Assembly (NCBI GenBank): GCA_024400115.1
Contig: JAKSNF010000007.1
Span: 1-64,000, forward strand
Source: Paludibacteraceae bacterium
GTDB lineage: Bacteria; Bacteroidota; Bacteroidia; Bacteroidales; Paludibacteraceae
DNA: 64,000 nt
Direction of reading: 5' to 3'
The position numbers and the translations under genes are program-made. This document shows positions 1 to 64,000 of the stretch, piece by piece. How positions within the stretch are numbered: position 1 is the first letter of the stretch; the number at the start of each line of letters is the position of its first letter. The notes beneath the pieces are model-generated. The model did no database searches. It was given only the letters and a program-made list of their open reading frames with translations, and was not told the origin of the DNA.

Positions 1-33
1 CACAACAATGTCACAACATAGTCACAACTTTTA
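1..33. repeat. Three-copy 11-bp direct repeat at window edge
   Basis: CACAAC recurs at positions 1, 12 and 23 with exact 11-bp spacing, just upstream of the first gene. It may continue to the left of the window. No function can be assigned; it could be part of the low-complexity intergenic tracts seen throughout this window. Confidence 0.6.
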
Positions 34-50
34 TAACCTATTGTAAACCT

Positions 51-485
51 ATGAGTAAATTCAAAGCAGCCGAACCTTATAGCGACATTTCCGGTAAGGT
101 ACATGGCAAAAGATCAAACATTAGTGCATGCGTTAATCGTATCACCGGTAAACAACACACCTACTATTGGAATCCCGACAACGTAGTCGTCCAAACCCCT
201 GCGCGTGTCCTCCAACATGTAGTCATTTATAAGGCAAACAAACGAGCCACCATCATCCTTTCCGATCCCGAGAATGTCCGCCTCTATAAGCAGAAGAACA
301 AAACCGAACGTGGCATCGCCAGCGGCTCCCCTCGTGGTTATGTTCTCTCCATACTCATCAAAGAGATCAAACCGCCTCTTCAAGAGGAACTTGCCACCAA
401 GGGAACTATTGATGGCAAAACGCCCGAACAATGGCTTGACATTTTCAACCCTCGTTCAGCGTTTAATCGCCACAAACTTCCATAG
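51..485 (+). CDS. Small hypothetical protein (144 aa)
   Basis: I do not recognise this protein. It is basic (many Lys/Arg), has no signal peptide or membrane segment and is therefore probably cytoplasmic. The ATG at 51 is the first in frame, and the gene is followed by two hairpins (518-536 and 550-580), the second with a run of T, so it looks like a complete single-gene transcript. The C-terminal half contains a TPEQWLDIFNP stretch reminiscent of small Bacteroidota proteins of unknown role. The promoter is probably left of position 51, where only a short CACAAC repeat is visible. The antisense reading frame over 114-431 is treated as a shadow. Confidence 0.6.
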   Translation: MSKFKAAEPYSDISGKVHGKRSNISACVNRITGKQHTYYWNPDNVVVQTPARVLQHVVIYKANKRATIILSDPENVRLYKQKNKTERGIASGSPRGYVLSILIKEIKPPLQEELATKGTIDGKTPEQWLDIFNPRSAFNRHKLP

Positions 486-517
486 TCCCAAAACCTATCT
501 CCACGACCTGTTTCTTC

Positions 518-536
518 GCCCGAAAGTTTTTCGGGC
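518..536. terminator. Short perfect hairpin after the first gene
   Basis: An 8-bp perfect stem (GCCCGAAA/TTTCGGGC) with a 3-nt loop lies 33 bp after the stop codon. It has no T run of its own, so it is either an auxiliary element of the stronger terminator at 550-580 or a 3' stabilising hairpin. Confidence 0.5.
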
Positions 537-549
537 TATCCTATCTCAT

Positions 550-580
550 GCGCATTTGGTAACGCCAAGTGCGCTTTTTT
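550..580 (+). terminator. Rho-independent terminator
   Basis: A stem of about 10 bp (GCGCATTTGG paired with CCAAGTGCGC, one G-T pair) is followed directly by six T residues. It ends the transcript of the 51-485 gene and separates it from the polysaccharide cluster promoter at 600-631. Confidence 0.8.
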
Positions 581-599
581 ATGCAAATTTCGTTTTTTT

Positions 600-631
600 C
601 TTGCATATATCAAAAAAAAGTATTACCTTTG
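600..631 (+). promoter_or_regulatory. Bacteroidota-type promoter for the wecA-like cluster
   Basis: A -33 box (CTTG, 600-603) and a -7 box TACCTTTG (624-631) are separated by 20 bp. The spacer carries the A-tract CATATATCAAAAAAAAG that recurs in other promoters of this window. Transcription should start near 636, giving a leader of about 25 nt before the ATG at 661. Confidence 0.85.
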
Positions 632-660
632 CAAACTATTTGGAAATTAATGGCATAATC

Positions 661-1899
661 ATGTTTGGATTTGATACATTATTGAAGTTATTTTGTTGCG
701 CATTCTTGTCGCTGGTAGCTGTACAATGGATTTATTTCCGTATCCTCAAAATAGCTAAAATCAAGCACTTAGAGGATGTGCCCGATGCACGTAAACTGCA
801 AAAACAACCAACCCCATTCTTAGGCGGATTGGCTGTTTTCTTCGGACTGACGGTGGGGCTTGTCTTAGCCGCATGCCTCTTTCCTGAAGTCAAGAGTTTG
901 CTGCCCGTCATGTTGGCGTGTACGGTTATGCTTTACATAGGCTCCGTGGATGATGTGTTGGGAATCAGCGCCGGTTTACGTGCCTTGATAGAGGCGTTAA
1001 CCATAGTGGGACTAATCTATAGTTCGGGTATGTGTATTGACTCCTTCCATGGCTTATGGGGTATTCAGTCTTTCTCCTGGTACTGGGGTGTGCCGTTGAC
1101 CGTTTTTGTTGGGGTGGGGTTGATCAATGCCTTCAACATGATAGATGGCGTAAATGGGTTGAGTAGCCTATCCTGCATTGTGTGCAGTTGTCTTTTGGGC
1201 ACTATCTTCTACAAGATGGGCGACCCTGTTAATGCTGCTTTGGCTTTCTGCTTTGCCGGCGCGTTGATAACCTTTGCCGTACATAATATCTTCGGACGTA
1301 AGAGTTGTATGTTTATCGGTGACGGAGGAACGATGGTGATGGGACTGCTTGTTTCGTGGTTCGTTATCCGTATCACGTCTCATCAAGGTTTAGCCTCTAA
1401 CCAAATGGATCAGATAGGAATGAACGTGATAGCGATGCTGTTAGCTGTAGTGAGTGTGCCGGTATTTGATACGTTACGTGTTATGTTTATGCGCATCTTC
1501 CGCGGTAAGTCACCCTTTGTGCCGGATAAAACGCACTTACACCACCTCTTCATTGAACTTGGCTTTAGTCATATCTTCACAACCCTAATGGAAGTGATGT
1601 TAGGGGTGCTGGTTACCTTTATTTGGTATATGTCCTATAAACTGGGCGCCGGAGTAGAGTGGCAACTGTATATCATGCTTGCAGCGGCGCTCTTCTTAAT
1701 CGGTGGTACGACGGCAGCACTGTTCTACTGCACCTCGCATGCCGACCTAAAGCAGCGTATTTATGCCAAAGCTTCTTTGTCGCATCCAAAGGATACCAAA
1801 TGGTGGTACTACGTTCGGCAGTTGGTGGACTATCGTGCCTACGATGCGGATCAAGAGTTTGAAGAAAACGGATATAAAAAGAATAAATTTAATAACTGA
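661..1899 (+). CDS. wecA: WecA/TagO-type undecaprenyl-phosphate HexNAc-1-P transferase
   Basis: Polytopic inner-membrane enzyme that transfers a HexNAc-1-phosphate from a UDP-sugar to undecaprenyl phosphate, starting synthesis of O-antigen or other glycans. Visible signatures: QPTPFLGGLAVF near residues 49-60, the Mg-binding Asp pair SVDDVLG (D97/D98), NAFNMIDGVNG near 156-166, FIGDGG in the second half and a C-terminal THLHHLF motif that corresponds to the family HIHH element. About ten hydrophobic segments are seen and 412 aa is normal for the family. The frame stays open upstream to 274, but ATG 661 is chosen because it begins the conserved first membrane helix and lies 30 bp after the promoter. 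Co-transcribed with the export genes that follow (6-bp gap). Confidence 0.9.
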   Translation: MFGFDTLLKLFCCAFLSLVAVQWIYFRILKIAKIKHLEDVPDARKLQKQPTPFLGGLAVFFGLTVGLVLAACLFPEVKSLLPVMLACTVMLYIGSVDDVLGISAGLRALIEALTIVGLIYSSGMCIDSFHGLWGIQSFSWYWGVPLTVFVGVGLINAFNMIDGVNGLSSLSCIVCSCLLGTIFYKMGDPVNAALAFCFAGALITFAVHNIFGRKSCMFIGDGGTMVMGLLVSWFVIRITSHQGLASNQMDQIGMNVIAMLLAVVSVPVFDTLRVMFMRIFRGKSPFVPDKTHLHHLFIELGFSHIFTTLMEVMLGVLVTFIWYMSYKLGAGVEWQLYIMLAAALFLIGGTTAALFYCTSHADLKQRIYAKASLSHPKDTKWWYYVRQLVDYRAYDADQEFEENGYKKNKFNN

Positions 1900-1905
1900 T
1901 ATAGA

Positions 1906-2559
1906 ATGAAAAATTCCTTATTTGCCGTTAAGGTGCATCATTTAGTCTATTTCTCATCATTAGCCCTCTTATTAATGGGCTGTACGTCGGTGAAAAAGAT
2001 GTCCCTCGTACATGAGTTGCCTCAAGAGACGGCTTTGCCCTCTTATCCTGAATTTATCATCGAAGTGGGCGATGAACTATCTATTTTCGTAACGGCGTTG
2101 GACCCGCAAGCCGCGGCACCGTTTAATGTGGAGACCTCGCACCAAGTGCAATTGGACGGAACGATAGACCTACCTATCTTAGGTCGCGTTGTGGTTGAGG
2201 GGAAGACACTGAAGGAGGTTAAAAACATAGTGCTGTCATTAGTGTCTGAGAATCTGCAAAATGCTTTTGTGAATATCTATTTCACCAGCGCTTCTATCTT
2301 CGTGTTAGGAGAAGTGGGAAATCCGCACAAAATGGATATATCTAAACCCATTACGATTTTAAGTGCTATCGGTGCTGCCGGAGGATTAACGAGAAACGCT
2401 CGTTATGATCAAGTAGAGGTTATTCGCACAAAGGGCAATAAGATGAATAAGTATATCGTGGATTTAACCTCCCCTGAGTTGGTTCAGTCACCGTGCTATT
2501 ACTTAACGAAAGGCGATATAGTGAACGTCCTTCCTAAATATTCCGTCTTGGTGAAATAA
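1906..2559 (+). CDS. Wza-like polysaccharide export lipoprotein
   Basis: Probable outer-membrane-linked polysaccharide export protein of the Wza family. The N-terminus has a lipoprotein signal ending LLLMGC (Cys 26 would be lipidated). Residues around 48-120 (IEVGDELSIFV, then QVQLDGTIDLPILGRV) form the poly-export domain, followed by an SLBB-like part (FVLGEVGNPHKM, TILSAIGAAGGLTRNARY). At 217 aa it is shorter than Wza of E. coli (about 380 aa) but typical for Bacteroidota exporters. It sits between the initiating transferase and a Wzz-like protein, so the three likely handle one glycan. Confidence 0.85.
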   Translation: MKNSLFAVKVHHLVYFSSLALLLMGCTSVKKMSLVHELPQETALPSYPEFIIEVGDELSIFVTALDPQAAAPFNVETSHQVQLDGTIDLPILGRVVVEGKTLKEVKNIVLSLVSENLQNAFVNIYFTSASIFVLGEVGNPHKMDISKPITILSAIGAAGGLTRNARYDQVEVIRTKGNKMNKYIVDLTSPELVQSPCYYLTKGDIVNVLPKYSVLVK

Positions 2560-2600
2560 GTAGAATATATCATACATCACACATTAAACGTACATAAATC

Positions 2601-3974
2601 ATGGATATTAAAGAATTAGTCAATTGGTGTTGGCAACGCAAATGGTGGTTTGTTATTAGTGTGGTTCTGTGCTTGGGCATAGGCGCATTTTATTTCCTAT
2701 CTACCACACCTAAACATAATGTTAGTGCCTCTATCATGCTGCGCACACCGGACTTAGACTCCCAACAAGGCGAGATGATGAGTATGATGGGTGTAGAAGG
2801 TAATAAATCTGCCGAAGATGAGATTGAGGTGCTCCTGTCTCGTGACCTTATGGCGCAAATAGTGGATAGCCTTCACCTCACGGTAGTGGTTGAGAAACGG
2901 CACCACTTGCGTTGGATGCCCGTTTATCCCTGTCCCGAGTTTGCGTTGGCTTATGAGCAACCGGTAATCAAGAAACATACCTATCGTGTGAAAGAGGGTG
3001 GGGATAAATACCGTATCACGGTCTATCCTCGTCTTGCTATGATAGATATACTACAAGAGCGATTGGATGTAAAGCGCATTGCGCGTGAGTCGCAAATCAT
3101 TTCTTTATCGACGGTAACAACCAATCCCAATCAGGCGATAGATATCCTCAACTTGCTCTTAAACCTCTACAATGAGGGTGCTAATGTGGATAAGTATAAC
3201 ATTGCTCTCCAGTCGCAGACGTTCTTGAATGATCGTCTAATAACCCTTAAACAAGATTTATTGGAAGCCGAGACGGCACTGGAAGCCTATAAGATTGAGC
3301 ACCAAATAACCAATATCACCGGTACGGCAGCGGAGTATCACAGTTTAATCAAGAACTATGACCACCAGTTGGAAGATATCAATTATGAACTGCGCCTATT
3401 GGATAACTTAGACGAACAACTCAAGGACACATTGGTGCGCTCCAATAAAGGATTGATATACGGAACATGCAATTCAAGTGCTGTTAATACGCTTATTTCT
3501 GCTTATAACGAACATGTATCTCAACGAATCGCTTTAATGGAAGCGACAACGGAGAATAACCCGAGAGTAAAAACGTTAGATTATTTGATGGAGCAACAAC
3601 GCCTCAATATCATGCGCGGTTGCAAAGAAGCTCGTGCTTCCTTGCAATTACGTAAAGAGCACTTGATGGGTCTAAGTAATACATATTCTAAATCATTGGC
3701 AGAACTGCCCGAGATAGAACGTACCTATATTGAACTACAACGTGCCAAGGATACCAAAGAGCAACAATACCTCTACCTCATTCAGAAACGTGAGGAGAGT
3801 GACCTTATCTTGGCATCCTCAACGGTGCCCGTTAAGGTAGTTAGTTCGGCTCAGAAAGCAGCTAAACTGGTGTCGCCCTCTATTATGAAGACCGGTGTCG
3901 GTTCTATGCTCTTGGGATTGCTTCTCCCGTTGTTAGTCTATTTCTTTGTCGTCTTTAAAAAAGAGTTTCTATAA
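2601..3974 (+). CDS. Wzz-like chain-length determinant / polysaccharide co-polymerase, no kinase domain
   Basis: Inner-membrane co-polymerase that sets polysaccharide length or bridges to the Wza channel. One membrane helix lies at about residues 16-35 and a second at the C-terminus (about 432-453); the periplasmic part between them contains long coiled-coil helices and a GNVR-type segment (ELPEIERTYIELQRAKDTKEQQYLYLIQKREE). Unlike the Wzc-type protein at 60816-63425, it stops right after the second helix, so no tyrosine-kinase domain is present. It follows the Wza-like gene in the same apparent operon. Confidence 0.85.
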   Translation: MDIKELVNWCWQRKWWFVISVVLCLGIGAFYFLSTTPKHNVSASIMLRTPDLDSQQGEMMSMMGVEGNKSAEDEIEVLLSRDLMAQIVDSLHLTVVVEKRHHLRWMPVYPCPEFALAYEQPVIKKHTYRVKEGGDKYRITVYPRLAMIDILQERLDVKRIARESQIISLSTVTTNPNQAIDILNLLLNLYNEGANVDKYNIALQSQTFLNDRLITLKQDLLEAETALEAYKIEHQITNITGTAAEYHSLIKNYDHQLEDINYELRLLDNLDEQLKDTLVRSNKGLIYGTCNSSAVNTLISAYNEHVSQRIALMEATTENNPRVKTLDYLMEQQRLNIMRGCKEARASLQLRKEHLMGLSNTYSKSLAELPEIERTYIELQRAKDTKEQQYLYLIQKREESDLILASSTVPVKVVSSAQKAAKLVSPSIMKTGVGSMLLGLLLPLLVYFFVVFKKEFL

Positions 3975-4010
3975 CCACAATCCACTATCCACCATCCACC
4001 ATCCACCAAC
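3975..4010. repeat. Period-7 CCAnnAT tract between genes
   Basis: The whole 36-bp gap between the stop at 3974 and the ATG at 4011 consists of heptamers of the form CCACAAT / CCACTAT / CCACCAT. The same unit is found inside recF (7765-7798) and the GlcD-GlcF gene (54488-54522). Confidence 0.8.
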
Positions 4011-5186
4011 ATGCGTCGTCTCCTAACTATCATCCTTTTAGCTAGTAGCCTCTCCGCCTATAGGCTGTATGCAGCCGAGCCTCTCCACCTCTCCGCCTCT
4101 CAGCCTCGTTTTTGCGGTGCTTGGGTGGCAACGGTGGCGAATATTGATTGGCCTCGACCCAATACGGTAGGCAATCCGGCACAACAGGAAACCGACCTTG
4201 TTAACCTCATTGACTCGCTCTCTGCTTTAGGGGTCAACGCTCTTGTTTTTCAAGTCCGTCCTACGGCAGATGCGCTCTATCAATCTTCCCTCGAACCCGT
4301 CAGCCATTGGCTCACCGGGGAACAGTCAACTCTAAACTCTAAACTCTCCACTCTAAACTATTTCGATCCTTTAGCTGTCGCACTGCGCGAAGCGCATAAG
4401 CGGCATATGGAGGTACATGCGTGGCTCAATCCTTTCCGCGTGAATATCAACTCCATGACTAAGGACGTGCTCTGTCCCGACCATGTTTTTTATCGCCATC
4501 CCGAGTGGTTCTGGAAGTACGGAGAGCAGTGGTATTTCGACCCGGGACTGCAAGAGACGCGCGATTGGATATGCGCTGTAGTGAAGGACATCATCACGCA
4601 TTATGACGTAGATGCCATCCACATGGATGACTATTTCTATCCCTATCCCATAGCAGGGCAGACGCTGCCGGACAAGCAGACTTTCCTTACGCATGCCCGT
4701 GGCTTTAACGATATAGAGGATTGGAGACGAGATAATGTCAACCTCACCATTGAGCAGATAAGTGCCACTATTCGTTCTACGCGCCCTCAAGTGCAATTCG
4801 GTATATCGCCCTTTGGTATCAATGCCACCAATTATAATAGCCTTTATGCCGACATCCTCTTGTGGGCAGAGAAGGGGTGGATAGACTATGTCATTCCCCA
4901 ACTCTATTGGCCGATTGACTCTAACTCCCCCAATACCGACTATGCCACATTGGCGGCTTGGTGGGCGAAGCAATTAGAGCCATATAAGACGGCTCTTTAT
5001 ACGGGTCATGCCGTTTACAGAATGAAAAGCGGTAAGGCGAATAATCCGTGGCAGCTGGGTGATGAACTAATTAGGCAGCGACTTGTTAATAAGTCACTGC
5101 CTAAAATCACCGGTGAGTGCTACTATTCAGCACATCACGTCTTTAATTATCCAAACGTATTTCTTACGCCGTTATTTACTTATTGA
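4011..5186 (+). CDS. Secreted GHL10-type glycosidase-like protein (YngK/DUF187 family)
   Basis: Predicted periplasmic or surface protein of the glycosyl-hydrolase-like family 10 (YngK), thought to act on a glycan; the true substrate is unknown. A signal peptide ends near AAEP (residue 22). Conserved features: GAWVATVANIDWP, VNALVFQVRPTADALY, HAWLNPFRVN, a HMDDYFYP segment with candidate catalytic acids, and WIDYVIPQLYW. Its 391 aa is near the family size. Between residues 105 and 118 an STLNSKLSTLN peptide, encoded by a heptamer tract, replaces the usual short loop before FDPLAVALREAHKR. The gene is the last of the left cluster and overlaps the stop of the convergent GGGtGRT gene by 11 bp. 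Confidence 0.85.
   Translation: MRRLLTIILLASSLSAYRLYAAEPLHLSASQPRFCGAWVATVANIDWPRPNTVGNPAQQETDLVNLIDSLSALGVNALVFQVRPTADALYQSSLEPVSHWLTGEQSTLNSKLSTLNYFDPLAVALREAHKRHMEVHAWLNPFRVNINSMTKDVLCPDHVFYRHPEWFWKYGEQWYFDPGLQETRDWICAVVKDIITHYDVDAIHMDDYFYPYPIAGQTLPDKQTFLTHARGFNDIEDWRRDNVNLTIEQISATIRSTRPQVQFGISPFGINATNYNSLYADILLWAEKGWIDYVIPQLYWPIDSNSPNTDYATLAAWWAKQLEPYKTALYTGHAVYRMKSGKANNPWQLGDELIRQRLVNKSLPKITGECYYSAHHVFNYPNVFLTPLFTY
4327..4360 (+). repeat. In-frame period-7 ACTCTAA tract inside the GHL10 gene
   Basis: About five heptamers (ACTCTAA, ACTCTAA, ACTCTCC, ACTCTAA) encode STLNSKLSTLN. The same DNA and peptide occur in msbA, the GT2 gene and the SpoIID-like gene. Confidence 0.85.
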
Positions 5187-6186
5187 GAGCTAACGCCACA
5201 TTAACGGCGCAAGCTACGGTGCAACCTACCATCGGGTTATTACCGATACCGAGGAAGCCCATCATCTCTACGTGTGCCGGAACGGAAGAACTACCTGCGA
5301 ACTGAGCGTCGCTATGCATACGACCCATGGTGTCCGTCATACCGTAAGAAGCGGGACCGGCAGCCATGTTATCGGGGTGCAAGGTACGACCTGTACCGCC
5401 ACCGGAAGCTACGCTGAAGTAAGGCTTACCGGCAAGGATACGCTCTTTCTTATACGTACCTGCAACGGGGTGCTGGAAGCGGGTGGGGTTGGTGGAGTTA
5501 CCGGTGATGGATACATCCACGTTCTCGTGCCACAGGATAGCTACACCCTCACGTACATCGTCTGCACCATAGCAGTTCACTTTAGCGCGAGGACCGTTGC
5601 TATAAGCCTTGGTCTTAACCACGTTCAGTTTACCCGTGAAGTAATCAAACTCCGTTTGTACATAGGTAAAACCGTTGATACGGCTGATGATCATAGCAGC
5701 GTCTTTTCCCAGACCATCGAGGATGATACGAAGCGGTTTTTGACGAACCTTATTCGCCATCTCGGCAATCTTAATAGCGCCTTCAGCAGCTGCGAAAGAC
5801 TCGTGACCGGCAAGGAAAGCAAAGCACTCCGTCTCCTCACGGAGCAGACGAGCAGCTAAGTTACCATGACCGATACCAACCTTACGGTCGTCAGCTACCG
5901 AACCCGGGATACAGAAGGCTTGCAGACCAATACCGATAGCTTCGGCAGCGTCAGCAGCGTTCTTGCAACCTTTCTTCAGGGCAATAGCGGAACCTACAAC
6001 ATAAGCCCACTTAGCGTTCTCAAAGCAGATACGCTGTGTCTCTTCGCAAGTGATATACGGATCGAGACCGTATTGCTCGCAAATCTCGTTGGCTTCTTCT
6101 ATACTCTTAATGCCGTTGGCATTCAATGCGGCGAGAATCTGTTTCTCGCGGCGGTCTTGCGACTCAAATTGTACGGGACGAATCAT
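5176..6186 (-). CDS. GGGtGRT family protein
   Basis: A member of the GGGtGRT family, a conserved anaerobe family of unknown biochemical role, named for the motif seen here as SGGGTGRTLHPD at about residues 262-273. No signal peptide; probably cytoplasmic. It has scattered cysteines (for example CEQYG, CEETQRIC, and CTVACAV near the C-terminus) and a conserved-looking GHGNLAARLL stretch. At 336 aa it is of family size. It follows the NifU-like gene by 3 bp, the usual arrangement for this family, so the two probably act together, possibly in Fe-S or electron-transfer chemistry (inference). It shares one long leader and promoter with the upstream gene. Confidence 0.88.
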   Translation of the reverse strand: MIRPVQFESQDRREKQILAALNANGIKSIEEANEICEQYGLDPYITCEETQRICFENAKWAYVVGSAIALKKGCKNAADAAEAIGIGLQAFCIPGSVADDRKVGIGHGNLAARLLREETECFAFLAGHESFAAAEGAIKIAEMANKVRQKPLRIILDGLGKDAAMIISRINGFTYVQTEFDYFTGKLNVVKTKAYSNGPRAKVNCYGADDVREGVAILWHENVDVSITGNSTNPTRFQHPVAGTYKKERILAGKPYFSVASGGGTGRTLHPDNMAAGPASYGMTDTMGRMHSDAQFAGSSSVPAHVEMMGFLGIGNNPMVGCTVACAVNVALALNK

Positions 6187-6189
6187 AAC

Positions 6190-6891
6190 TTACTCCTTTC
6201 TTGGGTCAATAGATTTAACGGCACCTTGCTCTTTGGTCGTACGACCATAAGTTCCGGTTACTTGTTTCAATGCCTCGTCAGCAGGCACACCTTTCTTAAT
6301 TGCGTCCATGAACTTGCCCATATGAACATATTCATAACCGCAGATCTCGTTATCCTCATCCAAGTACTCCTTGGTGATATAACCTTCGGTCAGTTGGAGG
6401 TAACGCGGACCCTTCACCTTAGTGGAGTAGAGCGTTCCTACTTGAGAAACGAGGCCTTTACCGAGGTCTTCCAAACCGGCACCAATCGTCAAACCGCCCT
6501 CCGAGAAAGCGGATTGAGTACGACCGTAAACGATTTGCAAGAAGAGCTCACGCATAGCCGTGTTGATAGCGTCGCAAACGAGGTCTGTATTGAGTGCCTC
6601 AAGCAGCGTCTTACCCGGCAGAATCTCAGCAGCCATAGCGGCACTGTGGGTCATACCCGAGCAACCGATGGTCTCTACCAGAGCTTCCTCGATGATACCG
6701 TCTTTAACGTTCAAACTCAGTTTGCACGCACCTTGTTGAGGAGCGCACCAACCAATACCGTGGGTCATACCCGAGATGTCTTTAATCTCTTTGGCTTTTA
6801 CCCACTTACCCTCTTCAGGGATTGGAGCCGGTCCGTGATGAGGACCTTTGGCTACAGAACACATGTTCTGCACTTCCTTTGAGTAAATCAT
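6190..6891 (-). CDS. NifU-like iron-sulfur scaffold protein paired with GGGtGRT
   Basis: Resembles the N-terminal half of NifU/IscU Fe-S assembly scaffolds: GWCAPQQGACKL near residue 48, IGCSGMTHSAAMAAEILPGK near 75, and LVCDAI near 103 supply the three expected cysteine regions. It is longer (233 aa) than IscU, with an added C-terminal part (LTEGYITKEYLDEDNEICGYEY) that is specific to the GGGtGRT-linked version. ATG 6891 is used; an internal ATG at 6864 (MCSVAKG) is an alternative. First gene of the leftward two-gene operon, preceded by an unusually long noncoding stretch. Confidence 0.82.
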   Translation of the reverse strand: MIYSKEVQNMCSVAKGPHHGPAPIPEEGKWVKAKEIKDISGMTHGIGWCAPQQGACKLSLNVKDGIIEEALVETIGCSGMTHSAAMAAEILPGKTLLEALNTDLVCDAINTAMRELFLQIVYGRTQSAFSEGGLTIGAGLEDLGKGLVSQVGTLYSTKVKGPRYLQLTEGYITKEYLDEDNEICGYEYVHMGKFMDAIKKGVPADEALKQVTGTYGRTTKEQGAVKSIDPRKE

Positions 6892-6940
6892 TGTTGTATA
6901 AATGTTTAATGTTTGGTTTAATTTTTCTTTGGTTGTTTTT

Positions 6941-7402
6941 TCTCCCGCTCACTCGCTTTGCTCGTTATTACGCTACGCCTTCGGCTATTTGCTGCCATGG
7001 CTATAAGCCTCGCTTTATGCTTTTATTCCGGGCGGCTAAAGCACGCCCTATGCTCGTCGAGTGGGCTTCACAAGATGTCAAAGTTCAACTTTGACAGGGT
7101 TGTTTCAGCCCCCTCTCCTTAATTACACAAATAAGATATGCTTCGTCTGCACCTCTCTGCCTCTCGCCTCTAACCAGCAGTAGGCACTTGCACCGTCCTC
7201 TCACCTATCTGCAACACTTGCATCCGCGTAATTGAGGAGAACGAGGCGAAAGGCACCCCTAGGCTTGCGGGGCAAGGCTATCGTGCTGAGCCTTGTTCGA
7301 CGGGCAAAGCGTGTGCTTTAGCCACGCAGAATAAAGCAATTTTAGTGCGGACTATGGGCTGACGCGTAATTTGCGTAATAAGCCGATAGGCTGAGCGGGA
7401 GA
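6941..7402. repeat. Large imperfect inverted repeat in a 651-bp noncoding region; candidate structured RNA leader
   Basis: This is the only gene-free stretch over 300 bp (6892-7542). The left arm (about 6941-7126) and right arm (about 7228-7402) are imperfect inverted copies. Matching blocks include TCTCCCGCTCA with TGAGCGGGAGA at the ends, GCTAAAGCAC with GTGCTTTAGC in the middle, and CTCCTTAATTA with TAATTGAGGAG inside, around a loop of about 100 nt. Smaller hairpins are nested (GGGCGGCTAAAGCACGCCC; GTCAAAGTTCAACTTTGAC). A leftward promoter at 7460-7490 would transcribe the whole structure as a 5' leader of the NifU-like/GGGtGRT operon or as a separate RNA. No known riboswitch, RNase P, tmRNA or SRP signature was recognised. 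Arm ends are approximate. Confidence 0.65.
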
Positions 7403-7459
7403 CTAAAAATCTCGCAATCTTTTACCTCTTTGTTCTCGACTCCTCGAGATTTCGCGCTG

Positions 7460-7490
7460 CAAAGTTACGCTTTTTTTTTGACTTATGCAA
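7460..7490 (-). promoter_or_regulatory. Leftward Bacteroidota-type promoter for the NifU-like/GGGtGRT operon
   Basis: On the minus strand, TAACTTTG (complement of 7460-7467) is the -7 box and TTG (complement of 7488-7490) the -33 box, with 20 bp between and an A-tract in the spacer. Transcription would begin near 7455, about 560 nt before the ATG at 6891. Confidence 0.8.
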
Positions 7491-7506
7491 GAAAAAGACA
7501 AAAATA

Positions 7507-7538
7507 TTTGCATATTTGCGTAAAAAGTTGTAACTTTG
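7507..7538 (+). promoter_or_regulatory. Rightward promoter for recF, back to back with the leftward one
   Basis: TTTG at 7507-7510, a 20-bp spacer and TAACTTTG at 7531-7538. The expected start of transcription (about 5 nt after the box) falls on or next to the GTG start codon of recF at 7543, which implies a leaderless mRNA. Confidence 0.85.
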
Positions 7539-7542
7539 CACC

Positions 7543-8661
7543 GTGATTTTGTCCGAACTCAATATATTGAACTATCGCAACATACGCGATGCCTCTTTAT
7601 CCTTCTCGGATAAACTGAATTGTTTTGTGGGGCTCAACGGTCAAGGTAAAACGAATCTCTTGGACGCTATCTACCTCCTTTCGTTTACCAAATCAGCCCT
7701 CTCGCCTACTGATAGTCAAAATATCACCCACGGCGAGGAACTCGCTATGGTTCGTGGCACCTATCTACCATCCACAATCCACAATCCACAATCCACAGAA
7801 ATTATAACTTGTGGCTTGAAGAAAGGCGTGAAGAAACAGTTCCGTCGGGGAGATAAGGATTATAAGCGGTTACTGGATCATATAGGTCTTATTCCGCTGG
7901 TGATGGTCTGTCCTGAGGATGGCGAACTCATTGCCGAAGGTAGTGACGAGCGCCGCCGTTTCTTGGATGTGGTCATTGCGCAATACAATAAACCCTATTT
8001 GGAGACGCTGACACGCTATAATGCCCTTCTTAAACAGCGTAATGCTTTGCTCAAATCTTTAGAGGAACCCCCTACACCTCTACCCCCCTACACCTCTACT
8101 CCCAATGTCGATTTATTGGCTACTTTTGAGGTACAGATGGTGCCGCTGGCGGAGCAGATATACCAAGAGCGGACGGCTTTTGTGGAGCGTTTTATTCCGC
8201 TTTTCCAGGAGATATACAACGAACTGAGCGATGGGCAAGAGACGGTTAGTTTGCGTTATATCAGTCAGTTACAGGACCGTAATTTGGCGGAGGCGTACGA
8301 GCGTACGCGTCAGCGCGATGTGATTCTTGGTTGGACGTCGCAAGGCATTCATAAGGACGAATTAGAGATGCTCTTGGACGGTTATCCGCTCAAGCGGGTA
8401 GGGAGTCAGGGGCAGCAAAAGACCTATCTGCTTGCCATGAAACTGGCACAAGCGGTTAGTTTGGGTAAACCGATCTTATTGTTGGACGATATATTTGATA
8501 AACTGGATGCAGAGCGTGTAGCGCGTATCATTCGTTTGGTTAAGTCCAATCGTTTTGGTCAAATTTTTATCACGGACACCGACCGCCAGCACCTCACCGA
8601 CCTCTTGCAACCCGATGAACAAACGAGAGTCTTCCTTGTAGAAGGAGGAAATGTAAAATAA
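7543..8661 (+). CDS. recF: DNA replication/repair ATPase RecF
   Basis: SMC-like ATPase that loads RecA at single-strand gaps in recombinational repair. The Walker A motif is GLNGQGKTNLLDA (about residues 29-41), the signature motif is in the GSQGQQKTYLLAMKLAQA region and Walker B is PILLLDDIFDKLD. The GTG start at 7543 gives the canonical N-terminus (MILSELNILNYRNI) and there is no room for a leader. Two loop insertions encoded by low-complexity tracts are visible: LPSTIHNPQST (about residues 76-86) and PPTPLPPYTSTPN (about 176-188). The other RecF features look intact, so the protein is probably functional. The response regulator gene starts 4 bp downstream. Confidence 0.95.
   Translation: MILSELNILNYRNIRDASLSFSDKLNCFVGLNGQGKTNLLDAIYLLSFTKSALSPTDSQNITHGEELAMVRGTYLPSTIHNPQSTEIITCGLKKGVKKQFRRGDKDYKRLLDHIGLIPLVMVCPEDGELIAEGSDERRRFLDVVIAQYNKPYLETLTRYNALLKQRNALLKSLEEPPTPLPPYTSTPNVDLLATFEVQMVPLAEQIYQERTAFVERFIPLFQEIYNELSDGQETVSLRYISQLQDRNLAEAYERTRQRDVILGWTSQGIHKDELEMLLDGYPLKRVGSQGQQKTYLLAMKLAQAVSLGKPILLLDDIFDKLDAERVARIIRLVKSNRFGQIFITDTDRQHLTDLLQPDEQTRVFLVEGGNVK
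7765..7798 (+). repeat. In-frame CCACAAT heptamer tract in recF
   Basis: About four tandem heptamers (TCCACAA) encode STIHNPQST within a beta-hairpin loop region of RecF. A near-identical peptide (STILHPQST) is encoded in the GlcD-GlcF gene at 54488-54522. Confidence 0.85.
8070..8104 (+). repeat. In-frame CTACCCC-type tract in recF
   Basis: Two copies of a CCCCCTACACCTCTA unit, 16 bp apart, encode PTPLPPYTSTP. The antisense strand of valS at 38654-38692 carries a closely similar tract that encodes LPPYSSTP in ValS. Confidence 0.8.
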
Positions 8662-8665
8662 AACT

Positions 8666-9835
8666 ATGGCAAAGATATTAGTGGTAGATGATGAGCGGGC
8701 GATTAGGAATACGCTCAAAGAGATTTTAGAGTTTGAAGGCTATACCGTGGACCTCGCCGAAGACGGCAAACAAGGGGTCGCTAAAGCCCTCACGAACGAG
8801 TTTGACCTTATCTATTCGGACGTTAAGATGCCCGAATTAGACGGAATTGACTTGCTTGAGGCTATTCATGATAAGATCAAAGCACCCGTGGTGCTCATCT
8901 CCGGTCACGGAAACATAGAAACGGCAGTAGAAGCCATTAAGAAAGGGGCATGGGACTTCATTGAGAAACCGCTTGACCTCAATCGCCTATTGGTAACGAC
9001 TAAGAACGCCCTTGACCATCAGTCCTTGACCGCTGAATTAGGTCAGACTAAAGAGGCGTTCTCCACCCTAAAAAAGAAAGTCAATGCCAAGTATCAGATG
9101 ATAGGCGAGTCGGAGGGTTGCGCGCGCATACGCGATATAATAAATAAGGTAGCACCTACTGATGCCCGTGTGCTCATTACCGGTGATAACGGTACGGGTA
9201 AGGAGATTGTGGCTCGCATGCTGCATGAGCAATCGGCACGTAAGGACAAGGTGATGGTGGAGGTTAACTGCGCTGCTATTCCGTCCGAACTGATTGAAAG
9301 TGAACTCTTTGGACATATGAAAGGTTCGTTTACGGGAGCCGTCAAGGACAGAGCCGGTAAGTTTGAGCAAGCCGATGGTGGTACGCTGTTCTTAGACGAG
9401 ATAGGCGATATGTCGCTTGCCGCCCAAACAAAAGTGCTGCGCGCATTGCAAGAGAGCGAAGTGACGAGGGTGGGGTCGGATAAACCGATTAAAGTCGATG
9501 TGCGTGTCATTGCGGCTACCAATAAGGATCTGCGCAAGGAGATAGAAGAGGGTCATTTCCGGGAGGACTTATACCATCGCCTCAACGTGATACCGATTCA
9601 TGTGCCATCGCTGGATGAGCGCAAAGAGGACATACCTTTATTAGTGGAGTATTTCGCTAAGCAGGTCTGTGACGAACAGCGTATTGCGGTTAAGACATTT
9701 GATAAAGAAGCGGTCAAAGCCTTGCAAAACCGCACATGGAAAGGTAATATCCGCGAACTGAGAAACGTGGTTGAGCGTCTCATCATCTTATCGGGTTCAA
9801 CAATAACCAAGGAAGATGTGGCATTATTTTGTTAA
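8666..9835 (+). CDS. Sigma-54-type response regulator without C-terminal DNA-binding domain
   Basis: NtrC-like two-component regulator. Residues 1-120 form a receiver with acidic pocket VDDE and phospho-acceptor D52 in YSDVKMP. Residues about 145-380 form the AAA+ sigma-54 activator domain: Walker A TGDNGTGKE, the sigma-54 contact loop as GSFTGA (consensus GAFTGA), Walker B GGTLFLDEIGD and the arginine region FREDLYHRLNV. The protein ends at residue 389, just after NVVERLIILSGSTITKEDVALFC, so the Fis-type helix-turn-helix of classical NtrC (about 450-470 aa) is absent. Such short forms are known in Bacteroidota and would act from solution or through a partner. No histidine kinase gene is nearby. 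Apparently co-transcribed with recF. Confidence 0.9.
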   Translation: MAKILVVDDERAIRNTLKEILEFEGYTVDLAEDGKQGVAKALTNEFDLIYSDVKMPELDGIDLLEAIHDKIKAPVVLISGHGNIETAVEAIKKGAWDFIEKPLDLNRLLVTTKNALDHQSLTAELGQTKEAFSTLKKKVNAKYQMIGESEGCARIRDIINKVAPTDARVLITGDNGTGKEIVARMLHEQSARKDKVMVEVNCAAIPSELIESELFGHMKGSFTGAVKDRAGKFEQADGGTLFLDEIGDMSLAAQTKVLRALQESEVTRVGSDKPIKVDVRVIAATNKDLRKEIEEGHFREDLYHRLNVIPIHVPSLDERKEDIPLLVEYFAKQVCDEQRIAVKTFDKEAVKALQNRTWKGNIRELRNVVERLIILSGSTITKEDVALFC

Positions 9836-9849
9836 AAAACAAAAATAAA

Positions 9850-9881
9850 TTTGTATATATCAAAAAAAAGTTGTAATTTTG
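9850..9881 (+). promoter_or_regulatory. Bacteroidota-type promoter for the two secreted repeat proteins
   Basis: TTTG (9850-9853), 20-bp spacer with the TATATATCAAAAAAAAG A-tract, TAATTTTG (9874-9881). The leader to the ATG at 9955 would be about 70 nt. Confidence 0.85.
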
Positions 9882-9954
9882 CAACCTGAAATGATATTGA
9901 GTTCAGACTCATTATATTTAACCTATTTATTTACTCTAAAAAACTTATTTTTTT

Positions 9955-11121
9955 ATGAAAAAAATTCTTACTTTTGTTCTCGCGGCATTAGCTTCCGTTG
10001 CTACTTTTGCTGGTACTTTATCGTGCGCTGAAGCCGTTGAACTTGCTCAAGGCTTAGAGCCTAACACTCCGTCCGAAGAGGAGTACATCGTTGAGGGTTA
10101 TGTCGTTTCCGTAATCAAATCGACTGCTACCGACTTGCGTTTCTGGATGGCTGATGATGCTAATGCCGAACTCGGCACTTTTGAGGCTTGGGTATGCACG
10201 GGTGACTTGGTTAATAAAGGCGACAAGGTGACTGTTACCGGTAACATCCAATGGTACGTTAACCAAAAAGATGAATCCGACCAAAAAGCAGAAATCTCTG
10301 GTGGTGTAGTAGTTGTCGTTGAACCGGCTCCTATTGATATGAACTATGTAGAGTTTAATTCTGGTGACTTTGAGGGCAAGGGCGTATCTAGTACTGGTGG
10401 TGAAATTTCGGTTACCAAGAATGGTGTGACCGTATATACCAATGCAGGTTTTGGTTCTTCTTATAGCTTGCGCGTGTATAAAAACAAACAATTCAAAATT
10501 TCCGCTGACAGACGTATTGTAAGTATTGCTTTTGAATTCGATAACTACGATGGCGATTATTCTGGTGGTTTAGACCCTGAGGTTTGCGTAGAGGGTACCG
10601 AATGGGAAAACGTTATGGCAACTCAAGGCCGTTTCAAGAAGATATCCGTAACCTTAGGTGATGGTGCTTGCAGTATTGTTCCTCCTGTAGTTGAGACTAT
10701 CACCATTGCTCAAGCATTGGAGATTGGTAACGCTTTAGAAGATGGTGCTAAGACGACCGAGAATTATGTCGTAGAAGCTTTTGTAGTAATGGCATACGAC
10801 TTTGACGAGACTTACAAGAACCAATCGTTCTATATGAGTGACAATCCTACCGCAGAGCGCGGCGATTTCTTTGCTAAATATACGACCGGTGACGTTGTTG
10901 TCAAAGGTGACAAAGTACAAGTCAAAGGTCAAATCGAGAAATACGTGAAGGATGATAAGACCACTATCCAAATCTATAAGGGTGTTGCTACCATCGTTTC
11001 TCATGTAGGTCTGAATGATATTAAGGCTGCCAATAAGGCTAATAAGTTCTTCGATGGCAAACAAGTTGTCTTCGAGGTTAACGGTGTTCAATATAACGTT
11101 TTAGGTAATATCGTAAAATAA
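9955..11121 (+). CDS. Secreted protein with two OB-like domains and short C-terminal tail
   Basis: A signal peptide (MKKILTFVLAALASVATFA) is followed by LSCAEAVELAQGL and an OB-like module ending in VTVTGNIQWYV and EISGGVVVV. A beta-rich middle region comes next (EISVTKNGVTVYTN to KKISVTLGDG), then a second OB-like copy (ITIAQALEIGNALEDG to IYKGVATIV). The C-terminus (KFFDGKQVVFEVNGVQYNVLG) closely matches that of the next gene and resembles the short C-terminal modules of many Bacteroidales exported proteins; whether it is a T9SS signal is uncertain. The function is unknown. Its stop overlaps the ATG of the next gene by 1 nt (TAATG), implying translational coupling. Confidence 0.75.
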   Translation: MKKILTFVLAALASVATFAGTLSCAEAVELAQGLEPNTPSEEEYIVEGYVVSVIKSTATDLRFWMADDANAELGTFEAWVCTGDLVNKGDKVTVTGNIQWYVNQKDESDQKAEISGGVVVVVEPAPIDMNYVEFNSGDFEGKGVSSTGGEISVTKNGVTVYTNAGFGSSYSLRVYKNKQFKISADRRIVSIAFEFDNYDGDYSGGLDPEVCVEGTEWENVMATQGRFKKISVTLGDGACSIVPPVVETITIAQALEIGNALEDGAKTTENYVVEAFVVMAYDFDETYKNQSFYMSDNPTAERGDFFAKYTTGDVVVKGDKVQVKGQIEKYVKDDKTTIQIYKGVATIVSHVGLNDIKAANKANKFFDGKQVVFEVNGVQYNVLGNIVK

Positions 11122-13472
11122 TGAAAAAGATTCTTTCATTGATTATGGCATTGACTCTCGTAATGGGAGTCAATGCTTCATTTACGCCTTTAATGAAGAA
11201 GGCGGTGAAGAACGCTCCTCGCTTGGAGCAAGTACAAAAACAAACGGCTGCTCAACCTGCTACCGTTAAGCATGCCCACAAGAACTTCCGTCACATCGAT
11301 CGTACGGCTATCCGCAAGGCTCCAATGGCTTCTCAAACGGTTATCTTCGCTCCGGCAGATTTTGCGGATCAAGGAGGAGAAGGTGGCAGCTCTGTATCTA
11401 CAACGAAAGACGGAATAACCATTTCTACCGATAAGGGTTGGGGGCATAGAGCGTACAATCAAGACACACAAGAAAATGATGGCGCCCCGGATCAATTCCG
11501 TGTATATACAGGAGGCAAACTGACTATTTCTGCTACTTCTACCATTACGAAAATAGAGTTCCAAGTATCGGAAAGCAAATACGATGGTGGTTTAAGCAGT
11601 CCCTACACGCCGAATGCCACTTCGTGGACGGAGACGATGTCCAAGCAAGCGCGTATCACAGCTATTACGGTTACACTTGGCGAAGGCGGTACTCCCACTC
11701 CTCCCACACCAAGTGGAGATGTAAAGATTACCGGTCTGAACTATGTTGATGCTATATTCTATGCAGACGAAACATACGGTGATTATTGGGCATTTGATTT
11801 CTACAAAGAACTGGATGAGGAAGGTTACATCTTATCCCCGTATGTATATTTTGTTTGCGAAGAGAGTACAACTTCCGGAACCAAGATTGCCGGCACATGG
11901 ACTGCTTACGATGCAGGTTATTTTGCAACGGATGATGAGGAAAGTGGCATATATACCGATGAAGAGGTGCCCGTTGGCAGTTTGACTGTAACTTGCGTTA
12001 GTCAAGGTGTGTATAACTTTGTAGGAAGTTTTGTAGGTACCGATGGTAAGACCTATACATGGACGCTCAATAATATGGAGGTTTATGCATACAATGGCGA
12101 CACCTACGAAGATATTACCTTGACCGATGGTGGCGATGGACCCACTCCTGTAGGCGATACTACCGCTCTAACTATGTTAGACGCTTTTGAGTTTGCTTAC
12201 TATGGCTCGTATAGCACGGAAGGGGCGTATAACTATTCGCTAGTCCTCTATAACTCGCAAGACGAAGAAAACTATGTTCCTCAAGTAGGTCTTGATATCT
12301 ACACCGAAACAAAGGACGAGTTTACAGGTAAGTTCTCAGCCGAAGGCGGTAACTTAGGTCTCGACTATAGTGCTTTCTATCCCACGGCAGATAGCGAGGG
12401 CGAGTCTTTCACAGATGCTTCCGTCACGGTTACGGAAGGTGAGGGTGACGAATTAACGGTGGAAGGTATCTTCACCACAGAGGCTGGTAAAACGTACACT
12501 TTCTCTGTTACCGCAGAACCCTATATCTACGACGCAGAGCATCCTTACGAACCGCAAGAGGTTAAAACCTTCAACTTAACAGCTGTTGAAGGAGAGTTAG
12601 ATGAGACGTATTTCGCTGAATATGGTCTTGTTTATTACTACTTATATATGGAGGATGGTTCGCTTGTTGGTCTCACTTATCGCACTGCCAATGGTACTCA
12701 ACCTAAAGGCACGTTTGCTATCTCGGACGAAGAAGGTGCAGATGCTTTCTTAACGGGAATGGACTACTATGGATATGCTGATGGTAGTTACTATGAGACC
12801 GTAGAAGGTGATGTTTACTACTTTGTTTCCGGTTCGGTTACTTTAGCAACCGACGAACTGGGTAATACTACCATCACCGCCAACGCTACTTCTTGCTACG
12901 GCTCTACCTTTACCGTAACGGGAGTTATCGGTGGCAAACAACCCAGTGGTGACCACACCATCGTTATCGCTGACTATAAGGATGTTAACTTCACCACATT
13001 AGATGGCGCTTACACGGTGGCTTCTGCTGCTAATGGCGGTACCGCTCCTGCCTACAATGAAAATGGTGAGGATCTCCGTCTCTATGCCAAGAACATTTTC
13101 ACGCTGACCAAGAACACCAAGGACGGTCCGATGACGAAAGTGGTATTCAATATCTCCACGAAGGGTCTGACCCGTCAGGCAGAGATTGCCGTTTCTACGG
13201 GTAAGATTGTCGAATACGATATGGATGCCGCTACGGTTACGTGGGAAGGCGAGGCTTCTGAGATTGTCTTCACGGTTGGTGAAAAGAACGTCTATGGTTC
13301 GGACGGTAAGACCAAAGCCGGTCAGTTCGACTTTACTTCCATGGATATTGAGGGCAGTGATTACTCCGCTTTGGATAACATCAATACAGGAGTGAAAGCC
13401 GTTAAGTTCTTCGATGGTAAGCAAGTCATCATCGAACGCAACGGCCGCCAATACAACCTGCTCGGTTTCTAA
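11121..13472 (+). CDS. Large secreted multidomain protein sharing domains with the upstream gene
   Basis: 783-aa exported protein: signal peptide (MKKILSLIMALTLVMGVNA), a Lys/Ala-rich segment (residues about 20-70), a beta domain homologous to the middle of the upstream protein (STTKDGITISTDKGWG to ITAITVTLGEGG), a proline linker (TPTPPTPSGD), then about three related beta domains rich in Tyr, Asp and Glu. A terminal domain (ADYKDVNFTTLDGAYTV) precedes the shared C-terminal tail KFFDGKQVIIERNGRQYNLLG. It is strongly acidic, as is common for surface proteins of gut Bacteroidales. The ligand or function cannot be told. The tail pair suggests the same export or anchoring route for both proteins. 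Confidence 0.75.
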   Translation: MKKILSLIMALTLVMGVNASFTPLMKKAVKNAPRLEQVQKQTAAQPATVKHAHKNFRHIDRTAIRKAPMASQTVIFAPADFADQGGEGGSSVSTTKDGITISTDKGWGHRAYNQDTQENDGAPDQFRVYTGGKLTISATSTITKIEFQVSESKYDGGLSSPYTPNATSWTETMSKQARITAITVTLGEGGTPTPPTPSGDVKITGLNYVDAIFYADETYGDYWAFDFYKELDEEGYILSPYVYFVCEESTTSGTKIAGTWTAYDAGYFATDDEESGIYTDEEVPVGSLTVTCVSQGVYNFVGSFVGTDGKTYTWTLNNMEVYAYNGDTYEDITLTDGGDGPTPVGDTTALTMLDAFEFAYYGSYSTEGAYNYSLVLYNSQDEENYVPQVGLDIYTETKDEFTGKFSAEGGNLGLDYSAFYPTADSEGESFTDASVTVTEGEGDELTVEGIFTTEAGKTYTFSVTAEPYIYDAEHPYEPQEVKTFNLTAVEGELDETYFAEYGLVYYYLYMEDGSLVGLTYRTANGTQPKGTFAISDEEGADAFLTGMDYYGYADGSYYETVEGDVYYFVSGSVTLATDELGNTTITANATSCYGSTFTVTGVIGGKQPSGDHTIVIADYKDVNFTTLDGAYTVASAANGGTAPAYNENGEDLRLYAKNIFTLTKNTKDGPMTKVVFNISTKGLTRQAEIAVSTGKIVEYDMDAATVTWEGEASEIVFTVGEKNVYGSDGKTKAGQFDFTSMDIEGSDYSALDNINTGVKAVKFFDGKQVIIERNGRQYNLLGF

Positions 13473-13473
13473 A

Positions 13474-13540
13474 CTAACTAGAAAACCTAGAAAACCTAGA
13501 AAAACTAGATAGTCTAGATTAGCTAGATTTGCTAGTTGAC
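13474..13540. repeat. Seven CTAG motifs at exact 9-bp spacing
   Basis: CTAG starts at 13478, 13487, 13496, 13505, 13514, 13523 and 13532, every 9 bp, with a degenerating five-base filler (AAAAC, AAAAC, AAAAA, ATAGT, ATTAG, ATTTG). It lies between a stop codon and a terminator. CTAG is usually the rarest tetramer in bacterial genomes, so this is distinctive. Confidence 0.9.
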
Positions 13541-13545
13541 TTTCT

Positions 13546-13579
13546 AAAAAAGCGAAAATTTGACGATTTTCGCTTTTTT
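13546..13579 (+). terminator. Rho-independent terminator
   Basis: A 14-bp stem (AAAAAAGCGAAAAT paired with ATTTTCGCTTTTTT) and a 6-nt loop end the secreted-protein operon just before the pnp promoter. The A/T runs on both sides mean it can act in both directions. Confidence 0.85.
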
Positions 13580-13580
13580 A

Positions 13581-13612
13581 TTTGCATATATGCAAAATTT
13601 TTTGTAATTTTG
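13581..13612 (+). promoter_or_regulatory. Bacteroidota-type promoter for pnp
   Basis: TTTG (13581-13584), 20-bp spacer, TAATTTTG (13605-13612). The -33 box is part of the perfect palindrome TTTGCATATATGCAAA, also seen at 24553-24568. No matching leftward -7 box is present here. The leader would be about 60 nt. Confidence 0.85.
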
Positions 13613-13678
13613 CAGCGACATTTAGGGTCTATAAATTAAATTGGGTGCAAAAGGGCATCCGTAAAACGTTAAATTATT

Positions 13679-16024
13679 ATGAATATCATTACAAAGGAAG
13701 TTAAACTTCCGGATGGTCGAGTTGTTAAACTCGAAACCGGCAAGCTCGCTAAACAAGCTGACGGAGCCGTTATGGCTACCCTCGGCAACACGATGATTCT
13801 TGCCACAGTTTGCAGCGCAAAAGACGCTGTTCCCGGTACCGACTTTATGCCGCTTACCGTTGAGTACAAAGAAAAATACGCAAGCGCAGGTCGCTTCCCC
13901 GGCGGATTCACCCGTCGTGAGGGTAAAGCGTCTGACTACGAGATTCTGATTGCTCGTCTCATTGACCGCGCATTGCGTCCTCTCTTCCCCGCTAATTATC
14001 ACGCCGAGACGTTCGTGAACGTTACGCTTTATTCGGCCGATGGCATTGATATGCCGGAGTCTATCGCCGGTTTAGCTGCCGGTGCAGCTCTCGCTTGCTC
14101 GGATATACCCTTTGAGGGTCCCGTTTCTGAGGTGCGCGTAGCTCGCGTTAATGGTGAGATGGTGATTAACCCCACCTTCGAACAATGCGAACAAGCTGAC
14201 CTCGAACTCATGGTTGCCGCTACGTACGACAATATCATGATGGTTGAAGGTGAGATGAAGGAAGTGCCTGAGAGCGTTATGCTCGAGGCTATCAAAGCCG
14301 CTCACGAGGCTATCAAACCGCAATGTCTCGCTATCAACGAGATGATGAAGGCTTATGGCAAAGAGGTTAAACGCGAATACTGCCACGAGGTCAACGACGA
14401 CGAACTCAAACAAGCCGTTCATGACTTCAGTTATGCTCGCGCTTATGCGCAAGCCACTTCTTCCGATACCGATAAGCATCACCGTGAGGCTATGTTCTCG
14501 CAGATCTGCGAAGACTTCAAGACGGAGAAACTTGACTATATGCAAGCCCGCGCAGAGGCTTTAGGCATTGATGTAGATGAGATTGCCGCTATGGTGGATC
14601 GCTACTACCACGATGTAGAGAAAGAGGCTATGCGTCGCGCTGTGCTCGATGAGGGCAAGCGTCTGGATGGCCGTAAGACCACGGATATTCGTCCTATCTG
14701 GTGCGAGGTAGGTTATCTTCCCGGCCCTCACGGTTCGGCTATCTTCACTCGTGGTGAGACCCAATCGCTCTCTACTTGCACGCTGGGTACCAGCCGTGAC
14801 GAGAAGATGGTGGATGAGGCACTCATTCAAGGTTCAGAGAAGTTCTTACTGCACTATAATTTCCCGCCCTTTGCTACGGGTGAAGCCAAGGCTCAACGCG
14901 GCGTAGGTCGTCGTGAGATTGGTCATGGTAACCTCGCTTGCCGTGCCCTCAAGAACATGGTTCCGGAGGACTTCCCGTACTCGGTACGCGTTGTTTCCGA
15001 TATCCTTGAGTCTAACGGTTCGTCTTCGATGGCTACCGTTTGCGCAGGCTGTTTGGCTCTCATGGACGCCGGTGTACCGTTGAAGAAACCTGTGAGCGGT
15101 ATCGCTATGGGTATGATCTCCGAACTCGTTAACGATAAACTGAACTATAAGATTCTGTCCGATATCCTTGGTGATGAGGATCACTTGGGCGATATGGACT
15201 TCAAGACGACGGGTACCCGTGACGGTCTGACCGCTTGCCAGATGGATATTAAGGTGGATGGTCTAAGTTACGAAGTATTGGAGAACGCTTTGGAACAAGC
15301 GCACCAAGCTCGTATGTTCATCCTCGATAAGATCTGCGAGTGCATGCCCGCTCCGCGTGCTGACCTCAAGCCTCATGCTCCGCGTATCACGTCTTTCTAT
15401 ATTCCGAAGGATATGATTGGTGCTGTCATTGGCCCCGGTGGTAAGATTATTCAAGGTATCCAAGCCGAGACCGGTGCTGTCGTTTCGATTGAAGAAGACG
15501 AGAAGGGCGGTAAGGTGGAAGTAGCTTCCAATAACGGCGAACAGATGGCTGCCGCTATCGCTAAGATCAAGGCTATCGTGGCTATTCCCGAAGTAGGGGA
15601 GAGCTATGAAAGTACCGTTAAGTCGATCATGCCTTACGGTTGCTTCGTTGAGTTCATGCCCGGTAAGGAAGGTCTGCTGCATATCTCTGAGATAGACTGG
15701 AAACGTTTCGATACGATGGAGCAAACGGGTATCAAGGAGGGCGATAAGATTATGATTAAACTCCTTGAGGTTGATCCCAAGACCGGTAAGTTCCGTCTCA
15801 GCGCTAAGGCACTGAAGGAGAAACCCGAAGGCTACGTAGAGCCCGAGCGTCCCAGTCGAGAGCCGCGTAGTGACCGTGGTCCTCGCCCCGGTCGAGAGCC
15901 TCGACACGCAGATAGCCATTCGGACAACCGTGGTCCCCGTCCCGGTCGAGAGCCTCGACACGCAGATAGCCATTCGGATGGTTACAGCGACTTCGAAGGC
16001 GATGGCGCTAAGTTAGAAAAATAA
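13679..16024 (+). CDS. pnp: Polynucleotide phosphorylase
   Basis: 3'-5' exoribonuclease that degrades RNA with phosphate. It has two RNase PH domains (N-terminal from residue 1 with [25 protein letters not shown] split across the first; the second with [13 protein letters not shown]), a KH domain ([16 protein letters not shown], about residues 578-593) and an S1 domain ([19 protein letters not shown]). At 781 aa it is longer than the usual 700-720 aa because of an Arg/Pro/Gly-rich, disordered tail that contains an 18-residue tandem duplication ([17 protein letters not shown]). Such RG-rich tails commonly bind RNA or partner proteins. It has its own promoter and may be co-transcribed with the following barrel protein. 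Confidence 0.97.
15875..15979 (+). repeat. 54-bp tandem duplication in the pnp tail
   Basis: Two copies starting at 15875 and 15929, nearly identical at the DNA level, encode [17 protein letters not shown] twice. It adds 18 codons, so the frame is kept. Confidence 0.9.
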
Positions 16025-16065
16025 CATTCAACAAATTATTTAATTAATCAAAAATTTTAAAAAGT

Positions 16066-16671
16066 ATGAAAAAAATTTTTTTATCTCTCGCTATGGTAGC
16101 AATGTCTGCTGTAGCCGTTAATGCTCAGTTCTTAATTGGTGGTTCATTAGGAATGAATGTTAACAATGAAACAAAGTTAACGAACTTTAGTATGTCTGCT
16201 GTACCTACCTTTGGTTATGCTATTAATGAAAACTGGGAAGTGGGTGCCTGTGTTCTTCTCGGTGGCGGTGTTAGAAACACGACTTCTACTATTAGCTTTT
16301 ATGATGAAGAACTTATGCAGTATGTGCCTAAATCCGTAGAGGAGAAATTTAAATCATTCAATTGGGCATTTGAACCTTATGCACGTTATTACTTCTTCAA
16401 TCGTAACAATTGGAAAGTTGGTATCGAAGGAATTGGTAGTGTTGGAGGTAGCTTACCTATTGGCGTTGAAGGCGCTGGTATGTCCGTTACATGGGGACTC
16501 AATTTCATGCCTGTTGTTACCTACAGCCCGAAAGAGCATTGGGTGCTGATTGCTTCTTGTGGATTCTTAGGCATTGGTGTGAATGGTGTTGAGAAGAGTT
16601 GTGACTTTGGCTTGAACGTAATGAACGGCGGAGCCAGCCAAATTGGTTTAGGTTTTGCTTACATGTTCTAA
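16066..16671 (+). CDS. Outer-membrane beta-barrel protein (porin family, unknown function)
   Basis: 201 aa: a signal peptide cut near VNAQF (residues 1-20), then amphipathic beta strands with alternating residues and many Gly/aromatics (FLIGGSLGMNV, FEPYARYYFF, WKVGIEGIGSVGG) and a C-terminal strand ending in Phe (QIGLGFAYMF), the usual outer-membrane assembly signal. Its size fits a small 8-strand barrel of the OmpA/OmpX-like type. No promoter is visible in the 41-bp gap after pnp, so it is probably read from the pnp transcript. A strong terminator follows. Confidence 0.8.
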   Translation: MKKIFLSLAMVAMSAVAVNAQFLIGGSLGMNVNNETKLTNFSMSAVPTFGYAINENWEVGACVLLGGGVRNTTSTISFYDEELMQYVPKSVEEKFKSFNWAFEPYARYYFFNRNNWKVGIEGIGSVGGSLPIGVEGAGMSVTWGLNFMPVVTYSPKEHWVLIASCGFLGIGVNGVEKSCDFGLNVMNGGASQIGLGFAYMF

Positions 16672-16714
16672 ACGTTAAAGTATAAAAACACCTTAACAGC
16701 CTTTGTGCTGTGTT

Positions 16715-16757
16715 TAAATGCGCTTTTTTTGTCAATTTGACAGAAAAGCGCATTTTT
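16715..16757 (+). terminator. Rho-independent terminator with long stem
   Basis: A 12-bp stem (AAATGCGCTTTT paired with AAAAGCGCATTT) with a GTCAATTTGAC sub-hairpin in its loop and a T run. It closes the pnp-barrel unit and lies directly before the tRNA promoter. Confidence 0.85.
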
Positions 16758-16758
16758 A

Positions 16759-16790
16759 TTTGCACATGTCAGAAAAAAGTTGTAATTTTG
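16759..16790 (+). promoter_or_regulatory. Bacteroidota-type promoter for tRNA-Ala
   Basis: TTTG (16759-16762), 20-bp spacer, TAATTTTG (16783-16790). The predicted start is about 25 nt upstream of the tRNA. Confidence 0.85.
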
Positions 16791-16820
16791 CAGCACAAAC
16801 TGCAAAAACAAAAATAAAAA

Positions 16821-16893
16821 GGGGTATTAGCTCATCTGGTAGAGCGTTTCGTTCGCAACGAAAAGGTGGGCAGTTCGAGTCTGCTATACTCCA
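16821..16893 (+). tRNA. tRNA-Ala (anticodon CGC)
   Basis: A full cloverleaf can be folded by eye: acceptor GGGGTAT/ATACTCC, D arm GCTC/GAGC, anticodon stem TTTCG/CGAAA with loop TTCGCAA (anticodon CGC, reads GCG), and T arm GGCAG/CTGCT with loop TTCGAGT. The G3-U70 wobble pair, the identity element of tRNA-Ala, is present. The discriminator is A and the 3' CCA is not encoded. Confidence 0.93.
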
Positions 16894-16911
16894 CAAAAAA
16901 TATCACAAAAA

Positions 16912-16949
16912 AAACTTTGTTTGGAACGAATAAATGTCCGAATTGAAAT
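16912..16949 (+). repeat. 38-bp direct repeat, left copy
   Basis: Nearly identical (2 mismatches) to 17821-17858, and the similarity extends a few bases upstream (TATCA followed by an A run). It begins 19 bp after the tRNA. It reads as a copy of the 5' end of the helicase gene, running into a stop codon after 16 codons. The two copies bound the PIN toxin-antitoxin cassette. Confidence 0.88.
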
Positions 16950-17074
16950 AGATAAATTAGTCAAATAAAAGGATTAAACCAATGTTGTACGATGTACAAA
17001 GAAACCTTCCTTTAGCAAAAATGGCGGACTTGGAGCAGAAATTGCGATAAAATTCTTCATTTTTTATAAATAAA

Positions 17075-17106
17075 TTTGCATATATCAAGAAATAAATGTA
17101 ATTTTG
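17075..17106 (+). promoter_or_regulatory. Bacteroidota-type promoter for the toxin-antitoxin pair
   Basis: TTTG (17075-17078), 20-bp spacer, TAATTTTG (17099-17106). The leader to ATG 17143 is about 32 nt. Confidence 0.85.
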
Positions 17107-17142
17107 CAGCGTGAAACTGCTAAAAGTAATTAAATAAAGACT

Positions 17143-17373
17143 ATGTCGTACACACAAATGGCACAATTAGAGGTGCTTAATGCTGTTAGAGGAATATCCT
17201 CTGAAGTGGAACTCAAGGAGTTTCGTGACATGATTGCGCACTATTTCGCAGAGAAGGCTCAAAAAGCCATTGATTCATTGTGGAATAAAGGACAAATAAA
17301 TTCCCAAACAATTGATGCTTGGGGTAATGAACATATGCGTACACCTTATCGTCATGCGTCTCATCGTTCTTGA
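17143..17373 (+). CDS. Antitoxin-like protein of a PIN toxin pair
   Basis: 76-aa protein whose pattern (QLEVLNAVRGISSEVELKEFRDMIAHYF, then KAIDSLWNKGQIN and EHMRTPYR) matches the small helical partner commonly found before PIN toxins in Bacteroidota. It probably binds and neutralises the toxin and may repress its own promoter at 17075-17106. Its end overlaps the toxin start by 20 nt. The pair lies between two 38-bp direct repeats, which suggests it arrived as a unit. Confidence 0.78.
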   Translation: MSYTQMAQLEVLNAVRGISSEVELKEFRDMIAHYFAEKAQKAIDSLWNKGQINSQTIDAWGNEHMRTPYRHASHRS

Positions 17374-17758
17374 TACAAACTGCTTACTGCAGACGTTACC
17401 ATCTAATAGTCAATACCACAAAATTTGGCAAGATATTGTGGATGGTAAATTGAGTTTATGCGTAAATACTGATATTTTAGACGAATACGAAGAGATTCTC
17501 TCTCAAAAAACAACTCCGGAAATAGCGCATAATGTAGTAGAAGCCATTGCTCGACTATCAACTACGAGATATCAAGAGACTTATGTTCATTTTTCTCTTA
17601 TCAACGCGGATCCAGACGATAACAAGTTTGTTGACTGTGCAATTGCTTCTGGGGCTGAATATATTGTCACTAATGATAAACATTTTGACATATTGCGGTC
17701 TATCCCTTGGCCTCAATTAAACATTATCACCTTAAAGGAGTTCGTTAAACAACTATAA
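17354..17758 (+). CDS. PIN-domain toxin (COG1569-like)
   Basis: Predicted Mg-dependent ribonuclease of the PIN toxin family. The start is set at ATG 17354, which gives MRLIVLDTNCLL; the longer open frame to 17312 lacks homology-like sequence. Acidic active-site residues: D in LDTN, E in DEYEEIL, and D residues in the NADPDDNKFVDCAIASGAEYIVTND block. 134 aa is a typical length. It overlaps the antitoxin by 20 nt, so translation is probably coupled. Confidence 0.85.
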   Translation: MRLIVLDTNCLLQTLPSNSQYHKIWQDIVDGKLSLCVNTDILDEYEEILSQKTTPEIAHNVVEAIARLSTTRYQETYVHFSLINADPDDNKFVDCAIASGAEYIVTNDKHFDILRSIPWPQLNIITLKEFVKQL

Positions 17759-17820
17759 GATGTGCGTTTAGTCTTCGAACTTATGTTCCTTGAACAACTT
17801 CTCCCTAACTATCAAAAAAT

Positions 17821-17858
17821 AAACTTTGTTTGGAACGAATAAATGTCCGAACCGAAAT
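17821..17858 (+). repeat. 38-bp direct repeat, right copy
   Basis: Second copy of 16912-16949. It ends exactly at the first bases of the helicase start codon (ATG 17857) and includes an in-frame TTG at 17830. Confidence 0.88.
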
Positions 17859-20799
17859 GACTCTTAAAAATCTTTGCAAATATTACGCGCAGTGTGTGGC
17901 TAAGGAAAACAATGCTACCATTAAAGCTTCTTTGAAGGACAAAGAGACCTTGATGGAGTTGTCGTATATTGAAACGGGCACCATCAAAGAAAAAGATGTA
18001 CTAAGTTTTCTCTTTGGACATTATGAAAAGGGCAAGGATTTGGTTTTAGGTTATCCGATACTGAAGGTAAAAGATAAGATAGTACCACTCTTCGTTAGTC
18101 GTATTTATCACACGGATTCCCAACGCAACAAAAGAGGTTTTTCCATAGAGGAGGAGATGGTCTTTAATAAGGAGGTTATCAATAAATACTCCGTTAATGA
18201 GCCAGATGAAAACTTAGAGGAGCTGCATGACCTTGAAGGGGAGTTGGGTTTCTCTAATGGCGTTATAAAGAGCGATAACCTCTTGGGGTTGCTTACCTAC
18301 TTACGCATTCTTAGGCCTAAATGGGATTGGGTAGATAATCTTAATCCAAAAAACTTGGCCGATGGTTCCATTTTAACATCTAATACGGATGGTATTCTAA
18401 ATAGGGCTTTTGTAATAGCTTTAGAACCTCGTCCTTACACAGTGGGATTAACGAAAGAATTAGAGCAAATGGAGGAACTGCACGAGTTCCAAATAGCTGA
18501 TTCGATTTTGGGAAAGATTATGAAAGGATTTCCATTGAAGGCGTCCTATTCTACAGAACCGGTAGTGGAAATACTACCTGTTAATAGGGAACAGAAGCAT
18601 GCTATTCAAGTGGCAATGGATTCGGATCTTACTGTTATTGCAGGACCTCCCGGTACAGGAAAAACACAAGTGGTTGCAAATCTAATCATCAATGCTATTC
18701 TACAAAAAAAGAGTGTTCTCTTTACCAGCAAGAATAATAATGCTGTTCAAGTGGTAGTCGATAGAGTGAATAGTATTTATCCTAAATTACCAGTCATTAT
18801 CCGCTTTACGCAGGATACAAAAGAATGCTTAACCAACTATAGCCAGTTGTGGGAAAAGCATACACCTATGTATGATAAGGGTATGCCTTATTATTTCAAG
18901 TATAAAGAGTTGGCGGGAAAATATGAAGCCCTGCAAGCACGAAAACAAGATATCTTAGCGTTTCGTAATGCGATGGATGAAGCGGAAAGCCATTTGACAG
19001 ATTATCGTATCGAATATGCTCGCTTCTTTGATGTCCTCTTAACGAGTGACGTAGAGAATTTGGAGAATGCTTATCAGTATTTCCTTTCTGCAGGTGCTGC
19101 TTATGCCCATTGCCGCAAAACGTTCTGGTTTAAAATATTTGGTATACGGTGGGGTAGAAGAATTGAAAAGAAATATAATAGGGCTATTCAACAACTCAAT
19201 GATTTACTAAGCCAACATGCAATCCCGACGCAAGTGCACGCATCCATGACGCAGCGCGAGAGGTTAGATTATCAATGCATCTATGACCGTCATTTAGAGG
19301 CTATGAAAGCGATAGCCTCCTATAATAGTTTACTGCATCAAGTTCGTGATATGGAGGCTTTAGAGCAAATCGATTTCGCATTACTAGAGATGCATGTTAC
19401 TTTGCAGAAGCAAGCTACAAGTGTGTGGAAGTATTGGCTCGATCAACATGCACGCGTTTATGATACTGAGTCACGAGCCGTCCTGCATCGGTATATTAGT
19501 TCGTTAGACTATGAGAAACATGATGATTTTCCAGTGTCCTTAGATGCGTTAATCCCTGCCAGTGCTATTACTTCCCTTTCTGCTCGTAAACGTATTCCCT
19601 TCTGCCCCGCACTCTATGATTTACTAATCATTGATGAGGCTAGTCAATGCGATATAGCTTCGATGATTCCTATGTTGATGCGTGCTAAAAGGGCGGTTAT
19701 TATTGGTGATAAACAGCAACTTAGCCACATCTGCTTGCTTAACAAGGCCACGGATATGACCATGATAGAAAATAATAACATTGACGATTTACGCTGGGCT
19801 TATCGCTCCAATTCTGTTTACGATTTAGCAACTAGTGTTGTGCCTTCATCATGTATCGTGCAGTTGCGTGACCATCATCGTAGTTATCAGGATATTATTG
19901 CATTTTCAAATCAAGAATTTTATGGAGGTCAACTCCGCGTCGCTACCGATTATCGCAGGCTGAAGTCTCCTAATAATGGAACCGATATTGTTGGCTTGCA
20001 ATGGATGAATGTGATAGGAAAAACGATTCGTCCGCAAACGGGGGGAGCCTACAATATGGAGGAAGTGGAAGGGGTTATCCGTATGTTAAGACGGTTAGCC
20101 CTTGAACTGCATTTTGAAGGTTCTATTGGCGTTACAACGCCTTTCCATATTCAAACAGAAATGATTCAGCGAGCCTTAGAGGCAGATGATGAATTAATGA
20201 ATTATCTTACTCTCCATAACGATATATTGGTAGATACTGTACATAAATTCCAAGGGGACGAGAAAGATGTGATTATTTTCTCGCCGGTAGTTTCAAAGGG
20301 TGCTCCTTCCCAAAGTTTAGGATTCTTGAAAAGCACTGGCAATATCTTCAATGTAGCCATTACTCGTGCACGTTCCTTATTAGTGACTGTGGGAAATAAA
20401 GAATATTGTAAACATTGCGGAGTATCGTATCTAGAGCATTTTGCGGAATTTGACACTGGAGAAAGTGCCCCTGTTGCTTCCTCGGAATGGGAAGAAGTTT
20501 TGCAAAGAGCATTATCCGATGTCGGTATTCAAGTTATTGCGCAGCACCACGTGGATAAATATTATTTGGATTTAGCGGTCTTTAAGAATAAGCGAAAATT
20601 GGACGTTGAGGTCGATGGTGCTATGTACCATAAGACTTGGGATGATGAGTTATGTTATTCTGATCAACTGAGAAATCAAACGCTCATGAATCAAGGATGG
20701 GATGTGATGCGTTTTTGGGTTCAACAGGTGCGTGATGAATTACCCTGGTGTGTGCGCCAAATCCAAGCGTGGGTTGATAATGTTAAAATAAAACAATAA
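17857..20799 (+). CDS. SF1 helicase fused to a C-terminal restriction-endonuclease-like domain
   Basis: Large (980 aa from ATG 17857; 989 aa if TTG 17830 is used) UPF1/DNA2-like superfamily 1 helicase. Motifs: Q/I region NREQKHAI, Walker A AGPPGTGKT (about residue 262), a helical insertion (about 320-560), Walker B LLIIDEASQCD (about 588), QL motif GDKQQLSHI, then VHKFQGDEKDVIIFSPVV and NVAITRARSLLVTVG of the second RecA domain. The last 100 residues (LDVEVDGAMYHKT with an upstream D, DQLRNQTLMNQGWDVMRFW) look like a PD-(D/E)XK nuclease of the DUF559/MTES_1575 kind. Such helicase-nuclease fusions often occur in defence islands; the adjoining toxin-antitoxin cassette supports this only weakly. 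The N-terminal 240 residues are unrecognised. Confidence 0.85.
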   Translation: MTLKNLCKYYAQCVAKENNATIKASLKDKETLMELSYIETGTIKEKDVLSFLFGHYEKGKDLVLGYPILKVKDKIVPLFVSRIYHTDSQRNKRGFSIEEEMVFNKEVINKYSVNEPDENLEELHDLEGELGFSNGVIKSDNLLGLLTYLRILRPKWDWVDNLNPKNLADGSILTSNTDGILNRAFVIALEPRPYTVGLTKELEQMEELHEFQIADSILGKIMKGFPLKASYSTEPVVEILPVNREQKHAIQVAMDSDLTVIAGPPGTGKTQVVANLIINAILQKKSVLFTSKNNNAVQVVVDRVNSIYPKLPVIIRFTQDTKECLTNYSQLWEKHTPMYDKGMPYYFKYKELAGKYEALQARKQDILAFRNAMDEAESHLTDYRIEYARFFDVLLTSDVENLENAYQYFLSAGAAYAHCRKTFWFKIFGIRWGRRIEKKYNRAIQQLNDLLSQHAIPTQVHASMTQRERLDYQCIYDRHLEAMKAIASYNSLLHQVRDMEALEQIDFALLEMHVTLQKQATSVWKYWLDQHARVYDTESRAVLHRYISSLDYEKHDDFPVSLDALIPASAITSLSARKRIPFCPALYDLLIIDEASQCDIASMIPMLMRAKRAVIIGDKQQLSHICLLNKATDMTMIENNNIDDLRWAYRSNSVYDLATSVVPSSCIVQLRDHHRSYQDIIAFSNQEFYGGQLRVATDYRRLKSPNNGTDIVGLQWMNVIGKTIRPQTGGAYNMEEVEGVIRMLRRLALELHFEGSIGVTTPFHIQTEMIQRALEADDELMNYLTLHNDILVDTVHKFQGDEKDVIIFSPVVSKGAPSQSLGFLKSTGNIFNVAITRARSLLVTVGNKEYCKHCGVSYLEHFAEFDTGESAPVASSEWEEVLQRALSDVGIQVIAQHHVDKYYLDLAVFKNKRKLDVEVDGAMYHKTWDDELCYSDQLRNQTLMNQGWDVMRFWVQQVRDELPWCVRQIQAWVDNVKIKQ

Positions 20800-20807
20800 T
20801 TCTCATT

Positions 20808-21539
20808 ATGAAACACTTCCTCACAATTCTGCTACTTGCAGTAACGACATTCGCTTTTGGAGCGGAGAGAATAACCATAATTACGAATACCGGAGATAAA
20901 ATAACAGGCTCTTTCGTAACAGGTTCTGATAAACAAATAACTATCAATGTAGATGGCAAAGAGGGGATACGAGTGTTTAATGCAACGGAAATACAACAGT
21001 TTACCCTTCCGGATGGGCGAGTAATAGTTTCGAAAGACGGACAATTTGTGTCTCAACAAAAAATAAAAACAGTAGAAACATCACAAACTGAAACTTATAT
21101 GCCTGAATATGCCTTTAGAAAAGGAAATAGTTATCTCCTAAATGGCTATATGATGGATAAAAAAGCCTTTATGAATACCTTGTATTCTACTTGCCCGACT
21201 GCATATAATCATTTTAACAAAGGATATAAACTCTCTAAAATAGGATGGGGTTTATTTGGTGGTGGTTTGGGATTGGCAACTGTTGGTGGGCTCATCTCTG
21301 GTATTGGATCTATTCAGTCCACAAAAGGACAAACCAATTATGGTGCAGTTATAGGGGACTTATTTATTCTTGCCGGTAGCGACTGCGTAACGGCAGGTGT
21401 CGTTTGCTTGAGTATCGGATATGGGAAAATGCATAATTCGGTAGATTTGTATAATATCAAAGTAGAGGATCAACAACCAAAACCCACTCTGAGTTTTAAC
21501 TATACCGGCACCGGTGCAGGTATAGCCATTGCTTGGTAA
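20808..21539 (+). CDS. Secreted/periplasmic protein of unknown function
   Basis: 243 aa with a signal peptide (MKHFLTILLLAVTTFAFGAE). Residues 20-75 form a small beta domain (ERITIITNTGDKITGSFV, then VFNATEIQQFTLPDGRVI) like those of Bacteroidales proteins that respond to NTGD/DGR-type repeats. The second half has two Gly-rich hydrophobic segments (about 143-168 and 180-200) that could be membrane spans. It follows the helicase by 8 bp and probably shares its transcript. I cannot name a function or say whether it works with the helicase. Confidence 0.65.
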   Translation: MKHFLTILLLAVTTFAFGAERITIITNTGDKITGSFVTGSDKQITINVDGKEGIRVFNATEIQQFTLPDGRVIVSKDGQFVSQQKIKTVETSQTETYMPEYAFRKGNSYLLNGYMMDKKAFMNTLYSTCPTAYNHFNKGYKLSKIGWGLFGGGLGLATVGGLISGIGSIQSTKGQTNYGAVIGDLFILAGSDCVTAGVVCLSIGYGKMHNSVDLYNIKVEDQQPKPTLSFNYTGTGAGIAIAW

Positions 21540-21616
21540 GGGGGGGCGAGACTGTCGAGAGACTGTCGGCCGACCCTCGGCTCAAAAAGACTGCAAAAAC
21601 ACTGATTAAAAACAAG

Positions 21617-21640
21617 CAGAGCCGTGAATTCACGGCTCTG
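21617..21640. terminator. 24-bp perfect palindrome, terminator for converging transcripts
   Basis: A perfect 12+12 palindrome around GAATTC. On the minus strand it is followed within 5 nt by a TTTTT run, so it should terminate thrS; on the plus strand only a weaker TTATCTTT follows. It lies between the convergent 20808 gene and thrS. Confidence 0.85.
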
Positions 21641-21644
21641 TTAT

Positions 21645-21755
21645 CTTTCAGGGCATCGCCCGGTCTTATAGCGAGCAAAGCGAACGGTCTTTCAGGGCCT
21701 TGCCCGGTCTTTCAGCAGACTATGTCTGCGGTCTTTCAGGGCATCGCCCGGTCTA
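21645..21755 (-). repeat. Array of five GGTCT(TTCA)-separated short hairpins after thrS
   Basis: GGTCT boxes occur at 21662, 21686, 21706, 21730 and 21750 (spacing 24, 20, 24, 20), mostly within GGTCTTTCA. Between them sit small palindromes: GGGCATCGCCC (twice), GGGCCTTGCCC and GCAGACTATGTCTGC; one unit (GCGAGCAAAGCGAAC) is not a good hairpin. The array begins 2 bp beyond the thrS stop, so the thrS mRNA 3' UTR would be a string of hairpins before the terminator. Confidence 0.8.
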
Positions 21756-21756
21756 A

Positions 21757-23712
21757 TTAGTACGCATTCATCTGCTCGGTGACAGTGGTGTTGATGAAGT
21801 CGGCGAAGGCTTGGATGGTCATCTGACCCTTGTCCTCAGCACCTTGCTGGCGAACGGAGACAAGTCCTTGCTCGGCTTCCTTCTCGCCCACGATAAGCAT
21901 AAACGGAATCTTCTTGAGTTCGTTATCGCGAATCTTACGACCAATCTTCTCGTCACGGTCATCTACGATAGCGCGTACATCTTGTTGCTCAAGAATCTCT
22001 TGCACCTTATGCGCATACTCGTTGGACTTCTCCGAAATAGGCAGAATAGCCACTTGGTCGGGCGTGAGCCACAAGGGGAACTTACCGGCAGTGTGCTCAA
22101 TGAGTACCGCTACGAAACGCTCCATCGAACCGAACGGCGCACGGTGAATCATAACGGGACGGTGTTTGAGGTTGTCCTCACCCGTGTATTCGAGTTGGAA
22201 ACGCTCGGGCAGGTTATAATCGACTTGGATAGTACCTAACTGCCAACGACGACCGATTGCGTCCTTAACCATAAAGTCTAACTTAGGACCATAGAAAGCG
22301 GCTTCACCATACTCCACCTTAGCGGGTAGGTTCTTCTCCTTACAAGCGTCAATAATAGCTTGTTCGGCTTTCTCCCATACCTCGTCGGAACCAACGTACT
22401 TGGTGTGGTTATTGGGGTCGCGGAGCGAGATTTGTGCCTCGAAGTTCTTGAAATCCAATGCTTTGAAGATAATCTCGATAATCTCCATGACGCGAATGAA
22501 CTCGTCCTTAACTTGGTCTTGACGGCAGAAGATATGCGCATCATCCTGCGTGAACGAACGAACACGTGTCAATCCGTGCAACTCACCCGATTGCTCATAA
22601 CGATAAACGGTACCGAACTCAGCAATACGCAACGGCAGGTCTTTGTACGAACGCGGGCTGTTCTTGAAGATAGTGCAGTGGTGAGGGCAGTTCATGGGTT
22701 TGAGCAAATAGACCTCACCTTCCTCCGGCGTGGTGATGGGTTGGAAACTGTCCTTGCCATAGTGATCCCAGTGACCGGAAGTGACGTAAAGGTTCTTATT
22801 GCCGATATGCGGGGTCATCACTTGCTGATAACCATAACGCTTCTGTATCTTCTTGAGGAAATCCTCTAAACGCAGACGGAGAGCCGTGCCTTTGGGTAGC
22901 CAGATAGGCAGACCCTTACCCACCATGTCACTGAACATGAACAGGTCGAGTTCCTTACCGATACGGCGGTGGTCACGTTTCTTAGCCTCCTCAAGGAGAG
23001 CCAAGTACTCGTCGAGCATGGATTTCTTGGGGAAGGTGATGGCATAGACGCGCGTCATCATCGGGCGGGTCTCATCGCCACGCCAATAAGCGGCAGCGCA
23101 AGAGAGCACCTTAACGGCTTTGATAGGAGCCGTAGTCATGAGGTGGGGACCCTTACACAGATCCGTGAAGTTACCTTGGGTATAGGTCGTGATATGACCG
23201 TCCTCGAGGTCGTTGATGAGTTCGCACTTGTACGTCTGACCCTTGTCGCCAAAGGCTTTGAGCGCATCGGCTTTGGAGATGTCACGACGGATGAGTTCGG
23301 ACTTTTTTTGGAGCAACTCCATCATCTTCTTCTCGATGTTCTCGAAGTCGCCTTCTTTGATAGCCGTTCCCTCTTGGGGATAAACGTCGTAGTAGAAACC
23401 GTTCTCAATGGCGGGACCGATACCAAATTGGATACCCGGGTAGAGTTCTTGCAGTGCCTCTGCCATCAGGTGAGAAGAGGTGTGCCAGAAAGCATGTTTG
23501 GCCTCGGCATCTTCCCACTTGTGCAGTTTGATAGCGCAGTCAGTGGTGATGGGCAGACTCAAGTCGATGATTTCCCACTCGTTGTCTTTCTTAATGCTGG
23601 CAGCTAATACGTCTTGTGCCAGACGAGGGCTGATACTCTCAGCCACTTGATAAGCGGTGATACCGCTTTCGTACTCACGGACGCTTCCGTCCGGAAAAGT
23701 GATTTTAACCAT
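21757..23712 (-). CDS. thrS: Threonyl-tRNA synthetase
   Basis: Class II synthetase charging tRNA-Thr. An N-terminal TGS domain ([25 protein letters not shown]), an editing domain with [16 protein letters not shown] and CKGPHL, the catalytic core with motif 2-like residues ([11 protein letters not shown], then [26 protein letters not shown]) and motif 3 ([11 protein letters not shown]), then an anticodon-binding domain ([17 protein letters not shown]). The frame is open to 23751, but the ATG at 23712 gives the standard N-terminus; 651 aa is typical. It lies 61 bp behind the trmH-like gene and is probably in the same operon. Confidence 0.97.
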
Positions 23713-23773
23713 ATTGTTAAACCTACAAATGTTTATGCTCTTGGGGCTCACAACTGCTCCGCAAGCGAATATG

Positions 23774-24520
23774 TTATTTTGTTGTGAATTGTCTTCTAAA
23801 CTCTGCTAATGTTATCGCTGTAGCCACAGCCACATTGAGCGATTCGATATGAGCGTTGGGTGCATAACTCGGTATGTAGAGCGGATGAGTGATGAACTCA
23901 CGCACCTCAGCCGATATGCCGTTCCCCTCATTGCCCATGATGATGATTCCTCCCGCGGTGTCCGCTATCGCGCCATCTTCGTATATGTTGCGCCCATCCA
24001 AGAGCGTGCCGTAAATGGGAAACTTTAAACTATCAACTTTTGAACTTCTTTCAACTATTAACTTTAAACTTTCAACTAAATCTACATAATGTATATTCAC
24101 GCGGGCGAGGGCGCCCATGGTGGCTTGTACTACCTTTGGATTATAGCAATCTGCCGTGTCCTTGGAGCAGTAGATGTCCGTTACACCAAACCAATCGGCG
24201 GTACGGATAATGGTACCGAGGTTGCCCGGGTCCTGTATCCCGTCTAACGCCAAGATTAGACCGGCTTCGGCTGAAAGATTGTCGTTCTTGAGAGAACGTT
24301 GCCTAAAGACTGCTAAACTGCCTTGCGGATTTTTGAGGGAAGACATTCTTTCCGCTCCATTTTGAATGAGGGTGACGAGTTCAAAGTGCCCCATCAGTTC
24401 CCCAATGCACTTGTCCCCTTCAGCGACGAAGAGTTTCTCTTCGTCCCTCACTTTTTTTTGCTGCAAAGAGCGAATAAATCGCACTTGATTCTTGCTAATA
24501 TGACCTAAAAGTGGCTCCAT
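23774..24520 (-). CDS. TrmH/SpoU-family RNA 2'-O-methyltransferase
   Basis: SPOUT-fold methyltransferase acting on rRNA or tRNA with SAM. The N-terminal substrate-binding part ([30 protein letters not shown]) is followed by motif 1 ([21 protein letters not shown]), motif 2 ([12 protein letters not shown]) and motif 3 ([21 protein letters not shown]). In SpoU enzymes motif 3 normally reads IPM/SLNVSVA, so this is intact. Between YVDLVES and IYGTLLDG there is an extra [16 protein letters not shown]-type peptide encoded by a heptamer tract (24021-24080) in place of a very short loop. Driven by the leftward half of the divergent promoter at 24537-24568. Confidence 0.92.
24021..24080 (-). repeat. 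In-frame AGTTGAA/CAACTTT heptamer tract in the trmH-like gene
   Basis: On the coding strand the units read AGTTGAA, AGTTTAA, AGTTAAT, AGTTGAA and so on with period 7. On the plus strand it ends in a 21-nt stretch that is identical to 33177-33197 in front of the GT2 gene; both are preceded by CTTCTTTCAACT, indicating common origin. Confidence 0.85.
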
Positions 24521-24536
24521 TTCTCAAAAAACGGTG

Positions 24537-24568
24537 CAAAGATACAAAATAATTTGCATATATGCAAA
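24537..24568 (-). promoter_or_regulatory. Leftward promoter of a palindromic divergent pair
   Basis: On the minus strand: -33 TTTG (complement of 24565-24568), 20 bp, -7 TATCTTTG (complement of 24537-24544). It shares the palindrome TTTGCATATATGCAAA (24553-24568) with the rightward promoter. Confidence 0.85.
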
Positions 24569-24584
24569 AAAAATCGTACCTTTG
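24553..24584 (+). promoter_or_regulatory. Rightward promoter of a palindromic divergent pair (tamL operon)
   Basis: TTTG (24553-24556), 20-bp spacer, TACCTTTG (24577-24584). Both directions use opposite ends of one 16-bp palindrome as their -33 box, so polymerases probably compete for this site. Confidence 0.88.
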
Positions 24585-24598
24585 TGCGCTAAATTATT

Positions 24599-26905
24599 AT
24601 GCCGAAGTATATACATGTCATATTATTTTTATTGATGAGTGGTATTTTGCTGCTTTTGACAGGCTGTAATACGTGTCGTTATGTTCCTTCGGATAAGTAT
24701 CTGCTCAACAAGGCCAAGATTGAGATTGATGGAAGCAAGGAGGTTGCTCCCTCGGATTTGAGTGGATATCTTCGTCAGAAGCAAAATTCGGAGATCTTAG
24801 GTTTCTGGAAACTGCAATTACATATTTACAATACGGCACCTAAGGATACCATCTCTAAATCCCAAAAGCGATTGACTCGTAATGCTCACCGCATGGGTGA
24901 GGCTCCTGTTATCTATGACCCGATAGCGACCGTAACTTCGATGGAGCAGCTGACAAAGGCTATGGCGAATAAGGGTTTCTTCCGAGCACGAGTAGATACG
25001 TCGATTGTTTATAAAGTGAAGCCGTCAAGAGATGGTAAACGCGTAGAACGTAAGGTTAATGTAACGTATAAGATCACGCCTAATGCGCCATATCTCATTC
25101 GAGATTACACGAATAATATCTCCAACGATGTGGTGCGTGCTGTAGCTAATAACAGAGGACGAAAGGTAAAAGATGGGGATCGCTTTGATCTCTCAACCTT
25201 AGATGACGAAAGGCAACGTATCGCTTCCGGAATGCGTAGGAGAGGGTATTATTACTTCGATAAGTCCATGTTAGAATATCGTGCGGATAGTAGTTACTCA
25301 ACGAATGAGGTGGCAATGGAAATAAAACTATATGATTACTTAGACCAATTGCCCGATTCGGTAAAGCAGAAGATATATAGTCAATATCGTATTGCCAAAG
25401 TTTATTTTCACCAAGATTATGACCCCAAACATCTTCCGGAGGACGTTGTGGTAACAACCGATTTAAGTGATGCCCAGACAGGGTATGAATTTACTTATGT
25501 AGATAGACGCTTGCTGCGCAATAACGTGCTCAAGAAGGCCTGCAGGATTGTACCGGGTATGCTCTTTAATGAGGCCGCTTTAGAGGAAACATATGCTAAC
25601 CTCAATGGCTTAGGTCCCGTCAAGTATATTGATATCGCCTTTGTTCCTGTGAGTGATAATGAGTTGGATTGTCATATAACGATTTCTCGAAGCAAACTCA
25701 ATAATGTCTCTGCCGAAATAGAAGGAACCTATTCTGCGGGCGATTGGGGAATTGCCGCCGGAGTGGGTTATGCTAATAAGAATATCTTCCGTGGAGCAGA
25801 ACAGTTATCCTTGAACGGCCGTGCCAGTTATGAGTGGCGTCAAGCCGGAGGACGGGCAATCGAAGGAACAGCAGAGGCGGGATTGCTCTTCCCCAATAGT
25901 TTGAAAGTGAATATAGCCTATAAATACCAACATCGTCCGGATGAATATACGCGAACCATCGCTAATGCCGGCTTGTATTACACGGTTCATCAGCATAAAC
26001 ACTCTCATTGGTCGCATCAGTTTAATCTGTTGGATATCAGTTATGTTTATCTGCCCTATGTGAGTGATGCTTTCCGTATCAATTTCTTGGAGCAATCGAC
26101 GGTGCTTAAGTATAGTTACGAGAATCACTTTATCGTGGACTGGTCCTATCATGGTCAGTATAACGGCTTTAATTCGTTGCACCCCTATCGTAGTTATGTG
26201 ACGTTCAGTTATTCGGTAGAGACAGCAGGAAACTTACTTTACGGTCTCAGTACGTTAGCTAAACAAAAGAAGAATGACGTTGGACAATATGAGATATTCA
26301 AGATTCCGTATTCACAATATGCTAAGGCTGATTTTAATTTCACATTCCACCATATTTTGGCGCCGAATCATCAGATAGTGACCCATCTTGGTGCCGGTGC
26401 GGCTGTGCCGTATCTCAATTCGGGAGTAGTACCTTTTGAAAAGCGTTTCTTCTCGGGAGGTAGTAGTTCGGTTCGTGGTTGGCAAGCTCGCGCATTAGGT
26501 CCGGGCGGATTCTCCATGCAAGGGAATAGTAGTCTTATTTATGAACTCAAGGCGGGTGATATACGGTTGGACGCTAACGTAGAGTATCGTTATCATGTCC
26601 TTAATTTCCTTGAATTGGCAGCATTCTTTGATGCCGGAAATATATGGACGATACGTGACTATGAAGAGCAACCGGACGGCGTGTTCCGTTGGAACGAGTT
26701 CTATAAACAAATCGCTATGGCGTATGGTCTTGGTGTGCGTTTAGACTTTAGTTTCCTCATCTTCCGCGTCGATTTAGGTGTTAAGCTCTACGATCCTGCC
26801 CGTATTAACGGCCCTCGTGCCGGTACGCAATGGCGTACAATAGGCAACGGTCTGGGGTGGAAGGACGATATGACGCTGCATTTTGCTATCGGATATCCGT
26901 TTTGA
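24599..26905 (+). CDS. tamL: TamL-type BamA-superfamily outer-membrane lipoprotein
   Basis: Outer-membrane insertase-like barrel of the Omp85 superfamily. A lipoprotein signal ends LLLLTGC (Cys about 23), a feature of the Bacteroidota TamL variant. POTRA-like domains follow (for example YLLNKAKIEIDGSKEVAPSDL and APYLIRDYTNN), then a C-terminal 16-strand barrel from about residue 360 with the lid-lock motif region FFSGGSSSVRGWQARALGPG and a closing strand ending in HFAIGYPF. 768 aa fits. It is the first gene of a long rightward operon; rnhB starts 14 bp after it. Confidence 0.9.
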   Translation: MPKYIHVILFLLMSGILLLLTGCNTCRYVPSDKYLLNKAKIEIDGSKEVAPSDLSGYLRQKQNSEILGFWKLQLHIYNTAPKDTISKSQKRLTRNAHRMGEAPVIYDPIATVTSMEQLTKAMANKGFFRARVDTSIVYKVKPSRDGKRVERKVNVTYKITPNAPYLIRDYTNNISNDVVRAVANNRGRKVKDGDRFDLSTLDDERQRIASGMRRRGYYYFDKSMLEYRADSSYSTNEVAMEIKLYDYLDQLPDSVKQKIYSQYRIAKVYFHQDYDPKHLPEDVVVTTDLSDAQTGYEFTYVDRRLLRNNVLKKACRIVPGMLFNEAALEETYANLNGLGPVKYIDIAFVPVSDNELDCHITISRSKLNNVSAEIEGTYSAGDWGIAAGVGYANKNIFRGAEQLSLNGRASYEWRQAGGRAIEGTAEAGLLFPNSLKVNIAYKYQHRPDEYTRTIANAGLYYTVHQHKHSHWSHQFNLLDISYVYLPYVSDAFRINFLEQSTVLKYSYENHFIVDWSYHGQYNGFNSLHPYRSYVTFSYSVETAGNLLYGLSTLAKQKKNDVGQYEIFKIPYSQYAKADFNFTFHHILAPNHQIVTHLGAGAAVPYLNSGVVPFEKRFFSGGSSSVRGWQARALGPGGFSMQGNSSLIYELKAGDIRLDANVEYRYHVLNFLELAAFFDAGNIWTIRDYEEQPDGVFRWNEFYKQIAMAYGLGVRLDFSFLIFRVDLGVKLYDPARINGPRAGTQWRTIGNGLGWKDDMTLHFAIGYPF

Positions 26906-26919
26906 TTAGTTTAGAGGTT

Positions 26920-27588
26920 ATGTTGAAACCCTATTATATAAAATCAGTTGTGGAAGCCGGTTGTGATGAGGCGGGTAGGGGACCACTTGCGGGGAGTGTG
27001 TTTGCGGCGGCAGTAATCTTCAATGAGAATGATGAATGGAATCGGCTTCGACAGAATGATGCAATGATGAATCTCATTAACGACTCCAAGCAACTGACGG
27101 CGAAGCAACGAGAACAGTTGCGCCCATGGATAGAACAACACGCGGCGGCGTGGGCGGTGGCGGAAGTGACGGCCGAAGAAATAGACAAAATAAACATATT
27201 GAATGCCTCAATCTTGGCTATGCAGCGGGCACTGAGTAAACTGACTATTCGTCCTGAACATATCCTTGTAGATGGAAATAAGTGGAAACCCTATGTGCCG
27301 GAGGGAGAAGTGCTTGAGATACCGGCAAAGACGGTGGTCAAAGGGGATGCTACCTATCTCAGTATAGCTGCGGCAAGTATTTTAGCCAAGACTTATCGAG
27401 ACGAATACATGACCAAACTGGCAGGGCAGTATCCTCAATATGGCTGGGAAAGGAACATGGGATACCCGACCAAGGAACATTATGAAGCGATAGCCAAGTA
27501 TGGTATCACTCCCTTCCATCGCAAGAGCTTTAGGTTAGAGGTTAGTGGACGGCAGCAGAACTGCCTACAGGTTAAAGGAAAACATTAA
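26920..27588 (+). CDS. rnhB: Ribonuclease HII
   Basis: Removes ribonucleotides and RNA primers from DNA. The acidic site is visible in GCDEAGRGPLAGSVFAAAV and VDGNKWKP, with the GDATYLSIAAASILAKTYRDEYM block later. The start is set at ATG 26920 (MLKPYYIKSVVEAG); the upstream extension overlaps tamL. 222 aa. The C-terminus after FHRKSFRLEV is unusual and runs through a short TTAGAGG/TTAGTGG heptamer-like stretch (about 27530-27547). Confidence 0.95.
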   Translation: MLKPYYIKSVVEAGCDEAGRGPLAGSVFAAAVIFNENDEWNRLRQNDAMMNLINDSKQLTAKQREQLRPWIEQHAAAWAVAEVTAEEIDKINILNASILAMQRALSKLTIRPEHILVDGNKWKPYVPEGEVLEIPAKTVVKGDATYLSIAAASILAKTYRDEYMTKLAGQYPQYGWERNMGYPTKEHYEAIAKYGITPFHRKSFRLEVSGRQQNCLQVKGKH

Positions 27589-27607
27589 ACATCAAAATAT
27601 TAGAATT

Positions 27608-29386
27608 ATGAACCTACTGAATTTTATTCGTAAGAACGAAGAAGGAGAGGAAAAGAAGCCTCGTAAGAAACGTGGTTGTTTATGGACCATTATTATTTGT
27701 GCCGTTGTTTATATCGGCATGTGTTTCGCCATTGGTGCTGCTTTTGGTAGTTTATTTGGAAGTCATTCTGCTACTTTGACTGAAAACACCATTTATAAAC
27801 TCAAATTAGAGGGTGTTCTCCATGAGCAAGGGCAAGAAACTAATCCTTTTGCCTTTATGATGGGAGATATGTTTGGGGCTGGTTCACAACAAACGGTTGT
27901 GGGATTAGATGACCTATTGTCTAATATCAAACTGGCTAAAGAAAATGATATGGTGAAAGGTATTTGCCTTGATGGAGGTACTCTTGCCATAGCTCCTGCT
28001 AATGCTAAGACGCTTCGTGATGCTTTATTGGATTTTAAGACTTCAGGTAAGTGGGTAGTGGCTTATTCAGAGATGTACACGCAAACGAATTACTATATCG
28101 CCAGTGTGGCAGATCAAATATATCTAAATCCCGTTGGTGTAGTTGATTGGAAGGGACTTGGTGGACAACGAATGTATTACAAACGTTTGTTGGAAAATTT
28201 AGGTGTTGAGATGCAGATTATAAAGGTGGGAACGTTTAAGTCTGCTGTAGAACCATACTTTAGAACCTCAATGTCCGATGCCGATCGTAAGCAAACAGAA
28301 CGCTATTTGTTTGGTATTTGGGATGATTTCAAAGCAGCGGTGGCAACTTCTCGTAATCTGTCAGTAGAGCAATTGGATGCCTATGCAGATGAGTATATGA
28401 CGCTGCAAGATCAATCTAAATACATTGAGTATAATCTGGTGGATAGTTTGATTTATCCTCAGCAGATGGATAGTATCGTTAAAAAGTTGGTGGGAACGGA
28501 GGATTATACATATATGGGTACTAATTCAATGGCAACCGTTGAAAGGCCTGTCAATATGTCAGATAACCAAATAGCTATCGTTTACGCAGATGGTCAAATT
28601 ACGGATGATAGTGGAGATGGTATTGTTGGAACAAAAATGGTGAAAACCCTCAATAAAGTGGCAAAAGAGAAGAACGTGAAAGCTGTTGTTTTCCGTGTTA
28701 ATTCGCCCGGAGGTAGCGCCAATGCTTCCGAACAGATTTGGCATGCCGTGACGATGCTGCAAGAGAAAGGCCTGCCCGTTGTTGTATCAATGGGTGATTA
28801 TGCCGCTTCCGGAGGATATTATATCTCCTGCGCTGCTGATTATATCTATGCTGAACCTACTACGCTTACGGGTTCAATAGGTATCTTTGGCACCGTGCCT
28901 AATATCAATAAACTGCGTGATAAGATTGGTCTTGACCTTGATGGTGTTAGCACGAATAAACATTCGGCATTGGAAGCAAATATGATTTATAAAGGCATGA
29001 ACCCTGAAGAGTTGGCTCTGATGCAGAACATGGTTAATCGTGGTTATGACCTCTTTACCCAACGTTGTGCCGATGGCCGTCACACAACGCAGGAGTCCAT
29101 TAAGCAGATTGCCGAAGGACGTGTCTGGCTTGGAAAGGATGCGCTGGAATTAGGCTTAGTAGATGAATTAGGTAATATAGATGCCGCTATTGCAAAGGCT
29201 GCTTCTTTAGCCGGTTTGACCGATTGGAAAGTCGTTTCCTATCCGGAAAAGAAAGATCCCTTTATGGAGTTAATCGAATCGCTTGGCGAACCTGATACAG
29301 AGGAGGAACGTATTATAACCAAAATTAAAGAGTTTGCTTCTCAACCTCGTATAATGGCATTAATGCCGGAAATTGAAATTCAATAA
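27608..29386 (+). CDS. sppA: Signal peptide peptidase SppA, 67K type
   Basis: Membrane-bound serine protease that degrades leftover signal peptides. One N-terminal membrane helix (about residues 22-45, WTIIICAVVYIGMCFAIGAAF) and two tandem SppA domains. The catalytic lysine lies in VGTFKSAVEPY of the first domain and the nucleophilic serine in YAASGGYYISC of the second, as in the long-form family. 592 aa is normal. ATG 27608 is chosen because the upstream extension overlaps rnhB and has no homology-like sequence. Its stop overlaps the ATG of lpxK (TAATG). Confidence 0.95.
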   Translation: MNLLNFIRKNEEGEEKKPRKKRGCLWTIIICAVVYIGMCFAIGAAFGSLFGSHSATLTENTIYKLKLEGVLHEQGQETNPFAFMMGDMFGAGSQQTVVGLDDLLSNIKLAKENDMVKGICLDGGTLAIAPANAKTLRDALLDFKTSGKWVVAYSEMYTQTNYYIASVADQIYLNPVGVVDWKGLGGQRMYYKRLLENLGVEMQIIKVGTFKSAVEPYFRTSMSDADRKQTERYLFGIWDDFKAAVATSRNLSVEQLDAYADEYMTLQDQSKYIEYNLVDSLIYPQQMDSIVKKLVGTEDYTYMGTNSMATVERPVNMSDNQIAIVYADGQITDDSGDGIVGTKMVKTLNKVAKEKNVKAVVFRVNSPGGSANASEQIWHAVTMLQEKGLPVVVSMGDYAASGGYYISCAADYIYAEPTTLTGSIGIFGTVPNINKLRDKIGLDLDGVSTNKHSALEANMIYKGMNPEELALMQNMVNRGYDLFTQRCADGRHTTQESIKQIAEGRVWLGKDALELGLVDELGNIDAAIAKAASLAGLTDWKVVSYPEKKDPFMELIESLGEPDTEEERIITKIKEFASQPRIMALMPEIEIQ

Positions 29387-30390
29387 TGAACATCTTTCAC
29401 TCCATCGTTTGTTCGCCTATTAGTGCGATTATAGGTTTAGTGCTGCACATTCGGCATCAACTTTATGACGCGCATATATTACGTTCCTTCTCGGTAAATA
29501 TTCCTACTATTTGTGTCGGAAACCTTGCTTTAGGTGGAACGGGTAAGACGCCTCATGTGGAGTACTTGATTCGTCAACTCAGTAAGCATTATCGTGTAGC
29601 CGTTCTCTCAAGAGGGTACGGACGTAAGAGTCGTGGTTTTGTGCTTGCTACTCCTGAGTCAACGGTTGCTCAAATAGGGGATGAACCGCTACAGATAGCA
29701 CGTAAGTTCCCGTCTATTCCAGTAGCCGTTTGCAAGAACAGGGCACAAGGAGTGCATAAGTTGCAACAACTCTTCCCCGACCTTCAAGTGGTTATCTTAG
29801 ATGATGCCATACAGCATCGTTCGATCCGTTGTGGATTAACGATACTGCTATCAGCTTATGATAACCTATATGTCAATGACAGCCTCTGGCCGTTAGGAAC
29901 ATTGAGAGACTTACGGTATCGTGCGCACAAGACGAACATTATTATTATCACTAAGTGCCCTGATACCATGCTTCCAATAGACCGTAGGGTAGTAGAAACC
30001 CGTCTTCATAAAGCGGCATTTCAACAACTCTATTTCTCTTCGTTGAAGTATGCACCCTTACCAGAAGAAGGAACGCCGCTTATTGTGACCGGGATTGCTA
30101 ATCCTAAGCCCCTCGTTGATTATGTGCAATTGAGCAAACCGAAAGCAGAACTCCTTGCTTTTCCGGATCATCATATATTTACACAGCGTGATGTGAATCG
30201 TATCTTTGCTGCTGCGGAGCATTACGATTATGTACTCACTACCGAGAAAGATTTGCCTCGTTTGGAACAAGTAGGAGTGGCAGAAGCCTTAGGAGATAAA
30301 CTGCAAGTTGTACCGATTGAAGTTCAACTGATACAAGATGAGGATCAACTGATAAAGAAACTATCCGAATATATTTCTAAGATATGCTAA
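29386..30390 (+). CDS. lpxK: Tetraacyldisaccharide 4'-kinase (lipid A synthesis)
   Basis: Phosphorylates the 4' position of the lipid A precursor at the inner membrane. The P-loop is GGTGKTPHVEYL (about residues 51-62), followed by VAVLSRGYGRKSRGF, the acidic EGDEP equivalent QIGDEPLQIARKFP and LDDAIQHRSIRCGL. The N-terminal membrane anchor is short. 334 aa fits the family. It starts inside the stop of sppA and overlaps msbA by 7 nt, a tight translational unit. Confidence 0.95.
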   Translation: MNIFHSIVCSPISAIIGLVLHIRHQLYDAHILRSFSVNIPTICVGNLALGGTGKTPHVEYLIRQLSKHYRVAVLSRGYGRKSRGFVLATPESTVAQIGDEPLQIARKFPSIPVAVCKNRAQGVHKLQQLFPDLQVVILDDAIQHRSIRCGLTILLSAYDNLYVNDSLWPLGTLRDLRYRAHKTNIIIITKCPDTMLPIDRRVVETRLHKAAFQQLYFSSLKYAPLPEEGTPLIVTGIANPKPLVDYVQLSKPKAELLAFPDHHIFTQRDVNRIFAAAEHYDYVLTTEKDLPRLEQVGVAEALGDKLQVVPIEVQLIQDEDQLIKKLSEYISKIC

Positions 30391-32267
30391 AAATCTTACG
30401 TCGCTTTATACCGCCTTATCGCTCGTTGGTAGGCCTAAATATCTTCTTTAACCTACTTTCGACTTTATTCTCCCTCTTCTCGTTTGCCACGATTATACCC
30501 GTGCTCCAAATACTCTTTGGTCTTAATAGTACGGAGTCTTCCTATACAGCGCTGACGAGTGGCATGGCGATGGATGAATTGCTGATGGCGATAAAAGGGA
30601 ATATGTATTTCTATTTAGACCAACTTATCGCTCTTCACGGGGCGGGATTTGTACTTTTCCTTTTAGGTGTAGTGCTGGTTGTGCTGACCGGTTTTAAGTG
30701 TTTATTAGCGTGGCTGGCTAATTTTTACATGGTTCCTATTCGGACGGGTGTACTGCGTGACTTACGCAAACAACTTTACGATAAGGTTGTTTCGCTCCCG
30801 ATAGGTTATTTCACCGAGGAGCGCAAGGGCGACGTCATGTCCCGCATGACGAACGATGTTAATGAGGTAGAGGCTTCTATTATGTCCACGTTGGATATAC
30901 TCTTTAAGAATCCAATTATGATTGCGATTTATCTCATTACTCTCTTTGTTATCTCGTGGAAACTGACGCTCTTTGTGTTGGTGTTGCTTCCCTTAGCGGG
31001 ATTTGTTATTGGTCGAATAGGGCGCAGTCTCAAACGTTCATCCACTAAGGGACAAGAACAGACGGCGGACATATTAACGCAGATAGAGGAGACGCTTGGC
31101 GGATTGAGAGTGGTTAAGGCTTTTAATGCGGAAGATAAACTCAAGAACCGTTTCAGCCAGCTCATCAACGATACTCGCCGCACCTTCAACCGCATCAACC
31201 GCCGTTATTACTTAGCGCATCCTGTGTCCGAGTTCTTAGGAACGGCACTGATTGCTATCCTTATTTGGTATGGTGGTTCGCTTATTTTGGGTGAGCGTTC
31301 CTTCATTGATGCGGCTACGTTCATTTATTACCTCGTTATCTTCTACTCGATTATCAATCCGGCAAAGGATTTGAGCAAGGCCTCCTATGGTATCCGCCGC
31401 GGTCAAGCTTCCCTTGAGCGAATAGATAAGATTCTTAATACAAAAAATAATATCCTTGATAACTCTCAACTATCAAACCAGACGGCTTCTCTAAACTCTA
31501 AACTTTCCACTCTAAACTCATCGATAGAGTACAAGGACGTAAGCTTCGCTTATACTTCCAATCGTCTCGTATTGGAACATATCAATCTCACTATCCCTAA
31601 GGGAAAAATGGTGGCTATTGTGGGGCAGTCGGGTAGTGGTAAAACAACCTTAACCGATTTGTTGCCGCGCTTCTATGATGTGTGCGAAGGTGTGGTGCTT
31701 GTGGACGGGGTAGATATTCGCAATATACAACCACGCGATTTACGTTCGTTGATGGGAATAGTGAACCAAGAAGCTATCTTGTTTAACGACACCTTCTATA
31801 ATAACATCACTTTTGGTGTGGACACCTCTCAACCTGCTCCTAACGGTGGTACTTGGCAAGAAGCAGTAGAACAAGCAGCACGTATTGCTAATGCGCACGA
31901 TTTCATCATGGCAACGCCGGAGGGGTATAACACTTGTGTCGGTGACCGAGGTTCACGCCTTAGTGGCGGACAACGTCAGCGTATATCCATAGCACGTGCT
32001 ATACTGAAGAATCCTCCTATTCTGATTCTGGATGAGGCCACTTCGGCATTGGATACGGAGTCCGAACAACTCGTTCAGCAGGCGTTAGAGCGATTGATGA
32101 AGGATAGAACGACACTTGTTGTGGCGCACCGTCTATCTACTATTCGCAAAGCCGACCTTATCTGCGTGTTAGATGAGGGGCGTATCGTTGAGCAAGGAAC
32201 GCACGAGCAACTCCTTGCCCTTAACGGACACTATAAGAAATTAGTTGAAATGCAAAATACGAAGTGA
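30384..32267 (+). CDS. msbA: MsbA-like lipid flippase ABC transporter
   Basis: Half-size ABC exporter: six membrane helices (about residues 15-330) then an ATPase domain with Walker A GQSGSGKTTL, signature LSGGQRQRISIARA, Walker B ILILDEATSALD and H-loop VVAHRLSTIRKADLI. The pairing with lpxK mirrors msbA-lpxK in enterobacteria and supports a lipid A-core flippase role. The linker between membrane and ATPase domains contains NSQLSNQTASLNSKLSTLN, a heptamer-tract peptide also found in the SpoIID-like protein. 627 aa is slightly long for this reason. Confidence 0.92.
   Translation: MLKILRRFIPPYRSLVGLNIFFNLLSTLFSLFSFATIIPVLQILFGLNSTESSYTALTSGMAMDELLMAIKGNMYFYLDQLIALHGAGFVLFLLGVVLVVLTGFKCLLAWLANFYMVPIRTGVLRDLRKQLYDKVVSLPIGYFTEERKGDVMSRMTNDVNEVEASIMSTLDILFKNPIMIAIYLITLFVISWKLTLFVLVLLPLAGFVIGRIGRSLKRSSTKGQEQTADILTQIEETLGGLRVVKAFNAEDKLKNRFSQLINDTRRTFNRINRRYYLAHPVSEFLGTALIAILIWYGGSLILGERSFIDAATFIYYLVIFYSIINPAKDLSKASYGIRRGQASLERIDKILNTKNNILDNSQLSNQTASLNSKLSTLNSSIEYKDVSFAYTSNRLVLEHINLTIPKGKMVAIVGQSGSGKTTLTDLLPRFYDVCEGVVLVDGVDIRNIQPRDLRSLMGIVNQEAILFNDTFYNNITFGVDTSQPAPNGGTWQEAVEQAARIANAHDFIMATPEGYNTCVGDRGSRLSGGQRQRISIARAILKNPPILILDEATSALDTESEQLVQQALERLMKDRTTLVVAHRLSTIRKADLICVLDEGRIVEQGTHEQLLALNGHYKKLVEMQNTK
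31461..31519 (+). repeat. In-frame composite tract in msbA
   Basis: Heptamers AACTCTC, AACTATC, a unique core AACCAGACGGCT, then ACTCTAA/ACTTTCC heptamers. Aligned by eye over 58 nt, it matches 37071-37130 in the SpoIID-like gene at roughly 49 positions, including the core, so the two are copies of one element. Confidence 0.88.
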
Positions 32268-32268
32268 T

Positions 32269-33123
32269 ATGATACTACTTGCTGATTCTGGTTCTACGAA
32301 AACTCATTGGGCACTGATGACCGCTAATGGTCATTCTCAGGACTTCTATACTGCGGGTATCAATCCCGTCTTGCAGTCGCCTGAACTGATACAACAAACG
32401 ATTGACCATCTCTTAACTCAGATAGGTTCGCTCTTGTGGGCAGGGACGATAACGAACGTCTTTTTCTACGGAGCTGGGTGCACACCCGAGAAGAAAGGAC
32501 TGATGCGCGAGCTATTGGCTAAGGTGTTTAAGAAGGCGCAAGTGCAAGTCGAATCGGATATGCTTGGTGCGGCACGCGGCTTACTCCAACGCGAACAGGG
32601 CATAGCTTGTATCTTAGGGACAGGCTCCGGCTCGTGTTTCTATGATGGGGAACAGATTGCCGCTACTGTGCCCTCGTTAGGTTTCATCTTAGGAGACGAA
32701 GGTTCTGGTGCTACCTTGGGTAAACGATTGGTGTCCGATGCGCTCAAGAACCAATTGCCGATGGAACTGAAAGAAGCTTTATTGAAAGAGTATAATATCA
32801 CCCAAGCGGATGTTATTGACCGCGTTTATCGTCAGCCTATGCCTAATCGTTTCTTGGCTGAACTTAGTCAGTTCTGCGCACGGCATATAGAGCAACCCGC
32901 TATCCGCCAACTCGTTTATGACCACTTCGATTCCTTTGTGAAGCGCAATCTATTGCAATATGAAATGAAGAAAGTGTCCTTCGTCGGTTCGATCGCCTTT
33001 TACTATAAAGATATATTAGAGGTTGTTTTATTAGATAATGGTCTCACGTTAGGCACTATTATGAAAGACCCTATCGAGGGACTCAAAACATATCATCAAT
33101 CCGACCTTGTCCCCACACTTTAA
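32269..33123 (+). CDS. BadF/BadG-type sugar kinase-like ATPase (N-acetylglucosamine kinase-like)
   Basis: ASKHA-fold ATPase. Phosphate-1 motif [14 protein letters not shown] at the N-terminus, phosphate-2 [15 protein letters not shown] (about residues 116-130) followed by [17 protein letters not shown], and adenosine motif [16 protein letters not shown] near the C-terminus. Members in Bacteroidota are annotated as amino-sugar kinases, possibly for cell-wall recycling, but the substrate cannot be read from the sequence. The start is ATG 32269, 2 bp after the msbA stop. 284 aa. Confidence 0.85.
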
Positions 33124-33197
33124 ACTTGTTAACTTTAAAACTTCTTTCAACTTTCAACTTTCAACTTTCAACTTTCAACTTTAAACTTTCAACTAAA
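33124..33197 (+). repeat. Intergenic CAACTTT heptamer tract before the GT2 gene
   Basis: The whole 74-bp gap between two genes is built of AACTTTC/AACTTTA units (five perfect or near-perfect in a row). It ends directly at the ATG at 33198. The frame is accidentally open through it, giving a spurious longer N-terminus. Confidence 0.9.
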
Positions 33198-34523
33198 ATG
33201 TACTTTCTTCCTTCAAGAATTTGTTCTACGGAACTCATTAAGCAAATAGCCGACCAAGTTACGTTCTCTACGGATAAATATGTTATCCTATCCACGAAAC
33301 CTCATATTGATTGGGTTTATCGTGCTGAGCAGCGTTTGGAGCAAGTCCTTTCTTATACCCACGCCGCGATGGTCTATTCTGACCGCTTTGCTAACGGACA
33401 GGCATCGCCTGTGATTGATTACCAAGAGGGAGCTCTCCGCGACGATTTTGATTTTGGTGCTGTTACGGTGTGGAATAGGGAAGTGTTCTTGCAAGCTGTA
33501 GCGCAAATGGATACGAACTACGAGTATGCAGGATTCTACGACCTCCGTTTGCGCGTGAGTAGGATAGGGCAGTTAGTGCATATACCGGAATACCTTTATT
33601 ATGAGGTAGAGGAGGATAACCGTAAGTCGGGCGAGAAACTGTTTGACTACGTTAATCCGGCTAATCGTGCCGTTCAGATAGAGATGGAAGCGTGCGTTAC
33701 GGCTCACCTCAAAGCCCTTGGCGCGTGGGTCGATTATACTACTCTACACTCTACACTCTCCACTCTAAACTCTAATAGACCCACTGCCTCCGTCATCATC
33801 CCTTGCCGTAATCGTGTCAAGACGATTCGTGATGCTGTTATGAGCGCGCTTGCGCAACGCGTGCGCGAACCTTATACTTATAATGTAATAGTCGTGGACG
33901 ATAACTCTACCGATGGTACGGTAGAAGAAATCTCTAAACTCTCCACTCTAAACTCTCAACTCATTATCCTTCACCAAGACCCAACATGGCACGGCATTGG
34001 CGGTAACTGGAATAATGCTATTCACGATGAGCGTTGCGGTCAGATTGCTATTCAATTAGATAGTGACGACACGTATTTTGATGAGAATACGGTGCAACGT
34101 TTCATTGATGCCTTTGAGTCTGGTGATTATGCCATGGTTATTGGTACCTATCAGATTGTAGATGCCAATCTTGCCCCTCTATCTCCTAACCCGATGATTA
34201 TCTCTCACGCTGAGTGGACGGCAGAGAACGGAATGAACAACGCTCTGCGTATCAATGGTTTAGGAGCACCGCGTGCTTTTAGAACAGATTTGCTAAAGAC
34301 GATTGATTTCCCGACCACTAAGTATGGCGAAGATTATGCGGTGGCCTTGCGTATCAGTCGCGAATATAAGATTGGGCGTATTTACGATGTAGTGTATAAC
34401 TGCCGACGTTGGGAGCATAATTCAGATGCTAATTGCAGTATCGAGGAAATGAATCGCAATAATTTCTATAAGGACCGCCTCCGCACGTGGGAACTGCAAG
34501 CCCGCCTAACCATTAAACACTAA
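33198..34523 (+). CDS. Family 2 glycosyltransferase with unusual N-terminal domain
   Basis: The C-terminal part is a GT-A glycosyltransferase: [22 protein letters not shown] (about residues 199-220), [11 protein letters not shown] and the DXD-like [11 protein letters not shown]. Residues 1-190 form a separate domain ([22 protein letters not shown], then [20 protein letters not shown]) that resembles a second, partial glycosyltransferase-like fold. The sugar and acceptor are unknown; the neighbourhood suggests LPS or wall glycan. The start is ATG 33198, because everything upstream is heptamer repeat. Two more tracts inside the gene encode [11 protein letters not shown] and [10 protein letters not shown]. 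Confidence 0.82.
33740..33774 (+). repeat. In-frame ACTCTAC/ACTCTAA tract in the GT2 gene
   Basis: Five heptamers encode [12 protein letters not shown] in the linker before the glycosyltransferase core. Confidence 0.85.
33931..33962 (+). repeat. Second in-frame ACTCTAA tract in the GT2 gene
   Basis: Heptamers encode [10 protein letters not shown] directly after the [13 protein letters not shown] motif, a position normally held by a short variable loop. Confidence 0.85.
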
Positions 34524-34533
34524 CCCATAAGCG

Positions 34534-36183
34534 ATGTTCACTAACTCCGTTATTTTTACGATTCTCATTTATTCGCTGGTAATTGCGCTTGGCATGTTAT
34601 TGGGAAAGATACGCTTTTGGGGCGTTAGTTTCGGTGTGGTCTTTGTTCTTTTTGCCGCTTTGGCAATAGGTCATTTCCATTTACCGCTGGATACGGTGGC
34701 GATGGATGTGCTCAAGAACTTAGGTCTTATCTTCTTTATCTATTCGGTAGGTTTGCAGGTTGGACCCTCTTTCTTTGCCTCGCTTAAGCATGGGGGACTG
34801 AAACTCAATGCTCTTGCTGTAACTATTGCCTTATTAGGAACGGCTGTGGCGGTGGTGTTGTTCTATATCCTCAACGCTTCGTCCTTGTTTGGTGAAGATA
34901 CGCACCTGTCGCTACCTATGTTAGTGGGCGTGCTTAGTGGAGCTGTCACTTCTACGCCTTCCCTCGGTGCAGCGCAAGAGGCACTGGATCAATTAGGAAG
35001 AACAGACCCTATCTCATTAGGTTATGCCGTCGCTTATCCGGTGGGTGTGCTGGGAACAATGCTCGTCATGGTGTTACTCAAACTCTTTTTTAAGGTAGAT
35101 ATACACCAACAGGAGCAACAATTAGCCGATGCTAATAATGACGAGATGCCCGTGATGATGACCCTACAAGTCACTAATCCTGCCTTTTGTCATGTCCCGA
35201 TTGCTCAGTTATCGAAGCAGTCTCATCCGTTTATTATCTCGCGAATAGCTCGGGATGGCAAGATTATTATGCCCTCCGGACCTACGATGTTAGAGCAGAA
35301 CGATATTATCTTTTTCCTTACTAAAGAGGAGTATGCCGATGAGTTTATTCAGCATATAGGAAATAGGGTAGAGTACCCATGGAAGGACGACCAAACGGGA
35401 CTGGTGTCGCGTCGTATCGTGGTTACCAAGAGTAGTATCAATGGCACTAAGATAGGCGATTTGCATCTGCGTAAGGCTTATGGAGTCAATATCACGCGTG
35501 TCAATCGTGCCGGAGTGAACCTACTTGCTACTCCTGATTTGGTGTTACAAGTGGGTGACCGCGTCATGGTGGTCGGACCCTTGGAGTCAATTCACAAAGC
35601 GGAACAGATATTAGGCAATACGCTCAAGAAACTGAATGAACCGCATATCATCACTATTTTCTTGGGTATAGCGTTAGGTATCTTGTTAGGAATGGTACCT
35701 ATATATCTTCCTTCTCTACCTATGCCGGCTCGCTTGGGTATTGCCGGTGGACCGCTTATTGTGGCTATTTGTATAGGTGCTTTTGGATATAAGTTCAAAC
35801 TCATTTCCTATACCACTTATTCGGCAAACCTCATGCTTCGCGAGGTGGGGTTATGTCTTTTCCTTTGCTCTATCGGTCTCACCGCGGGGCAGCAGTTCGT
35901 GGAAACGGTCTTTTCTGCACAAGGTATCGTTTGCCTTATTGCCGGAGCGTTAATCACTATCCTTCCGCCCTTATTGGTTGGGTGTGTATTGATGGCACGT
36001 AAGGTCAATTATCTCTCTGTGGTGGGACTGGTTGCCGGTGCGCACACGAATGCGCCGCCCTTGGCTTATGCCTCTTCGCTTAGCGAGAGTGACCGTCCGG
36101 CAGTCGTTTATTCGACTGTTTATCCGCTGATTGTCTTCCTGCGTATTATGTTGGCGCAGTTGCTTATCATCCTTTTTGTCTAA
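34534..36183 (+). CDS. AspT/YidE-family transporter with central TrkA-C domains
   Basis: Inner-membrane protein with two blocks of about five helices (residues 1-185 and 370-549) related by duplication (GLIFFIYSVGLQVGPSFF and GLCLFLCSIGLTAGQQFV). They flank two RCK/TrkA-C regulatory domains (about 200-350; MTLQVTNPAFCHVPIAQL and VTKSSINGTKIGDLHL). This layout is that of the aspartate:alanine exchanger superfamily; the substrate here is unknown. 549 aa is typical. It follows the GT2 gene by 10 bp. Confidence 0.88.
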   Translation: MFTNSVIFTILIYSLVIALGMLLGKIRFWGVSFGVVFVLFAALAIGHFHLPLDTVAMDVLKNLGLIFFIYSVGLQVGPSFFASLKHGGLKLNALAVTIALLGTAVAVVLFYILNASSLFGEDTHLSLPMLVGVLSGAVTSTPSLGAAQEALDQLGRTDPISLGYAVAYPVGVLGTMLVMVLLKLFFKVDIHQQEQQLADANNDEMPVMMTLQVTNPAFCHVPIAQLSKQSHPFIISRIARDGKIIMPSGPTMLEQNDIIFFLTKEEYADEFIQHIGNRVEYPWKDDQTGLVSRRIVVTKSSINGTKIGDLHLRKAYGVNITRVNRAGVNLLATPDLVLQVGDRVMVVGPLESIHKAEQILGNTLKKLNEPHIITIFLGIALGILLGMVPIYLPSLPMPARLGIAGGPLIVAICIGAFGYKFKLISYTTYSANLMLREVGLCLFLCSIGLTAGQQFVETVFSAQGIVCLIAGALITILPPLLVGCVLMARKVNYLSVVGLVAGAHTNAPPLAYASSLSESDRPAVVYSTVYPLIVFLRIMLAQLLIILFV

Positions 36184-36195
36184 CCACTACCCACT

Positions 36196-37284
36196 ATGAC
36201 CATCCGAGTAGGTATAGTAACCGCTCCGCATATTGATTACGAGTTAAGGGAGCATACGTTTGTTCTTCACAACGTGCGTATCGGCATTGGTTTTCATTGG
36301 GACCAAACGGAAGACGAGGAGTTCGAGGGTGAACTGGAGATTCTGCATAACGCAGACGGTACCGAAACGGCGGTCAATATCATTGACCTCGAATCGTATA
36401 TCTCTTGTGTCATTTGTTCGGAGATGTCTGCGGATAGTCCCCTTGAGTTATTGAAAGCGCACGCTGTTATCTCCCGTTCGTGGGTGTTACGCAATATCGG
36501 TCATACGGGGCACGTGGGATATGATGTCTGTGCCGATGACCATTGTCAGCGGTATAATGGTCTCCGTCGCCGCTCTGCTCTCGCCCTTCAAGTCGTTGAA
36601 GAAACGAAAGGTGAAGTACTCATACCTCTAAACTCTAAACTCTCCACTCTAAACTATAAAGATATATGCGATTGTCGCTACCACAAGTGTTGTGGCGGTC
36701 GTACAGAAATATATTCCACTTGTTGGGAGGACAAGGACTATCCCTACCTCCAATCGGTCGAATGCCCCTATTGCCATCCTTCAGCCCGCTCTTATGTCAA
36801 TGATTACGATCGTTCAACTCGCGATTATCACTCTTGGGCGGTGGAGTACACACAGGAGGAGTTGAGTAGGGTAGTAAAAGAGAAGACGGGAGTGGATTTT
36901 GGTTTGATAACGGACATTATCCCGTTGCACCGGGGTGCGAGTGGGCGAATAGATAGGTTAGAGATAGTGGGTACCAAGCATCGGGAGGTGATAGGTAAGG
37001 AACTGCGTATCCGCCAAGCCCTCTCCCCAACGACCCTTTACAGTTCGTGGTTCGAGATTGAAAAACTAACAAACTCTAAACTTCTTAACCAGACGGCTAC
37101 TCTAAACTCTCCACTCTCCACTCTAAACTACCTTTTCCGTTTGAACGGAAAAGGATGGGGTCACGGTGTCGGCTTATGTCAGATAGGCGCTGCTGTGATG
37201 GCTCAGCAGGGCTTCACGTATAAGCAGATCTTGGCTCACTATTATCGCAACACGGAAATCTCGTGTTTTTGCAGAAAAAGTTAG
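36196..37284 (+). CDS. SpoIID/LytB-domain protein
   Basis: Contains the SpoIID core (VNIIDLESYISCVICSEMSADSPLELLKAHAVISRSWVLRNIG split over residues 57-100, then GKGWGHGVGLCQIGAAVMAQQGFTY near the end). In sporulating Firmicutes SpoIID is a lytic transglycosylase; in Bacteroidota homologues the role is unknown, probably in peptidoglycan. Cysteines cluster in CDCRYHKCCGG and CPYC, suggesting metal binding. No signal peptide is visible, which is odd for a wall enzyme. Two heptamer tracts add PLNSKLSTLNY (about residues 146-156) and NSKLLNQTATLNSPLSTLN (about 296-314). Confidence 0.85.
   Translation: MTIRVGIVTAPHIDYELREHTFVLHNVRIGIGFHWDQTEDEEFEGELEILHNADGTETAVNIIDLESYISCVICSEMSADSPLELLKAHAVISRSWVLRNIGHTGHVGYDVCADDHCQRYNGLRRRSALALQVVEETKGEVLIPLNSKLSTLNYKDICDCRYHKCCGGRTEIYSTCWEDKDYPYLQSVECPYCHPSARSYVNDYDRSTRDYHSWAVEYTQEELSRVVKEKTGVDFGLITDIIPLHRGASGRIDRLEIVGTKHREVIGKELRIRQALSPTTLYSSWFEIEKLTNSKLLNQTATLNSPLSTLNYLFRLNGKGWGHGVGLCQIGAAVMAQQGFTYKQILAHYYRNTEISCFCRKS
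36625..36656 (+). repeat. In-frame ACTCTAA tract in the SpoIID-like gene
   Basis: Heptamers ACTCTAA, ACTCTAA, ACTCTCC, ACTCTAA encode LNSKLSTLNY, the same order of units as in the GHL10 gene (4327-4360). Confidence 0.87.
37071..37130 (+). repeat. Second in-frame composite tract in the SpoIID-like gene
   Basis: Carries the AACCAGACGGCT core shared with msbA (31461-31519), flanked by ACTCTAA/ACTCTCC heptamers. Confidence 0.88.
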
Positions 37285-37304
37285 AAATTTAACAATCAAA
37301 TCAT

Positions 37305-38024
37305 ATGAAAAAACGTGACTTCATTCTCTTTTTTATTCTGGTAATTCTCTTTGCCGGTATAACGCTCTTTCGACATCATCAGCAACAACCCCAAGGCGCT
37401 AAATACGACTTTGTCAGTATTTCCCACGAGATACCCGATGTGTTACTCGACATACGCTATCATGGTACCTATAACTTCGTCGGCACTCGCGTAGATGGGT
37501 ATGATGAACCTATCGCTCTGATGACACGCCAAGCCGTTGATTCACTCAAACGCGTCAGCGACGACTTACTGCAACAAGGCTACCGACTCAAGGTCTTCGA
37601 TGCTTATCGACCTCAACGTGCCGTGGATCATTTTGTTCGTTGGGCAAAAGATGTGGACGACACTATTACGAAGCAGTATTTCTATCCCGATTTAGCTAAA
37701 GATCGCCTTTTCCCTGAAGGTTTCATTTGTGAGCGTAGTTCGCATACGCATGGTTCAACCATCGACCTCACCCTCTTTGATATGACCACCGAACGCGAGG
37801 TCGATATGGGAGGAACGTTCGATTGGTTCGGCTTTAGTTCCTATCCGTCATATACCAACCTCACACCCGACCAACTGGCTATGCGTCAACTCCTCCGTGA
37901 CGCGATGATACGTCATGGTTTCAAGCCTTTTGATACCGAATGGTGGCATTTTACTTTAGCGAACGAACCTTATCCGGATACGTTCTTTGATTTCCCCGTA
38001 TCCCTCCGTTCCGTTACACAATAA
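37305..38024 (+). CDS. VanX/DdpX-type D-Ala-D-Ala dipeptidase (peptidase M15)
   Basis: Zinc dipeptidase acting on D-alanyl-D-alanine or wall peptides. One N-terminal helix (residues 7-22, LFFILVILFAGITLF) anchors it in the membrane or serves as a signal. Zinc and catalytic motifs: SSHTHGSTIDLTLFD (S-x-H-x4-T/A-x-D type) and the EWWHF motif near the C-terminus; the conserved VFDAYRPQRAV stretch carries the arginine. 239 aa. In a non-resistant Gram-negative it most likely recycles wall peptides. It sits 20 bp behind the SpoIID-like gene, also a wall enzyme candidate. Confidence 0.9.
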   Translation: MKKRDFILFFILVILFAGITLFRHHQQQPQGAKYDFVSISHEIPDVLLDIRYHGTYNFVGTRVDGYDEPIALMTRQAVDSLKRVSDDLLQQGYRLKVFDAYRPQRAVDHFVRWAKDVDDTITKQYFYPDLAKDRLFPEGFICERSSHTHGSTIDLTLFDMTTEREVDMGGTFDWFGFSSYPSYTNLTPDQLAMRQLLRDAMIRHGFKPFDTEWWHFTLANEPYPDTFFDFPVSLRSVTQ

Positions 38025-38186
38025 AAATAATTGTCGTTTTTTAGTTGTATGCGTACTTGTAGTGCTCCTGTAAACATACCACTAACGTAGCATCCACACA
38101 GCACCATAGGCTAACGCTATGACTGTGAGGTTCTTGCGAGGGGGCGTGAGTACCATAGGGCTCGGTAAGAACCCGATAAAAACCCG

Positions 38187-38211
38187 AAAAAAAAACAGAG
38201 GCGAACCTCTG
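38187..38211 (-). terminator. Rho-independent terminator of the valS operon
   Basis: The 6-bp stem CAGAGG/CCTCTG with a CGAA-type loop (38196-38211) is followed on the minus strand by nine T residues (38187-38195). It lies 8 bp beyond the valS stop. The remaining 38025-38186 gap shows no clear feature. Confidence 0.88.
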
Positions 38212-38218
38212 CTTCTCT

Positions 38219-40876
38219 TTATCCTTTCAACGCTTCAATAAGCTGCCGTATGGTGGTGATACGCGCTTCGGCATCGTGCTGCTTCTTGCGCTCCATCTCA
38301 ACCACCTCCGGTTTGGCATTCGCTACGAATCGTTCGTTATTCAGTTTAGCCATTACACCCCTGAGGAATCCCTCTTGATGAGCCAAATCAGCCTCAAGCT
38401 TCTTTATCTCCTCATCTTTATTGATGAACTGATCCAGCGGAACAAAATACTCGTCCGTACCAATGATAAACGACGAACCGGCAGATGAGTGTTTGGCGTC
38501 TTGTGTCAGGCTTATGGTGACATTTGCCAATTTGACTGCGACATCACTCACTTCCTTGGGAGCCATAAGCGTCAACTCTTCCTTCGGAGAGATGTTCTTA
38601 GCCGCACGGATAGCACGGATATTCACCACAATCGACTTAGTCTCCTCCATGGCAAGGAGTAGAGGAGTAGAGGAGTAGGGGGGTAGGGTAAGAGATGAGT
38701 ACATGATGGTTTCACCTTCTTTACGCTCTGCGATATTCTGCCACAACTCCTCGGTGATAAACGGCATGAAGGGGTGGAGTAGTTTGAGCATATACTCGAA
38801 GTATTGCAGCGTCAAATCATAGGTCGTCTTGTCAATGGGTTGACCATAAGCAGGCTTAATCATCTCTAAGTACCACGAGCTGAACTCGTCCCAGAATAGT
38901 TTATAAATAGCCATCAAGGCTTCACTCAAACGGTACTGCTTGAAGAGTTTACTTACTTCCTCGTCCGTCTTGCTGAGCATTGCTCCAAACCAGTCGGTGG
39001 CTTGTTTGCAGATAGCGTCTTGCTCTTTGTCTACAACCTCTAAGCCCTTGACGAGGCGGAAGCAGTTCCAAATCTTATTATTGAAATTACGCCCTTGCTC
39101 GCATAGCGAGTCGTCAAACAAGATGTCGTTTCCGGCAGGAGCGCAGAGCATCATACCCATACGCACACCGTCAGCACCGTAACGCTCAATCAAGTCCAAC
39201 GGATCGGGACTGTTACCCAAACTCTTACTCATCTTACGACCTAACTTATCACGCACGATACCCGTGAAATAAACATGCTTGAACGGCATCTGACCCATGT
39301 ACTCATAACCCGCCATAATCATACGAGCCACCCAGAAGAAGATAATGTCCGGACCCGTAACGAGGTCAGCGGTGGGGTAGTAGTAGGATAATTGTGCATT
39401 GTGCATCGTGCATTGTGCATCTAAAATCTTGCTTCCGTCTTTAAGGAAGAGGGAGATAGGCCACAACCACGAACTGAACCACGTGTCGAGGGCGCCTTCA
39501 TCTTGAACGTAGTTGCCTTCGGGCTTGGTCTCGCTAACGACAATCTTATCGTTGGGGTAGTTCTCCAAACCCGTTTGAGCCAAGATATCCGCATCGTAAT
39601 AGGCAGGGATACGGTGACCCCACCACAATTGACGACTGATACACCAGTCTTTGATGTTCTCGAGCCAAGCGCGATAAGTGTTCTTGTATTTAGCGGGATA
39701 GAAGACGATGTCGTCGTTCATTACCGGACCTAAAGCGATGTCAGCAAAATGCTGCATGCGAATGAACCATTGCAACGACAAACGCGGTTCGATAGGCACA
39801 TTCGTGCGCTCCGAATACCCTACCTTATTATCGTAGTCCTCAATCTTCTCAATCAGTCCGAGGGCTTGCAGTTCTTCCACAATCACTTTACGGCACTCAA
39901 AACGATCCATGCCTTGGTATTTATCCAAATCGAACTGTAAGAACTCTAAGTTCTCCTCTTTCAGCGCCTCAACATTAAGATGCGCGTCGGCAGTGAAGAT
40001 ATCAATCGTCTTGAGGTTATACTTCTGTCCGAGGGCGTAGTCGTTCACATCATGGGCAGGGGTGACCTTGAGGCAACCCGTACCGAAGCCAATCTCGACA
40101 TAACGATCCTCAATAATAGGAATGACGCGTCCTACACCCGGCACAACAACGTGCTTGCCTTTTAACCATTGGTTCTTTTCCTCCTTGGGGTTGATACAAA
40201 CGGCGATATCGCCAAAGATAGTCTCTGGACGAGTAGTAGCCACAACGGCGTACTTGCCCGGTTCCTCTACTACATTATACTTGAGGTAATAGAACTTACT
40301 ATGTTCCTCGTGGTAGATAACCTCCTCGTCACTCAAAGCAGTCTGACGCTCGGGGTCCCAGTTGACCATGCGCAAGCCACGATAGATGAGTCCCTTGCGG
40401 TAAAGGTCGCAGAACACACTGATAACGGCTTGGGAGCGTGTCTCGTCCATTGTGAAGGATGTGCGATCCCAGTCGCAGGAGCAACCCAGTTTGCGCAGTT
40501 GCTTGAGGATGATTCCTCCGTGCTCGTCCGTCCAGTCCCAAGCGTGCTTGAGGAACTGCTCACGAGTGAGGTCGGACTTATTGATGCCCTGCTCCTTGAG
40601 GCGTTTGATCACCTTAGCCTCGGTAGCAATAGAAGCGTGGTCTGTACCCGGTACCCAGCAAGCGTTCTTGCCCTCAAGACGGGCACGACGAACGAGTATG
40701 TCCTGAATCGTTTCGTTCAAGACATGTCCCATGTGAAGGACACCCGTTACGTTAGGGGGAGGAATAACGACCGTGAACGGCTCGCGGCCGTCCGGCTCCG
40801 AGTGGAAATGTTTGTTATCTAACCAATACTGGTACCACTTTTGTTCAATGTCTGTAGGATTATATTTTGCTTCCAT
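38219..40876 (-). CDS. valS: Valyl-tRNA synthetase
   Basis: Class I synthetase for tRNA-Val. HIGH motif as HMGH in [17 protein letters not shown] (about residues 39-55), editing domain with [18 protein letters not shown] in [22 protein letters not shown], anticodon-binding domain and a C-terminal coiled coil ([21 protein letters not shown]). 885 aa is typical. Two loops are encoded by low-complexity tracts: [18 protein letters not shown] (about residues 486-503) and [15 protein letters not shown] (about 730-744). It is the last gene of the leftward operon with the Old Yellow Enzyme and 5-alpha-reductase homologues (21-bp gap). Confidence 0.97.
38654..38692 (-). repeat. In-frame CTACTCCTCT/CTACCCCCC tract in valS
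   Basis: The coding strand reads CTACCCCCCTACTCCTCTACT and further ACTCCTCT units, encoding [10 protein letters not shown]. It closely matches the recF tract at 8070-8104 (LPPYTSTP). Confidence 0.85.
39389..39424 (-). repeat. In-frame TGCACAA heptamer tract in valS
   Basis: On the coding strand, heptamers TGCACAA, TGCACGA, TGCACAA, TGCACAA encode [11 protein letters not shown] in a loop before [12 protein letters not shown] related TGCATAGTGCATAATTA sequence closes the sugar transferase gene at 58047-58064. Confidence 0.87.
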
Positions 40877-40897
40877 CGTTTTTTATTTTACAATTCC

Positions 40898-42136
40898 TTA
40901 TTTGATTTCAAGTTTGGCGATTTCTTTTTGCAGTTTAGCGGGGATAGGTTCGCCATCTCGGAGGACGCACTCGTGGCACTTCATCTCCTTGGTGTACATA
41001 CGTCCTACGCAGTAGTTACTGCGTGAGCAACCGGCGTGATAATGAGCGTTCTGCTCCACATGGTGCACGAACTCAGGATCCTTGATGAGCACGTGCGCAA
41101 TCTGGAAGAGTTCAAAACCCTCGTCCATGATACGCTGACAGTTATCACCACTTTGAACACCACCGACATAAATAAGCGTTGTGCCTTTGATCGCTTCTTG
41201 GAATTTCTTGGCTTGCTCCATGAAATAGAGTTCCTTGAAAGGAACAGTAGGAATCATCACCTTACCCCCACCACAAACGAGGGCAGCTTTGAGCCACCAC
41301 ATCTTCATAGGCATGTAATAAGCCAACGTCTTAATCGGCATCGGACCGCCTAAGATAGTCATCGGACTGGCACTCACCGTACCTCCGGAGAGGACGATAC
41401 CATGCACATTATGTTTAGCTATCTCTTGGGCAACTTTAATACCTTCCTCTATGTCCGAACCGCGCCAGCAGTCGTCCCACATGTTCGTCTTGACGATAAC
41501 TGCCATGTCATCTTTAGCGTGCTTCATGACCTCGTCTAAGACCTCATTGAGGAAACGAACGCGGTTTTCGAAACAGCCGCCGTACTGGTCGTGACGATGG
41601 TTGGTGCGGGGCGATATGAACTGCGAGATGAGGTAAGCGTGACCGGCGTGAATCTCTACGCAGTCAAAACCCGCCTTGCGGCAGAAATCGACTGCCTCAC
41701 CGAACTTCTTAACGAGGTTGTGTATCTCCTCCACTTTGAGGCGACGGTGTAGGGTAGGCGAGTAGAGGTTAAAACCGTTGCTCGCACTAACGGGCATACA
41801 ATGACAGGTAGCGCGATGGGTCATATTACCGCAGTGACCAAGTTGGATACTGGCTTTAGCACCTTGTGCGTGAATGGCGTCCGTCAGTTTCTTCAGGTCG
41901 GGCAGTATCTCGTCGTGGATATACAGTTGTCCATCAAAACTAACGCCGCTCAAATCAACAGCGCAATAAGCGACTGTCGTCATGCCCACGCCACCCTTGG
42001 CTACGGAAACGTGGTAGTCTTGTAACATCTGACTGGGTTTATTACCCGTGCACATGTTCTCAAACGCTGCCGAACGGATAAATCGGTTACGCAGCGTAAT
42101 AGGTCCGAGTTGATACTCGGTAAATAACTTATTCAT
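40898..42136 (-). CDS. NADH:flavin oxidoreductase (Old Yellow Enzyme family)
   Basis: FMN-dependent ene-reductase with a single TIM-barrel domain. Visible: LRNRFIRSAAFENMC, SIQLGHCGN, EIHAGHAYLISQFISPRTNHRHDQYGG (substrate and FMN region) and LIYVGGVQSGDNCQRIM (phosphate binding). The C-terminus carries a Cys cluster (GCSRSNYC then KCHEC) that could bind an Fe-S cluster, as in the 2,4-dienoyl-CoA reductase/BaiCD branch, but the 412-aa protein lacks the Rossmann domain of those enzymes. It follows the 5-alpha-reductase homologue by 1 bp, so reduction of a C=C bond in a steroid, bile acid or similar enone is a reasonable inference. Confidence 0.87.
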   Translation of the reverse strand: MNKLFTEYQLGPITLRNRFIRSAAFENMCTGNKPSQMLQDYHVSVAKGGVGMTTVAYCAVDLSGVSFDGQLYIHDEILPDLKKLTDAIHAQGAKASIQLGHCGNMTHRATCHCMPVSASNGFNLYSPTLHRRLKVEEIHNLVKKFGEAVDFCRKAGFDCVEIHAGHAYLISQFISPRTNHRHDQYGGCFENRVRFLNEVLDEVMKHAKDDMAVIVKTNMWDDCWRGSDIEEGIKVAQEIAKHNVHGIVLSGGTVSASPMTILGGPMPIKTLAYYMPMKMWWLKAALVCGGGKVMIPTVPFKELYFMEQAKKFQEAIKGTTLIYVGGVQSGDNCQRIMDEGFELFQIAHVLIKDPEFVHHVEQNAHYHAGCSRSNYCVGRMYTKEMKCHECVLRDGEPIPAKLQKEIAKLEIK

Positions 42137-42137
42137 A

Positions 42138-42947
42138 TCAATAAATAAACGGAATGATGCGTTTTAGTTTCTTGCGGTCGAACTCATCGGGGAACTCTGC
42201 CTCATACTTGTGATAGATGGAGTTGGCTCTGGGAATGAGGTTGCAGCAACTGAACCAGAAGAACAACAATCCAGCAAACGACCACGTCAGGATAGCCCAA
42301 CCGAGCCACTCGGTGATCTCACCTAAGTAATTGGCGCTGGTGACAAACCGATACATACCTTTCTTAGGCAGATAGTGATTCGTATCCCCGGGTTGACGCA
42401 AATGACGTATTACATGATCGGAGTGCATGTTAATAATCCAACCGATGATGAAGATAGCCGCACCCACAAGGAAACGCGGGTCGGTCAACCATGCCGAGGT
42501 GTACATCTGAGATAACTTAGGTGAGGAAGGCACTAAATGGAACAACCACCAACCCTGAGCATAACCATTGATCATGTTCCATGCTACGCTAAGGAACATA
42601 ATCGCTAACGGCATCTTACCATTGCCCTTCAGTAAGAAGGGGAAAATAAACGAACGCTGGAAATAGTGAAACTCAAAGATGAGGAGGAAAATAATATACG
42701 GGGCTTGGCGCACAACTTGTAACTCGGGTTGGGCATTGTTATATGCCGCAGTGAACCACAAATAAAGGATAACAATGAAAACAGGAGCCTCCATAAGGAA
42801 CCAGCCAATCTTATTGTTGATTGCGGGACCCCATTTTTCGGTACGCATTTTGCCATAACCTGCATCTACGAAATATAGACTAACGAACACAACAAGGCCG
42901 ATAAGAGCCATGATGAATAAGAAATTGTAAAAAGTGGTTAATTCCAT
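42138..42947 (-). CDS. Steroid 5-alpha-reductase (SRD5A) family membrane enzyme
   Basis: Polytopic membrane reductase of the 3-oxo-5-alpha-steroid 4-dehydrogenase family. It is clearly related to the eukaryotic SRD5A1/2 proteins: WLTDPRFLVGAAIFIIGW, INMHSDHVIRHLRQPGD, and SANYLGEITEWLGWAI in the cofactor-binding half, and a basic C-terminus ending KRIIPFIY. By comparison with the human SRD5A sequence as I recall it, the catalytic Glu/Tyr pair corresponds to E53 (LMEAPVF) and Y95 (FHYFQRSF). The Gln before the Glu in the human enzyme appears as Met 52. 269 aa and about seven helices fit the family. First gene of the operon with the Old Yellow Enzyme homologue and valS. Confidence 0.9.
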   Translation of the reverse strand: MELTTFYNFLFIMALIGLVVFVSLYFVDAGYGKMRTEKWGPAINNKIGWFLMEAPVFIVILYLWFTAAYNNAQPELQVVRQAPYIIFLLIFEFHYFQRSFIFPFLLKGNGKMPLAIMFLSVAWNMINGYAQGWWLFHLVPSSPKLSQMYTSAWLTDPRFLVGAAIFIIGWIINMHSDHVIRHLRQPGDTNHYLPKKGMYRFVTSANYLGEITEWLGWAILTWSFAGLLFFWFSCCNLIPRANSIYHKYEAEFPDEFDRKKLKRIIPFIY

Positions 42948-42991
42948 ATTATTTATGTATTAATAATCAATTAAAATACCAAAAATCCGCG

Positions 42992-43023
42992 CAAAGTTAC
43001 AAATAATATTTGGAATACGCAAA
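42992..43023 (-). promoter_or_regulatory. Leftward promoter for the 5-alpha-reductase/OYE/valS operon
   Basis: On the minus strand: TTTG (complement of 43020-43023), 20 bp, TAACTTTG (complement of 42992-42999). It lies back to back with the rightward promoter at 43028-43059, only 4 bp apart. Confidence 0.85.
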
Positions 43024-43027
43024 TTTT

Positions 43028-43059
43028 TTTGCATATTTCACAAAAAAACCGTATCTTTG
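43028..43059 (+). promoter_or_regulatory. Rightward promoter for the 43079 lipoprotein
   Basis: TTTG (43028-43031), 20-bp A-rich spacer, TATCTTTG (43052-43059). The leader is about 15 nt. Confidence 0.85.
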
Positions 43060-43078
43060 CAGCCTCAAATATGATTTT

Positions 43079-44023
43079 ATGAAGAAAATACTATTATTAT
43101 TACTACCATTTTTGGTGGCTTGTACTTCATCGAAGAATCCTCCTTTTCAACCTGAACAACCCTCGTATATAGGGCTGCCGATAGTGACTTATACGGTGTT
43201 GTCGAAGGACAATATTCATCCTTCTGGAGAAGTGCCGATAGGTAGTCGGGTGGCGTTTGAGAGCACCTATAACCGCCGTAGTCAACTCATCGCCGGAACA
43301 TCGGCAACTCTTACTCTATCCGGTGTGGAGGGAATAAAGATTCGTTCTATCACGCTCCATATGCACTCCAATAAGTCCTCTGGTGCGGGAAGCTTGGTTG
43401 TTACTAATGGCTCGACACCCGTTTGGACAATTGATAATGCGGCTTTTAATACTCGCTCTTGGCATGGAACCTATACTACGGATACGGCTTCCGTCTTTCA
43501 TCTATTTACAACGCCTTTGGAGTGTACGGATCAACTGCAAATAACGATAACTGCTTCCGTCAATTCGTTGTATATACTGCGTTATGATATTGAATATGAG
43601 CCCGCATTAGGAGCACAAACCAAACGTGATGAGAACTTATCTTCCGGACTTAAGATAATCACTTTTTGGAACGATTATCGTCTGACCGGTCCTATTAATG
43701 GCAAGTATGTTAAGGTTCAATCTGATACGCTTCCCATCATGCAAGAAAATCTTTATTGGGTAGAGTTCTTCGGAGATACGGTTGCTACGATTCAACATTA
43801 TGTCACCGGTTCGTTTATTGGTTTTTGTAATGGTGATTTGTCGACTATTGCGACGCGATGGAACGTGGTGCAACATCCGGACACGTCGCTTACGTTCTAT
43901 ACTCTATTCAATGATAGGTACTATTCGCTGCTGCCCGATCCGAATAATGACCTTAATTGTTTTATTCAAGCTCACAATTCTCTTTTTAAACAACATTGGG
44001 TGCTATACTCAGTGGTTCAGTAA
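43079..44023 (+). CDS. Lipoprotein of unknown function
   Basis: 314 aa with a lipoprotein signal (MKKILLLLLPFLVAC, Cys 15). Residues 20-190 look like a fimbrillin/Mfa-like or BACON-type beta sandwich (SATLTLSGVEGIKIRSITLHM, NSLYILRYDIEYEPA), a pattern common in surface lipoproteins of gut Bacteroidales. Residues 200-314 form a second beta-rich domain (GPINGKYVKVQSDTLPIM, NVVQHPDTSLTFYTLF). The frame is open to 43010, but that part lies over the promoter, so ATG 43079 is the start. Single-gene unit by position. Confidence 0.75.
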   Translation: MKKILLLLLPFLVACTSSKNPPFQPEQPSYIGLPIVTYTVLSKDNIHPSGEVPIGSRVAFESTYNRRSQLIAGTSATLTLSGVEGIKIRSITLHMHSNKSSGAGSLVVTNGSTPVWTIDNAAFNTRSWHGTYTTDTASVFHLFTTPLECTDQLQITITASVNSLYILRYDIEYEPALGAQTKRDENLSSGLKIITFWNDYRLTGPINGKYVKVQSDTLPIMQENLYWVEFFGDTVATIQHYVTGSFIGFCNGDLSTIATRWNVVQHPDTSLTFYTLFNDRYYSLLPDPNNDLNCFIQAHNSLFKQHWVLYSVVQ

Positions 44024-44082
44024 TATTTTTTGTTCTGTGATAGTCTATTTTGCCCCAATTAGGCTAAAAAAATGAAAATATA

Positions 44083-44114
44083 TTTGCGCAATTCAAATTT
44101 TATTTGTAATTTTG
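44083..44114 (+). promoter_or_regulatory. Bacteroidota-type promoter for the S9 peptidase
   Basis: TTTG (44083-44086), 20-bp spacer, TAATTTTG (44107-44114). The leader is about 15 nt before ATG 44134. Confidence 0.85.
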
Positions 44115-44133
44115 CGCGAAAAATGAATTTTAT

Positions 44134-46140
44134 ATGAAGAAGATACTGTCTTTTTTGTTGGTCGTCATGGTTATCACGCCGCTGCGTGCAGAGTTGATGA
44201 CAGAGATATTAAGAGGTGATTATAAGGCCGCCACCCTTAGCAAGAGCATTAGGGATAGTGTGCTACAAAATGGAGCCGTTCGTTCCTCCTCGTCATTTTA
44301 TAAAAGAGGCGTGTGGGGTACAGCTCTTACTGCACGCAAAGTGAGTCCTAATGGTAAATATGAGGCTTATACTAGGGGGAATAACCTCTATGTCTATAAA
44401 CGTGATTTTAAGACCGACCTTGCCATAACGCATGATGAGGATAGCCTTGTTCTTAACGGTTCTGCCGATTGGCTTTATAACGAGGAGTTTGATTGTGGCG
44501 CTATGTTCGAGTGGTCGCCGGATAGTAAGTTCATTGCTTTTGTTCGTTTAGATACGCGTGAAGTATCTTCTTATGAATGGCAGGAGTTTCTCGGTGCCGA
44601 TAAAGAAACCGGTCGTTATCCTTCCTTGCGCACGATTCAATATCCGAGGGTAGGGACACCTAACTCCAAGACCTCCGTGTGTATCTACGATATGTATTAT
44701 AAGGACATTCGTACGATTGAGATTGGCGAGGCAGAGTATGTGCCCCGTTTAATGTGGAAAGCAGATGGTGAAAGCGGAAAATTATATGTAGAGAAACTCA
44801 ATCGTGATCAGAATAAATTAGAAGTTCTTGAAATCAATCCTAAGTCGGGCGTAAGCAAACTTTGGTACCAAGAGCAAAGTACCGATGGTTGGGTAGATTA
44901 CCGCATTTTTGATGAATGGCAGTGGCTTGATGATGGAACGCTTATCTTAGTGAGTGATCAATCCGGTTGGAGGCAGGTCTATCGTTATGCTGCTAATGGC
45001 AAGAAAATAAGCCAACTCACCAAGGATGGTTGCGATGTGACAAAATGTTACGGCTACGATGGGGCTACTAAAACGCTCTATTATCAAGTGGCTAATACAC
45101 CTATGACAAGGCAGAATCTTAGTTTGAGGATTGAGGAAGGAGGAAAAAGGAAGGAGGAAACGCGATTAGACGATGGCAAGGGCTGGTGCGAATTGTATTT
45201 CAATGCTAATTACACCGCTTATATAGAGGATTATCAGACGGAGTCGATGCCTAATCGGTACACGCTTTATGAGCGGAAAAGCGGAAAGTGGAAAGTGAAA
45301 GATGAAAGTGAAATTGAAGCGATAAATCAGAGAAATGATGAATTGAGACGCCGATGGCTAAGTGATGAACCTAAAGGAATGAGAAAAGAGTTTTTCTCGT
45401 TTGTGACGGAGCGTGGCGACACTCTTTATGGTTGGCTTATAAGACCTATGTTAGAGGAAGAAGATAATAAGTATCCGTTGGTTATGTTGCAATACTCCGG
45501 TCCGGGTAGTCAGCGTGTGGTTGAGAAATGGAATAAGAAATGGGAATACGGTTTGGCACAAATGGGTTATGCTGTAGTGTGTGTTGATGTGCGTGGAACG
45601 GGTGCTCGTGGTCAGAAATGGTTACATGAAACATATCTAAACCTTGGTGTTAAGGAGGCAGAGGATATCATCAGTGCTGCCAATTATGTAGCAAACAATA
45701 AGTCCTTCGCTATTGATTCCTCGCGTATGTGCCTTGGAGGTTGGAGTTATGGTGGTTTTGAAACGTTGATGACGATGAGTCAAGAGAATAGTCCGTTCAA
45801 ATGCGGTTTTGCAATAGCTCCGGTGACGGATTATCGCTTGTACGATAGCGGTTATACGGAGCGTTTTATGCGTCGTTCGCAGGTAAATGAACGGGGATAT
45901 CAAGGGTGCGCTTTGCCTTTGAAGGCAGAGAATTTGAAGGGTAGGTTACTTATCGTTCATGGTTTGGCGGATGATAATGTTCATTGTCAACATACGTGGG
46001 AGTATATTGAAGCGTTGGTACAAGCCGGTAAGCAGTTTGATATGCAGATTTATCCGGATGATAACCACTCCCTCCGCAAACGTGCTAATTACGAGCACTT
46101 ACATCGGAAATTAATAGAATTCTTACGGCAAAACAACTAA
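44134..46140 (+). CDS. Dipeptidyl peptidase IV-like S9 peptidase
   Basis: Exported serine peptidase that removes Xaa-Pro dipeptides or similar. A signal peptide (residues 1-19) precedes a beta-propeller (VSPNGKYEAYTRGNNLYVY; FEWSPDSKFIAFVRLD) and a C-terminal alpha/beta-hydrolase domain. The nucleophile elbow is GGWSYGGFETLM (about residues 530-541), Asp lies in VHGLADDNVHCQH and His in DDNHSLRKRANYEHLHRKLIEFL. 668 aa is slightly short for DPP-IV (about 720). Two purine-rich heptamer tracts lie in propeller loops (LRIEEGGKRKEE and RKSGKWKVKDESEIEA). Confidence 0.92.
   Translation: MKKILSFLLVVMVITPLRAELMTEILRGDYKAATLSKSIRDSVLQNGAVRSSSSFYKRGVWGTALTARKVSPNGKYEAYTRGNNLYVYKRDFKTDLAITHDEDSLVLNGSADWLYNEEFDCGAMFEWSPDSKFIAFVRLDTREVSSYEWQEFLGADKETGRYPSLRTIQYPRVGTPNSKTSVCIYDMYYKDIRTIEIGEAEYVPRLMWKADGESGKLYVEKLNRDQNKLEVLEINPKSGVSKLWYQEQSTDGWVDYRIFDEWQWLDDGTLILVSDQSGWRQVYRYAANGKKISQLTKDGCDVTKCYGYDGATKTLYYQVANTPMTRQNLSLRIEEGGKRKEETRLDDGKGWCELYFNANYTAYIEDYQTESMPNRYTLYERKSGKWKVKDESEIEAINQRNDELRRRWLSDEPKGMRKEFFSFVTERGDTLYGWLIRPMLEEEDNKYPLVMLQYSGPGSQRVVEKWNKKWEYGLAQMGYAVVCVDVRGTGARGQKWLHETYLNLGVKEAEDIISAANYVANNKSFAIDSSRMCLGGWSYGGFETLMTMSQENSPFKCGFAIAPVTDYRLYDSGYTERFMRRSQVNERGYQGCALPLKAENLKGRLLIVHGLADDNVHCQHTWEYIEALVQAGKQFDMQIYPDDNHSLRKRANYEHLHRKLIEFLRQNN
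45124..45161 (+). repeat. In-frame AGGAGGA heptamer tract in the S9 peptidase gene
   Basis: Units TTGAGGA, AGGAGGA, AAAAGGA, AGGAGGA with period 7 encode RIEEGGKRKEE. Confidence 0.8.
45271..45317 (+). repeat. Second in-frame purine tract in the S9 peptidase gene
   Basis: Period-7 units of the GCGGAAA/GTGGAAA/GTGAAAG kind encode KSGKWKVKDESEIE, rich in alternating charges. Confidence 0.75.
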
Positions 46141-46178
46141 TACTAACAACTAATATTTAACAACAAAACAACTAAATT
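46138..46178. repeat. Intergenic TAACAAC heptamer-like tract
   Basis: The gap between the S9 peptidase stop and the MFS gene consists of TAACAAC/TAATATT-like units with a period of about 7. It contains no promoter match, so the MFS-ROK genes may be read from upstream. Confidence 0.55.
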
Positions 46179-46179
46179 T

Positions 46180-47487
46180 ATGGAAAACAATCAACAAAAA
46201 CGCTCTGCGTTAACCATCATCACTATTGTGACGATGTTCTTTTTGTATGCTATGATTGCGTTTGTAACCAATCTGGCAGCTCCCGTTGGTAAAATATGGG
46301 AGAATAGTTTCGAGGGTTCTACACATGCCACTTTACTTGGTATGCTTGGAAACATGATGAATTTCGCTGCTTACCTTTTTATGGGTGTTCCGGCGGGTAA
46401 ACTTCTTCAGAAGATAGGTTATAAGAAAACGGCTTTAGCTGCCGTTGTCGTAGGTCTCGTAGGTATCGCCTTCCAATGGTTGAGCGGCGTTACTGCTACT
46501 TTCGTTGTGTATTTGCTGGGCGCTTTTATTTGCGGCTTTGCCGTTTGTATGCTCAATACGGTTGTTAATCCGATGCTTAATAACATCGTCGGTGGTGGAA
46601 ATAGAGGTAATCAATTGAATATGATTGGTGGCACACTGAACTCATTAACGGGGTCGTTAACTCCTATGTTTGTAGGTGCTTTGGTAGGTACTTCATTTGC
46701 AGAAAAGACGATAAGTGATGTTAATATCGTTCTTTATATCGCTATGGCAGTATTCGTAGCAGTATTCTTTATTCTTCTGTTTATGCCCATTGCCGAACCG
46801 CGTGATGTAAAAGAAAAAATCGTTTATGAGCGTTCTCCTTGGGCTTTCCGCCATTTTGTTTTGGGTACTATCGCAATCTTCTTCTATGTAGGCGTGGAAG
46901 TAGGCGTCCCTGCTTCGGTTATTTCCTATTTGAGTAACCTTAATTATGGTGTTGGCTTCTCTTATGAAACCGCCACTTTCGTTGCCGGTTTGTATTGGCT
47001 ACTGATGTTGGCAGGACGTTTAGTAGGTAGCGCTATTGGTGGTAAGGTTTCTTCTAAAGCTATGGTTTCTTGCACGGCTACGGTGGCTATCGCTCTCATT
47101 GCTGCTGCTATTATCATTGGTAATAAAATAATGGTGGCATTCCCCAGTAATTGGGCTTTTGATATGGTACAACTGCCCTTAGCAGCCGTTCTGCTTATCT
47201 TAGTGGGTCTGTGCACGAGTGTAATGTGGACCTCTATTTTCAATATGTCTGTGGAGGGTTTGGGTAAATATACGGCAGCTGCCAGTGGTATCTTCATGAT
47301 GATGGTTGTTGGTGGCGGATTGGTTCCGTTGATTCAGAGTGCGGTGGCTGATGCTTGCAACCCCATTATGGAGAATGGTACAGGTTTCCTCATCAGTTAT
47401 CTCGTTATGATTGTTGCTGTAGCATATATTTTATTCTACGCTTTGATTGGAAGTAAAAATGTAAACAAAGATATTAAAGTCGATTAA
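46180..47487 (+). CDS. MFS sugar transporter (FucP/FHS-like)
   Basis: Twelve hydrophobic segments over 435 aa; inner-membrane proton-coupled sugar uptake is likely. The CMLNTVVNPMLNNIVGG and GNQLNMIGGTLNSLTG motifs resemble the NP and N-rich motif of the fucose:H+ symporter subfamily. The adjacent ROK kinase gene starts 2 bp after its stop, so import followed by phosphorylation of one hexose (glucose, mannose or an amino sugar) is the most plausible role. Confidence 0.87.
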   Translation: MENNQQKRSALTIITIVTMFFLYAMIAFVTNLAAPVGKIWENSFEGSTHATLLGMLGNMMNFAAYLFMGVPAGKLLQKIGYKKTALAAVVVGLVGIAFQWLSGVTATFVVYLLGAFICGFAVCMLNTVVNPMLNNIVGGGNRGNQLNMIGGTLNSLTGSLTPMFVGALVGTSFAEKTISDVNIVLYIAMAVFVAVFFILLFMPIAEPRDVKEKIVYERSPWAFRHFVLGTIAIFFYVGVEVGVPASVISYLSNLNYGVGFSYETATFVAGLYWLLMLAGRLVGSAIGGKVSSKAMVSCTATVAIALIAAAIIIGNKIMVAFPSNWAFDMVQLPLAAVLLILVGLCTSVMWTSIFNMSVEGLGKYTAAASGIFMMMVVGGGLVPLIQSAVADACNPIMENGTGFLISYLVMIVAVAYILFYALIGSKNVNKDIKVD

Positions 47488-47489
47488 TC

Positions 47490-48443
47490 ATGGAAAAACC
47501 GTATGTATTAGGCCTCGATATGGGAGGTACGAACTCTGTATTAGGCATTGTAGATGCACGTGGACACGTGTTAGCAAGAACGTCAATTAAGACGCAAGAG
47601 TACAAAGAAATCGATAAGTATGTAGATGCTCTCTACAACGAAGCGATGAAGATTATTGATTCCGTTGGCGGCATCGACCTTATTCGTGGTATTGGTGCCG
47701 GAACTCCTAATGGTAACTACTATACCGGTTGGATTGACGGAGCTATGAACCTGCCTTGGCCGCGTGTTCCGTTTGCTGAACTGATGAGCAAAAAATTCGG
47801 TGTTCCTTGCAAATTGACCAATGACGCTAATGCCGCTGCTATGGGCGAAATGACCTATGGCGCAGCACGTGGTATGAAAAACTTCATTATGATTACCCTT
47901 GGAACCGGTGTCGGTTCGGGTATCGTTATTGATGGTAAGATGGTTTATGGTCATGATGGTTTCGCAGGTGAGTTAGGTCACACTTGCGCCGATCGTAGCC
48001 CGTTGGCACGCCAATGTAATTGTGGTAAAAAGGGTTGCTTAGAGACCTATTGTTCGGCTAATGGTGTAGCTCGTACGGCGAAAGAGATAATTAGTACAAC
48101 AACGAAGGAAACTATGCTTCGTAAGTTAGATGTGGATAAGATAACGTCCAAGGACGTGTTTGATGCAGCAGAAGCAGGTGACGAGGTAGCAAAGGAAATC
48201 TTCGACTACACGGGAACTATTCTCGGTCGCTCGTTGGCAGACTTCGTTGCTTTCTCTGCTCCTGAAGCAATCGTGCTCTTTGGTGGCTTGACTAAATCGG
48301 GACATTGGATTATGGATCCGGTTGTAAAGGCATTGAACGACAATGTGTTACCTTTGTGGAGAGATAAAGTGAAGGTTATGTTCTCTGACCTTAAGGAGTC
48401 GGACGCTGCAGTACTCGGTGCCAGCGCCTTAGCTTGGGAATAA
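47490..48443 (+). CDS. ROK-family sugar kinase (glucokinase-like)
   Basis: Cytoplasmic sugar kinase. ATP site motif LGLDMGGTNSVLGIVD at residues 7-22, catalytic Asp in KLTNDANAAAMGE, glycine-rich ITLGTGVGSGIVIDG and the ROK zinc motif with GELGHT then CNCGKKGCLETY. 317 aa is typical. Forms an operon with the MFS transporter; the sugar is glucose or a close relative by family. Confidence 0.92.
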   Translation: MEKPYVLGLDMGGTNSVLGIVDARGHVLARTSIKTQEYKEIDKYVDALYNEAMKIIDSVGGIDLIRGIGAGTPNGNYYTGWIDGAMNLPWPRVPFAELMSKKFGVPCKLTNDANAAAMGEMTYGAARGMKNFIMITLGTGVGSGIVIDGKMVYGHDGFAGELGHTCADRSPLARQCNCGKKGCLETYCSANGVARTAKEIISTTTKETMLRKLDVDKITSKDVFDAAEAGDEVAKEIFDYTGTILGRSLADFVAFSAPEAIVLFGGLTKSGHWIMDPVVKALNDNVLPLWRDKVKVMFSDLKESDAAVLGASALAWE

Positions 48444-48465
48444 TAGAAAGCCTCCGTCGGCGCAT

Positions 48466-49014
48466 ATGTCAAAGCATGTATATATAACATTCGACGATGG
48501 TCCTATCCCAGAGATAACTCCTGCAGTATTGGACATCCTCCGCAAGGAGGGTGTTCTTGCTACATTTTTTATGGTGGGCGAGAACGCGATGCGTTATCCC
48601 GATTTGGTGGATCGTGTCCGCCATGAGGGACATCGCATTGGTTGCCACACGTATCATCACCTTAAAGGATGGGGAATGTCTGTTAATGACTATGTTCAAG
48701 ACGTAGATCGATGTGATCCTTATTTAGGCGGAACGCGACTCTTTCGACCACCCTATGGAAGAATACGTATTCCTCAGTGGATAAGACTGAGAAAGAAAGG
48801 GTATAAGATTGTTTTGTGGAATGTACTCACGCGTGACTATCATCCGTTATCTACTTGTGAAACGATGATGTCGTTCGTTCGGCGCAGTCGGAATGGCAGT
48901 ATTATTGTCTTTCACGATTCGCTTAAGGCGGGACAAAAAATGCTTGATACCCTTCCTATTGCTATCCATTGGCTTAAGGAGCAAGGTTTTATGTTTGATG
49001 TTCTTACAACTTAG
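48466..49014 (+). CDS. Polysaccharide deacetylase (NodB/CE4)
   Basis: Metal-dependent deacetylase of chitin-, peptidoglycan- or exopolysaccharide-type substrates. Motif 1 TFDDGP (residues 8-13), motif 2 CHTYHH (metal ligands), motif 3 RPPYGR, and motif 5 VFHDSLKAG. 182 aa is a minimal CE4 domain. No signal peptide is visible, so it may be intracellular or anchored through a partner. It follows the ROK gene by 22 bp. Confidence 0.88.
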   Translation: MSKHVYITFDDGPIPEITPAVLDILRKEGVLATFFMVGENAMRYPDLVDRVRHEGHRIGCHTYHHLKGWGMSVNDYVQDVDRCDPYLGGTRLFRPPYGRIRIPQWIRLRKKGYKIVLWNVLTRDYHPLSTCETMMSFVRRSRNGSIIVFHDSLKAGQKMLDTLPIAIHWLKEQGFMFDVLTT

Positions 49015-49020
49015 ACAAAC

Positions 49021-50910
49021 ATGCTAAGGAAAGAATTTATTGTCTTATGCTTATTAGCAACGATTTTTATTGGTTGTGCTAATAGAGGTATAGGACCGCA
49101 AGGCGGCCCTCGTGATTCAATACCTCCTGTCTTAGTGGCAATGTTCCCCGAGGATGGTACCACGCATTTTAACGCCAAGCGTATCGAACTTCAATTCAAC
49201 GAATATCTCCAATTAGACAATGTTGCAGAGAACGTTCTTTTATCTCCTCCCACTAAACAACCGCCGGAAGTACGTGCCGTCGGCAAGAAAGTTTTTGTTA
49301 CTTTTTTAGATACTTTACGCGATTCCACTACTTATACGATTGAGTTTGGAAGTGCTATTTGTGATTTTAACGAAAAAGTACCTCTAGATGGCTTTACATA
49401 TTCTTTCTCTACAGGCGATGCTTTGGACTCGTTGGAAATCTCCGGACGTGTCATCAATAGTGCCGATCTCAACCCTATATCCGGCATCGTTGTCGGGCTA
49501 CATCGTGACTTGCATGACTCAGCCTTTGCTATTTCGCAGTTTGATAACGTAGCCAAGACAGACTCTGTCGGTTGCTTCATTATTCATAATATTCGTCCGG
49601 GCAGTTACAGAATTTATGCCTTGGGAGACATCTCTCGCGATTATCGTTATCAACCCGGAGAGGGGCTTGCTTTTAACGATAGTATATGGCACACCTCCCT
49701 TGATATACAAACGTTTAGTGACACAACATGGTTGGATAGTTTAGCTGCGGATTCTACCCCCATCATTGACACTATCATTGAACGTACCGTTGTTACCAAA
49801 GGACCGAATGATGTTGAATTGTTTTATTTTAAGGAAAACAAGACCCGTCGCTATTTTCAACGCGCCTATCGCGATGAGGCACATGCGTTGCGGTTCATCT
49901 TAGTAGGTAAGCAAGATACACAACCTTCTTTCCGCGCGTTACGTCCCTGTGAAGTGGACAGTTCATTCCGAGATAGCGCTTTCGTAGATTGGATGCCCTA
50001 TACGCGTTGGAGTTATAATAAGACCAACGACACTATTCTATGTTGGCTCACGGATAGTATAGCCATAAGACAAGATAGTCTTTTTGCTGAGATAACGTAC
50101 CAGCGTACCGACTCCGTCTATAACCTTGAAATGGCAAAAGATACGCTGCGTTGTGTCTATCGTGCTCCGCGACTGACGGAGAAGATGTTAGAGACTAAGG
50201 CGCGTCAAGCCAAAAACCGCCGTGTAGAAATTAAAGGTAATGCGACTGGTAAATTCGGTATAGAAAAACCCGTTATTCTGACTATGTCGATGCCGTTAGA
50301 TAGCCTCCATAAGGATAGCATATCCTTGTGGCAGAAGATAGACACGATATATAAAGAACTTACTTTTGACCTTGTACCCCTTGATTCGGCTCAGTTACGC
50401 TATCAGGTCATGTATCCTTGGCAGAGCGAGGGAGCATACGAATTACGCATTGACTCTAATGCTGTGGTGGATATATACGGCAAAACGAATAAAGAATCTA
50501 AAATACAGTTCTCTATTCGTTCGGTAGAAGAATACGCTAACTTAGCCGTGACGTTGATGCATTACGACCCCCACATGATTTTGCAAATACTCAATGAGAA
50601 AGGGGAACCAATCCTCGATTATAAGGCATGGAAAATAGAGACCGATAGCACGCAAGCTACCCTCCATTTTAAGAACCTTGAACCAAAGAGTTATTATCTC
50701 AAACTATTTATGGATCTTAATGGTGATAGTCTTTGGACTACGGGAGATTGGTTACAGCATCAGCAACCCGAACCGGTCTATTATTACCCCAAGAAACTAC
50801 AATTCAAAGCTAATTGGGATTTCGAAGAAACATGGGATTATACTGCCGTGCCGCAATTAGATGGTAAGCCGAAAGAACTTATCAAAGACGCAGCTAAAGA
50901 AAAGAAGTGA
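49021..50910 (+). CDS. Ig-like-domain (SbsA/Big_5) surface lipoprotein
   Basis: Lipoprotein signal ATIFIGC (Cys about 19), then NRGIGPQGGPRDSIPPVLVAMFPEDGT, the typical start of a Bacteroidota Ig-like family. A Big_5/SbsA-type domain follows (residues about 38-130: VFVTFLDTLRDSTTYTIEFG), then a prealbumin-like domain (LEISGRVINSADLNPISGIVVGL) and further beta domains. 629 aa. Likely outer-membrane attached; function unknown but common and conserved in the order. It starts 6 bp after the deacetylase. Confidence 0.85.
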   Translation: MLRKEFIVLCLLATIFIGCANRGIGPQGGPRDSIPPVLVAMFPEDGTTHFNAKRIELQFNEYLQLDNVAENVLLSPPTKQPPEVRAVGKKVFVTFLDTLRDSTTYTIEFGSAICDFNEKVPLDGFTYSFSTGDALDSLEISGRVINSADLNPISGIVVGLHRDLHDSAFAISQFDNVAKTDSVGCFIIHNIRPGSYRIYALGDISRDYRYQPGEGLAFNDSIWHTSLDIQTFSDTTWLDSLAADSTPIIDTIIERTVVTKGPNDVELFYFKENKTRRYFQRAYRDEAHALRFILVGKQDTQPSFRALRPCEVDSSFRDSAFVDWMPYTRWSYNKTNDTILCWLTDSIAIRQDSLFAEITYQRTDSVYNLEMAKDTLRCVYRAPRLTEKMLETKARQAKNRRVEIKGNATGKFGIEKPVILTMSMPLDSLHKDSISLWQKIDTIYKELTFDLVPLDSAQLRYQVMYPWQSEGAYELRIDSNAVVDIYGKTNKESKIQFSIRSVEEYANLAVTLMHYDPHMILQILNEKGEPILDYKAWKIETDSTQATLHFKNLEPKSYYLKLFMDLNGDSLWTTGDWLQHQQPEPVYYYPKKLQFKANWDFEETWDYTAVPQLDGKPKELIKDAAKEKK

Positions 50911-50920
50911 TTTGTGATTT

Positions 50921-51991
50921 ATGGATGTTGAACAAATATATTTGCGCTTGTTGCGCAAAGCAATAGGATTGACGAAGGAGGATACTAACGTCTCTCAAGA
51001 ACAATGGGCAGCCATCAAGCAACTCTCCCATCGTCAAGGGACGGATATATTCCTTACGACTGACAAAACAATGCTTGCTCGTGCCATGATGCGTCAGCAA
51101 CAACAGTTACTGACCTTAGATATTATTTGGCAGGCACTTGAAAAAGTCGGTCTTCGTCCTGTCATTCTTAAAGGTTTCGGTTTGGCTCGGTTTTATCCCG
51201 AACCGTATAGGCGATTCAGTTCGGATGTTGATATATGGGTGGGCAAAGGTAATTACGACATCGTAACATCCGCTATTAATAGTGTAATGAAGGTTGAGTG
51301 GCACCATGAGAACGAGGATGTGAACGAACGACATTATAATTTTGCTTCGCCGCAAGGACTCATCTTTGAGACCCATCCGCAGACTATTCCTTTTATTTTA
51401 CCCTCGGAGAAAGCCGCTTTAGAAACTATCGAACTGCCCGCTATGACTAATGCGGAAGAGTTTGTATTTGAAGGTCATTGTTTGCGTATGCCTCAAGCGG
51501 AGTTCAATCTCCTTTTTATATTTATGCACGCGTGGGAGCACTTCACTTCCTCCGGTGCTGGTCTCAAGCACCTCGCCGATTTAGCAGTGTTAGTGAATAA
51601 TGACAGATTGAAAAGACAAGACCCTGATGATGTATTAGTAACACTAAGGAAGTTGCACTTATTAGAGCCTTGGCTCGTGATGGGTTATGTGGTGGTTAAG
51701 GTCTTTGACTTGCGTAAGGAGCAGTGGCCGTTATATAAAGATACGCGTCGTATTCGTCGTTTAGGAGAACGATTATATAGGCGTATTATGGACGAAGGGC
51801 TAACGCGCCCTAATCAATCTTCAGTAAAGACTAATAAGACCTCAGTACTAAGCAATAAATGGTTCAGTAAATTGTGGACTTTAGGTGAGCGTATTAGAAC
51901 TGCTCTCATGATAGCGCCTTATAGCCCGCAGTATGCCCGTTATTACCTCTACTCGGCTGTTTATAAGGGAGTCAAAAGGTTAAGAAAATGA
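50921..51991 (+). CDS. Nucleotidyltransferase-family protein (NTP_transf_5)
   Basis: Residues about 75-120 carry the minimal nucleotidyltransferase signature: PVILKGFGLARFYPEPYRRFSSDVDIWV, with the DVD acidic pair in place of the usual GSxxxDxD. This family is often found next to polysaccharide or radical-SAM clusters; the nucleotide acceptor is not known. 356 aa, cytoplasmic. Its stop overlaps the next ATG by 4 nt (ATGA), so the two are translated together. Confidence 0.8.
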   Translation: MDVEQIYLRLLRKAIGLTKEDTNVSQEQWAAIKQLSHRQGTDIFLTTDKTMLARAMMRQQQQLLTLDIIWQALEKVGLRPVILKGFGLARFYPEPYRRFSSDVDIWVGKGNYDIVTSAINSVMKVEWHHENEDVNERHYNFASPQGLIFETHPQTIPFILPSEKAALETIELPAMTNAEEFVFEGHCLRMPQAEFNLLFIFMHAWEHFTSSGAGLKHLADLAVLVNNDRLKRQDPDDVLVTLRKLHLLEPWLVMGYVVVKVFDLRKEQWPLYKDTRRIRRLGERLYRRIMDEGLTRPNQSSVKTNKTSVLSNKWFSKLWTLGERIRTALMIAPYSPQYARYYLYSAVYKGVKRLRK

Positions 51992-52950
51992 ATGAACAGT
52001 GGCATATATTGATGACCAACTCTCCTACAGCAACGTGGTTTCAAAGCGAGGAGGCTCATTTGTGTTTCGAGTCCTGTCGTCAGTGGCTCGACCCCTTCCT
52101 TGTACAAGTGCACAGAGGAGATCGTTTGGTCGGTTCGCTTTCAGGCTATGTCACGAAAGAACATTCCTGTCTTGAACAATTCTTCACGGCTCGTGCGGTC
52201 ATTTATGGAGGTCCCCTTTTGGCAGAGGATATAACGAATAACGAATTATTCCAATTGTTGACGAGAGTGAAAAGGGAATGCGAGAAGCGAAAAGCGATTT
52301 ATACGGAGATTCGTAATTTCCGTGATTTCTCTCGTTGGCGTCAGGTATTTGAACAAGTTAGTTTTACGTATGCTCCGCATTATGATATACATATAGACAC
52401 AAGCGTCAAGTCAACAATGGAGGCTCGTATTCACGAGTCTAAACTTCGAGCTGTGCACAAAGCCCTTGCCGAAGGGCAGTCTTTAGTGGAGGCAACTACG
52501 GAAGAGCAAGTTCGAGAGTGGTATCAATCACTCCGTCACCTTTATAAAACTAAAGTGCATCGCCCCCTCTGGCCATGTAATTTTTTCCTTCACCTTTGGC
52601 AAGAAGGATATGCAAAACTGCTAATAACGAAAAAGAAGGTGGATAACCCCTATGGAAAGACACAAGAAATAGGTGGCATCTTTTGTGTGAAAGATAATAC
52701 GTCGCTGTATGAATGGTATATTTGTGGTCCCTCGTTAGTGACTTATGGTGCATTAGAATATGCTGCGGATAATGGACTTCAACGCTTTGATTTGATGGGA
52801 GCGGGAGAACCCGGAGTGCCGTACGGCGTACGTGATTTTAAAATGCAGTTTGGGGGCGAACTCAAAGAACTTGGTCGTTACCATTTCATTAGTAAACCAA
52901 TGCTATATAGATTAGGTAAGGCGTTCATCTCACTAACCACTAATCACTAA
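51988..52950 (+). CDS. FemAB-like / GNAT-superfamily transferase
   Basis: 320-aa soluble protein of the FemAB-type GNAT superfamily, as found in exopolysaccharide clusters. Recognisable parts: ARAVIYGGPLLAED, YTEIRNFRDFSRWRQVFEQVSF and the acyl-binding C-terminal half (GGIFCVKDNTSLYEWYICGPS, LMGAGEPGVPYGVRDFKMQFGGEL). It could attach an acyl or aminoacyl group to a glycan or wall precursor. The last codons (ISLTTNH) run into an ACTAATC-like heptamer tract. Confidence 0.8.
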   Translation: MNEQWHILMTNSPTATWFQSEEAHLCFESCRQWLDPFLVQVHRGDRLVGSLSGYVTKEHSCLEQFFTARAVIYGGPLLAEDITNNELFQLLTRVKRECEKRKAIYTEIRNFRDFSRWRQVFEQVSFTYAPHYDIHIDTSVKSTMEARIHESKLRAVHKALAEGQSLVEATTEEQVREWYQSLRHLYKTKVHRPLWPCNFFLHLWQEGYAKLLITKKKVDNPYGKTQEIGGIFCVKDNTSLYEWYICGPSLVTYGALEYAADNGLQRFDLMGAGEPGVPYGVRDFKMQFGGELKELGRYHFISKPMLYRLGKAFISLTTNH

Positions 52951-52960
52951 TTTCAAATTT
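52930..52960 (+). repeat. CACTAAC heptamer tract at the FemAB-like stop codon
   Basis: Units CACTAAC, CACTAAT, CACTAAT, TTCAAAT with period 7 run from the last codons to the ATG of the next gene. Confidence 0.65.
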
Positions 52961-52961
52961 A

Positions 52962-55778
52962 ATGAATATATATACCGATAATATTCACAAGATGGCTTAC
53001 GCTACGGACGCATCTGCTTACCGCGAGATTCCTCTTGCTGTAGCGTATCCGGAGAACGAGGACGACTTGCGTCAGCTCCTCTACTTGGCGCGTGAACGTC
53101 ATACCTACCTTATACCCCGTGCAGGAGGAACAAGTATTGCAGGACAGGTAGTGGGTAAGGGGATTGTTGTGGATGTTAGTCGGTATATGAATAAGATTAT
53201 TTCGATTGACCCCGAACGGCGGGTGGCTCGTGTTCAGCCGGGTGTAGTGCGCGACGAACTGAATATGGCATTGCGTCCCTATGGTCTCTTTTTCTCTCCT
53301 GAGACCTCAACTTCCAACCGCTGCTGTCTTGGAGGTATGGTAGGCAATAACTCGTGCGGGACGCATAGTCTTATCTATGGTTCTACGCGGCAGCACGTGG
53401 TAGGACTGAGGCTGATGCTGACGGACGGCTCTATCGTTGAAGTGGGACGCGAAAAGACGAAAAGCGAAAGCGATTTGTGGCAACGTATTGTTACCCAATT
53501 AGTTGGTTGGCAAACGGATACATCGATTCGGCAACGGATAGAGGAGAACTTTCCCGATAAGAGTCTTAAACGCCGCTCTTGTGGGTATGCCCTTGACGAG
53601 TGCCTTTGGGAGAATGATGGATTGATGAATGATGGATTGAATATTCCAGCATTGATAACCGGTTCAGAAGGCACTCTTGCTCTCGTAACAGAAATAGAAC
53701 TTAGTCTGGATCCGCTGCCAAGTGAACACAAGGTGCTGGTGGCAGCACATCTTAATAACCTCAACGATAGTTGGGCAGCAAACCTCATTGCCTTACGTCA
53801 TTGTCCTACTGCCGTAGAACTTATGGATGGGCGTATTCTCGATTTATGTAAAGACAATAAACAAGCCCAAGAGGATCGTTTCTTTGTTCAAGGAGAACCC
53901 AATGCTTTGGTTATTGCGGAGTTTACGGGGGACGAGGTAGAAAAGCAAGCAACTGCTTTTGAAAACGACGTGCAATCACTTGCGTATGCTTGCACGCGTG
54001 TTTATGATAAGGATATTAGTCGTGTTTGGAATCTACGCAAGGCTGGGCTTGGTGTACTCAACGGTATGCAGGGTGATGCTAAACCCGTTGGCGTTATAGA
54101 AGATACTGCCGTCGCTCCTGAACGCCTTGAAGCTTATATGCTTGATTTCCAAGCGATGATGAAACAGTTCGGGTTGGATTGTGTCTATTACGGACATATA
54201 TCAACCGGCGAACTGCATTTGCGTCCCATCCTGAACCTTAAAAAGGAAGAGGATAGGGTACTCTTCCGTCAGGTAGCAGAAGCTACGGCGCGATTGGTCA
54301 AGAAGCACCATGGCAGCCTAAGTGGTGAACACGGTGACGGACGCTTGCGAGGTGAGTTTATTCCACTGATGTATGGACAAGAGGTTTATCAACTCATGTG
54401 TGAGCTTAAACACACTTGGGATCCCGATGGTGTTCTGAATATGGGTAAGATCGTAAATACACCTCCAATGGATAGTGCACTACGCGCACAATCCACCATC
54501 CTCCATCCACAATCTACCCATCTGCTCCAACGCGTGGAGCGTTGTAACGGTGCCGCTGACTGTCGTAAGAGTCAACTCATTGGTGGGTCGCTTTGTCCTG
54601 CTTATAAGGTGAGCGGAGACGAACTCATGACCACACGGGCGCGGGCAAATGTCATTCGTGAGGTACTCACTACTCAGCGTCACCCGTGGACGAATAAGGA
54701 TATCCAACATCAGTTAGATAGTTGTTTGGCTTGTAAGTCTTGTATTCGTGAATGTTCGTCCTCTGTGGATATGACACGTATTCGCGCGGAACTCCTGCAA
54801 GAGCGTTATAATCGTTTGGGCATTCCCTTCCGCACTTGGCTTATTGCGCACATGCCTGAGATAGAAGCATTAGGCGCAAAGATGCCTAAACTATATAATT
54901 GGTGCGCTACGAATAAATGGATTTCCGCTATCATAAAAGCGATTGTTGGCTTTGACCAGAGGCGAGAAATTCCGAGGATAGAAGAAATAGGAAATGAGAA
55001 ACAAAAAACTAGAAACAAGAAAGAGAATATAAAGAAGAAACGTAACGTATATCTTTTCCTTGATGAGTTTACACGTCATCAGGAGCCGCAATTGGCACAA
55101 GACTTTATAGCCTTATTAAATGCCTTAGGGTATGAGGTTATTATTCCTAAGCATGTTCAATCGGGGCGTGCTGCCATTTCAAAGGGTTGTCTTAAGTATG
55201 CCCGTAAACAAGCCGTTCGTAACGTTAATTTGTTGGCAGATATCATCACCGATGATGCCCCGTTAGTTGGCATTGAGCCGTCTTGTATCTTGTCCTTTAG
55301 AGACGAGTACCCGGACTTAGTTTCACCATCCTTGCGTGATAAAGCGAAAGCATTGGGAAACAATGCTTTACTCTATGATGAGTTTCTTTTGCAAGAGTTG
55401 CAAGCAGGACGTATTAATAAGACCTCATTCAGACCCTTGCAAGCGGATATTTGGTTGCACGGACATTGCCATCAAAAGGCGCTAGTTGGAATAGAGAAGA
55501 CGGCGGCTCTGTTACGTCTCATTCCTGAGTCTACACTCCATATCATCCCCTCCGGCTGTTGTGGTATGGCTGGTAGTTTTGGGTATGAAAAACGTCATTA
55601 CGCTACGTCCATGGCGATAGGTGAACTGGTTCTCTTCCCAACGATTCGTAAAACATTGCAAAACACTAAAACGATAGTTGCTGCCCCGGGTACGTCTTGT
55701 CGTCAGCAGATATATGATGGGACGGGCGTACGTGCCGTTCATCCAATACAAGTTCTTAAACAATCCGTAATACAATGA
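52962..55778 (+). CDS. GlcD-GlcF-type FAD and Fe-S oxidoreductase fusion (glycolate/D-lactate dehydrogenase-like)
   Basis: Residues 1-500 form a PCMH-type FAD domain (PRAGGTSIAGQVVGKGIVVDVSRYMN, GGMVGNNSCGTHSL) with the C-terminal cap (HHGSLSGEHGDGRLRG). Then come two Fe-S motifs (CNGAADCRKS with a later CP, and CLACKSCIRECSS) and CCG domains (LHGHCHQKALVG and PSGCCGMAGSFGYEKRHY). This fusion oxidises a 2-hydroxy acid and passes electrons to the membrane quinone pool. 938 aa is usual. Low-complexity insertions occur at AQSTILHPQST and at a charged EIGNEKQKTRNKKENIKKK stretch before VYLFLDEFT. Confidence 0.9.
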   Translation: MNIYTDNIHKMAYATDASAYREIPLAVAYPENEDDLRQLLYLARERHTYLIPRAGGTSIAGQVVGKGIVVDVSRYMNKIISIDPERRVARVQPGVVRDELNMALRPYGLFFSPETSTSNRCCLGGMVGNNSCGTHSLIYGSTRQHVVGLRLMLTDGSIVEVGREKTKSESDLWQRIVTQLVGWQTDTSIRQRIEENFPDKSLKRRSCGYALDECLWENDGLMNDGLNIPALITGSEGTLALVTEIELSLDPLPSEHKVLVAAHLNNLNDSWAANLIALRHCPTAVELMDGRILDLCKDNKQAQEDRFFVQGEPNALVIAEFTGDEVEKQATAFENDVQSLAYACTRVYDKDISRVWNLRKAGLGVLNGMQGDAKPVGVIEDTAVAPERLEAYMLDFQAMMKQFGLDCVYYGHISTGELHLRPILNLKKEEDRVLFRQVAEATARLVKKHHGSLSGEHGDGRLRGEFIPLMYGQEVYQLMCELKHTWDPDGVLNMGKIVNTPPMDSALRAQSTILHPQSTHLLQRVERCNGAADCRKSQLIGGSLCPAYKVSGDELMTTRARANVIREVLTTQRHPWTNKDIQHQLDSCLACKSCIRECSSSVDMTRIRAELLQERYNRLGIPFRTWLIAHMPEIEALGAKMPKLYNWCATNKWISAIIKAIVGFDQRREIPRIEEIGNEKQKTRNKKENIKKKRNVYLFLDEFTRHQEPQLAQDFIALLNALGYEVIIPKHVQSGRAAISKGCLKYARKQAVRNVNLLADIITDDAPLVGIEPSCILSFRDEYPDLVSPSLRDKAKALGNNALLYDEFLLQELQAGRINKTSFRPLQADIWLHGHCHQKALVGIEKTAALLRLIPESTLHIIPSGCCGMAGSFGYEKRHYATSMAIGELVLFPTIRKTLQNTKTIVAAPGTSCRQQIYDGTGVRAVHPIQVLKQSVIQ
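54488..54522 (+). repeat. In-frame CCACnAT tract in the GlcD-GlcF gene
   Basis: Degenerate heptamers (ATCCACC, ATCCTCC, ATCCACA) encode STILHPQST, nearly the same peptide as STIHNPQST in RecF. Confidence 0.8.
54978..55040 (+). repeat. In-frame A/G-rich heptamer tract in the GlcD-GlcF gene
   Basis: Units ATAGGAA, ATGAGAA, ACAAAAA, ACTAGAA, ACAAGAA, AGAGAAT (period 7, mostly ending GAA) encode a Lys/Glu-rich linker between the Fe-S and CCG parts. Confidence 0.75.
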
Positions 55779-56548
55779 TAGATTTTACCTTAAACGCATA
55801 TCGCTCGCTTCTTACCTCGTTCCAACAAGCAGGTTACACTTTTATGACCTTTGAGGAGTGGCTGCAATCCTCGCTCCACAATAGCCGTGTTGTCATTCTT
55901 CGTCATGATGTGGATAAACGTCCTCAGAACTCGCTTAAGACGGCGCTTATTGAGCATGAATTGGGTATTAGGGCGTCTTATTATTTTCGTTGTGTGGCTT
56001 GTAGTAATCAGCCCGATATGATTCGTCAGATAGCGGCTTTTGGTCACGAGATAGGGTACCATTATGAAGACATGTCGCTTTGCGATGGTAATACCGAACA
56101 GGCAATAGCACACTTTACCGAGTGGCTCGCTTATTTCCGTCAGTTCTACGATGTTAAGACTATCTGTATGCACGGAGCGCCGACGTCTAAATACGATAGT
56201 CGCGACTTGTGGAAAAAGTATGATTATCATCAGTTGGGTATCATTGGCGAACCTTATTTCGACATTGATTTCAGCGACTTTTTCTACCTTACCGATACAG
56301 GACGTTGTTGGGATGGATATAAGGTCTCTGTAAGAGATAAGATTCCTGAGTATCAAGACCGTTGGACTAATCAAGGTCTGGTTTTTCACTCCACGCAAGA
56401 CATCATTCGTCGTCTTTCGACAGTGCAGTCCAATATTATGATTACCACTCATCCTCAGCGTTGGACGAACAGTCCTCTTCTTTGGACTCAAGAGTTGGTA
56501 CTGCAATCTGTTAAAAACATTATTAAAAGAATACTAATCAAACTATAA
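55775..56548 (+). CDS. Polysaccharide-deacetylase-like protein
   Basis: NodB-like fold with a changed active site: RHDVDKRPQNS (motif 1 as HDVD instead of DDGP), GHEIGYHYED in the motif 2 position and MHGAPTSKYDS for motif 3. Such HDVD-type members are frequent in polysaccharide clusters and may deacetylate a glycan or be inactive. 257 aa, no signal peptide. The ATG at 55775 overlaps the TGA of the previous gene (ATGA), indicating one transcript; the sugar transferase follows after 15 bp. Confidence 0.8.
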   Translation: MIDFTLNAYRSLLTSFQQAGYTFMTFEEWLQSSLHNSRVVILRHDVDKRPQNSLKTALIEHELGIRASYYFRCVACSNQPDMIRQIAAFGHEIGYHYEDMSLCDGNTEQAIAHFTEWLAYFRQFYDVKTICMHGAPTSKYDSRDLWKKYDYHQLGIIGEPYFDIDFSDFFYLTDTGRCWDGYKVSVRDKIPEYQDRWTNQGLVFHSTQDIIRRLSTVQSNIMITTHPQRWTNSPLLWTQELVLQSVKNIIKRILIKL

Positions 56549-56563
56549 AACTCTCATTACGCT

Positions 56564-58063
56564 ATGCTTCGCAATATATTAAAGGACTTTTTTCTTTGGT
56601 TGATAGCCTCCGTCATCTGCATCCTTTGGCGTGTGATTGCTGCTAAATCGGCTATTATTCCTTATTGGGTACTTTTCTCTGCCATGATGGGTATTTGGAT
56701 GGTACTCAGCTTTCTTTTTGGCAAATACCGTTCCTATAAAGTGGCGTGGTACTGGCAGGAGTTACTGGCATTGTTGGCGGTTACCGGTATTGAGATTGCT
56801 CTTAGTTATATCGTGCTGCCGAGACTGAATTACGGTTTGAGTCCCGCTGTTGCGACATGGACGGTGGCGATTGTGGCTTTCATTGATTCTATTCTCCTTC
56901 TCTTTGCGCATTATTGGAAATACGCTACTAACCTCACCGTTCCGCCGATGGTTATTGAACCTCGTGAGAAAGCGCAGGTATCACGAACCGACGAACCGCG
57001 TTCTGAAGCGTCTTTAGAGACTGTTCATCAAGCGGTACTCTCTCTCACAACGGAGGAGGATTATCAACTGCTCTTATCCAAAGCGCACCTTGATTCGCGT
57101 CAAACGAAAGTAATTGCTAATAGGGATCGTTTTTCTATCCTTCAGATACCCGATTACCAATATCTTACCCTCGTGGACCTAACCATACTTAATGAGGTTA
57201 AAGGTATTAACCAACGTTTCTGCATGGCCAATCAGAAACTACCAGACGATGGTATTTATGTTTGTTGTTATCGTCCGCTCGATTATATCAAAACGAAGAT
57301 ATTGAATTCCTATCCCAAAGGCATTAACTATATCGTCTATGCTTATTGGTTCCTTATGCGTAGGGTCGTTCCGCGTTTGATGTTCTTTTCGCGCCTATAC
57401 TACGATTTAACCAAAGGTCATAAACGCGTTCTCTCCCGAACGGAGGTCTTAGGAAGGTTGTATTACTGTGGTTTTGAGGTGGTAGAGGAAGTTCATTCGG
57501 GACATATCGTCTATGTCTTTGCCCATCGTCATTCACAGCCTTATCCGCAGGAGCAGCTAAAACTTCACGGACCGATTATCAAACTAAATAGAGTCGGGAA
57601 AGACAAACAGATATTCGCTTTCTATAAGATGCGTACCATGCACCCTTATGCGGAGTATATACAAAAGTATGTTTTTGACCAAAGGGGTGGTATGTCGATT
57701 GCCGATAAGTCGGATAGTGATTTTCGTATCACCGCTTGGGGGCGGTTCCTGCGTAAATACTGGTTAGACGAATTGCCGATGTTGATTAACTGGTTCAAAC
57801 GGGACTGCAAGTTAGTGGGAGTCAGACCCCTCTCTCAGACCATGTTCGACCAATATCCGCCCGAACTCCAAGACAAGCGTACGCGGTGCAAACCGGGATT
57901 GATTCCTCCGTTTTATATAGATCACCCAAACGACATGGAATCTCTCTTTGCTTCTGAGAATAAGTACTTAGATGAGTATTTCGCTCATCCATTTAAAACA
58001 GATTGTAAGTACTTCTTCTTAACCTTAAAATCTATTTTATTTGGCAAAATGCATAGTGCATAA
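56564..58063 (+). CDS. WbaP-type initiating sugar-phosphate transferase with atypical middle domain
   Basis: Polyprenyl-phosphate glycosylphosphotransferase that starts a second glycan. Residues 1-115 contain four or five membrane helices. The C-terminal catalytic part shows RVGKDKQIFAFYKMRTMHP, GRFLRKYWLDELPMLINWFKRDCKLVGVRP and QDKRTRCKPGLIPPFY. Residues about 185-320 (FSILQIPDYQYLTLVDLTILNEV, RVLSRTEVLGRLYYCGFEVVEE) replace the usual CoA-binding-like domain and look like a partial methyltransferase-like fold. The usual signature segment before VGKD (KRLFDL...PGPVFF) is not recognisable. The C-terminus (GKMHSA) is written by a TGCAnnA-type repeat. Confidence 0.85.
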   Translation: MLRNILKDFFLWLIASVICILWRVIAAKSAIIPYWVLFSAMMGIWMVLSFLFGKYRSYKVAWYWQELLALLAVTGIEIALSYIVLPRLNYGLSPAVATWTVAIVAFIDSILLLFAHYWKYATNLTVPPMVIEPREKAQVSRTDEPRSEASLETVHQAVLSLTTEEDYQLLLSKAHLDSRQTKVIANRDRFSILQIPDYQYLTLVDLTILNEVKGINQRFCMANQKLPDDGIYVCCYRPLDYIKTKILNSYPKGINYIVYAYWFLMRRVVPRLMFFSRLYYDLTKGHKRVLSRTEVLGRLYYCGFEVVEEVHSGHIVYVFAHRHSQPYPQEQLKLHGPIIKLNRVGKDKQIFAFYKMRTMHPYAEYIQKYVFDQRGGMSIADKSDSDFRITAWGRFLRKYWLDELPMLINWFKRDCKLVGVRPLSQTMFDQYPPELQDKRTRCKPGLIPPFYIDHPNDMESLFASENKYLDEYFAHPFKTDCKYFFLTLKSILFGKMHSA

Positions 58064-58066
58064 TTA
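58047..58066 (+). repeat. TGCATAGTGCATAATTA sequence at the sugar transferase stop
   Basis: ATGCATAGTGCATAATTAAA spans the last three codons and the stop. It resembles the TGCACAA tract inside valS (39389-39424). Confidence 0.5.
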
Positions 58067-58081
58067 AAAAATACAAATAAA

Positions 58082-58113
58082 TTTGTATATATCAAAAAAA
58101 AGTAGTATCTTTG
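58082..58113 (+). promoter_or_regulatory. Bacteroidota-type promoter for the second export cluster
   Basis: TTTG (58082-58085), 20-bp spacer with TATATATCAAAAAAAAG, TATCTTTG (58106-58113). The spacer is nearly identical to those at 600-631 and 9850-9881. The leader is about 36 nt. Confidence 0.88.
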
Positions 58114-58153
58114 CGCCCGCAATTGAAAATAGCATTTTAACAAAGATACTTCT

Positions 58154-59143
58154 ATGAATACTAATCCCTTACAGTTTGCCCTTATTGGTGCCGCAGGTTA
58201 TATCGCACCGCGTCACATTAAGGCTATTGCAGATACGGGCAACAATCTTCTCGTTGCCTATGATAAGTTTGACTCCGTTGGTCGTCTGGATTCGTCTTTC
58301 CCTAACTGCTCTTTCTTTACGGAGAATGAGCAGTTTGACCGTTTCTGTTCTAAACAGATGCGCACCGATAATCCTCTCAACTGGATGTCTATTTGTACCC
58401 CAAACTACACCCACGATGCTTTTATCCGATATGGTTTGCGCCTTGGTACGAACGTTATTTGTGAAAAGCCGTTAGTGCTCAATCCGTACAATATTGACAA
58501 TCTTGTTGAGTTGGAGCAAGAGACGGGTCACCAAGCTTACACCATCCTTCAACTCCGTCTGCATGAGGCGATAGCTAACCTCAAGAAAAAAGTAGAGAAC
58601 GGACCCAAGGACAAGATTTACGATGTTGACCTGACCTATATCACATCTCGCGGTAATTGGTATTATACCTCATGGAAAGGCGATGTGCATAAGTCGGGTG
58701 GAGTAGCCACGAACATTGGTGTACACTTCTACGATATGTTGCAATGGATCTTCGGTCCGGTGCAGAAGAATATTGTTCACGTTATGTCGTTTGACCGAGT
58801 AGCCGGTTTCCTTGAACTTAAACAAGCTCGCGTGCGTTATTTCCTTAGTATTAACGCAGACTGCCTGCCTCCCAATGCCGTGCAAGGAGAGAAACGGACT
58901 TACCGAACCCTCTCTATTGATGGTGAGGAGTTTGAGTTCTCGCAGGGCTTTACCGAGTTACATACGGAGAGTTATAAGCGCATCTTATCTGGTCAAGGAT
59001 TCCGAATCTCTGAGGCTCGTCCGTGCATTGAGATTGTTAGTCAGATACGTACTTCTGAACCTATTGGTTTGGTGGGCGATTATCACCCCTTAGCTAAATT
59101 GCCGCTCTCACGTCACCCCTTTGGTTGGGACGAAAGGCGATGA
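58154..59143 (+). CDS. wlbA: WlbA/WbpB-type UDP-GlcNAc-uronate 3-dehydrogenase (Gfo/Idh/MocA)
   Basis: NAD-dependent dehydrogenase that oxidises C3 of UDP-N-acetylglucosaminuronic acid on the way to diacetamido-uronic acid sugars. Signatures: Rossmann LIGAAGYIAPRHIKAI (residues 10-25), EKPLVLNPYN (Lys of the EKP motif) and WKGDVHKSGGVATNIGVHFYDML with catalytic Lys/His. 329 aa is typical. Its position in front of the export genes suggests the exported polysaccharide contains such a uronic acid. Confidence 0.88.
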   Translation: MNTNPLQFALIGAAGYIAPRHIKAIADTGNNLLVAYDKFDSVGRLDSSFPNCSFFTENEQFDRFCSKQMRTDNPLNWMSICTPNYTHDAFIRYGLRLGTNVICEKPLVLNPYNIDNLVELEQETGHQAYTILQLRLHEAIANLKKKVENGPKDKIYDVDLTYITSRGNWYYTSWKGDVHKSGGVATNIGVHFYDMLQWIFGPVQKNIVHVMSFDRVAGFLELKQARVRYFLSINADCLPPNAVQGEKRTYRTLSIDGEEFEFSQGFTELHTESYKRILSGQGFRISEARPCIEIVSQIRTSEPIGLVGDYHPLAKLPLSRHPFGWDERR

Positions 59144-59151
59144 GGTCGGCG

Positions 59152-59213
59152 TTGTAAAGTTGAAAGTTAAAAGATTAAACTTGAAAATAAGTGAAGAAGT
59201 TGAAAGTAAATAG
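59152..59213 (+). repeat. AGTTGAA/AGTTAAA heptamer tract before and into the Wza gene
   Basis: Units GTTGTAA, AGTTGAA, AGTTAAA, AGATTAA and so on fill the gap after wlbA and extend through the first codons of the Wza gene (the GTG start and KKLKV). It is the same family as the tract in the trmH-like gene on its coding strand. Confidence 0.75.
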
Positions 59214-60036
59214 TTTGTTTTTAGCGATTATAGCTATCGCCTTAGCCTCTTGCGTGACTTCCAAGAAAGTCAATTATATGCAAGAGCCGGATCGGCAGAT
59301 TCCCTCTTATGCTGATACGTTAACCTTTGAGGACTATCGTCTTCGTACGGGGGATCGTCTCTTTATCTACGTCTATTCGTTAGATGAGAAAATCACTAAG
59401 ATGTATAACGCGGGTGCCGGTTCTAACTATCAAATGCGCGGACGTGGAAGCAATAACGAGTACTCCTCGTATGATCTCTATTCGTATCTTGTAGACGATA
59501 ACGGAAACATCCAGTTCCCCACGTTGGGAGATGTCTATGTAAAGGATATGACCACTCGTGATGTCAAACTGGCGTTAGAGGATCAACTCGGAAAACTACT
59601 ACGCGAAATACCCGGTTATAAACTTGTCTCCGTAGAAGTGAACGTGGTAAGACGTACATTCTCTATCATTGGTCAACAGTCCGGTAAATACACCATTACT
59701 AAGGAGAAGATGACCATCTTTGAGGCTATCGCTCAAGCGGGTGATATAGCGGAGTTCGGCGACCGCTCTCAGATTAAGCTCATCCGTGAACGTGATGGCG
59801 AGACCATCATTAAGACGTTTGATGTGCGCTCCAAGGACATTGTCAATTCAGAGTTTTATTACATAGAGCCTAACGATATCCTTTATATTCGTCAGATTAA
59901 AGGTCGTGCTTTCGGTATCAACTCTGCCGGAACGGCAGTCAGTATCGTGGCTTCCACTATCTCCTTCGGTGTCTTCGTGTACACGATTGTGAACACCGGT
60001 ATTAATCACGTTCAAAAACACTACCCATCCAAATGA
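59191..60036 (+). CDS. Wza-family polysaccharide export lipoprotein (first of two)
   Basis: Outer-membrane export channel component. The GTG at 59191 gives a lipoprotein signal (MKKLKVNSLFLAIIAIALASC, Cys 21). Poly-export domain DYRLRTGDRLFIYVYSLDE, the sugar-side loop (NIQFPTLGDVYVKDMTTRDV) and an SLBB-type domain (TFSIIGQQSGKYTITKEKMTIFEAIAQAGDIAEFGDRS). A hydrophobic C-terminus (GTAVSIVASTISFGVFVYTI) may form the membrane-spanning helix. 281 aa. Overlaps the following paralogue by 4 nt. Confidence 0.9.
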   Translation: MKKLKVNSLFLAIIAIALASCVTSKKVNYMQEPDRQIPSYADTLTFEDYRLRTGDRLFIYVYSLDEKITKMYNAGAGSNYQMRGRGSNNEYSSYDLYSYLVDDNGNIQFPTLGDVYVKDMTTRDVKLALEDQLGKLLREIPGYKLVSVEVNVVRRTFSIIGQQSGKYTITKEKMTIFEAIAQAGDIAEFGDRSQIKLIRERDGETIIKTFDVRSKDIVNSEFYYIEPNDILYIRQIKGRAFGINSAGTAVSIVASTISFGVFVYTIVNTGINHVQKHYPSK

Positions 60037-60812
60037 TTATGAACAAACACTTTTATTTTGTGCTCGTTATCGTTTGGACGAGCCTTGTGATGACCTCTTG
60101 CTATGGTCATCGGTCTATTGGTCTGCTACAAGAACCCACGAAGCAGAATAAACTGCCTCAGTACGAAGCGGCAGAGTATCAGCCTTATCGTCTTCAAGTG
60201 AATGATGAGATTATGTATCGCGTCATCTCTGTGGACGAGACGATTACAAAAACCCTTGGAACAAATAACGCTTCCACTTCGTCGGAGTATGCTGTTACGT
60301 ATCGCATTTATCAAGATGGAACGGTTGATATACCTTTCTTGAAGCCTATTCGTTTGGCAGGTTTAACCGAACGCGAAGCGCAAGATACGCTTCAAGCCGC
60401 TTTCCGTCAGATTATTCCGGATGCCGATGTTAAGTTAGCTTTATATAACAAGAACTTTACCGTTATCGGTGATATTCACTCGGGTACTTATTATATCTAT
60501 CGGGAGAAGATGAATATCTTCCAAGCCCTCGCTATGTCGGGTGACTTGCTAAACTCAGGTGACCGTAAGCATGTGCGTATTATTCGTCCGCACACCAATG
60601 CTGAACCTGAAGTGCTGGAGTTTGATATCCGTACTAATTCGATAATTGACTCAAAGTATTATTATATTTATCCGAATGACGTCATTTACGTAGCGCGCAC
60701 AAAAGATAGTTTCGTCAAAGTGCCCACGTACACGGGTTTCTTGGGGCTGATCACCTCCTCGGTGGGGCTGCTCATCTCTACCCTTAATTTTGCCGTCACT
60801 TTTGCAAAATAG
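60033..60812 (+). CDS. Wza-family polysaccharide export lipoprotein (second of two)
   Basis: Paralogue of the preceding gene: lipoprotein signal LVMTSC, poly-export domain (YRLQVNDEIMYRVISVDETITK, VDIPFLKPIRLAGLTEREAQ), SLBB-like domain (FTVIGDIHSGTYYIYREKMNIFQALAMSGDLLNSGDRK) and a hydrophobic C-terminal helix. Both share the ending YYYI.PND motif. ATG 60033 (MIM) or the next ATG at 60039 are both possible. Followed by the Wzc kinase after 3 bp. Confidence 0.88.
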   Translation: MIMNKHFYFVLVIVWTSLVMTSCYGHRSIGLLQEPTKQNKLPQYEAAEYQPYRLQVNDEIMYRVISVDETITKTLGTNNASTSSEYAVTYRIYQDGTVDIPFLKPIRLAGLTEREAQDTLQAAFRQIIPDADVKLALYNKNFTVIGDIHSGTYYIYREKMNIFQALAMSGDLLNSGDRKHVRIIRPHTNAEPEVLEFDIRTNSIIDSKYYYIYPNDVIYVARTKDSFVKVPTYTGFLGLITSSVGLLISTLNFAVTFAK

Positions 60813-60815
60813 ATT

Positions 60816-63425
60816 ATGGACAACAATAAAGATTATACGCAAAGCGGTAATAGCAACTATCTACCGCAAGATAACGCCAATTACGGCAACTATGGAAACT
60901 ATGGTCACTATGGCAACTACGGAGGCTATGGAAAGTATGGTAATTACGGCAAGTATGGCAACTATGGTTACAATAACTATGGTAATAATTACGGCAACCC
61001 TGATCAGCAGCAACCTCAAGACGAAGAGTCTAACTTCAATGTTATGGAGTGGCTCATGCGAATCCTTCACTATTGGTATTTCTTCGTTTTGGCAGCCGTT
61101 ATAGCTCTTGGTTTGGCGATGATAAAGAACAGACGTTGGATAGCCGATTATTATTCATATACCACCGTTATTATTAAGGATCAGTCCTCCTCTATGGGAG
61201 CCAACTCGGCATTGCTCAATGGTTTTGGTGTGGATAACGGACTGAAGAATATCAATAACCAACTCATCGTTCTTCGTTCTTACGACCTCATTGGCCGCGT
61301 TATTGATTCGTTGCCGGATCTCCAAGTCGAATATATCTCAAAGGGACGCTTCAAAACGCGTAATTATTATAATCAATCACCTATCAAGATTGACCGTATC
61401 AACATCTCTGCGGAAGCTTATCAGTACCTTTATGAGATCACGATTAACCCCGACCAGTCGGTGTCGATTTCTTCTACCGATGAACATCATCCGTTTACGA
61501 TTACGGGTGTTTTGGAACAACCTATTGAGTCCGAACTTTTCTCTATCGTTGTACATGCACAACCATCTTATGCGGGTAAACAATTCTTCCGATTCCGTAC
61601 ACCAGAGCAACTAACATCGGAGTTCTTATCTCGTACCTTTATCGTTATGGAGAAAGAGGGTAGTACTATAGTACGAATATATACAACGAGTAAAACACCG
61701 GCTCGCGATCGCGATTACCTCAATAAACTGGTTGAGATTTACCTTCTTCAAAACGTTGAGAGCAAAAATGCTGTAGCAGATAAAACGATTCATTTCATTA
61801 ACTCGCAATTGGTTGATTTACAACAATCGCTTTCTGTATCAGAGTCTGCTATGACTGATTATCGTCAACAGAATAAGTTTGTTGATGTCAGTTCTTATGC
61901 AGGACAACTTATGTCTCGTATCGCTGAGTATGATCAGCAAAAGATGAATCTCAAACTCCGTGAGATGTACTTTGATTATCTCACGGATTATCTACACACC
62001 AATATTGAATCAGGTGCAGTCATAGCGCCCTCTTCTATGGGACTTACAGAACCCATGCTCATGACCCTTGTTACTCAACTCAACGAATTACGTGTGCAAC
62101 GCGGAGAACTTTCTGAACAGAACGTCTATTATGCTAAGTTCACGAAGGATATAGAAAATGTTAAGACCACCATCGAGGAGGTTGTTAAGTCTATGCGTAT
62201 CTCACTCGAAATTGAGAAAAAGGACCTTGAAGCCCGTTATGCTGATGTTGAACAAGATATTCTTAATCTCCCGGAGAAGGAACTCCAAATGGTCTCTCTT
62301 GAGCGTAATTATCGTATATCCGATAACTACTACACTTTCTTCTTGCAAAAACGTGCTGAGGCAGAGATTCAAAAAGCATCCAATACGCCCGATAACTCTA
62401 TTCTTGACAAGGCAAGAACCTCTTCTTCGATCATTAACGCAAAGGATAAGACACGTACTACCACCAAATATGTCGGTATAGGACTGCTTATTCCACTTAT
62501 CTTGATTATTTTGAGCGAACTGACTAATAATAAGATTCGTACCGTCAAGGATCTTAATAAGATTTCTCGTTTCCACATTATTGGTGTATTGCGTCATGTA
62601 CGCACACAGAACCCGACTCTCGTGCGAGATTCACCTCGGTCTTCTTATGCTGAGATGTTACGGTCTGTTCGACATCGTTTGGAGTTTATCACCCGTCGTA
62701 AGACCAATATATCCGTTATGATTACTTCTACCGAGTCTGGTGACGGTAAGACGTATCTCAGCTCTAACTTAGCTACACTCTACGCTCTCACGGGAAAGAA
62801 AACGATCCTTATTGACCTTGATATTCGTAAGCCAAACCTTCATACTAAATTAGGTGTTGATAAAACGAAAGGATTGTCTAATTATTTAGCGGATGATTGT
62901 ACACTTGAGGAGGCTTTGCTTACCGAAACTCCGTTCGGTTTTGACTTCTTACCAGCCGGCTCTATTCCGCCTAATCCTGGTGAACTCATTCACTCGGATA
63001 AACTGATAGAACTCATTGCTAAACTTCGTGAACAATATGAATATATCGTAATGGATACATCGCCTATCGGACTTGTGCCGGATGCTTATGCGCTTCTCAA
63101 TCAAGTGGATGTGTGCTTGTATGTCGTTCGTTGCATGCAGACGAATAAGCGTTTTACGAAGGAGACGTTAGAGCAACTATCTGAAGTAGTTGAGGAACCG
63201 GATAAGATTCAACTCGTTCTTTCTGATATTCCTTCCGATCATAAACATAATTACACGAGAGGCTATGGTTCGGGCTATGGTTATGGTTACGGTTACGGAT
63301 ATGGTTATGGTCATCGTCATGATGCCTATGCTTCGGAGCATGTCGAGAAACTGCGTAAAGCATATAACACCATAATGCATAAAGAGGATAAACCCTCGTA
63401 CCAATATTATTCGGATGAAGAGTAG
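60816..63425 (+). CDS. wzc: Wzc-type polysaccharide co-polymerase and tyrosine kinase with Tyr/Gly-rich ends
   Basis: Inner-membrane polysaccharide co-polymerase fused to a bacterial tyrosine kinase. After the N-terminal tail, one membrane helix (about residues 83-105), a long periplasmic coiled-coil region and a GNVR-like segment (LPEKELQMVSLERNYRI), a second helix (about 550-570), then the kinase: Walker A TSTESGDGKTYLSSNLA, A' ILIDLDIRKPN, Walker B YIVMDTSPIGLVPDA. Unusual: residues 20-60 are YGNYG repeats, and residues about 810-830 are a GYGYGYGYG run followed by a tyrosine-containing terminus SYQYYSDEE. The tail tyrosines are the likely autophosphorylation sites. 869 aa. Confidence 0.9.
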   Translation: MDNNKDYTQSGNSNYLPQDNANYGNYGNYGHYGNYGGYGKYGNYGKYGNYGYNNYGNNYGNPDQQQPQDEESNFNVMEWLMRILHYWYFFVLAAVIALGLAMIKNRRWIADYYSYTTVIIKDQSSSMGANSALLNGFGVDNGLKNINNQLIVLRSYDLIGRVIDSLPDLQVEYISKGRFKTRNYYNQSPIKIDRINISAEAYQYLYEITINPDQSVSISSTDEHHPFTITGVLEQPIESELFSIVVHAQPSYAGKQFFRFRTPEQLTSEFLSRTFIVMEKEGSTIVRIYTTSKTPARDRDYLNKLVEIYLLQNVESKNAVADKTIHFINSQLVDLQQSLSVSESAMTDYRQQNKFVDVSSYAGQLMSRIAEYDQQKMNLKLREMYFDYLTDYLHTNIESGAVIAPSSMGLTEPMLMTLVTQLNELRVQRGELSEQNVYYAKFTKDIENVKTTIEEVVKSMRISLEIEKKDLEARYADVEQDILNLPEKELQMVSLERNYRISDNYYTFFLQKRAEAEIQKASNTPDNSILDKARTSSSIINAKDKTRTTTKYVGIGLLIPLILIILSELTNNKIRTVKDLNKISRFHIIGVLRHVRTQNPTLVRDSPRSSYAEMLRSVRHRLEFITRRKTNISVMITSTESGDGKTYLSSNLATLYALTGKKTILIDLDIRKPNLHTKLGVDKTKGLSNYLADDCTLEEALLTETPFGFDFLPAGSIPPNPGELIHSDKLIELIAKLREQYEYIVMDTSPIGLVPDAYALLNQVDVCLYVVRCMQTNKRFTKETLEQLSEVVEEPDKIQLVLSDIPSDHKHNYTRGYGSGYGYGYGYGYGYGHRHDAYASEHVEKLRKAYNTIMHKEDKPSYQYYSDEE

Positions 63426-64000
63426 TTTAATTATATTACTCGCTTTAGTCACTCATACGATTGATCCTGACCTTCAAACCCTCCTTATTCGTCCTGCGGA
63501 TGAGGAGGTGTTTGAGATTAGTTTTGACGAACTCTCACATGACCCACATTTTTATACTTATACCGTTACCCACCTCAATGCCAACCTCGAACCTTCAGAA
63601 CTTATGTCGTCCGAGTATGTGGAGGGTTTTACTACAGCAGACATAACCGATTACGACCATAGCCTCAACACGAACGTGCCCTATACGCATTATCGTTTCT
63701 TCTTTCCCAATGATGACATGCGTATCACTAAACAAGGCTTGTATGCCCTCTCTATTTATGAGGATGGAGATCCCGATAACGTGGTTGCCGTGGCGGTTGT
63801 CCCCGTTGTTAATAGCCCGTCTGACGCACCTGCCGCTATTACGGGAAACGTCACCTCTCATACGCAAAGGGAGTTCAATGGCCGCTATCAGCAATTAGAC
63901 TTAGAACTGAAGATTGACCCCTCTACACGCAGTGAGGATTATTTTATTGTAGTGCGTCAGAACGACCGTTATGATAATCTTGTTTATGCGCCTCAACCTA
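63415..64000 (+). CDS. T9SS plug protein (DUF5103), 3' end outside the window
   Basis: An open frame from ATG 63415 (overlapping the Wzc stop by 11 nt) runs off the right edge with no stop. The N-terminus is MKSSLIILLALVTHTI, a signal peptide. The body matches DUF5103 proteins as I recall them: FYTYTVTHLNADLEPSE, SSEYVEGFTTADITDYDHSL, NVPYTHYRFFFPNDDM and LYALSIYEDGDPDNVVAVA. DUF5103 proteins plug the SprA channel of the type IX secretion system, so the organism probably has T9SS. Confidence 0.82.
   Translation, partial: MKSSLIILLALVTHTIDPDLQTLLIRPADEEVFEISFDELSHDPHFYTYTVTHLNANLEPSELMSSEYVEGFTTADITDYDHSLNTNVPYTHYRFFFPNDDMRITKQGLYALSIYEDGDPDNVVAVAVVPVVNSPSDAPAAITGNVTSHTQREFNGRYQQLDLELKIDPSTRSEDYFIVVRQNDRYDNLVYAPQP

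Follow-up and report, generated by a model that had tools for sequence, protein, structure and literature searches.

A dispersed, species-specific hairpin element in the leader of a NifU-like/GGGtGRT operon and its association with GxxExxY nuclease genes

A long inverted repeat lies upstream of a NifU-like/GGGtGRT operon in the genome of a Paludibacteraceae bacterium, and the locus raises the question of whether such a sequence serves the operon as a leader RNA or arrived there as a mobile repeat. The window that we analysed (64,000 nucleotides; GCA_024400115.1, contig JAKSNF010000007.1, positions 1 to 64,000) had been inspected earlier from its letters alone, and that original prediction allowed for a new regulatory RNA, a separate noncoding RNA or the remnant of a MITE-like element. 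We find that the repeat is one of many dispersed copies of a hairpin element confined to this species, and that hairpins of this kind recur around genes for GxxExxY nucleases in many bacterial phyla.

A branched palindrome in an otherwise short leader

The inverted repeat first noticed in the sequence is real, and it is strongly structured both as RNA and as DNA. An inverted-repeat search of the window recovers outer arms of 16 nt (6936-6951/7392-7407) that are 88% complementary, in addition to inner arms of 39 nt (Table 1). When folded as RNA, the strand from 6930 to 7420 reaches a minimum free energy (MFE) of -193.5 kcal/mol (z = -6.82), which none of 100 shuffled sequences equals, and the corresponding DNA fold has an MFE of -99.1 (z = -6.21). 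Taken together, these z-scores place the fold far beyond chance. The two arms had been expected to pair over their length, and this holds for the inverted repeat as such but not for the notion of one plain stem, since the fold is branched and cruciform-like. Likewise, of the extent originally drawn (6892-7542), only 6936-7412 belongs to the element as delimited by its copies in the genome, whereas 6892-6935 and 7413-7542 are ordinary leader and divergent promoter region.

Read inward, the element consists of the outer stem (TCTCCCGCTC/GAGCGGGAGA), a further stem (TATTACGC/GCGTAATA), the inner arms and then a junction, which bears the left side hairpin, the apical stem (CTCCTTAATTACGCAGAT/ATCCGCGTAATTGAGGAG) with its variable loop, and the right side hairpin; its ends are TCTCCCGC/GCGGGAGA. 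The cruciform-like fold with outer stem, two side hairpins and looped apical stem is common to the copies, even as their parts vary. The apical loop of the other complete copies ranges from 40 to 261 nt, except in the one that carries a GxxExxY gene (C56:2561-3581), where it reaches 612 nt, and side hairpins of at least three types are swapped between copies, giving a mosaic of modules. One copy (L043) reads in the opposite direction. A consensus fold of ten copies predicts 90 pairs, and 24 of these show compensatory double-sided changes. A separate count of pairs without loops, based on nine rows of which two are both strands of one copy, finds standard pairs in 93% of cells and double-sided change in 40 of 86 pairs. 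Because the aligned copies are paralogues within one genome, this covariation shows that the fold is kept while copies diverge or recombine, and it does not tell RNA and DNA apart.

Table 1. Coordinates of the element, its parts, neighbouring genes and related features (window positions unless a contig or locus is named)
Feature	Position	Strand	Basis or remark
Entire palindromic element (477 nt), dispersed and without a gene	6936..7412		bounds of matches to about 30 other genome loci; ten-copy alignment
Outer stem, left end, TCTCCCGCTC	6941..6950		kept in 10/10 aligned copies
Outer stem, right end, GAGCGGGAGA	7393..7402		pairs with 6941-6950
Left inner arm	7022..7060		82% complementary to 7297-7335
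Right inner arm	7297..7335		inverted-repeat search
Left side hairpin; stems co-vary between copies	7060..7112		DNA z -4.45; covariation
Apical stem, left strand, TCTCCTTAATTACACAAAT	7114..7132		copy comparison, consensus fold
Variable apical loop	7133..7221		copy comparison
Apical stem, right strand, ATCCGCGTAATTGAGGAGA	7222..7240		copy comparison, consensus fold
Right side hairpin, one of three interchangeable types	7239..7298		DNA z -2.66; copy comparison
Promoter motif TAACTTTGC (TAnnTTTGC, Bacteroidetes-type) of NifU-like/GGGtGRT operon	7459..7467	-	576 nt from ATG at 6891; element between motif and ATG
NifU-N-like protein gene, first gene downstream of element	6190..6891	-	PF01592, E 4.5e-4, just under cut-off
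GGGtGRT protein gene	5176..6186	-	PF14057, 626 bits
recF, divergent neighbour	7543..8661	+	PF02463 and sequence
GxxExxY gene	C56:2893-3222		in copy C56:2561-3581
GxxExxY palindromes between methylmalonyl-CoA mutase subunit genes	L105:8961-9416, L087:9202-9630, L204:about 3000-3400		gene names read from sequence
Period-7 tandem arrays	3975-4008, 4328-4359, 7770-7797, 33144-33194, 36626-36660 and others		

The original prediction also placed a clear promoter upstream of a leader of about 560 nt, and it was right on both counts, as the TAnnTTTGC motif lies 576 nt upstream of the ATG. If the 477 nt of the element are subtracted from this leader, 99 nt remain. Among 41 genus genomes searched, 21 have an orthologue of the NifU-like gene, counting the window's own genome, and wherever the leader of the orthologous operon is readable the distance from TAnnTTTGC to ATG is 55-200 nt, with no structured leader. 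By these comparisons, the element is an insertion in an otherwise ordinary short leader. The window copy is intergenic, being situated between recF and the NifU-like gene and not inside a 23S rRNA gene. On the recF side, a rightward promoter motif TAACTTTGC occupies 7531-7539, with its end 3 nt short of the GTG start codon, and recF may for this reason be transcribed nearly leaderless.

A search of the genome for further copies had been proposed as a check, and it confirms a dispersed repeat: the stretch yields 88 matches at about 30 intergenic places in 2.14 Mb. Several copies lie at contig ends, as is expected of repeats that break assemblies. A survey of neighbours finds the copies between genes and next to unrelated ones, and the apparent overlaps with genes are taken to be spurious, involving short open reading frames (ORFs) that result from simple ORF calling. 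Among the 20 copies for which both neighbours are cleanly called, 14 are flanked by co-directional genes and the other copies by convergent or divergent pairs, and thus the copies are not specific to leaders. Like a MITE, the element is short and dispersed, has terminal inverted repeats and lacks a transposase gene.

The core of the element is specific to the species. With one genome per species, a search of 150 other genomes of the genus returns no match except a marginal one of 45 nt (E 1e-3). The core was searched alone for this purpose because all the matches listed from related genomes for the full 6892-7542 query, which includes the promoter, fell in the promoter region (7450-7542). No target-site duplication is evident, as the flanks of nine complete rows are no more alike than mismatched pairs (3.2 versus 3.0 nt). 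The side-hairpin motif was not found in viral contigs, nor the core in phage records, and the Y1/RAYT transposase (PF01797) is absent from the three genomes G000, G067 and G069.

GxxExxY genes and palindromes across genomes

The copy at C56:2561-3581 has the same arms as the window element, and its long apical loop holds a gene for a 126-amino-acid protein of the GxxExxY (TIGR04256)/PDDEXK_3 (PF13366) family of PD-(D/E)XK nucleases (138.7 bits), which is no known transposase. A second GxxExxY gene in this genome is located inside another palindrome, whose arms are 70% identical over 189 columns. The catalytic residues D67, E77 and K79 are invariant in 30 GxxExxY sequences. A structure model of the protein (pLDDT 96) gives its best PDB matches to SSO0001 (4ic1), LHK-Exo, Cas4 and lambda exonuclease, and a sequence search of solved structures finds only 4ic1 (E 0.03). 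These closest solved folds suggest a nuclease of the Cas4/lambda-exonuclease fold type. The nuclease-bearing copy also contains a piece of a second repeat, which we call the B module, and so the gene could have arrived in this copy by nesting.

The association is not peculiar to this genome. We scored an ORF as palindrome-flanked when an inverted repeat of at least 30 bits was found within 300 nt on both sides of it. In the genus, 58% of 38 GxxExxY ORFs satisfy this definition compared with 1.8% of 219 control ORFs taken from those contigs. A scan of many phyla, using one genome per species and a closer set of five GxxExxY sequences (the alignment of 30 being too diverse), finds such repeats at 60% of 73 relatives and at 0.6% of 178 controls. 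The relatives come from Bacteroidota, Verrucomicrobia, Cyanobacteria, Planctomycetes, Deltaproteobacteria and others, and the single control above threshold (L189_1) is an opposite-strand ORF over a GxxExxY gene itself. When pooled and compared with size-matched controls, 66 of 111 GxxExxY loci (59%) are flanked as opposed to 3 of 190 (1.6%), with an odds ratio of 91 and a Fisher p of 2e-32, although these loci are not fully independent, in that at least two occur in both sets (L088/L180, L089/L138) and 19 pairs of loci share arms. A lower-scoring GxxExxY clade is mostly without inverted repeats.

The pattern of one gene and many gene-less copies also recurs. Two other species of the genus (G069 and G067) have a single GxxExxY gene each, the arms of which are repeated without a gene at many other places, and the two species have no arms in common. 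In more distant groups, the arm is multi-copy in eight of ten genomes, while the remaining two yield no matches beyond the pair of arms at the gene itself; the evidence from G172 is weaker, because the joined query also held arms from other loci and some of its matches are to these. An outer-end motif is only about two-fold enriched across phyla, and we claim nothing from it.

Two side observations concern the surroundings of these genes. In three genomes, GxxExxY palindromes are lodged between the two subunit genes of methylmalonyl-CoA mutase (Table 1). The same gap is 5-15 nt in most genomes of the genus and contains long inserts without GxxExxY in several others; it is an insertion hot spot. 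Separately, a GxxExxY gene of G063 (L102, upstream of 9168) adjoins a long tandem array with a unit of about 50 nt, ATAATTRTCGTGTAATTATTCATTAATTCTGCTCTGTGGTGGG, and this unit is also the inverted arm of the gene.

Possible movement of the element and competing explanations

Given the structure of the element, its dispersal and species specificity, its position in a short leader, the copy that carries a nuclease gene and the recurring link between nuclease and palindrome, all of which are observed directly, we consider it reasonably probable that the sequence at 6936-7412 is a gene-less, non-autonomous copy of a hairpin element whose partner, the GxxExxY nuclease, acts as its mover. That the nuclease moves the element, and the manner in which it might do so, we infer. 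Each family would comprise a long palindrome with conserved ends, capable of forming a cruciform or a branched hairpin, usually with one or two copies per genome carrying the small GxxExxY gene in the apical loop and the remaining copies being MITE- or REPIN-like derivatives with unrelated loops. During replication or transcription, the palindrome might extrude as a hairpin. The nuclease most likely would recognise the element once it is folded, in single-stranded or cruciform DNA, and cut either the element or its target, whereupon repair could copy the hairpin into new intergenic sites with template switching between copies, a process from which the module mosaic would follow. In the NifU-like/GGGtGRT operon, the window copy inserted downstream of the promoter and ahead of the first gene, lengthening the leader from roughly 100 to about 576 nt. 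The lack of target-site duplications and the absence of a Y1 transposase argue against standard movement of the insertion sequence or RAYT type. Several observations weigh against our main reading, namely the missing target-site duplications, the low-scoring clade poor in inverted repeats, the piece of B module in the nuclease copy and, as the main reason for caution about the nuclease as mover, the occurrence of IVP genes in similar palindromes.

GxxExxY may indeed be a passenger rather than a mover, which is conceivable precisely because IVP/S23 genes (PF05635) have comparable surroundings. We regard it as rather unlikely that the hairpin is a selfish unit and that GxxExxY genes and the four-helix-bundle genes of the IVP/S23 type are interchangeable passengers that profit from the palindrome, as happens in the intervening sequences of 23S rRNA. 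Movement would then follow another route, such as replication slippage, recombination or the action of a reverse transcriptase on hairpin RNA. In keeping with this, an inverted repeat of at least 30 bits flanks 16 of 30 IVP genes (53%) in 16 genomes but only 2 of 44 controls (4.5%); the same B module flanks an IVP gene (L271) and GxxExxY genes (L047, L031) in the window's own genome; and the Coxiella intervening sequence, a hairpin of 428 nt, has an S23p ORF in its loop (PMC4990558). However, the nuclease fold, its invariant catalytic residues and the presence of one gene with many copies in G067 and G069 are what would be expected of a mobilising enzyme. A quite improbable alternative is an ordinary MITE derived from a DDE insertion sequence, which would be unrelated to GxxExxY and would owe its gene-bearing copy to a chance nested insertion. 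Its dispersed, gene-less, palindromic and intergenic copies are compatible with such an origin, as is the part of another repeat in the gene-bearing copy, but target-site duplications are missing and the link to GxxExxY is seen again in unrelated genomes and phyla, where the arms are unrelated as well.

Least credible by far is a conserved structured leader RNA, either riboswitch-like or an attenuator, that controls the NifU-like/GGGtGRT operon. The strong fold, the co-varying pairs among copies and the position between promoter and first gene would all suit such an RNA, but orthologous operons lack the element, about 30 copies reside beside unrelated genes, and an Rfam search at E<=1 assigns no family, its best hit (E 0.64) being a chance microRNA match far below the gathering score. 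The original prediction had named two observations that would speak against a leader RNA, the lack of a conserved leader upstream of other GGGtGRT operons and the dispersal of the arms in this genome, and both are made here, which contradicts the new regulatory RNA that it proposed. Its suggestion of a MITE-like remnant fares better, as dispersed copies and short orthologous leaders agree with it, although a mere remnant does not account for the nuclease gene in one apical loop or for a link that recurs across phyla. Some cis effect of the element on the operon mRNA is possible.

Relation to known repeats

The element is of a known kind, a hairpin-type dispersed element, and there is a fair chance that it forms a class of its own. 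It resembles the REPIN/RAYT system (PMC3116915) in being dispersed, intergenic, hairpin-forming and genome-specific, with one gene-bearing copy and many without a gene. However, REPs measure 20-40 bp and are linked with a Y1 (HUH) transposase (PMC3116915), whereas the palindromes considered here extend to about 480 nt, no Y1 protein was found in three genomes and the partner is a PD-(D/E)XK nuclease. BrickBuilt of Porphyromonas gingivalis, a MITE of 23-nt tandem minisatellite repeats with small inverted ends and 19 copies (PMC4596501), is likewise a species-specific, intergenic and repeat-built element of a Bacteroidales member. Unlike BrickBuilt, the window element is a long branched palindrome, and 6936-7412 is without a 23-nt tandem minisatellite array.

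The intervening sequence of Coxiella, which also has heptamer repeats beside its ORF (PMC4990558), looks like a relative in kind. It is a hairpin of about 430 nt that ends in inverted repeats, encloses a small ORF in its loop and has short tandem units beside this ORF, and our family shares this plan, although the loop ORF is present through the copy C56:2561-3581 and absent from the window copy. The two differ in that the former resides in 23S rRNA and encodes a four-helix bundle, while the latter is intergenic and encodes a GxxExxY nuclease or nothing.

In the open-licence papers searched, of which two touch on GxxExxY, one on PF13366 and none on PDDEXK_3, we found neither a description of the link between GxxExxY and palindromes nor a role for GxxExxY. 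Most of the GxxExxY genes examined sit in palindromes that are usually dispersed without a gene in the same genome, and this provides the family with a testable role. The link also supplies a shared explanation for repeats that have been puzzling in many genomes, and it places the intervening sequences of 23S rRNA in a possible evolutionary setting. For the NifU-like/GGGtGRT operon, it removes the false lead of a special conserved leader. We put forward only tentatively, as a proposal that is plausible and yet somewhat doubtful, that these hairpins constitute a broad and apparently undescribed class of mobile DNA in many phyla. In such a class, a small loop-encoded GxxExxY nuclease with the PD-(D/E)XK fold of Cas4 would propagate its own palindrome together with copies that lack the gene, the role that HUH transposases have for REPINs. 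The intervening sequences of 23S rRNA would then form a sister branch, with a four-helix-bundle protein as the partner.

Short tandem units are seen in other settings as well. Genes of the 23S_rRNA_IVP type (PF05635) occur outside rRNA inside palindromes of such units (L265-L294, for example L269, L274, L280 and L289), and the example from the window's own genome is L271 (C9:37716-38030). The window itself contains many tandem arrays of period 7 (CCACCAT, AACTCTA, ATCCACA, CTTTCAA and CTCTAAA; Table 1), some of them inside coding genes. Four units of ATCCACA (7770-7797) fall within the recF reading frame, and the same heptamer is also found inside an lpxB-like ORF at L047.

Follow-up and report, generated by a model that had tools for sequence, protein, structure and literature searches.

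Immediately behind thrS, a Paludibacteraceae genome carries a short row of hairpins, and the locus raises the question of whether this row acts on thrS or stands there as one copy of something more widely spread. The following features lie at this place in the window, by which we mean the whole 64,000-nt stretch of DNA that was analysed.

21617–21640, minus strand: perfect 24-nt palindrome, terminator-like, with a T-rich tail on the minus strand
21644–21756, minus strand: whole array, five times GACC-hairpin-TGAAA, directly after the thrS stop codon
21734–21753, minus strand: unit 1, GACC, GGGCGATGCCC (4-bp stem, 3-nt loop) and TGAAA
21710–21733, minus strand: unit 2, GACC, GCAGACATAGTCTGC (6-bp stem, 3-nt loop) and TGAAA
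21690–21709, minus strand: unit 3, GACC, GGGCAAGGCCC (4-bp stem) and TGAAA
21666–21689, minus strand: unit 4, GACC, GTTCGCTTTGCTCGC and TATAA; long type, with a GA/GA internal mismatch on the other strand
21646–21665, minus strand: unit 5, GACC, GGGCGATGCCC and TGAAA, then GATAA into the flank
21757–23751, minus strand: thrS (threonyl-tRNA synthetase), upstream of the array; named from the first-pass annotation and the translation, without a family search
24257–24286, minus strand: single decayed unit, coding 10 residues, inside the SpoU/TrmH-type gene adjoining thrS

The thrS stop codon occupies 21757–21759 on the minus strand, and GACC starts follow on that strand at 21753, 21733, 21709, 21689 and 21665, giving spacings of 20, 24, 20 and 24 nt. 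The first-pass annotation had described five boxes of one motif at a 20/24-bp rhythm, alternating with small perfect palindromes between the thrS stop and a terminator. The layout stands, but only three of the five boxes are exactly GGTCTTTCA, the others being ATCTTTCA and GGTCTTATA, and four of the five hairpins are perfect, the fifth (GCGAGCAAAGCGAAC) being of the long type with the GA/GA internal mismatch. Tandem Repeats Finder gave the 44-bp double unit a score of 136. The whole array folds better than its shuffles on both strands (z −4.9 on the minus and −3.8 on the plus strand), and its minimum-energy fold differs from a row of small hairpins. No Rfam model matched the array at gathering score, a tRNA being the sole match within the window. 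The terminator-like palindrome at 21617–21640 is a neighbour of the array and lies outside the minihairpin family described below.

A device in the thrS mRNA had been proposed. None of 28 thrS ends of relatives is directly followed by an array, and most of the copies examined lie inside other genes, which speaks against such a device; given the absence behind the relatives' thrS, a thrS-specific regulator was rejected. One of the 28 has a linker in the next gene, close to the limit of 250 nt behind thrS. Binding of a protein, the other role first proposed, may apply and forms part of the explanation favoured below. When the thrS end plus the array was used as a query, 163 of 178 same-genus genomes matched, nearly all in the thrS part. 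The GGTC strand, which bears the stable DNA-type loops, is the non-coding strand behind thrS. The first-pass annotation had named two findings that together would speak against it: the absence of other copies does not hold (140 linkers), and the lack of conservation near thrS does. The array probably has no specific role at thrS and is an incidental neighbour.

The SpoU/TrmH-type gene next to thrS (23774–24520, minus strand) holds its decayed unit in a loop that in relatives contains array-coded residues (L033, L101, L197 and L295) or unrelated short repeats; this loop is a hot spot for repeat insertion. The box motif had also been reported, reversed, in an element at 6941–7402. GAGCAAAGCGA is indeed present there (minus strand, 6963), but it is part of one imperfect hairpin and lies outside the conserved linker, so it gives no sign of kinship, and a relationship was rejected given that this 11-mer is all the two share. 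The element itself, whose borders CTCCCGCTCA and TGAGCGGGAG form an inverted repeat, is MITE-like and has GAGCAAAGCGA in common with one array hairpin only. Elsewhere in the window, a 54-bp repeat containing a GTCGAGAGCCTCGAC motif and CAGATAGCCATTCGG occurs twice at 15873–15978; it may represent a further palindromic family, and a motif of similar kind is found behind the thrS of the relative L100. Heptamer tandem repeats (ATCCACA, CTTTCAA, ACTCTAC and CTCTAAA) are frequent, for example at 7770–7797, 33144–33194, 33741–33774 and 36626–36660, and repeats resembling them form part of the lpxB coding sequence of this genome (HTQSTIHNPQSTIHNPQ).

A dispersed family of minihairpin units

The genome-wide search that had been suggested for the unit gave 140 matches of the linker CTGWARGACCG in 2.14 Mb, 54 of them forward and 86 reverse, and 0 matches of the reversed control pattern. 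Used as a BLAST query, the thrS array gave 37 matches in the same assembly (60 contigs, 99% complete). The array belongs to a REP-like family of dispersed repeats, whose layout fails the definitions of REP, REPIN and CRISPR. Units, arrays and frames were counted in the stretches around pattern hits (the first 100 of the 140 places in this genome) and around the places of BLAST matches, after loci outside the genus and units without a nearby linker had been dropped.

Across the 178 same-genus genomes, the linker count ranges from 0 to 140, with at least 20 copies in 33 genomes and at most 5 in 112. Among the matches listed for paired linkers, the named hosts were mostly Paludibacteraceae and Bacteroidales MAGs from ruminant guts. 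A sample of 393 genomes from across the order contained a single one outside the genus that was clearly above background (G331, 57 against 3 in controls). The Flavobacteriales MAG NORP269 gave 161 matches to a slightly wider pattern, against 7, so the family is patchy and wider than the genus. Six stretches of viral contigs fitted the paired-linker pattern; none was an array of the minihairpin kind, and most resemble collagen-like coding repeats. In the open-licence papers searched, we found no published description of the family.

In each array the units run head to tail, and every unit joins a short hairpin to a constant linker behind it (TGAAAGACC, or GGTCTTTCA on the other strand); hairpin sequences vary between units while complementarity is maintained. 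The 190 units read in this genome contain 91 distinct inserts, and the 548 read in relatives contain 189. Unit length across the family is 16–24 bases, 9–11 of them forming the constant element, and the commonest anatomy is a stem of 2–6 bp with a loop of 3 or 4 bases, 2-bp stems being the most frequent. The 137 linkers counted in this genome comprise 66 of CTGAAAG type, 39 of CTGTAAG type, 16 of CTGTAG type and 16 others. In the larger length classes pairing is far above that of arm-shuffled controls. For distinct 11-nt inserts, inner pairs are formed in 55 of 57 cases in this genome (33.3 after arm shuffling, sd 3.6), and relatives have 86 of 93 formed (51.0 after shuffling, sd 3.6); in some small length classes (8, 9 and 13 nt here; 7, 8, 10 and 16 nt in relatives), pairing did not exceed the best of 1000 shuffles.

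The loops also follow a rule. Read on the GGTC strand, 109 of 138 triloops in this genome are GNA and 14 of 18 tetraloops GNNA. GN(N)A loops on this strand accompany short stems of 2–3 bp (418 of 511 units) more often than long ones (55 of 111; Fisher p 1e-11), also when only distinct inserts are counted (54/90 versus 31/79, p 0.009). GNA/GNNA-type loops occur on the GGTC strand in 85 distinct inserts and on the other strand in 7. The corresponding loop rule in RNA is GNRA; a pyrimidine occupies the third base in 59 of 82 GNNA tetraloops, against GNRA. By nearest-neighbour energies the two strands are nearly equal, and the strand claim leans on published DNA loop classes. In the available parts of two sources, d(cGNNAg) appears as a selected stable DNA tetraloop motif (Nakano 2002, as listed in PMC2984261), and an extraordinarily stable 2-bp DNA hairpin is tabulated at 76.5 °C, d(GCGAAGC) being such a minihairpin (PMC10527192). 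We take the loop classes to indicate that selection acts on the GGTC strand as folded single-stranded DNA.

Arrays inside genes

Sixty-eight array clusters were read in this genome. Of these, 48 lie in frame within ORFs of at least 200 aa and 5 within a shorter spanning frame; no frame of 90 aa spans the other 15. The GGTC strand is the coding strand in 44 of the 48 intragenic clusters and the opposite strand in 4. There are 40 array-bearing frames, and 27 of the 30 scanned had a Pfam match. The matched hosts, whose short names are our interpretation of the Pfam hits, include a class I tRNA synthetase, pheT, ligA, polA, priA, recJ, uvrB, mutS2, murB, murF-alr, lpxB, dsbD and cinA.

The reading frame is intact in 102 of 112 testable intragenic arrays, testable meaning that both flanks fall in one reference protein from another locus (112 of the 262 arrays at all loci). 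Six of the 10 flagged arrays have an intact spanning ORF and four have none (L186, L195 at 1933, L256 and L261); at the murF-alr locus L203, one cluster was parsed, with its frame intact. With 102 of 112 in frame, the arrays are most simply translated through, without need for bypass or splicing, and translational bypass or removal from the RNA was rejected on this count and on the six flagged arrays with an intact ORF. As to orientation, 93 of the 102 in-frame arrays are antisense and 9 sense. The array sequences themselves offer 483 open frames in antisense and 171 in sense (2.8:1), so the skew exceeds what openness would give (p 2e-5).

Other in-frame repeats (ASVPLA/RERDAHAP, AGEPPASQ) occur in same-genus genomes at L307, L313 and L269 (ligA loop), and some ligA hairpins in these genomes have a AAATGATG-like linker. 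Such differing in-frame repeats within the genus suggest several palindromic families.

How the units may spread

We consider it moderately probable that the arrays are a REP-like single-stranded-DNA hairpin parasite, mobilised by an HUH enzyme and tolerated in genes. A REP-type HUH (Y1) transposase would recognise the unit as folded single-stranded DNA of the GGTC strand and would spread units and arrays. Insertions in genes would survive only where the frame stays open, and the survivors would mostly have the stop-poor GGTC strand as coding strand and sit in permissive loops. If survival is so restricted, the array would be a tolerated parasite with no specific role at thrS.

Candidates for such an enzyme were found. 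A profile of a divergent Y1 family (A2), built from relatives, matched three genes in this genome (L333, L334 and L335), all with HUH and Y-NP motifs. The NCBIfam model REP_Tyr_transpos matched them with E-values of 5e-6, 7e-8 and 4e-6, under its curated cut-off, and the A2 profile matches ISDra2 TnpA (E 1.3e-4). A structure model of a homologue from a relative (L245, mean pLDDT 52) resembled ISDra2, IS608 and REP-bound TnpA (4er8) in Foldseek, with DprA (3uqz, 4ljr) lower in the list and no E-value below 1e-3. The candidates are probably divergent REP-type HUH transposase homologues with a DprA-like C-terminal domain. Pfam Y1_Tnp had no match in this genome at E 1e-3, and a canonical transposase of this Pfam family was rejected as mobiliser on that ground; another RAYT-like family (A1), present in 11 of the 178 genomes, was set aside, this genome not being among them. 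No relatives of the candidate enzyme were confirmed in viral contigs. The available part of a HuH survey (PMC6006769) assigns subclasses 2.4 and 2.6 to Bacteroidetes and reports REPs lying in frame within tnpA genes of subclass 2.4; DprA is not mentioned there. Within the open-licence literature searched, we found no paper joining the name RAYT with DprA and none on the probable pairing of a REP-type HUH nuclease with a DprA-like domain.

The link between these genes and the arrays is indirect. The flanking sequence retrieved for the three candidate genes contains no linker, and neither do 20 Y1 loci of relatives. Copy number is weakly correlated with the candidate gene (Spearman 0.22, a statistic that ignores kinship). 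Among genomes at least 85% complete, the gene is present in 17 of 18 with 20 or more copies and in 59 of 81 with fewer (p 0.064, kinship again ignored). Four high-copy genomes lack it, three of them incomplete and one (G004, 20 copies) 96% complete. With the candidate genes lying apart from the arrays and the copy-number correlation weak, mobilisation stands as an inference; the three REP-type HUH homologues are the likely mobilisers.

A single case of array–transposase proximity was seen, in a relative (L237:6850–7998), where a divergent REP-type transposase gene is directly preceded by a gene containing an array, and the array lies about 130 bases ahead of the transposase frame.

Arrays at corresponding sites differ in content. 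In 93 array pairs with both flanks homologous between loci, which overlap in species and are not independent, unit number is equal in 33 and unequal in 60. Only 25 of 126 aligned units are identical; in the 101 differing ones, both hairpins are perfect in 67 and lengths differ in 61. Among units of equal length, 8 base pairs are changed on both sides yet paired, 10 are paired in one unit only and 1 in neither. Some array pairs are near-identical (L226/L247 and L193/L277), and the ligA arrays of this genome and L169 have the site in common with most units different. No clean empty site was found, the alr of relatives having about 30 other host bases at the array position. These differences reflect either unit replacement or repeated hits on permissive loops; same-site arrays may be independent insertions, since in some relatives the protein loop concerned is occupied by unrelated repeats. 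A tentative second reading, possible but on balance doubtful, is a single-stranded-DNA system resembling a CRISPR turned inside out. Here, an HUH–DprA fusion would recognise the constant linkers together with any stable minihairpin and would insert or exchange units, so that loops of essential proteins would be continually rewritten while only DNA fold and frame are preserved.

An origin without an enzyme, in which replication slippage between linkers expands the units and template switching (quasipalindrome correction) keeps the hairpins perfect, is unlikely. Adjacent identical units do exceed the shuffled expectation (7 of 112 against 4.2 in this genome; 32 of 379 against 13.0 in relatives), and short tandem repeats abound in the same genome. 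However, most neighbouring units differ, which makes slippage minor, and slippage does not explain how one 11-base linker came to stand at dozens of sites that are not linked. Stems of 2 bp would be too short to template their own correction, and the choice of loops is strand-specific. We hold it quite unlikely that the arrays are a selected DNA landmark, bound by a host protein for uptake, for segregation or as a nucleoid site, and spread by recombination. The constant linker, variable hairpins, many copies and a strand bias in genes above the open-frame expectation would all suit this account, but a range of 0 to 140 copies within one genus is unlike essential landmarks, and in the order outside the genus G331 is the one genome clearly above background. 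A selected RNA element, in which transcribed hairpin rows would protect or stabilise mRNA 3' ends or bind an RNA-binding protein, agrees with the position between the thrS stop and a terminator-like palindrome and with the stable folding of both strands relative to shuffles, but is very unlikely given the lack of an array directly behind any of 28 thrS ends in relatives, the mostly intragenic copies, loops that obey the DNA rule GNNA (59 of 82 not GNRA) on the strand that is non-coding behind thrS, opposite array orientations between species at one murF-alr site, and the missing Rfam match.

If the favoured reading of a tolerated single-stranded-DNA hairpin parasite is true, the element conserves hairpin fold over sequence and offers a rare case in which selection on the hyperstable DNA minihairpins described by chemists can be tested directly. 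The arrays extend the coding sequence of essential genes in a gut lineage and thereby bear on the tolerance of selfish DNA inside proteins. For annotation, it should be borne in mind that residue runs like LSAERSFS in these genomes are array-coded.

Comparison with known systems

That the array is neither a CRISPR nor a canonical REP element, as first proposed, was borne out by the layout and by the features tested. With CRISPR it has a regularly spaced array in common. CRISPRs have identical repeats of 24–48 bp and unique spacers, whereas here the spacer is constant, the palindrome variable, the unit far shorter and the sites number in the dozens; this reversed layout rules CRISPR out. Rickettsia palindromic elements are longer, single elements. 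They likewise place palindromic DNA in frame in many protein genes (102 of 112 arrays here), but the present arrays are rows of 16–24-base units with a constant linker. In the available part of one source, RPE-4 and RPE-6 are equated with intragenic R. conorii repeats (PMC3733652).

GTAG REP elements mobilised by RAYTs come closer. As described in the accessible parts of two sources, they are dispersed hairpins of small size, have an unpaired tag next to the stem and follow a single-strand logic, and intragenic copies are known (PMC3733652, PMC6006769); the family studied here, with 140 linkers, likewise has many dispersed short-hairpin copies. The GTAG tag, conserved in most REP copies, occurs in 16 of 137 linkers of this genome. 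REP stems measure 5–13 bp and are conserved within a family, whereas here 2-bp stems are commonest and 190 units contain 91 distinct inserts. A RAYT gene is usually flanked by its repeats, in contrast to the candidate enzymes of this genome, which have no array beside them; these three HUH/Tyr homologues match the NCBIfam model with E-values from 4e-6 to 7e-8, below its curated cut-off. Bacteroidetes TnpA_REP proteins fall into subclasses 2.4 and 2.6, and the structures of 2.6 are described, in the same partial texts, as atypical and without GT[AG]G (PMC3733652, PMC6006769).

REPINs are, like these arrays, non-autonomous hairpin DNA, and their mobilisation by RAYTs is presumed; in the available part of the source they are inverted REP pairs in extragenic positions, and a few evenly spaced tandem REP arrays are reported (PMC3116915). 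Here, the repeats are direct and mostly intragenic, and linkers run in one direction within arrays, the exception being two loci of this genome (L009 and L010) where an opposed array stands beside the first. By tag, stem length, within-genome conservation, head-to-tail order and enzyme linkage, all of which were tested, the family is not a REP; our analysis suggests that it behaves as a single-strand hairpin parasite of REP type whose copies are tolerated in frame much as in Rickettsia.
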